This document shows positions 1 through 33,001 of a DNA stretch of 33,001 nucleotides, one piece after another (position 1 is the first letter of the stretch; every line of letters begins with the position of its first letter). The translations under genes were made by a program, and so were the position numbers. The DNA lies in the NCBI GenBank assembly GCA_012523075.1, contig JAAYJF010000025.1:1-33001 (forward strand), written 5' to 3'. This DNA is from Clostridiales bacterium. GTDB lineage: Bacteria > Bacillota > Clostridia > Ch29. Under the pieces are notes generated by a model. That model was not told the origin of the DNA. It saw only the letters and a program-made list of their open reading frames with translations, and did no database searches.

Positions 1-250
1 CCGGCCTGTATACTTCAACAATGGGCTCATACTCGCATATTCCTATACACCCTGTTTGAGACACTATAACGTGCTGAAGGTTTCTCTTGTTTACTTCCTC
101 AACCAGGGCCTTTAATACCGGCCTTGCACCGGCCGATATGCCGCAGGTGGCCATGCCCACAACCACCCTTGTGCCTTCCCTTTCCTTCCTGATGCTTATC
201 CTCTCAAGGGTACTTTTTCTTATTTCTTCAAGTTCCTGAATGGTCTTCAC
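1..250 (-). CDS. hndB: (2Fe-2S) ferredoxin domain protein, HndB-like (NADP-reducing hydrogenase / formate dehydrogenase-associated subunit); truncated by window edge
   Basis: Manual translation of the minus strand from GTG at 250: VKTIQELEEIRKSTLERISIRKEREGTRVVVGMATCGISAGARPVLKALVEEVNKRNLQHVIVSQTGCIGICEYEPIVEVYRP. Has the thioredoxin-like [2Fe-2S] Cys pattern (CGxxxGA...QTGCxGxC). GGGGGTG Shine-Dalgarno upstream. Not in the ORF track. Confidence 0.8.
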   Translation of the reverse strand, partial: MKTIQELEEIRKSTLERISIRKEREGTRVVVGMATCGISAGARPVLKALVEEVNKRNLQHVIVSQTGCIGICEYEPIVEVYRP

Positions 251-281
251 TATATAACACCCCCATAATTGTTCTATGTTA

Positions 282-773
282 TTAGTATTTCTTCAGTATC
301 TCGGGTATCCTGTCGGGAGTTAATCTACCATATACATCGTCATCAATCATCATAACCGGGGCCAGTCCGCAGCATCCCAAGCACCGGGTAGCCTCTAGCG
401 TAAATTTTAAATCTTCGGTTGTCTGTCCTACATCAATACCCAATTCCTCTTTTATTTTTTCAAGAATGACCTGCGAGCCTCTTACATAACAGGCAGTACC
501 CATACACAGTCCTATTGTGTGATCGCCCTTCGGCTCCAAATAAAACTGTGCGTAAAACGTAACTATTCCGAAGATCTTCTGCAAGGGTACATCCAAGCCC
601 TCGGCTATGAATCTTTGTACCTCCAGGGGTAAATAGCCGAATATGTCCTGGGCTTTCTGCAGGACGGGTATAAGAGCACCTTTCTTGTCCCTGTACTCTT
701 CAATCACCTCCCGGAGCCTTTCAAAGTTTTCCGGTATGTCCACTGTATCCCGCCGGACATCTTTTACCGTCAT
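282..773 (-). CDS. hndA: NuoE/HndA-family [2Fe-2S] subunit (NAD(P)-linked hydrogenase or formate dehydrogenase)
   Basis: Translation MTVKDVRRDTVDIPENFERLREVIEEYRDKKGALIPVLQKAQDIFGYLP...CMGTACYVRGSQ...TRCLGCCGLAPVMMI is typical of NuoE-family proteins. Start at 773 preferred over 788 because GGGAGG lies just upstream. Confidence 0.93.
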   Translation of the reverse strand: MTVKDVRRDTVDIPENFERLREVIEEYRDKKGALIPVLQKAQDIFGYLPLEVQRFIAEGLDVPLQKIFGIVTFYAQFYLEPKGDHTIGLCMGTACYVRGSQVILEKIKEELGIDVGQTTEDLKFTLEATRCLGCCGLAPVMMIDDDVYGRLTPDRIPEILKKY

Positions 774-933
774 TGGTCTCCCTCCCATTTTTTGTTGTAT
801 AATTATCTATCTTTAGGTTAATATTTTAACACAATTTTCTTAAGTAATAAATGTTTTTATTTAATATTTATTTTCCTTTGTTATCCTTTGGTTCAAAATA
901 TAAATAATAGAGTATAAATTTAGCATCTAATGT

Positions 934-972
934 TAAAAAAACAAAGCCGTCCCATGGAAATACGGGAGCGGT
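934..972 (-). terminator. Intrinsic terminator downstream of the second riboswitch-like leader
   Basis: Minus strand reads CCGCTCCC-GTATTTCCAT-GGGACGG-CTTTGTTTTTTT: GC-rich stem with one bulge, then a T-run. The plus strand also ends in TTTTTT, so it may act in both directions. Confidence 0.75.
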
Positions 973-990
973 TTTTTACGTAACGCTCTG

Positions 991-1092
991 CTCCTCTTCT
1001 TTCCACGCCGGGAGGCATATCCGTTTCCAGATATACCCTATCGGTTTGAAAGCCCTGGCCAATGCTTTAGGCTCAAAAACTCGAAGAGAATC
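991..1092 (-). ncRNA. Moco/Tuco-riboswitch-like structured leader (copy 2, upstream of hndAB)
   Basis: Minus strand CTCTTCGAG...CAAACCGATAGGGTATATCTGGAAACGGATATGCCTCCCGGCGTGGAAAGAAGAG. Outer stem CTCTTC/GAAGAG; inner hairpin ATATC/GATAT with TGGAAACG loop. Near-identical conserved core at 14037-14128, with compensatory changes in the stem. Confidence 0.72.
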
Positions 1093-1108
1093 ATTATTAT
1101 TTGATATT

Positions 1109-1137
1109 ATTATAACAAAACATAAACTGAAAGGCAA
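1109..1137 (-). promoter_or_regulatory. Sigma-A-type promoter for the riboswitch-hndAB unit
   Basis: Minus strand TTGCCT - 17 nt - TATAAT, ending ~20 nt before the riboswitch-like element. Confidence 0.6.
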
Positions 1138-1202
1138 TAGTAATTGTGTTTTTTTGAATAATAATTAACAATGACTGCTGGACCGGTCCCTTTGTATCGG
1201 TG

Positions 1203-2408
1203 CTACCAGGCCTTTCCAAACAGGCCTGCCGCCCTCTTCCCCATTCCTTTTCTTATTACTATCCACATATTGGCACTGTTTTTTATTATCCTAAACTCCT
1301 GAATGCCTGCAGCTTTCATCAGGTCCTTGTAATCCACATTTGTATTATCCACCTTCTTGACCATGTTCTTTCTCCAAAACCTATCCCTTTTTTGCATTTC
1401 AATATCTATTTTCCTTTTCAGTTCATCGGTTCCGAAACCTCCGCCCACATAGGCTATCCCGCCGGAAGTTAGTGCCCTGTACATTTCTTTAAATGCCCTT
1501 TCCCTGTCCTCCCAGAAGAGCAGCGAGCCCCTGCTTACTATAAGGTCAATGGAGTGGTCTTCAACCGGTATATCATGAGCATCACCAAGCAGCGTCTTAA
1601 CCCTGCTGTCCAGGCCGCAGTCAGTTACATTCTGCTGCGCTATGGACAGCATTTCTTTAGAGTTATCCATCAGGCATACCCGGAGGCCGGTTATCTTGGC
1701 AATCTCTATCCCCAAGTGCCCGGTACCGGCACCCACATCAAGGCATAGCCCGCGGCTTATCCCGGTTCTTTGTTTTATTTGTTTGGCTATTACGGGATAA
1801 ACGGGAGCAAACACTTCCCTGACGGTCTTCTCGTAGTTTTGAGCATCAATGCTTATGTTTTCTTTTTCCCCGTTCCGGCATATTACCCTTTGAATTCCGT
1901 CCAGCACCATCGGGAAAATCCCATCCCGGCTTCCCTTGTTTACAACAAATATACTGACATCATTTCTGCACCGAATACTGTTTAGAAAGGGAGTTTCCTT
2001 CTTTTTTAGTACCCCGAGAACCGGCGTGTCAGAATCCAGTATTTCCAATACCTTCTCTTGGAACAGGACGGCATTGTTTTCAAAGAAACCCAGTTCATCC
2101 ATCACAATCAAATCCGGCCGGGCTTTAACGCAATCGGTCAGCAGTTTTACACCGTATCCGTCAAAGGTGGCAGGTATGGAAACCCAGTGGTTTTCGTTAA
2201 TACACCTGCCTATAAAACTGTCCCTCGGTTCTTTGCATTCATCCTTTATATCCTGCATATAGAAACCCGCCAGCTTTTTGCCTTCATAGTACCGGGACGT
2301 TCTAAACCCGGTTATTTTGCATGGAGATGATAGCTTATGAATTATTCTATTAATAATTGTACTTTTCCCGGTATGCAAATCCCCTGTCAGAAAAAAATTA
2401 TTGCCCAT
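1203..2408 (-). CDS. Fusion: THEP1-like nucleoside-triphosphatase (N-term) + class I SAM-dependent methyltransferase (C-term)
   Basis: N-term MGNNFFLTGDLHTGKSTIINRII...GFRTSRYYEGKKLAGFYMQDI...VMDELGFFE (P-loop, THEP1/NTPase_1 style). C-term GLCLDVGAGTGHLGIEIAKI...DAHDIPVEDHSIDLIVSRGSLLFWED (Rossmann methyltransferase). Confidence 0.85.
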   Translation of the reverse strand: MGNNFFLTGDLHTGKSTIINRIIHKLSSPCKITGFRTSRYYEGKKLAGFYMQDIKDECKEPRDSFIGRCINENHWVSIPATFDGYGVKLLTDCVKARPDLIVMDELGFFENNAVLFQEKVLEILDSDTPVLGVLKKKETPFLNSIRCRNDVSIFVVNKGSRDGIFPMVLDGIQRVICRNGEKENISIDAQNYEKTVREVFAPVYPVIAKQIKQRTGISRGLCLDVGAGTGHLGIEIAKITGLRVCLMDNSKEMLSIAQQNVTDCGLDSRVKTLLGDAHDIPVEDHSIDLIVSRGSLLFWEDRERAFKEMYRALTSGGIAYVGGGFGTDELKRKIDIEMQKRDRFWRKNMVKKVDNTNVDYKDLMKAAGIQEFRIIKNSANMWIVIRKGMGKRAAGLFGKAW

Positions 2409-2439
2409 CCGTTCCCACTCCTATTGCAGTTACTTATTT

Positions 2440-3462
2440 TCACTGGTCCAAACGGCCGGCCCGTACCATTATTAGCTCCCCGGCAATGCTTATGGCTATC
2501 TCAGCGGGGGTCTCTGCCTTTATCGGGATACCTATTGGCGTGAATATCCGTTCAAGGGCCTTCTTCGGTATACCGGCTTCCAGCAGCTTGGCGTTAGTGC
2601 TGGCAATTTTTTGCCTACTTCCTATCACGCCTATATAGCGGGCATCGGTGCGTAGCACCTGCTCTTGCACAACAAGGTCGTAGTTATGCCCCCGGGTTGC
2701 AACGACAACATAGTCGTTTCCTGTAATGCCAACGCTTTCTGCCACCCTCTCAAAGTCACCCACCAGCACTTCTTCCGCCATGGGGAACAGCTTTTTGTTC
2801 GCAAACTCTTCGCGGTCGTCCACAACTGTACATCTAAACCCTATATGGGCCAAAACAGGAACCAGCTCCTGGGCTATATGACCACCGCCGAATATAATCA
2901 CCTTACCCGCCCGAACAAGGGGCTCGCTGTAGTATTTTCTTCCGCCTGCGTTTATTTGCAGGCTGCGGCTTTTCAACATAGGCTTTAGTTCAGCCTCCGT
3001 CAATTCCAGGCCGGCCAGCCCGCTACTCTTGCTGTAAATCCCCATACTCCACGCCGTTTCATCGGTGATATCGGTTATTATCCACGAGTCCTCGTCATTG
3101 TCAAGCAGCGTAAGGATACGTTCCACTAGGGACAAAAAACTCCAGTCATCGGCGGATATAAACTGGTAATACACCACCGCATCGCCGCCACAAATCATGC
3201 CCAAATCCCCGACCTGCTTTTGTACTAGCTTATACCCCCTTGTATAGGACCTCTTATCTTTAAGTATCTCTCCCGCAAGCTGCACGGCCTGGTACTCTAT
3301 GGCCCCGCCGCCTATGGTACCGTACAGACGACCTTTTTTATTCACCAGCATTCTTGCTCCGGCCCCACGGGGCGTTGACCCTGAGCTTGCAATGACGGTT
3401 GCAAGTACGCTATCATCTCCATCCAGCATACACTGCTTTAGGGCCTTGAAAAGTCCTTTCAC
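2440..3462 (-). CDS. XdhC/CoxI family protein (molybdenum hydroxylase maturation)
   Basis: ATVIASSGSTPRGAGARMLV...GGGAIEY...VIIFGGGHIAQELVPVLAHIGFRCTVVDDREEFA...GVIGSRQK: XdhC N-domain plus Rossmann C-domain. GTG at 3462 follows AAGGAGG with 9-nt spacing; the ORF track's 3483 start is also possible. Confidence 0.93.
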   Translation of the reverse strand: MKGLFKALKQCMLDGDDSVLATVIASSGSTPRGAGARMLVNKKGRLYGTIGGGAIEYQAVQLAGEILKDKRSYTRGYKLVQKQVGDLGMICGGDAVVYYQFISADDWSFLSLVERILTLLDNDEDSWIITDITDETAWSMGIYSKSSGLAGLELTEAELKPMLKSRSLQINAGGRKYYSEPLVRAGKVIIFGGGHIAQELVPVLAHIGFRCTVVDDREEFANKKLFPMAEEVLVGDFERVAESVGITGNDYVVVATRGHNYDLVVQEQVLRTDARYIGVIGSRQKIASTNAKLLEAGIPKKALERIFTPIGIPIKAETPAEIAISIAGELIMVRAGRLDQ

Positions 3463-3479
3463 TCCGGCATACCTCCTTT

Positions 3480-4439
3480 TCACTTAGCCTCTTTTTGATA
3501 ACGATAAAAAAACTTATGGAAGTTAAGCTCACTAAAATAAACCACTTCCTGCTTAAACCGGTGATATGCCTCAAGCAGCTCTTTAGCCTCTTTAGTGAGG
3601 TTGGAACCACCCCCGTAAGCACCGCCTGAGCGGCTGTCCAAAAGCGGAAAAGCAAGCTGGCTTTCCGCAACCTTTATAAGTTTCCACCCATGGCTGTAGG
3701 AGATACCCATGCTGTAGCAAGCCTGGGTCAGCGAACCGGTTCGGGCAACCTGCTGCAGCAGGGCTGCGGTCTTGTCATCGAAGAAGGTTTCTTTACGGTG
3801 CAGGCTGACCTTTACAGAACATTCCACCGGCTTTTTCAATGCCAAGCTCTTTGCATAACTTTGCAGAAGCTGGTAGTCCTCCGGCCTGTCAGCATCAATG
3901 GTCAGTCCCATATCCGGGAGTTCTATTACATCCTTTGCACCGGCAAAGGCCCGAATAGCTCCCTTTAGACCTTCCTCGCCTTTATAGGAAACAAGCTGAG
4001 GTATTACATTGCTTTTGATAAGGACGGGGTGTCCTTTCTTACCGTTATGCGCAGGAATCAGGATACTGCAGCCGCTGTAGTCCATGTACCCCATCATTGT
4101 AAACAGGCTGTTACGGGAAAAGAGGGGCACGTCACCGGGCAAAAAGAACACGCGGTCGGCCTTTCTGTGAATAAGCTTAAGTCCCATGCACGCAGAATGG
4201 TACATGTCGGTACTGGCATAGTTTTTGTTATACACGAAAACCACGTTAAGCCCGGATAGGTGTTCGCGTAGTTTTTCGGCATTCTTGCCTATAACAACCA
4301 CCACCGGCGAAACTCCCGCCGACTTAAGGGCCGATACCGCCGTCTTAATTACAGTTGAACCTGAGAGCTTCAGCATCGGTTTAAAGGACTTCATCCTTGA
4401 AGACAATCCGGCTGCCACCACCACCGCTCCGGTTTTCAT
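3480..4439 (-). CDS. MobA/MocA-like NTP transferase fused to ModE/LysR-type HTH domain (DVU_1551-like)
   Basis: MKTGAVVVAAGLSSRMKSFKPMLKLSGSTVI...FLPGDVPLFS (nucleotidyltransferase), then ALLQQVARTGSLTQACYSMGISYSHGWKLIKVAESQLAFPLLDSRSGGAYGGGSNLTKEAKELLEAY (ModE-type HTH). Confidence 0.9.
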   Translation of the reverse strand: MKTGAVVVAAGLSSRMKSFKPMLKLSGSTVIKTAVSALKSAGVSPVVVVIGKNAEKLREHLSGLNVVFVYNKNYASTDMYHSACMGLKLIHRKADRVFFLPGDVPLFSRNSLFTMMGYMDYSGCSILIPAHNGKKGHPVLIKSNVIPQLVSYKGEEGLKGAIRAFAGAKDVIELPDMGLTIDADRPEDYQLLQSYAKSLALKKPVECSVKVSLHRKETFFDDKTAALLQQVARTGSLTQACYSMGISYSHGWKLIKVAESQLAFPLLDSRSGGAYGGGSNLTKEAKELLEAYHRFKQEVVYFSELNFHKFFYRYQKEAK

Positions 4440-4499
4440 ACCATTACCCCCTTGTTTGCTGCTAACCATTGGTGCGTTCCCACCTTTCAAAGCAAAAAC

Positions 4500-4814
4500 T
4501 TATCGTAGACGGTAGGAACAGCAATAATCCGCAACGCCTTCGATTATTAGTTTGAAACTGGAATTGGCAGGCACAACAAAGCTGTCGCCTTCCTTAAAGA
4601 GCGTATACTCTTTCTCTCCCCGGCGCATTATCTTCATCTCTCCGCCCAGCACCTCCATTAGTTCCTCGCTGCCTGTATTGAACTCGTATTCCCCCGGCAA
4701 AAATATGCCAAGAGTCTTTCTTTCACCGCCCTCAGTGAAGATTGTTCTGCTGGTTACCCTGCCGTCAAAGTAAATGTTTGCCTTCTTGACTATTCTCGCA
4801 TTTTTAAATTCCAT
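4500..4814 (-). CDS. ppnP: Pyrimidine/purine nucleoside phosphorylase-like cupin (PpnP / DUF1255)
   Basis: [63 protein letters not shown]...[24 protein letters not shown] matches the PpnP/YaiE pattern (GEYxFxTxxxExMxVxxG...FxVPxxSxFxLxxxxxxxYxCxY). Confidence 0.85.
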
Positions 4815-4853
4815 GGTTTTTCCTCCCCGCAAAATATTTAAATAAGTCCAACG

Positions 4854-6116
4854 CTATCGCCGTTCTATGTAAATACGCCTCTTGGCCGTGCCGGTACAGG
4901 GGCTGACCCTGGCGTAACATACCTGTAAACTCACCCCGCGGGCAATACTTTTATTTAAGTATCCCAAAAACCTGTCACGGTCCATATTATGCGTTGTATC
5001 CACCGTCAGGCTTAATACGTTTCCCCGGTCTGAAATTATAAGCTTTGCACTATAGTTGCGAACTCCGGGAACCGCAAACACTAGCTCATCCAGCCTGTGA
5101 ATGCTTAAATGTCCCGCGCCCTCTATAGGTATGGCGTTGGCATACCGGCCCATGACCTCGTCAAGCCGGGGCAGTATACCTCCGCAGGGGCAGGCCCCTT
5201 CCAGCATCCGTGCCATGTCGCCGGTACGGTAGCGTATGAGCGGCATAGCCTCCCGGGATAGCGTTGTAATAACCACCTCGCCGTACTGCCCAGGAGCGGC
5301 CTGCCTTCCCGACTGCGGGTCCACGACCTCAAACAGCAGGTCGGCATGACGCAGGTGATACCCAAGGCCTGCGCTGCATTGGACACCGCCGCCAAAACCC
5401 GTTTCGGTCATCCCGTAATGGGTAAATACGCGGCACCTCCACCGGTCCTCTATACCCTTTATAATGCTCTCCGGCACATAGTCGGCACTTAGCAGCACGC
5501 TTTTGGGGCGCAAACCTCCATCGGTCCGGGCCATATACATTACCTCGGCGGGTACCCCCACCAGGCAGTCAAACCCTTTGGCCGCATCAATCGCCCTTTG
5601 TACATCCTTCACGTTACCGTGGATATGGGCCTTTACGCCAATCCGTGCCAGTGCTTTTTTAAGCAAATCGCCTATACTGTACTCGGTTGCTCCCGACATC
5701 AAAACAAGGGTTTTCTCACCGCTTTGCGTCATTGTAGACATGCCGCAGGCAAAGAAATCCACAGTTTTTTCCATGTCCCGGCCGGTGAAGAAAATCCTTT
5801 TTGGCCTTCCCGAGCTGCCGGAGGTAAAAAGCGTAACAATACGGGACACCTCCCGCTGGGGCACGCACAGGAAGCTCTCCGGGTGAAGGGCGACATCCTC
5901 CGGCCGGGTGAAGGGAATACTCTGCATATGGTACGGCGTTTCAAGCCCTGAAGTATCAACGTCCCGAAGCCTTTTTGCGTAATAGGCGCAATTATCCCGG
6001 GCGTACTCTATGGTTTGTTTTACCCTTTCCATCTGCCACCTGTTAAGGGTTTCCGCCGTAAGCCGTTCCTTTAAACCGGTACGCTCCGCCACCCATGTCT
6101 CAACCGGTGAGGTCAT
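4854..6116 (-). CDS. AMP-dependent CoA-ligase/adenylate-forming enzyme (DVU_1553-like)
   Basis: VTLFTSGSSGRPKRIFF (AMP-binding motif), THYGMTETGFGGG, LIRYRTGDMARM. Resembles phenylacetate-CoA ligase-like proteins found beside Mop clusters. Confidence 0.85.
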   Translation of the reverse strand: MTSPVETWVAERTGLKERLTAETLNRWQMERVKQTIEYARDNCAYYAKRLRDVDTSGLETPYHMQSIPFTRPEDVALHPESFLCVPQREVSRIVTLFTSGSSGRPKRIFFTGRDMEKTVDFFACGMSTMTQSGEKTLVLMSGATEYSIGDLLKKALARIGVKAHIHGNVKDVQRAIDAAKGFDCLVGVPAEVMYMARTDGGLRPKSVLLSADYVPESIIKGIEDRWRCRVFTHYGMTETGFGGGVQCSAGLGYHLRHADLLFEVVDPQSGRQAAPGQYGEVVITTLSREAMPLIRYRTGDMARMLEGACPCGGILPRLDEVMGRYANAIPIEGAGHLSIHRLDELVFAVPGVRNYSAKLIISDRGNVLSLTVDTTHNMDRDRFLGYLNKSIARGVSLQVCYARVSPCTGTAKRRIYIERR

Positions 6117-6779
6117 CTATATGCACTCCTTTTTAGCTATAATAAGGCAGTAGCCGCACTTAACCGCTCGCATCTTGCAGCAGTCGGTTTTTAGGTTTGC
6201 GTACAATGCATCTAAACCGTACTCCAAAACCATCTGCCCCCAGGTTGCCCGCAAAAGCCCTGAATAATCTTCGAATAGTTCAACGGAAAAATGGCTGCTC
6301 TCAAGCTCCCTGCACAGGTCTTCCCGGGAGGCTACCCGCCCCAGCAGGCCACAAAGCTGCGCCGGTTCGCCCCGGGCATAGAGGTCCGAGATTATTAAGT
6401 ATCCGCCAGGCTTCAGGATACGGTAGGCTTCATGCAATACCGCGTCAGGGTTTTTCATTTTGGACAGGCTGCACTCAAAAAGCATCCCGTCCATCTCCCG
6501 GTCGCCAAAGGGCATGTGCACGGCATCGCCAAACCGCAGCCGGTCGGACTGCGGGTAAGCCCTTGCCTTGGCCAGTGCCAAAACCTCTTTATCCTTTTCG
6601 ATGCCGTAAACATCCAGGCCGTATTCGTCCGTCCCACGCCTCACGGTGGCACCCAGCCCGCAGCCCACATCCAGCAGCTTCGCACCTTTTTTAAAACTGC
6701 AAAACTCCAGGGCCCTGTCGGTTATGGTAAACCCTCCCGGGCGACAAACCCCGGTGTTGCAGACATCCGCCTTGTTCAT
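6117..6779 (-). CDS. trsM: Class I SAM methyltransferase (TrsM / DVU_1556-like)
   Basis: LLDVGCGLGATVRRGTDEYGLDVYGIEKDKEVLALAKARAYPQSDRLRFGDAVHMPFGDREMDGMLFECSLSKMKNPDAVLHEAYRILKPGGYLIISDL. Start MNKADVCNTGVCRPGG at 6779 gives an ATGA overlap with the upstream radical SAM gene. Confidence 0.85.
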   Translation of the reverse strand: MNKADVCNTGVCRPGGFTITDRALEFCSFKKGAKLLDVGCGLGATVRRGTDEYGLDVYGIEKDKEVLALAKARAYPQSDRLRFGDAVHMPFGDREMDGMLFECSLSKMKNPDAVLHEAYRILKPGGYLIISDLYARGEPAQLCGLLGRVASREDLCRELESSHFSVELFEDYSGLLRATWGQMVLEYGLDALYANLKTDCCKMRAVKCGYCLIIAKKECI

Positions 6780-8092
6780 GACCATTGCTTTTGCCACCTC
6801 GAAAGGTAATAAGAGCAAAAGGGCACAAACCTATCCCTATCGAATACATGGAGGCTGCACCAACGCAAACGCTCTAGGTCAATGTTGCCGGCATCCTGGA
6901 ACGCCATAGCCGTCACGGTAAAGCCATGGGTCTTTACCCGCCGCAGGAAGTACTCCATGCTGTTTATGTCCGACTCTTTACCGCAGCAGCATGACGGATT
7001 ACCCTTACCCTGCGGCTGCCGCTGCCAGCGGCGGGATATAAAGGCCCGGTTTTTATCGGCAGTAGTAGGGCTGCAGCATCCTTCCCCGGCCCGTTCCCGG
7101 TGCAGCAAGGGTACAATATTATCCGGCATCACAACAAAATTACCGTGGAAACCGCACAGGGGATGGTTGCATCGGGATGGAATTATGTTTTTCAGCTTAA
7201 TGAGCCCCCCGGCCTGCTCCTCGATACTAACAAGAAGCTCATCCAGCGTAAACCGCATATAATCTGCGGGCAGCTCTGGTATACGGCCAAGAAAGCTTAC
7301 CGGCTGGAAATGCACGCCTCTCACCATTGGTGACCGGGCTATGGCAAATTTTAGTATATCCCCTATGTTGTGGGTGTTAACCCCGGGAACCAGCGTTGGT
7401 ACAAGGGTTACGCCTATATTGTAATGCGCACAGTTTTCAATGGCCTGTTGCTTTATTTCAAGCAGCCTCCTACCCCGCAGTTTTTGGTATATGGCATCCC
7501 TGGTGCCGTCAAATTGCATGAATACAAAGGATAACCCCGCCCGGGCCAGCTTCTCCAGGTATTCCTCATCCTCCGCCAGGCGTATACCGTTGCTGTTAAG
7601 CTGCACGTACCTGCACCCGGCTTCCTTTGCTGCGGCAACTATCTGTGGCAGGTCGTCCCGCACCGTGGGCTCACCGCCGCTAAGCTGCACCAGGGTTTTG
7701 CCCGGTTTGGCCAATTTGTTTAACCAAAGGCGGATTTGCTCCAACGTCGGGTCGGGGCTGTCCCCATTATCCGCGAAACAAAAACGGCAGTTAAGGTTGC
7801 AGCGGTCGGTCACCTCCAGCAGCGTGCAACAGGTGTCCTGGGCATGGTACGAGCAAAGGCCGCAGTCATTGGGACAATTAGGGTTCCCTTCATCAGCCGT
7901 TTCTCCTGAGTTCTTGGTCCAGTCATCCATATCCATATACCCGCGCCAAATAACGGTGCAAAACTCTCCATGCTCGGGGCATTCCTTCTGCATGTAAACG
8001 CTGCCATTTATTCGCACATAACGGGCGGTTAGCCTCCTAAGGCACTTGGGACATACACTGTAAGTCTTTCGGATAATTTCCCTCTCTACCAT
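6776..8092 (-). CDS. trsS: Radical SAM protein, TrsS-like (Cys form)
   Basis: N-terminal CPKC...CPEHGEFCTVIWRG plus CPNDCGLCSYHAQDTCCTLLEVTDRCNLNCRFCFA (CxxxCxxC radical SAM motif). Cys-rich C-term ending RFVPFCSYYLS. Confidence 0.87.
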   Translation of the reverse strand: MVEREIIRKTYSVCPKCLRRLTARYVRINGSVYMQKECPEHGEFCTVIWRGYMDMDDWTKNSGETADEGNPNCPNDCGLCSYHAQDTCCTLLEVTDRCNLNCRFCFADNGDSPDPTLEQIRLWLNKLAKPGKTLVQLSGGEPTVRDDLPQIVAAAKEAGCRYVQLNSNGIRLAEDEEYLEKLARAGLSFVFMQFDGTRDAIYQKLRGRRLLEIKQQAIENCAHYNIGVTLVPTLVPGVNTHNIGDILKFAIARSPMVRGVHFQPVSFLGRIPELPADYMRFTLDELLVSIEEQAGGLIKLKNIIPSRCNHPLCGFHGNFVVMPDNIVPLLHRERAGEGCCSPTTADKNRAFISRRWQRQPQGKGNPSCCCGKESDINSMEYFLRRVKTHGFTVTAMAFQDAGNIDLERLRWCSLHVFDRDRFVPFCSYYLSRWQKQWS

Positions 8093-8305
8093 TTACTTGT
8101 CCTCCAGTTGCATTTCCACTTCCGCAATCCGGCCCTTTGCCAGGCCCTCGGAGATATAAACCTCGCCGCATTCCGGGCACCTAAGAACATCGGCATGAAA
8201 GCTGTGACCCAGGTACTCGAAATAGGTCTTTTGAGCTTTAAGGTCTACGTTGCACCTGTAACAGGTAAGCGTCCTTTTTTCTTCCATGCCTCTAATCCTC
8301 CTCAA
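8093..8305 (-). CDS. Small CxxC/CxxC putative redox protein (DVU_1557 / CLJU_RS11820-like)
   Basis: 70-aa ORF: CYRCNVDLKAQKTYFEYLGHSFHADVLRCPECGEVYISEGLAKGRIAEVEMQLED, two CxxC knuckles. Overlaps the upstream gene by 14 nt. Confidence 0.8.
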   Translation of the reverse strand: MRRIRGMEEKRTLTCYRCNVDLKAQKTYFEYLGHSFHADVLRCPECGEVYISEGLAKGRIAEVEMQLEDK

Positions 8306-10529
8306 TTTTCATCCGGTGACCGTAGGCGTTTAGCAGTTCAAACCCGTCATCCTTCTTGCGGTATTCCGCCCAGTAGGTCATATTCCCGATCATCAGGTGC
8401 CCGGTATAGGAGTTGGTGCCTTTGTCCACGACCTTCCTGCCGCTCGCTTCGCAGTGTTCCACCACTTTTTCAATATCGGTTTCCAGCAACATTTCATCGC
8501 TGAGCTTTTGCCTAAGCTCCGGGGAAATGTATAGTTTTACCTTGTTTTCCATTTGCTCTTCCTCCGACTTCTCATTCCAGTATTCCTTAAGCAGCCTGCG
8601 TTTAAGCTGTGCTCTGTTGTATCTTCGTTCCGTCAGGGTGGGGGGCTTTCGCTCGGCGTCATTTATGCCAAGTACCACATCCAGTATGTGATAACACTTC
8701 TTTCCCGCCGATGCAAATATGTCCCGGCAGTTGGCACAATAGGCTATATAGGGATGGTCGTTTTGTGCAATTCTTACCTTGACCACTTCACGGGCGAAGG
8801 AGGGGTTGGCGGCCGACACCTGCCCGCCCCAGCTGCAACACCGGGCATATTTCCCCTCATAGGGTAGCCGTTGTAGGCTAAAGCCTGCCCTACCGGCGAT
8901 GTCCCGTACCACCTGGTGGAGCTTCGGCTCGTTTCTGCTGGTACAGGGGTCAAAAACCGAAACGGTTTCACCGTATGCCGCCCCGGCCGGGGTAATCCCC
9001 AGTTCCGATACCAGGTTGTAAAGGAAAACGCCCCGCACCTCGGGTAAGTATTTCCCGAACATTTCATAGCAGGTGGAACAGGCGAAGACCGCGATTGGCT
9101 TCCCGAGGGAAACCCAGTCCCTTCGCAGCCTTTCTATTACCTCATTGTGAATGGGCCCTTCCCCCGCCCATTCGGCAGGAGCACCGCAACAGCCAAGCAT
9201 CATGGCGGTATCAGGATAGTGTGTTTTTAGCAGCCGATAGCTTTCGATGACATACCGCGGGTCGGAGGCACCCAGTTGGCAGCCCGGGAAAAATACGTAC
9301 CTGCTTTCGGTGTACCCCCCCGGCAGCCTGCAAAGTGCCGCCCTATAGCTGTTTGTAAACTCCATGTCCCTAAGCCAGAAGTCATGGAAGGCCCAGGGCA
9401 TGGCACCCTTTTGGCGCATGGCGCGGTGGCTTTGAAGCAGCAAGTCGCCGGTGTCGATACCCTGGGGACAAACCTCTTTACACAGGCCACACTGGTTACA
9501 GGTGGATATTAGGCGCGTTGCCACGGTACCGTCCCCGTCCAGCGTACCGGGATGAACGGTAATCTCAACCTCTTCCCCTATACGCTTGGGAAACTTGCCG
9601 TAGTAGCGCATCAAATCACAGTGACGGATGCAGGCGTCACAGGCGCATAAAAGGCAGCGCTTGGCTTCGTTCACCGCGTGGTCCTGCGTAAAGGGTTCTC
9701 CCTCATCGGGCAGCACCTGCTCCACGGGAGTAATAAAATCGGGTTTAAGCTTTATTTTGGTTCCTCTCTGCTCCAGGGGCTGGTTCATGCCACCGGTCTT
9801 TATATACCGTTCTATGGCCCTTGTCACATTAAGGCCGTCGGCTATGGCCTCTATTATGTTCCTGCCGCACAGCTCTCCGCCAAGGAAAACGCCGGGCCTT
9901 GTACTGGCAAAGGCACCGCTTTGGTCCCTTTTCAGGCCGAAATCGTCGCCCCCTTTGCCGGTGGCGACGTACACGGCATGAAAGTCCAGCTCGTCAAGGC
10001 TTTTGACTTCGGTATTAAGAAGCAGCGTATACTCTTCATACATGAACTGCCGCTCAATTTCAGCCAGGAAAAGCTCCGGGGGCAGTAAGTCCCACAAATG
10101 CCCGCCTATCCTGTCCGACTTTTCGAAGACAGTGACGTCATACTTTTTGGATGCAAGGCGTAGGGCACAGCCAAGCCCGCTAATGCCTGCCCCTATTACC
10201 GCTATCCTCTTGTTTTTAGGAGGCAGGTTGTAACTGTTTGGGTTAAGATTACGGGCATAATCTATGGCCGACTTTTCAAGAAGTCTCATGTCAACGGCCT
10301 GGTCCTTAAAACGCCTGGGACACACGTCTTTACAGGGCTGGTGGCAAATCTGCACTACTATGCCGGGAAACCCGACCGCGTTCAGGTAGGTCCTGTAAGC
10401 AGCATTAAAAGCACGTCGCTGTAACTTGGGGATAAAGTCCCGGATGTCCAGCCCGAAGGGACAGGCAGCGGTGCAAAAAGCCGGTTCGTTCTGTAAACAG
10501 GTTTTTATTTTCTCTTTAAACTTTTCCAT
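8292..10529 (-). CDS. Pyridine nucleotide-disulfide oxidoreductase / Fe-S dicluster-binding CCG-domain fusion protein (DVU_1558-like)
   Basis: CTAACPFGLDIRDFIPKLQ, CHQPCKDVCPRRFK, FAD motif IAVIGAGISGLGCALRLA, ferredoxin motif CNQCGLCKEVCPQGIDTG, CCG motifs MLGCCGAPAEW and ARCCSWGG. C-terminal MENKVKLYISPELRQKL...TYWAEYRKKDDGFELLNAYGHRMKI. Confidence 0.88.
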   Translation of the reverse strand: MEKFKEKIKTCLQNEPAFCTAACPFGLDIRDFIPKLQRRAFNAAYRTYLNAVGFPGIVVQICHQPCKDVCPRRFKDQAVDMRLLEKSAIDYARNLNPNSYNLPPKNKRIAVIGAGISGLGCALRLASKKYDVTVFEKSDRIGGHLWDLLPPELFLAEIERQFMYEEYTLLLNTEVKSLDELDFHAVYVATGKGGDDFGLKRDQSGAFASTRPGVFLGGELCGRNIIEAIADGLNVTRAIERYIKTGGMNQPLEQRGTKIKLKPDFITPVEQVLPDEGEPFTQDHAVNEAKRCLLCACDACIRHCDLMRYYGKFPKRIGEEVEITVHPGTLDGDGTVATRLISTCNQCGLCKEVCPQGIDTGDLLLQSHRAMRQKGAMPWAFHDFWLRDMEFTNSYRAALCRLPGGYTESRYVFFPGCQLGASDPRYVIESYRLLKTHYPDTAMMLGCCGAPAEWAGEGPIHNEVIERLRRDWVSLGKPIAVFACSTCYEMFGKYLPEVRGVFLYNLVSELGITPAGAAYGETVSVFDPCTSRNEPKLHQVVRDIAGRAGFSLQRLPYEGKYARCCSWGGQVSAANPSFAREVVKVRIAQNDHPYIAYCANCRDIFASAGKKCYHILDVVLGINDAERKPPTLTERRYNRAQLKRRLLKEYWNEKSEEEQMENKVKLYISPELRQKLSDEMLLETDIEKVVEHCEASGRKVVDKGTNSYTGHLMIGNMTYWAEYRKKDDGFELLNAYGHRMKIEED

Positions 10530-10531
10530 TA

Positions 10532-13459
10532 CTAGAAGAATCTCTCGCCGGCCCCGTCACCCAGCGGTATAAAGAAATCGTCCCCTCCGAACTTAACGGG
10601 ATTGGCCTTCATATCTTCAAGCTCCTCGTAAAGGTCGGAACCCAGGAAGTATTTCTTCGGCGGCTCTATTTTTCCGCCGGCATCTATTATATCCAGCCCC
10701 GCCTTTACCTTTTCCGGCGTGGCGGGCATCTCGTAGATTCGCACACCGCAGGCGTTGTATATGGCGTTTAATACCGCCATATGCCCGGAGGACTGGAAAG
10801 CCTCGGAAGCACCCGATGAACCAAAGGGACCCTCCTCGTCCGGCCGCTCGTAATGGATGACGTTTATTTCGTCCGGTATGTCGTTAATATAAGGCACCCC
10901 GGCACCGTACATGTTTGCATGCTTTTCCACATCATCATAGTTTTCTCTAAGGGCAAAACCTATGCTGTGGGCTATACCGCTGTAGGCCTGCCCGTTAACG
11001 GCATCTATATTGCCCACCCTGCCCACATCGTCTACGCAGGTAAAACGAAGGACCTTCGTTTTACCGGTGGCGGTGTCCACCTCCACCTCGGCAAGGTTCA
11101 GGCAGTACGTGAACGCAGGCGTAGGGTCGCCTATACCGGTATTGGGGTCAAGCCGGCACAGCCCGGGTACCGTCGTGGTTTCATAGGTGCCGTAGTACTT
11201 GGTCTCTATACCCTCGGCAACCATCTCCTCGTAGGTACGGTAGCTACCGTCGGGTTTGCGCATGGCGTTCATTAGCTTTTCAGCGGCAATTATCGTGGCA
11301 TTACCACTCATGAAATGGGTACGGCTGGCACCCGACATTCCGCTGTCCGGGCAAATCTTGGTATCGTTTTGTACCAGTCTCACCTTGTCCGGGGTTATAC
11401 CAAGGGGCTTTAAGGCTTCCAGCGTCAGCATCAGGGAACCCACGTCGCCTCCCTGGCCCATGTTCTGGTAGGTGTCGTACTTGATTATCATGTCGTCCGG
11501 CCCCAGTTCAAGGGCTACCGTCGCCTTGTCGGTTCCGCCCTCGGTTACGTTAAAGCCTCCCCAGGAGATGCCAACGCCCCGGCGTTTCTCGGGGGTATCG
11601 GCGGCCTTGGCCTCCGCAACCGCCTTTTCATAAATGGGCCGCATTATTTTCATCATTTCCTCCATCGGGTACTGGCGGAAGGGATAGCTGTTTATGTTGG
11701 TGTCCCCCTCCCGCGCTATGTTTATCCAGCGGAACTCAAAGGGGTCAATTCCCGCCTTCTCGGCCAGCATATCCATAAGTGCCTCGGACAGCGTATAAGC
11801 CTGGGGCGAACCATAGCTGCGGTAAGCGGTACCAAAGTTGTGGTTTGTGTTGGCTACACGGGCAAGGCCGGCCACATTGGGCACGTTATAGGGGAAGAAT
11901 GCAAACCGGACCAGTTTTGTCATTTTATCGTCCCCGCCCCACGAATAGGCACCATGGTCCATACCAAACTCGAACTCGGCGGCGGTTATCTTCCCGTTCT
12001 CGTCACAGGCCACCCGGCCGTTGGAATGACAGGGACTGCGTTTTCCAGAGAAATGCTGGTGCTCCTCATAACTCATGGACAGGGCCACCGGCTTTTTGGT
12101 AACTACCGCGGCGGCACCGGCAAGGCAAAGGTCTCCGGCATTGGTGGACCAGCCGAAACTTGCCCCGGTAGTGTTCATTACTATACGCAGTTTATCCTTG
12201 GGTACACCAAGGGAATCGCCTATGCGTCCCTTTGATGAGTAAACGCCCTGGGACTTACACAGGAAGGTTAGGTTGTCATCCTCGTCAAAAAAGGCTTGAA
12301 CGGTGGTACCCTCAACCGACAAGTGGGGCTGGCGGCTTGAATAAAAGCTGCCGGATACGCTGTAGGCAGAATTGTCAATCACTTCCTGGACCTTGGAGGG
12401 CTCCTCCAGGCCCACGCCCTTAAGTACCGGCTGCTTGGAGAATATATTGGGCGTGTCCTCATGGATACGCATGGCATCCGGCATAACGGCGTCCAGGTAA
12501 CTTAAGTATTCCGGAAGCTTTTCAATCTCCACCTTCACCTTTGCCGCGGCCTCCCGGGCATGGTTCTTTGTGTCTGCAACAACCAGGGCCACCACGTCGC
12601 CGTAGCGGTATATCTTGTCCTCCGCCAATACTCGCCTGCTGGGAACCATGACCGTTGTGCGCTCGTGGAACTGGCCCTCCGCCATTACGTTCGTTCCCCC
12701 GGCTTCTTTTAATTCCTTGTATGTAATGACCTTCACAACCCCCGGCATATTTTCCGCTTCGGAGGTGTCTATCTTAAGTATTTTTGCATGATGGGCAATC
12801 TTTGGCTGAACTACCGCCACATGCAACGTATCCTTGGGCATCTTAAGTGCCTGGTCCTCTCCATAATCGGCAAGGCCGCAGACCTTTGCTACGGCCGTCG
12901 GCCGTACCAGGGGCTTGCCGTAATACTCCTTGTCTTCAGGAAGCTTAAAAGTAATATCTTCAATGGTGGCTTCCCCGCGGATAACCTTCGCCGCGTCCAT
13001 AACCGCATCCACTATTTGCTTGTACCCAGTGCAGCGGCAAACGTTGCGGTGTTTCTGGAACCAATCCCTTACCTCCTGACGGGTGGGGTTATTGTTTTCC
13101 TTAAGAAGGGCGTATGCCGAAACGATGAAGCCCGGCGTACAAAAACCGCACTGAACCGCGCCGTTGTTCATAAAGGCTACCTGTAGCGGGTGCAGGTTAT
13201 TAGGCGTACCTATGCCCTCGATGGTGATAACCTTGCTATACTCCTTGACCGAGCCAATCTTTCTCGTGCAGGAGCGGATAACCTTCCCGTCAAGTATTAC
13301 CGAGCATGCCCCGCACACCCCCGTACCGCAGCCCACCTTAACACCCGTCAGCCCAAGGCGGCGCAGTACTTCGGCCAGCGTATCCTTTTCCGGGTCACAG
13401 GCAAACATACGGTTTACGCCGTTTATGTTAAGCCACATTTTTTTAAGTTTCATTTTCAT
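10532..13459 (-). CDS. mop: Molybdopterin-dependent aldehyde oxidoreductase (Mop type, xanthine oxidase family, with N-terminal 2x[2Fe-2S] domain)
   Basis: 975 aa. N-term VKVGCGTGVCGACSVILDGK and VQCGFCTPGFIVSAYALL...RNVCRCTGYKQIVDAV. Mo domain MGQGGDVGSLMLTLEAL and catalytic-region GPFGSSGASEAFQSSGH. Confidence 0.95.
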   Translation of the reverse strand: MKMKLKKMWLNINGVNRMFACDPEKDTLAEVLRRLGLTGVKVGCGTGVCGACSVILDGKVIRSCTRKIGSVKEYSKVITIEGIGTPNNLHPLQVAFMNNGAVQCGFCTPGFIVSAYALLKENNNPTRQEVRDWFQKHRNVCRCTGYKQIVDAVMDAAKVIRGEATIEDITFKLPEDKEYYGKPLVRPTAVAKVCGLADYGEDQALKMPKDTLHVAVVQPKIAHHAKILKIDTSEAENMPGVVKVITYKELKEAGGTNVMAEGQFHERTTVMVPSRRVLAEDKIYRYGDVVALVVADTKNHAREAAAKVKVEIEKLPEYLSYLDAVMPDAMRIHEDTPNIFSKQPVLKGVGLEEPSKVQEVIDNSAYSVSGSFYSSRQPHLSVEGTTVQAFFDEDDNLTFLCKSQGVYSSKGRIGDSLGVPKDKLRIVMNTTGASFGWSTNAGDLCLAGAAAVVTKKPVALSMSYEEHQHFSGKRSPCHSNGRVACDENGKITAAEFEFGMDHGAYSWGGDDKMTKLVRFAFFPYNVPNVAGLARVANTNHNFGTAYRSYGSPQAYTLSEALMDMLAEKAGIDPFEFRWINIAREGDTNINSYPFRQYPMEEMMKIMRPIYEKAVAEAKAADTPEKRRGVGISWGGFNVTEGGTDKATVALELGPDDMIIKYDTYQNMGQGGDVGSLMLTLEALKPLGITPDKVRLVQNDTKICPDSGMSGASRTHFMSGNATIIAAEKLMNAMRKPDGSYRTYEEMVAEGIETKYYGTYETTTVPGLCRLDPNTGIGDPTPAFTYCLNLAEVEVDTATGKTKVLRFTCVDDVGRVGNIDAVNGQAYSGIAHSIGFALRENYDDVEKHANMYGAGVPYINDIPDEINVIHYERPDEEGPFGSSGASEAFQSSGHMAVLNAIYNACGVRIYEMPATPEKVKAGLDIIDAGGKIEPPKKYFLGSDLYEELEDMKANPVKFGGDDFFIPLGDGAGERFF

Positions 13460-13477
13460 ACCTCCAATCTTAATAAC

Positions 13478-13885
13478 TTAGTCAAACCCAAGTCCGTAAT
13501 CGGCCAGAATGGATTTTGCCTGCAGAAACGTTGCCTCTATAAGTGCAGGACACCTTACCGTTTGGTTTGCCACATCACCCCCGATTATCTCTTTGCAGCT
13601 AATGCCCCCGTACTTCTTGCCGTAAGTTGCCTTAAACCATTCCACTAGTTCCGGAATTAGCTCGGTATTTGCATTCCCGGGGTCAATTATGTTCAGCATA
13701 CAGGCCGCCCCGGTCAAAGCACCGCAGGTCAACCCGCTTTGGACCCCCCGGCAAAGCGCGCTTGCTACCTCAACAAGCTGCTTGTTTTCCTGGCCCCTAG
13801 TCTCCAGGCCCAGTTGTACTAATGCGCTGGCACAGCATTTGCCTTCCCGTAATATTTGATGCAGCCTTACAACATCACCCCGTAT
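13478..13885 (-). CDS. C-GCAxxG-C-C family protein (DVU_1555-like); start codon uncertain, probable non-canonical ATA
   Basis: ORF track starts at an internal TTG (13732). The same frame stays open to a TAA at 13904-13906 and encodes IRGDVVRLHQILREGKCCASALVQLGLETRGQENKQLVEVASALCRGVQSG ahead of LTCGALTGAACML. AGGGGGG lies 7 nt before ATA at 13883-13885. Confidence 0.75.
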   Translation of the reverse strand: MRGDVVRLHQILREGKCCASALVQLGLETRGQENKQLVEVASALCRGVQSGLTCGALTGAACMLNIIDPGNANTELIPELVEWFKATYGKKYGGISCKEIIGGDVANQTVRCPALIEATFLQAKSILADYGLGFD

Positions 13886-13924
13886 ATGACAGCCCCCCTT
13901 TTTTTAAATATTTTACTTTCCGAG

Positions 13925-13962
13925 AAAACAAAAATACCGGCAACAAATCCTGTTCCCGGCAT
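13925..13962 (-). terminator. Intrinsic terminator between riboswitch-like leader copy 1 and the Mop operon
   Basis: Minus strand ATGCCGGGAACA-GGATT-TGTTGCCGGTAT-TTTTGTTTT: 11 of 12 pairs (one G-U) with a T-rich tail. Confidence 0.75.
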
Positions 13963-14036
13963 AAGAATAGCTACGGACAAATTAAGCTAAACAAAAAGTT
14001 TAGCCCCATGTGAAAAATTACTGCATCCATCCAAAC

Positions 14037-14128
14037 TACTTCTTTCCACACCGGGAGGCATAACCGTTTCCAGTTATACCCTATCGGTCTGAATTCATAG
14101 TCTCCCTTAGAATTACAGACTCGAAGCA
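14037..14128 (-). ncRNA. Moco/Tuco-riboswitch-like structured leader (copy 1, upstream of the Mop operon)
   Basis: Minus strand TGCTTCGAGTCTGTAATTCTAAGGGAGACTATGAATTCAGACCGATAGGGTATAACTGGAAACGGTTATGCCTCCCGGTGTGGAAAGAAGTA. Outer stem TGCTTC/GAAGTA; P2-like GTCTG(T)AATTC/GAATTCAGAC; inner hairpin ATAAC/GTTAT. Confidence 0.75.
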
Positions 14129-14180
14129 TTTATGGCAGTTTTTATTCAGTTTTAGTATATTATTAGAATTTTCTGCTTAC

Positions 14181-14209
14181 ATTTTAATATATCTAAAAAG
14201 AATAATCAA
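14181..14209 (-). promoter_or_regulatory. Candidate promoter for the Mop operon leader
   Basis: Minus strand TTGATT - 17 nt - TAAAAT in the AT-rich intergenic region upstream of leader copy 1. Confidence 0.35.
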
Positions 14210-14244
14210 CAGCTATTTCAAATTATTTTGCGATTACCCTATAA

Positions 14245-14793
14245 TTAAGGCATTGACATAATGTTTGATATCCCTTCCTTAAGGTACCCGTTCAGCCAGC
14301 CGGCTACCTCGGGAGTATTGAGGGGAAGCCCCTTAAGGATTTTTTTTAGTTCCCTGGTATCCATGGTAAAGACTTGTCCGTTATAGGAATGGCTATACAC
14401 GAAATCTATTGAAGGGTTAAGTATCACAAGGCTGAAAACCGTCTCCGGCATATCACCTATAGGAGGACGGTCTATATTATCATACTGGAAGCTGGCATCT
14501 ATCTCGGTACCCTTTCCCGGCTCCGATTTAATAGAAAAATAGCCACCGCATCTTTCGCAGGAAGCCTTTAGAAGGGGAAGGCCCAGCCCCACCTTTCTTG
14601 TTTTTCTTGAAGTATAAAAAGGGTCCGCCGCCTTTTTGGCGGTTTCCCTGTCCATACCCCTGCCATCATCTTTAATCCGTACCCGCAAAACATTATTCAC
14701 AGTATCCTCTTCCACCGATATTTCAACCAGGGCTGCCTCCGCCTCCAGCGAATTATTGACGATGTCAAGGACATGCAGTGAAATATCCCTCAT
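14245..14793 (-). CDS. HATPase_c-domain ATP-binding protein (histidine-kinase-like, no obvious receiver or dimerisation domain)
   Basis: LEAEAALVEISVEEDTVNNVLRVRIKDDGRGMDRETAKKAADPFYTSRKTRKVGLGLPLLKASCERCGGYFSIKSEPGKGTEI: N, G1 and G2 box ATPase motifs. Confidence 0.87.
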   Translation of the reverse strand: MRDISLHVLDIVNNSLEAEAALVEISVEEDTVNNVLRVRIKDDGRGMDRETAKKAADPFYTSRKTRKVGLGLPLLKASCERCGGYFSIKSEPGKGTEIDASFQYDNIDRPPIGDMPETVFSLVILNPSIDFVYSHSYNGQVFTMDTRELKKILKGLPLNTPEVAGWLNGYLKEGISNIMSMP

Positions 14794-14829
14794 AACAATA
14801 CTCCTTTCGGAAGCAAGGGGACGGTTCTT

Positions 14830-15531
14830 TTATAGCTGCGCCAGTATTCCCGAGACGCTTACCTCCTTAACTTCCACAAAAAACTCCCGCTCAAGTATAT
14901 CCCCAAGCCGGTGGGCGTCGGAAGAATGTATTATCCTGTACCCCTTCAACTGGCTGTATTGGCGCAAAAGCCCGGCTACACTTCCCCGTTTGCTTACCTC
15001 CACGCTCTTAATATCAAGCCCCGGCGGAATAAACCCAAGGTTTGATATGATGCTGTACGTCTTCCTGTCGATGTGGGCGGGCACCACCCTACCTCCCAGG
15101 GAGGTGGCCATATTGACTATTTGCTCAACCGAAAGCTCCACCGAGCCGATAAGCAGCCGGTCGTTAAATCCCTTCACCCTGTCCTTTTCGTCCATTATTA
15201 CCTGCTGGCCGAAAAAGTCCGGCCTGTTTTTACCCTTAAGATGTTCATAAATCCCTTCCTGAAAGGCCAGTACCCGGTCCGGGCTGGCGAAATAACATAG
15301 CAGGTGCACCTCTTCCCGGGACTGTACTTCCATGCCGGGCAGCACTATTATCCCCTTTTCTATGCCCAACTTCATAACGGCCTCCACATTTTCCGCCGAA
15401 TTGTGATCGGTTACCGCTATGGCGTCCAGGTCCTTAAGGCAGGCCATGTTTACTATGTTATTGGGCGTCATGTCGCTGTCGCCGCAGGGGGAAAGGGCTG
15501 AATGAATGTGTAAATCCACCGCTATCCTCAT
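14830..15531 (-). CDS. PHP domain-containing metal-dependent phosphoesterase-like protein
   Basis: MRIAVDLHIHSALSPCGDSDMTPNNIVNMACLKDLDAIAVTDHNSAENVE...VVPAHIDRKTYS...IIHSSDAHRLGDI: PHP motifs. Confidence 0.92.
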   Translation of the reverse strand: MRIAVDLHIHSALSPCGDSDMTPNNIVNMACLKDLDAIAVTDHNSAENVEAVMKLGIEKGIIVLPGMEVQSREEVHLLCYFASPDRVLAFQEGIYEHLKGKNRPDFFGQQVIMDEKDRVKGFNDRLLIGSVELSVEQIVNMATSLGGRVVPAHIDRKTYSIISNLGFIPPGLDIKSVEVSKRGSVAGLLRQYSQLKGYRIIHSSDAHRLGDILEREFFVEVKEVSVSGILAQL

Positions 15532-15537
15532 GGCGGG

Positions 15538-15870
15538 CTAGACCCCCAGGTCGTGCAGCTTGCAGCACAGGGTGTAGGTATCATCCCCTGTAGTCAGTAT
15601 CGGTATACCCTCCCCATTAGCCTTGTCCAAGGTATCCCCGTCCACTTCCACGCCGGCTGCAACTATTATACATGCCATCTCAATTAGGCTGGCAACGGCA
15701 ACAATGTTTGCGTGGGCCTGGATGGTAACCCATACGTTCCCTTTGGAGGCGTTTGCCATGACAAAGCTCAACAGGTCGCCTGCATAGGCACCGTTAACCG
15801 CCCTGTCCATGCCTTTTTGTCCCGCCACCGGGTTTAGTCCCAAGTTCCGGCAAAGCTCGTTTACATTCAT
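15538..15870 (-). CDS. DRTGG domain-containing protein
   Basis: MNVNELCRNLGLNPVAGQKGMDRAVNGAYAGDLLSFVMANASKGNVWVTIQAHANIVAVASLIEMACIIVAAG. Paralogous architecture to 17601-17963. Confidence 0.8.
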   Translation of the reverse strand: MNVNELCRNLGLNPVAGQKGMDRAVNGAYAGDLLSFVMANASKGNVWVTIQAHANIVAVASLIEMACIIVAAGVEVDGDTLDKANGEGIPILTTGDDTYTLCCKLHDLGV

Positions 15871-15876
15871 CCTATT

Positions 15877-17157
15877 CTACCCCCTGTTAATTTCGTTCAT
15901 TTTTTCCCTCAGCCTGAATATACAGTCCACTTCCCTTGCCCTGCCGTTTACAATATCCTCCGCTAGGGCTCTGCAGGTGGGCGCGCCGCAGGAGCCGCAA
16001 TCAATACCGGGCAGTTTTTCCAGTATCTCCTCAACCTTCTCCATCTTTTGGATGGCTTTGCCTATATTCGGGTCCAGGCTTACCATTTTTTTGGGCTTTA
16101 TTTCCTCGGTCCAGGTGAACAGCCCGGTATCAAGAAGCTCCTTCACCTTTTCCTTGCCTATTAGCTTGGGGGAAGGAGTAATATCCGCCAGATGCTTTAT
16201 CCTGGTCTTTGCGACAAAGGCGTTTTCCACAAGAAGTGGCCCTCCAACACATCCGCCGGTGCAGGCATAGGCCTCAATGAAGTCCAATTTTTTTAGCTTG
16301 CCCAGTTCAACCTCCTCAAAAATATTTATGACATTTTCAATGCCGTCAACCGCAAGATAGTTTTTAGAGCCTATTGAATGACTCTGCCCCCCTATAGTGC
16401 CCCATTTAAGCCCCCTGCCGGAAAACTCATAGCCCTCAACCTTCTCCAGACTTTGTAATTCTCTTAAGTTTTTTGACAGGCTTCCGAATATTTTTCTTAT
16501 GGATATTAGCCCATCAGTGTATACAAAGCTTATCCCTACCGGTACCTGTACGCTGGTTACTCTTGCAGGACACGGCGTAAGATAAAATACCCCGATGTCT
16601 CCCATTCTAAAATTTTTTTTGTTTGCTATATCGGTTTTTTTAAGCCTTGCGGCGATCTCCATGGGAGAAACCAAGGGTATTACATTTTCCAAAAGGTCAG
16701 GATACCTGAGCTGTATCAGACGTATTATAACCGGACAATCGCTGTATATCGCCGGTCTTGTTATCTTCTTCTCCTCCAAATAGTGCTTTTTTATAATTGC
16801 AGAAGCAATATCGCAATAGGGTGAAATATCATAGGCTTCATCAAAGCCCAGCATCTCAACCGCCTTTAGTACTTTCCCCAACCCCGTGCCAGTATCAAAC
16901 TGGCCATGACCTACTGGCGGCACAAGGGCTATCCTATATTTATATTTTTTGATGTCCTCCAAATCGTCGGTCACGGCTTTTTGTGCATGATAGGGACATA
17001 CCCGGATGCACTCGCCACAGTCTATACACTTCTCACCGGAGATGCTCGCTTTTCTACCCCTCACCCTTATCGCCTCGGTAGGACATCTCTTTATACAGTG
17101 AGTGCATCCTTTGCAGCTATCCTCGGATAATACTACCGAATGAAAATAATTGTCCAT
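15877..17157 (-). CDS. Divergent [FeFe]-hydrogenase-like protein with N-terminal 2x[4Fe-4S] and C-terminal Fe-S domain (putative sensory/group C-like)
   Basis: CKGCTHCIKRCPTEAI and CIDCGECIRVCPYHA ferredoxin motifs. H-cluster-like segments SDCPVIIRLIQLRYP / YLTPCPAR / IEAYACTGGCVGGPL. C-term LPGIDCGSCGAPTCRALAEDIV. Confidence 0.87.
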   Translation of the reverse strand: MDNYFHSVVLSEDSCKGCTHCIKRCPTEAIRVRGRKASISGEKCIDCGECIRVCPYHAQKAVTDDLEDIKKYKYRIALVPPVGHGQFDTGTGLGKVLKAVEMLGFDEAYDISPYCDIASAIIKKHYLEEKKITRPAIYSDCPVIIRLIQLRYPDLLENVIPLVSPMEIAARLKKTDIANKKNFRMGDIGVFYLTPCPARVTSVQVPVGISFVYTDGLISIRKIFGSLSKNLRELQSLEKVEGYEFSGRGLKWGTIGGQSHSIGSKNYLAVDGIENVINIFEEVELGKLKKLDFIEAYACTGGCVGGPLLVENAFVAKTRIKHLADITPSPKLIGKEKVKELLDTGLFTWTEEIKPKKMVSLDPNIGKAIQKMEKVEEILEKLPGIDCGSCGAPTCRALAEDIVNGRAREVDCIFRLREKMNEINRG

Positions 17158-17169
17158 TTGACCACCCTC

Positions 17170-17604
17170 TTAATCATGAATGTATATAGTGCTGGTTACA
17201 GTGGTGCCTTTACCTTTTTGGGATTCTATCTGAAACTCATCGCTGCACCGTTTCATATTGGGCAGCCCCATCCCTGCGCCAAAGCCCATTTCCCTTACAT
17301 GGTCAGAAGCCGTTGAATATCCTTTTTCCATTGCCCTGTCGATATCCGGGATTCCCGGGCCATAGTCCCTGGCTATTATTTCAATCTTAGCTTTGTCAAT
17401 ACTTACAATGATTTCTCCTCCGTTGGAGTGGATAGTTATATTTATTTCCGCTTCATAGGTAACTATCGCTACACGCCTTGTTATATCCGAAGGTATCCCC
17501 AGTTTTTTCAGTACCTTTTTGGTGTTGCTGGACGCGTCTCCAGCCTTAGCAAAGTCCTCTGGATTTACTCTGTAGCTTAGTATTACCATGTCCCTTGAAC
17601 TCAT
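17170..17604 (-). CDS. Anti-sigma-factor-type ATP-binding protein (HATPase, RsbW/SpoIIAB-like)
   Basis: NTKKVLKKLGIPSDITRRVAIVTYEAEINITIHSNGGEIIVSID...ARDYGPGIPDIDRAMEKGYSTASDHVREMGFGAGMGLPNMKRCSDEFQIES. Confidence 0.85.
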   Translation of the reverse strand: MSSRDMVILSYRVNPEDFAKAGDASSNTKKVLKKLGIPSDITRRVAIVTYEAEINITIHSNGGEIIVSIDKAKIEIIARDYGPGIPDIDRAMEKGYSTASDHVREMGFGAGMGLPNMKRCSDEFQIESQKGKGTTVTSTIYIHD

Positions 17605-17963
17605 GTTACAACTCCCAACTCATCAATTCCCTTAAGCCCCGCATTGTAAAGAATTCCACTGGTAGTATACAGGGTATAGGGCGTACACATGATTGTCATA
17701 CCGTTCTCCTCCGCCAATTCCAAAGAAGCGGTGTCAGGCCTTTTGCCCCTCACATAAATAATAGCTGCAATATCCATCATTTCTGCGGTCCTTATAACCT
17801 GTGGATTGGTCAATCCGGTAAGCAGTACAGTTCTCTCGTTAACGAAGGCCAATACATCGCTCATAAGGTCCGCTCCAAAGGCGAAGTCCACTTCCCGGTC
17901 CATTCTGGACATCCCGGCTATTACCTCCGCATCAAGGATATCCCTTATTTCATAAAGATACAT
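17601..17963 (-). CDS. DRTGG domain-containing protein
   Basis: MYLYEIRDILDAEVIAGMSRMDREVDFAFGADLMSDVLAFVNERTVLLTGLTNPQVIRTAEMMDIAAIIYVRGKRPD. Overlaps the next gene by 4 nt. Confidence 0.82.
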   Translation of the reverse strand: MYLYEIRDILDAEVIAGMSRMDREVDFAFGADLMSDVLAFVNERTVLLTGLTNPQVIRTAEMMDIAAIIYVRGKRPDTASLELAEENGMTIMCTPYTLYTTSGILYNAGLKGIDELGVVT

Positions 17964-18003
17964 ATTAACCTCCCTCTTCTATTTGAAGTTTTTGCCGCTT
18001 TAC

Positions 18004-18885
18004 CTATATAACTGTACTTAATCTTTCTAACAGTCCTACATAACAGTTGATAAGCTCCATGGAAATCTGGCCCGGTATGGCGTGCTGATGATTATACTCG
18101 GAATAGCTGCCCAGCATTGCAGTATACAAATCAGTCACATGGTCCCTATATTCCTCCAGGGCAGCAGGCCATTGGGTACGTGAAATCTGGGCTTCAAACT
18201 GCGCAATCCTATCTTTTTGCTCCTTGACAATGCCTTCTATGTTGCCGCCCGCCGCATCCGTAGCCGTTATTTTTATAAGCATATCCCTGCATTCCCCCAA
18301 CTGTTCCTTTAGCAAACCCGCCGCCGGAGAGGAGGAACCGGGGAAATCAATTTCAACAGATGGAAAACTTGCTTGGGATATATGGGCATCACTGTATTGG
18401 GCCCTCACTTTACCAAGGGCGGCTTCCGCCTCTTCCCTTGAGAAGAAATAATGGGTGTAAACCTTTATCATGCCCTCGGTATCCACAGACGCCGCCAGGC
18501 CTTTATCATTTAACTCCTCCGCCAGTCTCAGCGCGTTTTCCTCATTTGAAAAAGCCCCCACCTGGATACGGTAAAGCTGAAAACCCTCCACATCAAACAT
18601 CGGCCGGTACGCATTTATTGCCCCGTCCACTTGCCGGTCTGTTTGTTCCGGCTCGGCCTCCCCGGGTCCGGGTATGGTCCCCGGCGCCTGCTTATCCCCA
18701 GGGGTCTTATCCCCGGATGCGGGTTCGGCCGGTTCACCTTGGCTCTCGGTCAGGTATGGTATAAGAACTGCTTTGGATATCCCGTAGCCAAGGGCTATCC
18801 CCAGAAGAGGGATAACTACGAACAACAGGAGAATTGCTTTGCCTTTGGCGGTTTTGCCTGCCGTATCCTTTCTCTTTTTTCTCAT
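18004..18885 (-). CDS. SPOR domain-containing membrane protein
   Basis: MRKKRKDTAGKTAKGKAILLLFVVIPLLGIALGYGISKAV (TM segment), YRIQVGAFSNEENALRLAEELNDKGLAASVDTEGMIKVYTHYFFSREEAEAAL (SPOR repeat). Confidence 0.88.
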   Translation of the reverse strand: MRKKRKDTAGKTAKGKAILLLFVVIPLLGIALGYGISKAVLIPYLTESQGEPAEPASGDKTPGDKQAPGTIPGPGEAEPEQTDRQVDGAINAYRPMFDVEGFQLYRIQVGAFSNEENALRLAEELNDKGLAASVDTEGMIKVYTHYFFSREEAEAALGKVRAQYSDAHISQASFPSVEIDFPGSSSPAAGLLKEQLGECRDMLIKITATDAAGGNIEGIVKEQKDRIAQFEAQISRTQWPAALEEYRDHVTDLYTAMLGSYSEYNHQHAIPGQISMELINCYVGLLERLSTVI

Positions 18886-18978
18886 GTATATCACCGCTTT
18901 TTCGTGATTTCCTGTCATTATTATATCATATGAAGCTGCTGTTACCTACAAGCAAATATTCAAAACGACCCACCTAAA

Positions 18979-19013
18979 GAGCAAAGGCACCGGTTTATTC
19001 CCGGTGCCTTTGC
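18979..19013 (-). terminator. Hairpin/probable terminator
   Basis: Minus strand GCAAAGGCACCGGGAATAAACCGGTGCCTTTGCTC: 11-bp stem AAAGGCACCGG/CCGGTGCCTTT. The T-tract is weak. Confidence 0.5.
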
Positions 19014-19057
19014 TATGTCTCAATTATCGGCCACTTATCGGATAGCGATTACTCAAC

Positions 19058-19156
19058 CTACCACTTGGATCCGCCTGCAAAGAATATTATAATTATTATC
19101 AACAGTAAAAATGTTACGCCAAATCCGCCGCCGCCAAAAAATCCTTTGTCTTCCAC
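19058..19156 (-). CDS. YjcZ-like small sporulation-type membrane peptide (32 aa), absent from the supplied ORF track
   Basis: Minus strand GTG start: VEDKGFFGGGGFGVTFLLLIIIIIFFAGGSKW*. GGAGGTG Shine-Dalgarno just upstream. Gly-rich N-term followed by a short hydrophobic helix. Confidence 0.75.
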   Translation of the reverse strand: MEDKGFFGGGGFGVTFLLLIIIIIFFAGGSKW

Positions 19157-19236
19157 TACCTTTCACCTCCATGTATCTCACTGCAATATATGTTATGATT
19201 TAAGCTGGTTTTTTGTGAATAGCAATATGCGGCACG

Positions 19237-19267
19237 GCAAAAAACCGGGAGATATAAATCTCCCGGG
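19237..19267 (-). terminator. Intrinsic terminator
   Basis: Minus strand CCGGGAGAT-TTAT-ATCTCCCGG-TTTTTTGCC: perfect 9-bp stem, tetraloop, T6. Confidence 0.8.
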
Positions 19268-19336
19268 CTGGTTGAAAACAAATTATCAAGGCTTCACGGA
19301 TGCGCGCTTAAAGTAATAATAAAGTTGCATAAGGTG

Positions 19337-19413
19337 TGTCATCCTGAAGGAGGAACGACTTAAAGATCTTTATTTACCTTTCGCAAGATCCTTCGCTTAC
19401 GCTCAGTATGACA
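19337..19413. repeat. MITE-like dispersed repeat, copy A
   Basis: Imperfect inverted termini TGTCATCCTGA...TCAGTATGACA and a shared AGATCCTTCGCTTACGCTCAG segment. Related to 24186-24292. Confidence 0.5.
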
Positions 19414-19465
19414 GTTGTGTAAAATCTTTATAAAGTTATATGTAGTATCTGTGGCCTATTTGTCG

Positions 19466-20083
19466 CTAAATCCTAACCTTTTCAAGTATCTGTCTTTCCC
19501 TCGCGGCTGCCCTATCCCTTAGTTCCCAGATATGGCTCTGTATTTTCTCCCTGTAGTCGGCATCCCTTATGGATGCCAGGTTTATCTCTACATTATACAG
19601 GGCGGACAGTATCGCTGTCCTTGCCATCATCGCCGCAACGGCTCCATCGGTTACCGCCTGGCTGTTGCCCTTCTCCACGGCCTTCTCAGCAATATCCATG
19701 GCCTCAAGAGCTTTTTGGGCAACCAATAGCGGCACCTCCGCCGCCCCTTTAAGGCCTTTCTGTATGGCAGCACTGCGAAGTTTTTTTTCTTCATCGCTGC
19801 CCTTGGGCATCCGGTAGGCCTCCATAACGCTTTTAAAGGCATGGGCATCGGCATCCATTTGTTCGGTAAAAAAAACGATAAACCCCTTTGCGGTGTCCAT
19901 AAGCTGCTTCATTTCGCCGCTTACTCCGGCATATTTTTCGTTGTTCACCGTAAGAGCTGCCACCATGGATGTAAGGGCACACGCAACAGCTCCGCAAAGA
20001 GCAGCAACGCTACCTCCCCCAGGTGTGGGTTCGCTTGAAGCTGTTTTAGCCAGAAAATCTGTAATTTTCATATCTGCCAGCAC
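19466..20083 (-). CDS. Cyclodeaminase/cyclohydrolase family protein (formimidoyltetrahydrofolate cyclodeaminase)
   Basis: MKITDFLAKTASSEPTPGGGSVAALCGAVACALTSMVAALT...YRMPKGSDEEKKLR: typical cyclodeaminase N-terminus. Confidence 0.93.
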   Translation of the reverse strand: MLADMKITDFLAKTASSEPTPGGGSVAALCGAVACALTSMVAALTVNNEKYAGVSGEMKQLMDTAKGFIVFFTEQMDADAHAFKSVMEAYRMPKGSDEEKKLRSAAIQKGLKGAAEVPLLVAQKALEAMDIAEKAVEKGNSQAVTDGAVAAMMARTAILSALYNVEINLASIRDADYREKIQSHIWELRDRAAARERQILEKVRI

Positions 20084-20221
20084 TATTTTTTCCCTCCCAT
20101 TCTCTTATCAACTCGTTCACTCTTAATAGGTCCTGCTGCAGGTGAACTTCTCCCTGGCGCCTACTTTTGGCCGGACGGTCAAAGACCGCCCCTTCTACGT
20201 ACTACCAGCTACCAACTGATT

Positions 20222-21127
20222 CTAGTCTCCCCACAGCAGTCTGTTCTCTAAAATCTGCCCCTCCGAAAAGTCCTCCAACCCCAGGTAATAAGCGGCAACA
20301 TCTGTTAGCGCCTGCATGGGCAGAATACCCACAAGCTCGCTCCCTGCCACCTTTACTCCGTACCTCTTTGCCTCCATCTTTATCATCTCAAAGGACTGGT
20401 ACAGAGAGGTCCTGGTATAATCGGTCATATTCATGGATACCTGGACCATGTGCCTTTCCTTCAGGTCAACGCCTATGGCCTTGCAGTACCTAAGACCGCC
20501 TCCCGAGTTGCGAACTCTTCCCGCTATGGCCTTTGCTATATCAAGGTTTTCGGTGGCAAGGTTAACGTTGAAGGCAACCAGCGGCATACGGGCACCTATT
20601 GCCGTAACGCCGGCGGTCCTGTGTACCTCCCACGGACCGTAGTCCGGTTTCCATTCCGGTAGGTTAATCTTTTCAAAGAAACCTTCAAACTGTCCCTTTC
20701 TTATATTCGCCAGGTTCTGCCTCTCCGGGGACGTGGCGGATTCTTCGTACATGTATACCGGCAGGTCAAACCTGACCGCCGCTTCGCTGGCAACCTGTTC
20801 CGCCAGATACTTTGCCTCCTCAATACTCACATTTCTAACCGGGATAAAGGGGATTACATCAACGGCACCCATCCTGGGATGCTCGCCCCTGTGCCTATTT
20901 AAGTCTATCTCCCGCACCGCCACTTCCATGGCTTCCAGCAGGGAAGATTTAAGTCCCTCTGGCTCGCCTATCAGCGTAACCACCAAACGGTTATGGTCCT
21001 TGTCCGCCGAATAGTCAAGCATCTTCACCCCTTCTGTCCTACGGAAGGGTTCCACAATACTTTCTATTACTCCCCTGTCCTTTCCCTCGCTGAAGTTTGG
21101 CACGCACTCCAGAATTTTACTCCCCAC
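20222..21127 (-). CDS. ftcD: Glutamate formimidoyltransferase
   Basis: ILECVPNFSEGKDRGVIESIVEPFRRTEGVKMLDYSADKDHNRLVVTLIGEPE...HRGEHPRMGAVDVIPFIPV. Confidence 0.95.
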   Translation of the reverse strand: MGSKILECVPNFSEGKDRGVIESIVEPFRRTEGVKMLDYSADKDHNRLVVTLIGEPEGLKSSLLEAMEVAVREIDLNRHRGEHPRMGAVDVIPFIPVRNVSIEEAKYLAEQVASEAAVRFDLPVYMYEESATSPERQNLANIRKGQFEGFFEKINLPEWKPDYGPWEVHRTAGVTAIGARMPLVAFNVNLATENLDIAKAIAGRVRNSGGGLRYCKAIGVDLKERHMVQVSMNMTDYTRTSLYQSFEMIKMEAKRYGVKVAGSELVGILPMQALTDVAAYYLGLEDFSEGQILENRLLWGD

Positions 21128-21141
21128 AGGCTACACCTCCT

Positions 21142-23178
21142 TTATGCCTTAAACTCTTTTTCTACCAGACTCTCAATCAGGTGTTCGTCGGGTATGAATG
21201 GTATCGTGATATGGTCGGTACCTTTTCTTTGTTGATTGTACTCGATACAGGTCTTGATTGAATTTTCGTTCCTCGCCCAGGCTCGCCTTGCGACACCGCC
21301 CATTACATCCCAGGGCATGGCGCTTTTTATTATTTCGTCCACCCTTTCACTCCCGTCCAGCACCAGCCCGAAACCACCGTTTATCGCCTTGCCTATGCCC
21401 ACTCCGCCACCGTTGTGCAGCGCAATAAGGGACATGCCCCGGGCAGCGTTTCCAGCAAAGCACTGGGTCGCCATATCCGCCATTATGTTGCTGCCGTCCT
21501 TTATATTCGAAGTCTCCCGAAAAGGGGAGTCGGTACCGCCGGTATCGTGATGGTCCCTGCCCAGCATCACCGGTCCTATCTCACCGTTCCTTACCATCTC
21601 GTTAAACTTAAGTGCAATATTGGTCCTTCCCATTGCGTCCTGGTAAAGAATCCTTGCCTTTGTGCCCACTACAAGCCTGTTCTTCTGTGCATCCTTTATC
21701 CACACGTAATTGTCCCTGTCCTGGAACCGCCTGTCCGGGTCTATGCATTCCATGGCAGCCATATCAGTCTTCTTAAGGTCCTCTTCACTTCCGCTTAAGC
21801 ACACCCATCGGAAGGGACCGTAGCCGTAGTCGAAAAGCACCGGGCCCATTATGTCCTCTACGTAGGAGGGGAATATAAACCCGTCGTTGGGGTTTTGACC
21901 GTTTTTGCATATTTCGGTGACGCCCGCATCGTATATAGCCTTCATGAAGCTGTTGCCGTAATCAAAGAAGTATACGCCCCGTTCCACCAGGGTTTTTATA
22001 AGCCGGTAATGTTTCCGAAGGGATTGGTCTACCATTTCCTTAAACTTTGCCTTGTCAGAGGCCAGCAGCTTTGTCCTCTCATCAAAGATAAGTCCCTGGG
22101 GGCAGTAGCCCCCATCGTAGGCGGCGTGGCATGAAGTCTGGTCGGATAAAAGGTCTATGTGTATATTCTTCTCCACAGCGTACTCTAGCAAATCAATAAT
22201 ATTGCCATGGAAGGCTATCGCAATGGCCTCTTTTTCTGCCTGGTGTTCCCCGGCAAGGCGGAAGGCCTCCTCCGGGCTGTCCGTTACCTTGTCCACCCAG
22301 CCCTGATCGTATCTTGTCTTTATCCTAGAGGCATCCACCTCGGCAATAACCCCCACACCGCCTGCGATCCTCACCGCTTTGCCCTGGGCTCCGCTCATGC
22401 CTCCCAGTCCCGACGTGACATATAAACGGCCTGAAAGGTCACTGTCGGCTGGAATGCCCAACTTATCCCTGCCGGCGTTCAGTATAGTGGAATAGGTACC
22501 ATGCACTATCCCCTGGGGACCAATGTACATCCACCCACCGGCGGTCATCTGACCGTAATTTGCCACCCCCAGCGCCATTGCCCTGTTCCAGTTGTCCTGG
22601 TCGTCAAACATTCCCACCATCAGCGCGTTGGTGATTATCACCCTTGGTGCCTGCGGGGACGACTTGAAAAGCCCCAATGGATGTCCCGACAGAATTACCA
22701 GCGTCTGCTCCCGGGTCAATATCTCCAAGTACCTCTTTATCAGGTTGTACTGCATCCAGTTCTGGCATACCTGGCCGGTCTCGCCGTATGTAACCAGCTC
22801 ATAGGGGTACAGGGCCACATCAAAGTCCAGATTGTTGTCTATCATAACCTGGAAGGCCTTTCCTTCTATGCACCGGCCCTTGTACCCGTCTACGGGTCTG
22901 CCCTTTATCGCCCCTTTAGGCCTAAAGCGGTAACCGTATATCCTGCCTCTTGTTAGAAGTTCGTTCAAAAACTCCGATGCCAATCTTTCATGCCATTTCT
23001 CTGGAATGTACCGGAGGGCGTTTTTCAGCGCCAGCTTTGTCTCCTCCTTGTTCAGCGTAAAGTCCCTTTTGGGCGCCCTTCTTATACCCTTTTCAAACTC
23101 TGGCATTTCCGGCAGTTCATTAAAAATATCTTCAAGCTTTACCGTCATGGACCTGGCAATTTCACTATTGGCAGTCAT
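21142..23178 (-). CDS. hutU: Urocanate hydratase
   Basis: 678 aa: VTYGETGQVCQNWMQYNLIKRYLE...MTAGGWMYIGPQGIVHGTYST...VTSGLGGMSGAQGKA...HHDTGGTDSPFRETSNIKDGSN...ALHNGGGVGIGKAINGG. Confidence 0.96.
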   Translation of the reverse strand: MTANSEIARSMTVKLEDIFNELPEMPEFEKGIRRAPKRDFTLNKEETKLALKNALRYIPEKWHERLASEFLNELLTRGRIYGYRFRPKGAIKGRPVDGYKGRCIEGKAFQVMIDNNLDFDVALYPYELVTYGETGQVCQNWMQYNLIKRYLEILTREQTLVILSGHPLGLFKSSPQAPRVIITNALMVGMFDDQDNWNRAMALGVANYGQMTAGGWMYIGPQGIVHGTYSTILNAGRDKLGIPADSDLSGRLYVTSGLGGMSGAQGKAVRIAGGVGVIAEVDASRIKTRYDQGWVDKVTDSPEEAFRLAGEHQAEKEAIAIAFHGNIIDLLEYAVEKNIHIDLLSDQTSCHAAYDGGYCPQGLIFDERTKLLASDKAKFKEMVDQSLRKHYRLIKTLVERGVYFFDYGNSFMKAIYDAGVTEICKNGQNPNDGFIFPSYVEDIMGPVLFDYGYGPFRWVCLSGSEEDLKKTDMAAMECIDPDRRFQDRDNYVWIKDAQKNRLVVGTKARILYQDAMGRTNIALKFNEMVRNGEIGPVMLGRDHHDTGGTDSPFRETSNIKDGSNIMADMATQCFAGNAARGMSLIALHNGGGVGIGKAINGGFGLVLDGSERVDEIIKSAMPWDVMGGVARRAWARNENSIKTCIEYNQQRKGTDHITIPFIPDEHLIESLVEKEFKA

Positions 23179-23263
23179 TTACCATAACCTCCTTAAGCCA
23201 AATATTTCTAGCTTTTAGTTCTATTATATCCAAATTCGGAGGTTAAATAAACCATCTTTATCA

Positions 23264-24073
23264 TTATTCAAAGGCGGGCAGCACTGCGCCTTTGTACTCG
23301 TCCCTTATAAACTGCGCGACTTGGTCGGATGTAAGCACTTCGGCCAGTTTAATCAAAGCTTGTGTTTCCTCATCCTCTGAACGAATTGCCAGTACGTTAA
23401 CATAGGGAGAATCGCCGTCCTCTATAAACAATGCGTCCTTATCGGGTACAAGTCCCGCTTCCAATGCAAAGTTTGTATTTATAACCGCCAGGTCCGCGTC
23501 TTGAAGTACCCTCGGCAACATAGCCGCTTCCAGCTCAGTTATTTCAACGTCCTTATAGTTCTCCTGGATATCCTTTACCGTAGCGTCTATACCAACACCG
23601 GGTTCAAGTTTAATAATACCCGCCTTCTCCAAAAGCAGCAATGCCCGTCCTCCGTTGGTAACATCGTTGGGTATGGCCACCAAGGCTCCCGATTCCAGCT
23701 GTTCTATGTTTCCAATCTTCTGTGAATAAGCACCCATAGGCTCAATATGAACCTTTGCGTTGTAGGTAAGGTCTAGCCCGTGGTCCTTCGCAAACCCCTC
23801 CAGGTAAGGGATATGCTGGAAAAAATTCGCATCCAGTTCCCCATCCGCAAGGCTCAAATTGGGCTGCACATAATCAGTAAACTCCACTATTTGGAGAGTA
23901 ATACCCTTTTCTTCAAGTATCGGTTTTACGAATTCTAAAATTTCAACATGGGGTACCGGCGTAGCGCCCACTTTTAATGTTAGCCCTTCTCCCTCCGTTT
24001 CGGGCTTTGTACATCCAACCGATGTACCTATCAACACAATAATCGCCAGCGATAATACTACAATTTTTTTCAT
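23264..24073 (-). CDS. metQ: Methionine ABC transporter substrate-binding lipoprotein
   Basis: MKKIVVLSLAIIVLIGTSVGCTKPE lipobox; VGATPVPHVEILEFVKPILEEKGITLQIVEFTDYVQPNLSLADGELDANFFQHIPYLEGF is NlpA/MetQ type. Start moved from 24166 to MKKIV. Confidence 0.94.
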   Translation of the reverse strand: MKKIVVLSLAIIVLIGTSVGCTKPETEGEGLTLKVGATPVPHVEILEFVKPILEEKGITLQIVEFTDYVQPNLSLADGELDANFFQHIPYLEGFAKDHGLDLTYNAKVHIEPMGAYSQKIGNIEQLESGALVAIPNDVTNGGRALLLLEKAGIIKLEPGVGIDATVKDIQENYKDVEITELEAAMLPRVLQDADLAVINTNFALEAGLVPDKDALFIEDGDSPYVNVLAIRSEDEETQALIKLAEVLTSDQVAQFIRDEYKGAVLPAFE

Positions 24074-24185
24074 GAAAAATTCCTCCCAATTATTTTTGTT
24101 GTTTTCTTCATATATATAACACACTAATAGTATTGCTTTCCTATATTTATCATTCCAAAGTAGCAAAGTCCGAAGAACCCGACTA

Positions 24186-24292
24186 TGTCATTCTGAGGGC
24201 GAAGCCCTAAGAATCCGGCTTTGCCGTTCTGAACGCAGTGAAGAATCTTTTGGAGATAGACATAAGAATCCTTCGCTTCGCTCAGGATGACA
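24186..24292. repeat. MITE-like dispersed repeat, copy B, between metI and metQ
   Basis: Imperfect inverted termini TGTCATTCTGAG...CTCAGGATGACA, plus internal GGGCGAAGCCC and AATCCTTCGCTTCGCTCAG. Confidence 0.55.
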
Positions 24293-24347
24293 CACTAGGA
24301 GATGTAAAGATTATTAAATGCGTTATATAGTATTATTTTTGCTATTT

Positions 24348-24977
24348 CTAATGGGTAACTTTTTTTGCAATATAGTCTCCTATGAGCTGTGTACCCTGGA
24401 CAAATACAATCAATATAACTACAATAATGGCTAACACCCTCATATCGAAACGCTGGTAGCCGTACCGAATGGCCAGGTCCCCCAGGCCGCCTCCCCCTAT
24501 GGCACCGGCCATCGCCGAATAGCCAATCAGGTTGACGGCGGTAAGAGTTATACCCGCAATAATGGCGGGCAGTGCCTCGGGAACCAGCACCTTGACAATT
24601 ATCTGCAAGGGTGATGCACCCATGGCCTGGGCAGCCTCAATCACTCCGCTGTCCACCTCCCGTACCGAGGTTTCCACCACCCTAGCCACAAAGGGTATAG
24701 CCGCCACCGAAAGCGGCACTATTGCAGCAGTAGCACCTATTGCACTTCCCGTTATAAACCGCGTAAAGGGTATTATGGCAAACATCAATATTACAAAGGG
24801 TATGGACCTGGTTGTGTTAACTATAAAGGCCAGCACCCTGTTAAGGGCTATATTTTCAGCGATGCCGCCCGTGTCGGTAATGACAAGGATTAAACCTAAG
24901 GGTATACCCCATAATGACGATATAACAACGGACAGGCCAACCATGTATACCGTTTGCCATAGGGCATCAACAAACAT
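24348..24977 (-). CDS. metI: Methionine ABC transporter permease
   Basis: MFVDALWQTVYMVGLSVVISSLWGIPLGLILV...RSIPFVILMFAIIPFTR...EAAQAMGASPLQIIVKVLVPEALPAIIAG. Confidence 0.95.
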   Translation of the reverse strand: MFVDALWQTVYMVGLSVVISSLWGIPLGLILVITDTGGIAENIALNRVLAFIVNTTRSIPFVILMFAIIPFTRFITGSAIGATAAIVPLSVAAIPFVARVVETSVREVDSGVIEAAQAMGASPLQIIVKVLVPEALPAIIAGITLTAVNLIGYSAMAGAIGGGGLGDLAIRYGYQRFDMRVLAIIVVILIVFVQGTQLIGDYIAKKVTH

Positions 24978-25797
24978 CCTTTATCACCTCCTTTGCGCGG
25001 GACTGTACTTCACAGGTATCTCCAGGCTTTTTAAAACTGCCACCGGAAACCTCGGCAACTCTTATATTCTCCAGGAAACCCCTGGTGGTTTCGGTGCCCG
25101 GCCTTGAAAACAGCTCTTCCGTCCTGCCCTGTTCCACCACTTTGCCCCGCTCTATTACGGCAACGCTGTGGCAGGCCTGCTTTACCGCCTCTACCTGGTG
25201 GGTAACCATTACTATGGTAAGTCCGTACTCTTTGTTTATGGACTTTAATAGTCCTAGTATAGAGCGGGTAGTCCTGGGGTCTAGTGCAGAGGTAGCCTCA
25301 TCGCACAGCAGTATTTTGGGATTTGTGGCCAAGGCCCGGGCGATACCCACCCTCTGTTTCTGACCCCCCGACAGCTCCGAAGGGTAGGCCTTAGCCTTAT
25401 CCTCCAGCCCTACCAGGGCTAGGAGCTGCTCCACCCTTTCTTTTGTTTCATAGTCCGACACACCGGATATTTCCAATGGAAATGCTATGTTCCGGTAGGT
25501 CGTCCTGGAAGAAAGCAGGTTGAAGTGCTGGAATATCATTCCCATCTGTCTCCTAATAATCCTTAAATCCCGTCCTTTCAGTCCGGTAACCTCCGTTCCG
25601 TCAATTGTTATACTGCCCTGTGTGGGCCTTTCCAGCATATTTATACACCTTAGCAGCGTGCTCTTGCCTGCACCGCTGGGTCCTATAATGCCGAACACCT
25701 CACCCCTTTTCACATGAAGATTCACATTCTCAAGGGCAATAACCCTTCCCCCCCTCGCATCGGTAAAAACCTTCTGTAACTGCCTTATTCTTATCAT
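24967..25797 (-). CDS. metN: Methionine ABC transporter ATP-binding protein
   Basis: MIRIRQLQKVFTDARGGRVIALENVNLHVKRGEVFGIIGPSGAGKSTLLRCINMLERPTQGSI...LSGGQKQRVGIARAL...LLCDEATSALDP. Start moved to 25797. Confidence 0.95.
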   Translation of the reverse strand: MIRIRQLQKVFTDARGGRVIALENVNLHVKRGEVFGIIGPSGAGKSTLLRCINMLERPTQGSITIDGTEVTGLKGRDLRIIRRQMGMIFQHFNLLSSRTTYRNIAFPLEISGVSDYETKERVEQLLALVGLEDKAKAYPSELSGGQKQRVGIARALATNPKILLCDEATSALDPRTTRSILGLLKSINKEYGLTIVMVTHQVEAVKQACHSVAVIERGKVVEQGRTEELFSRPGTETTRGFLENIRVAEVSGGSFKKPGDTCEVQSRAKEVIKDVC

Positions 25798-25812
25798 GAA
25801 ATTACCCCCTGT

Positions 25813-25847
25813 AATAAAAATAACCCCTTCCGGCAAAAAAGGGGTTT
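25813..25847 (-). terminator. S-box expression-platform terminator
   Basis: Minus strand TAAACCCCTT-TTTTGCCGG-AAGGGGTTA-TTTTTATT. Confidence 0.85.
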
Positions 25848-25849
25848 AT

Positions 25850-25970
25850 CATCCGCTTATCTGCCAGAACTCACCGTTCTGCTGGATTTGGCACCTTTCA
25901 GACTTCCATGTCTGGTGGTTGCCGAGGCTTCTTTGGGCCAGGTCCCTCAGCCTGCTCTCGATAGAAATTC
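25850..25970 (-). ncRNA. SAM-I riboswitch (S-box leader) upstream of metNIQ
   Basis: Minus strand CTATCGAGAGCAGGCTGAGGGACCTGGCCCAAAGAAGCCTCGGCAACCACC...GAAAGGTGCCAAATCCAGCAG...GATAAG: canonical S-box signature. Confidence 0.97.
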
Positions 25971-25991
25971 TCTATTTGGTTATTGGATAAT

Positions 25992-26020
25992 ATATTAACA
26001 CCCATTTCCGGAACTGTCAA
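25992..26020 (-). promoter_or_regulatory. Promoter of the S-box/metNIQ unit
   Basis: Minus strand TTGACA - 17 nt - TAATAT, about 20 nt before the S-box. Confidence 0.8.
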
Positions 26021-26035
26021 TAGTTTAACAGAAAT

Positions 26036-26066
26036 AAAAAACCAAGGGCCTAAAACCCTTGGTATT
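26036..26066 (-). terminator. Terminator downstream of tRNA-Leu
   Basis: Minus strand ACCAAGGG-TTTTAGG-CCCTTGGT-TTTTTATTTC. Confidence 0.85.
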
Positions 26067-26070
26067 TCTA

Positions 26071-26157
26071 TGGTGCCGTGGACTGGACTCGAACCAGCAC
26101 GGACGCGCGTCCACTACCCCCTCAAGATAGCGTGTCTGCCTATTCCACCACCACGGC
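26071..26157 (-). tRNA. tRNA-Leu (anticodon GAG), CCA encoded
   Basis: Minus strand GCCGTGGTGGTGGAATAGGCAGACACGCTATCTTGAGGGGGTAGTGGACGCGCGTCCGTGCTGGTTCGAGTCCAGTCCACGGCACCA. Acceptor GCCGTGG/CCACGGC, long variable arm, anticodon loop TTGAGGG. Confidence 0.95.
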
Positions 26158-26187
26158 ACAAAAATATCAAATCAAGCTGCAAAGTAT

Positions 26188-26216
26188 ATTATATTAATAT
26201 CATACTGCTATGTCAA
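26188..26216 (-). promoter_or_regulatory. Promoter of tRNA-Leu
   Basis: Minus strand TTGACA - 17 nt - TATAAT, an exact consensus match. Confidence 0.8.
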
Positions 26217-26219
26217 TAC

Positions 26220-27842
26220 CTATTGCAATTCCTCCGGAATATACCATTTTTCTATATCCATAAACACATTATGCTCCCTCGGACCTATTTCGCCCCTTAC
26301 TCTGCTTTTAATGAGCAACGCCGCTTTTTTAAAATAAAGGCTGTTATATGGAAGTTCTTCAGCTATATACCGCTGCAGGTTTGCATTTGTTTCCTTCCTT
26401 GTTTCCTCTCTTGCCCAAAAGTCCTGCTGCAAGAGGCTGTCCATTTCCTCGTCACTGTAGGAGAAGAAATTACTGCCCCCTTCTATCTGGTTGGTATGGA
26501 AGGCAAAGGAGAAGTCCAGGTAATTGGCAAGGCTCCAGCCCAGGACAACCGCGTCAAATTCTTTTTTGTTTACCCTTTCAAGCAGTCCTTCCCAGGTAAG
26601 CTCCTCAAGAACCACCGATATGCCAAGGCCGACAAGGTCATCCCTTATCATCCGGGCAGCTTGGTACCTTTTGGGGTTATCGGAATTGGCCAGCAGCGTG
26701 AATTTTAAGTCATGCTTTACACCGTCAATTTCCTTTTCCAGCAGCCCGTCGTTATCCCTGTCCGCCCAGCCCGCCTCCCCGAGGATATCCCTTGCTGTTT
26801 CCGGGTCGTAAGCATAACTCTGTTCCCCCTCCGAATACAGCCACACATGGGGAGGTACCGGCGTGTCAACTATCACTGCATGCTTTAAATAGACCTTGTC
26901 CACTATCTCGTCCCTGTTTATTCCGTATTGGATGGCTTTTCGAAGGGACTTATCCTGGAATATGGGGTTTGTAAAATTAAGACCCAGAAAATCGAATTTG
27001 TTGGTGATATAGTCCTTTATATAGGCCTTCCCGTCCTCTCTGTACCTTTCCCAGTCGGGATTGGTGGCTATCGCAATATCAGCCTGGCCGTTTTTAAAGG
27101 ATGTAAGGGCCGTCTCCTCGTCCGCTACAAACTGTATCTCCACCTCGGTTATATAGGGCTCACCGCCCCACCAGTCCGGGTTTAACTCAAGCTCTAAGTA
27201 TTTATAGGGCTGGTATTCCTTAAGTTTATAAGGCCCCGTTCCCACCAACTGGAACTCCGCCTCACCTCCGGCGAGGTCCTGGGGGGAACTATACAGATGG
27301 CTGGGAAGCACCGGAAAGGTCATAATATCCAAGGCACCGTTAAACCATTGGTCAAAGACCACCCTGACCGAATAATCGTCCAGGGCTTCAAAATACGCCA
27401 CCCTGTCTATATTGGTTGTATACAAACCAGCCCCATCCTCTAGGGCCTTCAGGTATTCAAGCGTAAAAATAACGTCCCTTGCCGTCACCGGAGTTCCGTC
27501 ATGCCATTTTAGCCCTTCCCTCAGGTTGAAGGTACAGGAATTGCCCACGCCGGATATACTCCAATCCTTGGCAAGGCCAGGCCTTGGTTTTAGGTTCCTG
27601 TCGTAGTCAACCAACCCTTCAAACACGAGTTTAAGAAAATGGTATGCATCCCTTTCTATATTCACAAGCGGGTTCAAGGTCTTTGGTTCGGTCCCGGCAA
27701 AGACAACCTGTCCCCCCTTAACGGGGTTTTCCTCCATCTCCGGCTGTTCCTCCAGTTCTTCTATCGGTGCCTGACAGCCTGTTAATGCGGTTATCAGGAC
27801 TAAAACCAGAACTCCCGCCAGTATCCTTTTTGCCGGCAACAA
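26220..27842 (-). CDS. Peptide/solute ABC transporter substrate-binding lipoprotein (family 5)
   Basis: ILAGVLVLVLITALTGCQAP lipobox; GGQVVFAGTEPKTLNPLVNIERDAYHFLKLVFEGLVDYDRNLKPRPGLAKDWSIS...FNLREGLKWHDGTPVTARDVIFTLEYLK. Confidence 0.94.
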   Translation of the reverse strand: MLPAKRILAGVLVLVLITALTGCQAPIEELEEQPEMEENPVKGGQVVFAGTEPKTLNPLVNIERDAYHFLKLVFEGLVDYDRNLKPRPGLAKDWSISGVGNSCTFNLREGLKWHDGTPVTARDVIFTLEYLKALEDGAGLYTTNIDRVAYFEALDDYSVRVVFDQWFNGALDIMTFPVLPSHLYSSPQDLAGGEAEFQLVGTGPYKLKEYQPYKYLELELNPDWWGGEPYITEVEIQFVADEETALTSFKNGQADIAIATNPDWERYREDGKAYIKDYITNKFDFLGLNFTNPIFQDKSLRKAIQYGINRDEIVDKVYLKHAVIVDTPVPPHVWLYSEGEQSYAYDPETARDILGEAGWADRDNDGLLEKEIDGVKHDLKFTLLANSDNPKRYQAARMIRDDLVGLGISVVLEELTWEGLLERVNKKEFDAVVLGWSLANYLDFSFAFHTNQIEGGSNFFSYSDEEMDSLLQQDFWAREETRKETNANLQRYIAEELPYNSLYFKKAALLIKSRVRGEIGPREHNVFMDIEKWYIPEELQ

Positions 27843-27856
27843 TATAGCTCACCCCT

Positions 27857-28900
27857 TTACTTAACTCTCCTTAGCTTATCGTTATGAATAAGTCCTGGTA
27901 TCCTGCCCCTTTTCGCAATGGCCTTTCCTTCAACTTCCTTTATATCCATCGTCATATCTATTGGAGATGTGGATGATATATAGCTTCCCACGCCAAAGGC
28001 ATTCGCCCCCGCTTCGGACAAAAGCCTTATCCTTTCCGGGTCAAGCCCTCCCGATACGAATATTTTCACCCAGTTAAAGCCCTCCTGGTCCAACCTGGCC
28101 CGTATCTCCTTGATGAGCCCCGGTGTAACTCCGCCCCTTTCGCTAGGGGTGTCCAGTCTTATACCTCCAAGCCTTTGCTTGAGGCTTTTGGCTACCCTAA
28201 GGGTTTCCTCCGCCTCATCTTTAAAGGTATCCACCAGTATAATCCTGTTGTGGTGCTCCGGCGTTATTTCATCATAGGCCTCCGCAACCTTTAGGGTATC
28301 CCCCGCAATAATGAAGGCTGCGTGGGGGACTGTTCCGCTGGGCTCCTTGCCCATAAGCCTAGCACCCAGTATACAACTGGCATTGTCCGCTCCGCCTATG
28401 ATGGCAGCCCTTTCCATCACCGGTGCAACCGACGGGTGGACGTGCCGCGATCCGAAACATACAAAGGGCTTGTCCCCGCATGCCTGCCTGCACTCATAGG
28501 CGGCAGTGGCCCAACCACTGGCGCTGGCGAGGCAGCCGAGTACAACCGTCTCGAAAATTGCGAATTCGCTGTAGGGGCCTTCAATCCTAATAACCGTATC
28601 CAGCGGCTCGAAACTGTCTCCCTCTTCTATCGCCCAAAGTTTGATATCCTTATGGGCCAGTATGTTTACTGCCTCCTTTATCCCCGCCGCTATGCCCGGT
28701 TTCCTCGGAAATATCTCGGCGGTCACAGTCTTGTCCTGCAGCCCAAGATGCGTCAATATCTCCATAGTCCTTATGAAATACACATCAGTTGTCTTGCCGG
28801 ACAGTATTTCCTCATGGGTGGCCGAGTGCAGGGGCCTGTCCCCGTGAACCTCGAAATCCAACACGTCCTTAAGCGTTTTCAGCTCTCCCTTGCTTGACAT
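27857..28900 (-). CDS. Nicotinate phosphoribosyltransferase
   Basis: LHSATHEEILSGKTTDVYFIRTMEIL...VCFGSRHVHPSVAPVMERAAIIGGADNASCILGARLMGKEPSGTVPHAAFI...FVSGGLDPERIRLLSEAGANAFGVGSYIS. Confidence 0.92.
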   Translation of the reverse strand: MSSKGELKTLKDVLDFEVHGDRPLHSATHEEILSGKTTDVYFIRTMEILTHLGLQDKTVTAEIFPRKPGIAAGIKEAVNILAHKDIKLWAIEEGDSFEPLDTVIRIEGPYSEFAIFETVVLGCLASASGWATAAYECRQACGDKPFVCFGSRHVHPSVAPVMERAAIIGGADNASCILGARLMGKEPSGTVPHAAFIIAGDTLKVAEAYDEITPEHHNRIILVDTFKDEAEETLRVAKSLKQRLGGIRLDTPSERGGVTPGLIKEIRARLDQEGFNWVKIFVSGGLDPERIRLLSEAGANAFGVGSYISSTSPIDMTMDIKEVEGKAIAKRGRIPGLIHNDKLRRVK

Positions 28901-28945
28901 AGACTACCTTCCTTCCCTAAAGTGTTTGTGGTGCACTGTAATTTT

Positions 28946-29521
28946 CTATTTGTACAGGTAGCTGTATACCCTGTAATTATATATGACTTTTTCAACATAG
29001 TTCCGGGTTTCCCCAAAAGGTATGTGGTCTAAACTTTTCCCGTCGCTGCTGTACCTTTTGTCGGTGAGCCAGCGGGTTACGTTACCGCTACCACCGTTAT
29101 ACGCTGCCACCATGTTCTCAAGGTTGCCCCCAAATTCCTTTTCCAGCATATGTACATACCAGCATCCTATCATTATATTAATTTCCGGCTCGTACAGTCT
29201 TTCCGGGTTGTAGTTCTCTATCCCCAGCATCTCCGCTGCCCACACGCCCGTTATTGGTGATATCTGCATAAGCCCCCGGGCATCCTTGCGGGACGTTGCT
29301 TTATGGTAGAATTTGCTCTCTGACTTTATAATAGCGGCTATAAGGTACGGGTCCACATCGTACTCGCGGGAGTACCTAAAAATTAAATCCTTGTGGTATA
29401 TGGGAAACACTATTTTCGACAACCATGTGGCGCTATTTATCAGAACGACTATAAGAACAGCCGTAACAAACAGTGTGATTAAAATCCTGCGTTTTCGGGA
29501 TACCGAGTCCAAGTATAACAC
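28946..29521 (-). CDS. Lytic transglycosylase (SLT domain), membrane anchored
   Basis: N-terminal TM segment; YSREYDVDPYLIAAIIKSESKFYHKATSRKDARGLMQISPITGVWAAEMLGI...MIGCWYVHMLEKEFGGNLENMVAAYNGGSGNVTRWL. Confidence 0.95.
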   Translation of the reverse strand: MLYLDSVSRKRRILITLFVTAVLIVVLINSATWLSKIVFPIYHKDLIFRYSREYDVDPYLIAAIIKSESKFYHKATSRKDARGLMQISPITGVWAAEMLGIENYNPERLYEPEINIMIGCWYVHMLEKEFGGNLENMVAAYNGGSGNVTRWLTDKRYSSDGKSLDHIPFGETRNYVEKVIYNYRVYSYLYK

Positions 29522-29577
29522 TCCCAGATTATTTACTACCCTATTATATTATTAGCCTGCCAGTATATGCAATACGT

Positions 29578-30168
29578 TTATCGTTTTTCCCACAACTTAC
29601 GAATTTTGGTCTCAAGGTCCTGCAACGTACCGGTGTTTTCAATAACGACGTCGGCATATCTTTCCTTCTCCTCCATTGGCATCTGGGAGTTTATAATATT
29701 TTCCGCCTTTTCCTGTGACATCCCGTCCCTTGTCATAAGCCTTTCAACCTGGGTCTTCCTGTCCGCCCAGACAAGCCACAGGCAGTCAACCAGTCTCCGA
29801 AGACCCATCTCGATAAGTATCGCAGCGTCCACAACTACCGTCCGAGTACTTTGATCTCCTTCCAGTTTTTTTATTTTCTCTTCCACCCTTGCAGTCATAG
29901 CGGGATGCACTATAGCGTTTAGCCTCTCTAGTTTTTCCCTGTCTGCGAACACCAAATCCCCCATCTTCTTTCTGTCAAGGCTGCCGTCCGGCTGCAGCAT
30001 ATCCTCACCAAACTGTGCGGCAATTTCTTTAAGGCAGGGGCTTCCCTTTTCCACCACTTCCCTTCCTATCAGGTCCACGTCTATTATATAAGCCCCCAGG
30101 CCCCTTAATATTTCGCTGACGGTAGATTTACCGGTTGCCGCACCTCCCGTAAGCCCAATCTTTAACAA
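29578..30168 (-). CDS. coaE: Dephospho-CoA kinase
   Basis: LKIGLTGGAATGKSTVSEILRGLGAYIIDVDLIGREVVEKGSPCLKEIAAQFG...RLNAIVHPAMTARVEEKI. TTG start at 30168 after GGCGGGGATA; the ORF track's extension to 30240 covers intergenic repeat sequence. Confidence 0.93.
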   Translation of the reverse strand: MLKIGLTGGAATGKSTVSEILRGLGAYIIDVDLIGREVVEKGSPCLKEIAAQFGEDMLQPDGSLDRKKMGDLVFADREKLERLNAIVHPAMTARVEEKIKKLEGDQSTRTVVVDAAILIEMGLRRLVDCLWLVWADRKTQVERLMTRDGMSQEKAENIINSQMPMEEKERYADVVIENTGTLQDLETKIRKLWEKR

Positions 30169-30240
30169 TATCCCCGCCTCCCGCCTTGTTCCAATTGTCA
30201 GTGCTGAGTGGTCAGTGGTTAGTGAACTACCAGCTACCAA

Positions 30241-32946
30241 CTATTTCACCTCATACCAATTCCGGCCCACCGACATTTTTATCTCCAGCGGCACCTTTAG
30301 CTTTACAGCGCCTTCCATACATTCTCTAAGGATCGCCTTCACCTTTTCAAGCTCTTCCCTGTGAGCTTCTATTATTAGCTCGTCATGGACCTGCAGCACA
30401 AGCCGGGACCTTAAGTTTTCCTCCTCGAGCTTTTTGCACACCCTATTCATGGCCAGCTTTATTATATCCGCCGCGCTTCCCTGTATAGGCGTGTTCATCG
30501 CCAGCCGTTCCCCGAGATTTCGTATATTCCTGTTGCCGGATGTAAGCTCGGGCAGGTAGCGCACCCTGCCCAGCATTGTTTTTACCATCCCCTGCTTAGC
30601 GCCCTCTTTTATTACCCGGTTCATGTATTCCTTTACCCCGTCAAAAGCTTCAAAATACCTTTTTATATACTCGGCGGCTTTTTTGCGCGGGATGTGCAGG
30701 TTTCTTGCAAGGCCAAAATCGCTTATACCGTATATTATACCAAAGTTTACCGCCTTTGCGCTGTTTCGCATGGCCGGGGTTACCTCCAGCGGTGTTACGT
30801 CAAACACCTGGGCCGCAGTGCGGGTGTGTATATCCTGCTGTTCCTTGAACGCTCTTATAAGGTTCTTATCGCCGGATATGTGCGCAAGGACCCTAAGCTC
30901 TATCTGCGAATAGTCGGCAGCCACAAACAGGTAGTCCTGGTTGCCCGGGATAAAAGCCTTCCTTATCTCCCTGCCCAGCTCCAGTTTTATCGGGATGTTT
31001 TGGAGATTGGGCTCGGTGCTGCTTATCCTGCCGGTGGCGGTCACCGTCTGCTTGAAATTGGAGTGAATCCTGCCGGTTCGCTCGTTTATCTCCCTCACAA
31101 GGCCCTCGGCGTAGGTGGACCTAAGCTTTATTAGCTGACGGTACTCCAGCACCTTCTCCGCAATAGGATGCCTGTCCTTAAGAACTTCCAGCACCTCCAC
31201 ATCGGTGGAGTATCCGGTCTTGGTCTTCTTTACAGGCGGCAAACCCAGCTTAACAAACATTACCTCCCCAAGCTGTTTTGTAGAGTTAATATTGAACTCC
31301 TCCCCCGCCAGGGAGTATATTTCCTCCGTCAGCGTATCTATGCTTTGGTGCAGTTTGCCGGAAAACTCCTCCAGTGCTTTCCGGTCAACCCTTATGCCGG
31401 TAAGCTGCATGCTCGCCAGCACCTGCACTAGGGGCAGTTCCACGCTGTGGGCCAGGTCTTCCATACCGGTATCCCTTAGTTTCTCTTCCATAACACTTTT
31501 AAGGGAGAACATGCACCTTACCCTGGCAGCCAGATACCCGCATACAGCCTCCATTTCTATCCGGTTAAACTCTACTGCGTTTTTACCTTTGCCGGCTATT
31601 TCCTCCAAACCGGCAATATTTTCTCCCAGGTATTTTATCGCTATTTTCTCCAGGTCATAGCTGCTGGCTGTCGGGTCTAAAAGGTACGCAAATATTTCCG
31701 AATCAAAGGTATAGTTGACAAGTTTTATGCCCCATTTATAAAGGGCTATTATATCCTGTTTAAGATGATGCCCCAGCTTCTGAATCCCTTCGTCCTCCAT
31801 TATCGGCTTTAGCGCACAAAAAACCTCCGCCGCATCCAGGGTGTACCCCTCATGGCCTATGGGTATATATACGCCGTCTCGCTGGCTCCAAGCGATGGAT
31901 ATGCCGTATACTTCAAACTCTATATCGTCGTCGGTACTGGTAACTATTTCAAAGGCCATGCACTTGTTTTGCCGTATGTTCCCCAGTACCCTGTCCATTC
32001 CTTCAAGGGTTTCAAGGCAGGTATAATTGCATTCCGGCGTTTCCCTGTCTGGAATGCTGGGCATATCTCCCCTGCCGAAAAGTCTTCTGGCCCTTTCTAT
32101 CAGGCTGTTAAACTCTAGTTCCGAAAGCTTTACCGCCACCTCGTCGTCATCAGGATGAGGCCTTCCGCACCGGCTGGTATCAAAAACAGCGGGTATATCC
32201 CTGCAAATGGTGGCAAGCTTTTTGCTCAAAACCGCCTGCTGTACGTTTGAGATTAGGTTTTGCTTAAGTCTACCCTCCGGCATATTGTCTACGTCCTCCA
32301 GCACCGCCTCAAGGCTGCCGTACTTATGTAAGAGTTTCAGGGCAGTTTTTTCTCCTACCCCCGGGACCCCTGGTATGTTGTCGGATTTATCCCCCATAAG
32401 CCCCTTCAGGTCAGCAAGCCTTAAGGGCTCTAAACCATACCTTTCCTTTACACCCCGCACGTCAAACAGTTCAAAGTCGGATACTCCTTTTTTGGTATAG
32501 ATAACCTTCACGCCATCGCTCACAAGCTGAAGCGCATCCCTGTCCCCGGTTACAATTAACACTTCCATTCCTTCCTCTTCCCCGTGCCGGGAAAGGGTGC
32601 CGATTATATCGTCCGCTTCAAATCCGGCTGCCTCAAGACGGTTTATATCCATAGCGTCCAAAAGGTCCTTTAGAACCGGCATCTGCGCCGCCAGGTCCTC
32701 CGGCATACCCTTCCTCTGGGCCTTGTAATTGGAGTATTCGTTATGGCGAAAGGTAGCTTCCTTCCTGTCAAAGGCGACGCTTATGTAATCCGGATTGTAC
32801 TCCTCCAGTATTTTAAAGAGCATGGTAATAAAACCGTAAACTGCGTTGGTGGGCAGCCCCTTTTTTGTAGTAAGGGGCGGTAATGCATAAAAAGCCCTGT
32901 TTACAAGGCTGTTCCCATCGATAACTATCATTCTGGGTTTTTCCAA
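30241..32946 (-). CDS. polA: DNA polymerase I
   Basis: 901 aa: VIDGNSLVNRAFYALPPLTTKKGLPTNAVYGF (5'-3' exo), TATGRISSTEPNLQNIPIKLELGREIRKAFIP, VAADYSQIELRVLAHISGD, VHDELIIEA (polymerase). The 3'-5' exo motif region is degenerate (MAFEIVTS). Confidence 0.97.
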   Translation of the reverse strand: MEKPRMIVIDGNSLVNRAFYALPPLTTKKGLPTNAVYGFITMLFKILEEYNPDYISVAFDRKEATFRHNEYSNYKAQRKGMPEDLAAQMPVLKDLLDAMDINRLEAAGFEADDIIGTLSRHGEEEGMEVLIVTGDRDALQLVSDGVKVIYTKKGVSDFELFDVRGVKERYGLEPLRLADLKGLMGDKSDNIPGVPGVGEKTALKLLHKYGSLEAVLEDVDNMPEGRLKQNLISNVQQAVLSKKLATICRDIPAVFDTSRCGRPHPDDDEVAVKLSELEFNSLIERARRLFGRGDMPSIPDRETPECNYTCLETLEGMDRVLGNIRQNKCMAFEIVTSTDDDIEFEVYGISIAWSQRDGVYIPIGHEGYTLDAAEVFCALKPIMEDEGIQKLGHHLKQDIIALYKWGIKLVNYTFDSEIFAYLLDPTASSYDLEKIAIKYLGENIAGLEEIAGKGKNAVEFNRIEMEAVCGYLAARVRCMFSLKSVMEEKLRDTGMEDLAHSVELPLVQVLASMQLTGIRVDRKALEEFSGKLHQSIDTLTEEIYSLAGEEFNINSTKQLGEVMFVKLGLPPVKKTKTGYSTDVEVLEVLKDRHPIAEKVLEYRQLIKLRSTYAEGLVREINERTGRIHSNFKQTVTATGRISSTEPNLQNIPIKLELGREIRKAFIPGNQDYLFVAADYSQIELRVLAHISGDKNLIRAFKEQQDIHTRTAAQVFDVTPLEVTPAMRNSAKAVNFGIIYGISDFGLARNLHIPRKKAAEYIKRYFEAFDGVKEYMNRVIKEGAKQGMVKTMLGRVRYLPELTSGNRNIRNLGERLAMNTPIQGSAADIIKLAMNRVCKKLEEENLRSRLVLQVHDELIIEAHREELEKVKAILRECMEGAVKLKVPLEIKMSVGRNWYEVK

Positions 32947-32974
32947 CTAATCCACTTCCTCTCCACTTCTCACT

Positions 32975-33001
32975 TCCCACATCCCACATCCCACATCCCA
33001 C
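32975..33001. repeat. Heptanucleotide tandem repeat (CCCACAT)n upstream of polA, runs off the window edge
   Basis: cttcccacatcccacatcccacatcccac: direct 7-bp units. Confidence 0.8.

Follow-up and report, generated by a model that had tools for sequence, protein, structure and literature searches.

P3-less molybdenum/tungsten riboswitches at a clostridial Mop locus and a putative ON-type arrangement in front of AOR genes

The Mop locus and its two RNA copies

The window analyzed here, a stretch of 33,001 nucleotides from a Clostridiales bacterium, is an entire contig of an assembly that amounts to 2.04 Mb in 185 contigs and is 99.7% complete. The features of interest are as follows.

282-788, minus strand: NuoE-like gene, the first after copy 2, at the contig edge (family match; operon read from relatives)
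935-971, minus strand: terminator of copy 2 (hairpin of -10.8 kcal/mol), the 5' arm and loop of which can pair with the aptamer 3' half
980-1098, minus strand: copy 2, P3-less Moco/Tuco aptamer (Rfam, 75.9 bits, E 7.6e-17)
1109-1137, minus strand: promoter TTGCCT-17-TATAAT close ahead of copy 2 (10 of 12 positions match the consensus, with TG preceding the second hexamer)
2440-10529, minus strand: remaining Mop maturation cluster (NCBIfam matches)
10532-13459, minus strand: Mop-type molybdopterin-dependent aldehyde oxidoreductase (NF045668, 1175 bits, above cut-off)
13478-13873, minus strand: DVU_1555-family C-GCAxxG-C-C protein, with which the Mop operon begins (NF045669, 114 bits, above cut-off)
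13925-13962, minus strand: intrinsic terminator hairpin with a U-rich tract between copy 1 and the operon (-14.5 kcal/mol; kept in all aligned relatives)
13954-13982, minus strand: 3' partner of the predicted antiterminator, ATTTGTCCGTAGCTATTCTTATGCCGGGA, pairing with CTCCCGGTGTGGAAAGAAGTAGTTTGGATGGAT of the aptamer 3' half
14023-14138, minus strand: copy 1, P3-less Moco/Tuco (RF01055) aptamer (Rfam, 61.3 bits, E 1.5e-12; covariation)
14181-14209, minus strand: sigma-70-like promoter TTGATT-17-TAAAAT upstream of copy 1 (weak evidence, 9 of 12 positions matching the consensus)

An earlier note, made from the sequence of this DNA, placed the gene following copy 1 in a Mo-hydroxylase operon, and the Mop-type match to NF045668 agrees with that placement. 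The maturation cluster encodes a dicluster oxidoreductase, a TrsS radical SAM protein, a DVU_1556 methyltransferase, a DVU_1553 CoA-ligase-like protein, a MocA-like NTP transferase fused to a ModE-type domain (3480-4490), and an XdhC-like protein. No in-frame ATG, GTG or TTG was found near the expected start of the DVU_1555-family gene (13870-13910, minus strand); the start region reads GGGGTGAT, followed by an out-of-frame ATG TTG TAA, with CTG or GTT/GTA in frame, and either an unusual start codon or a one-base assembly error is to be assumed. The promoter match of copy 2 is good and ends 11 bases before the aptamer. In relatives, the operon behind copy 2 comprises the NuoE-like gene, then NuoF and a [FeFe] hydrogenase of group A6. 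In genome G001, another NuoE/NuoF set comes next, together with a frame that looks like a selenocysteine formate dehydrogenase and has one in-frame TGA; this frame gave no family match at the threshold used and its identity is our interpretation. Elsewhere in the window, an ordinary SAM-I riboswitch (RF00162, 74.7 bits; 25854-25967, minus strand) precedes the MetN/MetI/MetQ methionine transporter (25836-23264).

The earlier note assigned the leader of the Mop operon to the Moco/Tuco class and proposed a scan with the RF01055 covariance model. In that scan both copies were full-length matches well above the gathering score (36 bits), and the element itself belongs to this known class of molybdenum/tungsten riboswitches. 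A match of SdsR to the terminator region (25.9 bits against a threshold of 38 bits) was taken as chance. The interval first delimited for copy 1, 14037-14128, has the two partners of the outer P1 pair as its exact ends, and the full Rfam match is wider (14138-14023). P1 comprises 14128-14123/14042-14037, P2 14120-14110/14096-14087, P4 14081-14071/14066-14056 with a GAAA loop, and P5 14055-14054/14047-14046. Both copies have the RF01055 architecture P1-P2-P4-P5 with a GNRA loop on P4 and its receptor in P2, the receptor bulge being CTAAG...TATG in copy 1 and CTAAA...CAGG in copy 2, and the sequences quoted as common to the two are present when read on the minus strand. The Rfam alignment shows every P3 position deleted in the two copies, and P3 is missing in every one of the 30 RF01055 RNAs of the order (six genomes in our collection). 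The earlier note was right that copy 1 has no clear P3, but this does not single out copy 1, because copy 2 and all relatives in the order are P3-less as well.

Relative to the Moco motif of RF01055, the two copies have P1, P2, P4, P5, the GAAA tetraloop, the conserved junction and the placement before Mo/W genes in common, while they differ in the absence of P3 and in a termination platform instead of the ribosome-binding site within P1 proposed for E. coli moaA. Termination has been reported for the E. coli moaA RNA with TaRTLEt (PMC12121620).

The change from ATAAC/GTTAT in copy 1 to ATATC/GATAT in copy 2 is one A-U to U-A covariation in P4, and that from TGCTTC/GAAGTA to CTCTTC/GAAGAG is located in P1. 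Two sequences alone would be thin evidence of covariation, and the claim that pairing is kept despite sequence change was borne out by 64 related P3-less RNAs aligned on the Rfam-derived structure. Standard pairs occupied 88.1% of the cells (36-48% with the partner slid by 1-3 columns), 25 of the 30 pairs changed on both sides, and double-sided changes were counted in 377 cells against a shuffle mean of 128, none of 500 shuffles being as high. When the window was searched unfiltered with a model derived from the relatives, the two copies were recovered at 102.5 and 94.3 bits, which is no independent proof of them because both sit in the model alignment; the next match scored 12.4 bits, and no third copy was found in the window.

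Expression platforms and their occurrence in relatives

Terminators were called by a strict single-hairpin rule, as an earlier free-form scan had given artefacts for both copies. In copy 1, the segment 13982-13954, which lies in front of and inside the terminator 5' arm, forms the predicted antiterminator with CTCCCGGTGTGGAAAGAAGTAGTTTGGATGGAT at -28.8 kcal/mol (shuffles: mean -14.4, sd 3.5); 2 of 1000 shuffles were as low, a proportion that is somewhat optimistic because the test window was widened from a narrow one to take in P5 after the pairing of copy 1 had been seen. The antiterminator is kept with different bases in the diverged relative G005 (-29.1 kcal/mol, 0 of 1000 shuffles as low), in the leader of ModABC in G002 (-22.9, 9 of 1000) and in the leader of G003 (-22.3, 6 of 1000). 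A weaker one was found in the decayed Mop leader of G002 (-16.7, 84 of 1000). Since the antiterminator on the one hand and P1/P5 and the terminator on the other are mutually exclusive, copy 1 has the layout of a classic ligand-OFF attenuator. The antiterminator of copy 2 (-20.0 kcal/mol, 3 of 1000 shuffles as low) is less clear in relatives (34-135 of 1000). Among OFF leaders in general, no more than 37 of 89 have an antiterminator pairing that is better than shuffles at p<=0.05.

The arrangement in G005 is identical to that of the window. In G001, Mop is absent from the interval that holds the histidine-kinase-like gene, the copy-2 RNA and NuoE. In G003 (L026 1305-494, minus strand), the Mop operon is missing, and a copy-1-like RNA lies before a short ORF, followed by a copy-2-like RNA; the ORF gave no NCBIfam match at E 1e-25, and we interpret it as probably the ModE-like domain of the fusion gene of the window. 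G002 has an intact copy-1-like RNA before ModABC. Its Mop leader (L185, 4070-4185) retains a largely intact downstream part with a decayed aptamer (32 bits with our custom model, no Rfam match), a natural aptamer loss. The placements in G003 and G002 indicate that leaders of the copy-1 type accompany molybdenum-type genes. Three RNAs of relatives (L007, which runs into a contig end, L009 and L012) have A.C instead of G.U as the first P4 pair (ATAAGG...GCCCCCC), a wobble-for-wobble double change beside the junction that may bear on specificity. This pair was not retained as a mark of molybdate control: only three RNAs carry it, two of them before ModA, and a G.U RNA also precedes ModA in G002.

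Five RF01055 copies, all P3-less, were detected in the genome under study. Besides the two in the window, L003 precedes TupA/TupB, L005 precedes a ferredoxin and AOR with an ON-type platform (-33.5 kcal/mol), and L002 lies before an FMN-binding lipoprotein and then a further gene. The relatives of this last gene fall into a molybdopterin-binding-domain group, a label of our own with no confirming family match for the gene. The TupA-like protein scored 244 bits, below the 400-bit cut-off of the family, but has its own riboswitch, and two AOR-family domains were found in the genome. No riboswitch was detected for ModA (contig C36). The presence of both TupA and ModA implies that the cell probably handles both metals. 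More pieces of Mop-family genes are located at contig ends (C36:1-2109 and C147:2-727), and neither contig gave an RF01055 match.

We surveyed 73 Mop-like loci in GTDB species genomes with the covariance model of the relatives. Matches were obtained at 20 loci, of which 18 lie upstream of Mop on the same strand and two (L191 and L200) on the opposite strand. L184 and L185 come from G005 and G002, which were in the count before, as their identical AOR coordinates show; L188 and L185 have a degenerate appearance. P3-less RNAs precede Mop in about 16 other genomes. By inspection, none of the 20 RNAs bears a P3 insertion. Among their hosts are Clostridia, Lachnospiraceae (Clostridium fessum), Maledivibacter halophilus, Candidatus Formimonas warabiya, and Synergistales. 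The remaining loci were for the most part truncated or had no detectable RNA; the arrangement is recurrent, not universal. A regular-expression motif search caught 6 of the 73 loci, some by chance, and missed most of the Mop leaders among the 20 found by the covariance model.

P3 loss, tungsten and the leaders of AOR genes

The earlier note named homologues occurring apart from Mo/W enzymes as counter-evidence. Such a pattern was not seen, as nearly all homologues precede Mo/W transporters, cofactor synthesis genes or enzymes, and the RNAs of the relatives lie before Tup, Mod, Moa, Moe, AOR and hydrogenase/FDH-linked genes. One RNA (L138 201-320) is located directly before a gene for L-glutamate gamma-semialdehyde dehydrogenase, which does not belong to the Mo/W enzymes. 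Another (L161 201-324, in G385) precedes a formate/nitrite transporter gene, with a second RNA approximately 3 kb downstream.

The correlation of P3-less RNAs with tungsten, and the idea of a tungsten-cofactor (Tuco) variant, were put forward by Regulski et al. in 2008 (PMC2408646). We read the P3 status RNA by RNA in a class-level sample of 392 genomes, 54 of which had RF01055. The AOR-family domain PF02730, an imperfect tungsten marker because it also matches E. coli, was present in 39 of 41 genomes with only P3-less RNAs, 1 of 7 with only P3-containing RNAs, and 4 of 6 with both types. The difference between the first two groups was significant (Fisher p = 1.5e-5, for genomes that are related to one another). 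The association repeats the 2008 correlation on new data and supports the Tuco idea as a tendency, not a rule. Three P3-containing RNAs (L080, L083 and L100) were found before TupB/TupC-type genes with TupA matches close by, which weakens the notion that P3 alone reports the metal.

The earlier note inferred that copy 1 could be of the Tuco variant. In favor of this, copy 1 lacks P3, the loss of which tracks AOR-family genes, and the organism has a tungsten-cofactor metabolism, as judged from the TupA-like protein and the AOR domains; on the other side, the controlled gene encodes a Mo-type hydroxylase, not MPT synthesis or a tungsten enzyme, and the genome has ModA beside TupA. The Tuco assignment of copy 1 is thus consistent with the data, not proven. 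To our knowledge, Mop-type molybdopterin aldehyde oxidoreductases are not known to use tungsten. Copy 1 resembles the Tuco variant in the absence of P3 and in a genome with TupA-like and AOR-family genes, but the P3-less RNAs of 2008 were almost only at genes for MPT synthesis or the tungsten cofactor (PMC2408646). Similar exceptions, the sulphite-oxidase-like genes of S. wolfei, are discussed in the same paper (PMC2408646).

All leaders, those of AOR genes and the others, were scored alike: an ON layout was called for a single hairpin with a U-tract that starts within the P1 3' strand at <= -10 kcal/mol, and an OFF layout for a hairpin that starts >=6 nt further on at -7 kcal/mol. The ON layout was found in 13 of 14 AOR leaders and in 4 of 114 others (94 OFF, 16 neither; Fisher p = 1.5e-13, not a strict probability since the leaders are related), and 23 of 840 shuffled AOR leaders passed the ON rule. 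In the single exception among the AOR leaders (L175), the hairpin starts between the ON and the OFF range. As for the four other ON leaders, L028 has an AOR-type aptamer at a distance of approximately 5 kb to an AOR gene, L132 and L133 stand before the operon of an ECF-type transporter, and L176 is a poor RNA match. The ON hairpins are widely different in sequence and have their base in common with P1. Like L132 and L133, the RF01055 RNAs L108 and L112 precede genes for such a transporter (PF09819 component) and a cluster of molybdopterin-binding-domain genes; the transporter might carry the cofactor, its pterin or the metal.

The AOR-linked RNAs (L005, L257 and others) are of the same aptamer class as copy 1, P3-less and found in the same genomes. 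Unlike copy 1, they have a compact, shorter P2, a G-C instead of a C-G pair in P5 (12 of 14 against 1 of 112 other RNAs), often a GCAA or GUAA loop (9 of 14 depart from GAAA, compared with 4 of 112), and the ON-type platform. Rfam identified five RNAs, two below the gathering score, in a held-out set of 40 further AOR upstream regions; four had strong ON hairpins (-15.6 to -25.4) and one a weak hairpin (-6.3), and none of the five had an OFF-only layout. Both arrangements, that before Mop and that before AOR, are carried by Maledivibacter halophilus M1 (L194 and L257).

Proposed switching of copy 1 and its meaning

Altogether, we propose, with a probability of roughly 0.75, that copy 1 is a functional P3-less riboswitch that turns the Mop operon OFF by transcription termination. 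Sequence and folding computation revealed the aptamer, the terminator, the mutually exclusive pairing and the conservation of all these, and we infer ligand binding and the direction of control. When the Mo/W pterin cofactor is scarce, the aptamer 3' half (P5, the junction and the P1 3' strand) would pair approximately 55 nt downstream and take up the terminator 5' arm, so that the polymerase would enter the operon. With the cofactor bound, P1 and P5 would close, the terminator would form and transcription would stop. The OFF reading is supported by the RF01055 matches, the covariation, and the terminator and antiterminator kept in G005, G002 and G003, as well as by the Mop RNAs elsewhere, which are P3-less and nearly all accompanied by a separate terminator.

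The metal sensed by copy 1 is most likely tungsten, at about even odds, and otherwise molybdenum or either of the two. A tungsten-form signal makes sense because the genome has a tungsten-type AOR with a riboswitch of the ON layout; the cell would use AOR with the tungsten cofactor available and Mop without it. This link is supported by the P3-less RNAs tracking AOR-family genes and by the ON-type AOR leaders, including those of the held-out test. Molybdenum sensing would fit too, since the annotation of Mop is that of a molybdenum enzyme and, in relatives, leaders like copy 1 stand before ModABC and a ModE-like gene.

A rather doubtful, though serious, alternative is that copy 1 is an OFF switch that senses the molybdenum cofactor in simple feedback, the absence of P3 being irrelevant to the metal. 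The controlled operon encodes a Mop-type Mo hydroxylase along with MocA-, XdhC- and ModE-like proteins, the orthologous leaders just mentioned belong to molybdenum-related genes, 14 of the 19 genomes that have an RNA at the Mop locus gave a ModA match above the cut-off, and the P3-less A.C-subtype RNAs precede ModA in two relatives; this account is, however, at odds with AOR-family genes in nearly all genomes with only P3-less RNAs and their absence from most of those with only P3-containing RNAs. Control of translation by hiding the ribosome-binding region appears improbable. With P1 enforced, a part of the leader folds onto a G-rich stretch upstream of the first gene, and the best-studied member, that of E. 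coli, was proposed as translational (PMC2408646), but a terminator with a U-tract is conserved between aptamer and gene in every aligned relative, and the antiterminator is much stronger than shuffles. That copy 1 is a functionless, decaying duplicate of copy 2 is highly improbable: the copies have core sequence in common at a distance of 13 kb and the aptamer of the G002 Mop leader is visibly decayed, but every conserved position, the pairing and the own platform of copy 1 are kept in three further genomes.

Returning to copy 1 as an OFF switch, aldehyde oxidation is the reaction of both Mop and AOR. We tentatively suggest, at somewhat less than even odds, that one cofactor signal acts on two opposite switches, OFF before Mop, transporter and synthesis genes and ON in the subtype before AOR, so that the supply of tungsten would swap Mop for AOR. 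Should the tungsten cofactor be what the P3-less RNAs read, Mop would be shut off and AOR turned on in its presence. Alternatively, copy 1 might read Moco or either cofactor, and the cofactor form bound by the AOR subtype might differ from that bound by copy 1. A related thought was expressed for the sulphite-oxidase-like genes of S. wolfei by Regulski et al. (PMC2408646). In the open-access literature, to which our search extended (subscription papers lay outside it), we found neither an ON-type Moco/Tuco riboswitch nor the AOR aptamer subtype with flipped P5 described, nor Mop named as a recurrent target of P3-less RNAs.

The case for sensing of the tungsten cofactor by P3-less RNAs has been correlative since 2008, as the instability of the cofactor precludes binding assays. 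As RNAs of the same class have opposite predicted outputs on Mop and AOR, two enzymes of the same reaction, they offer a clean in vivo test of tungsten sensing, and this long-standing question would become testable in living cells with tungsten and molybdenum varied.
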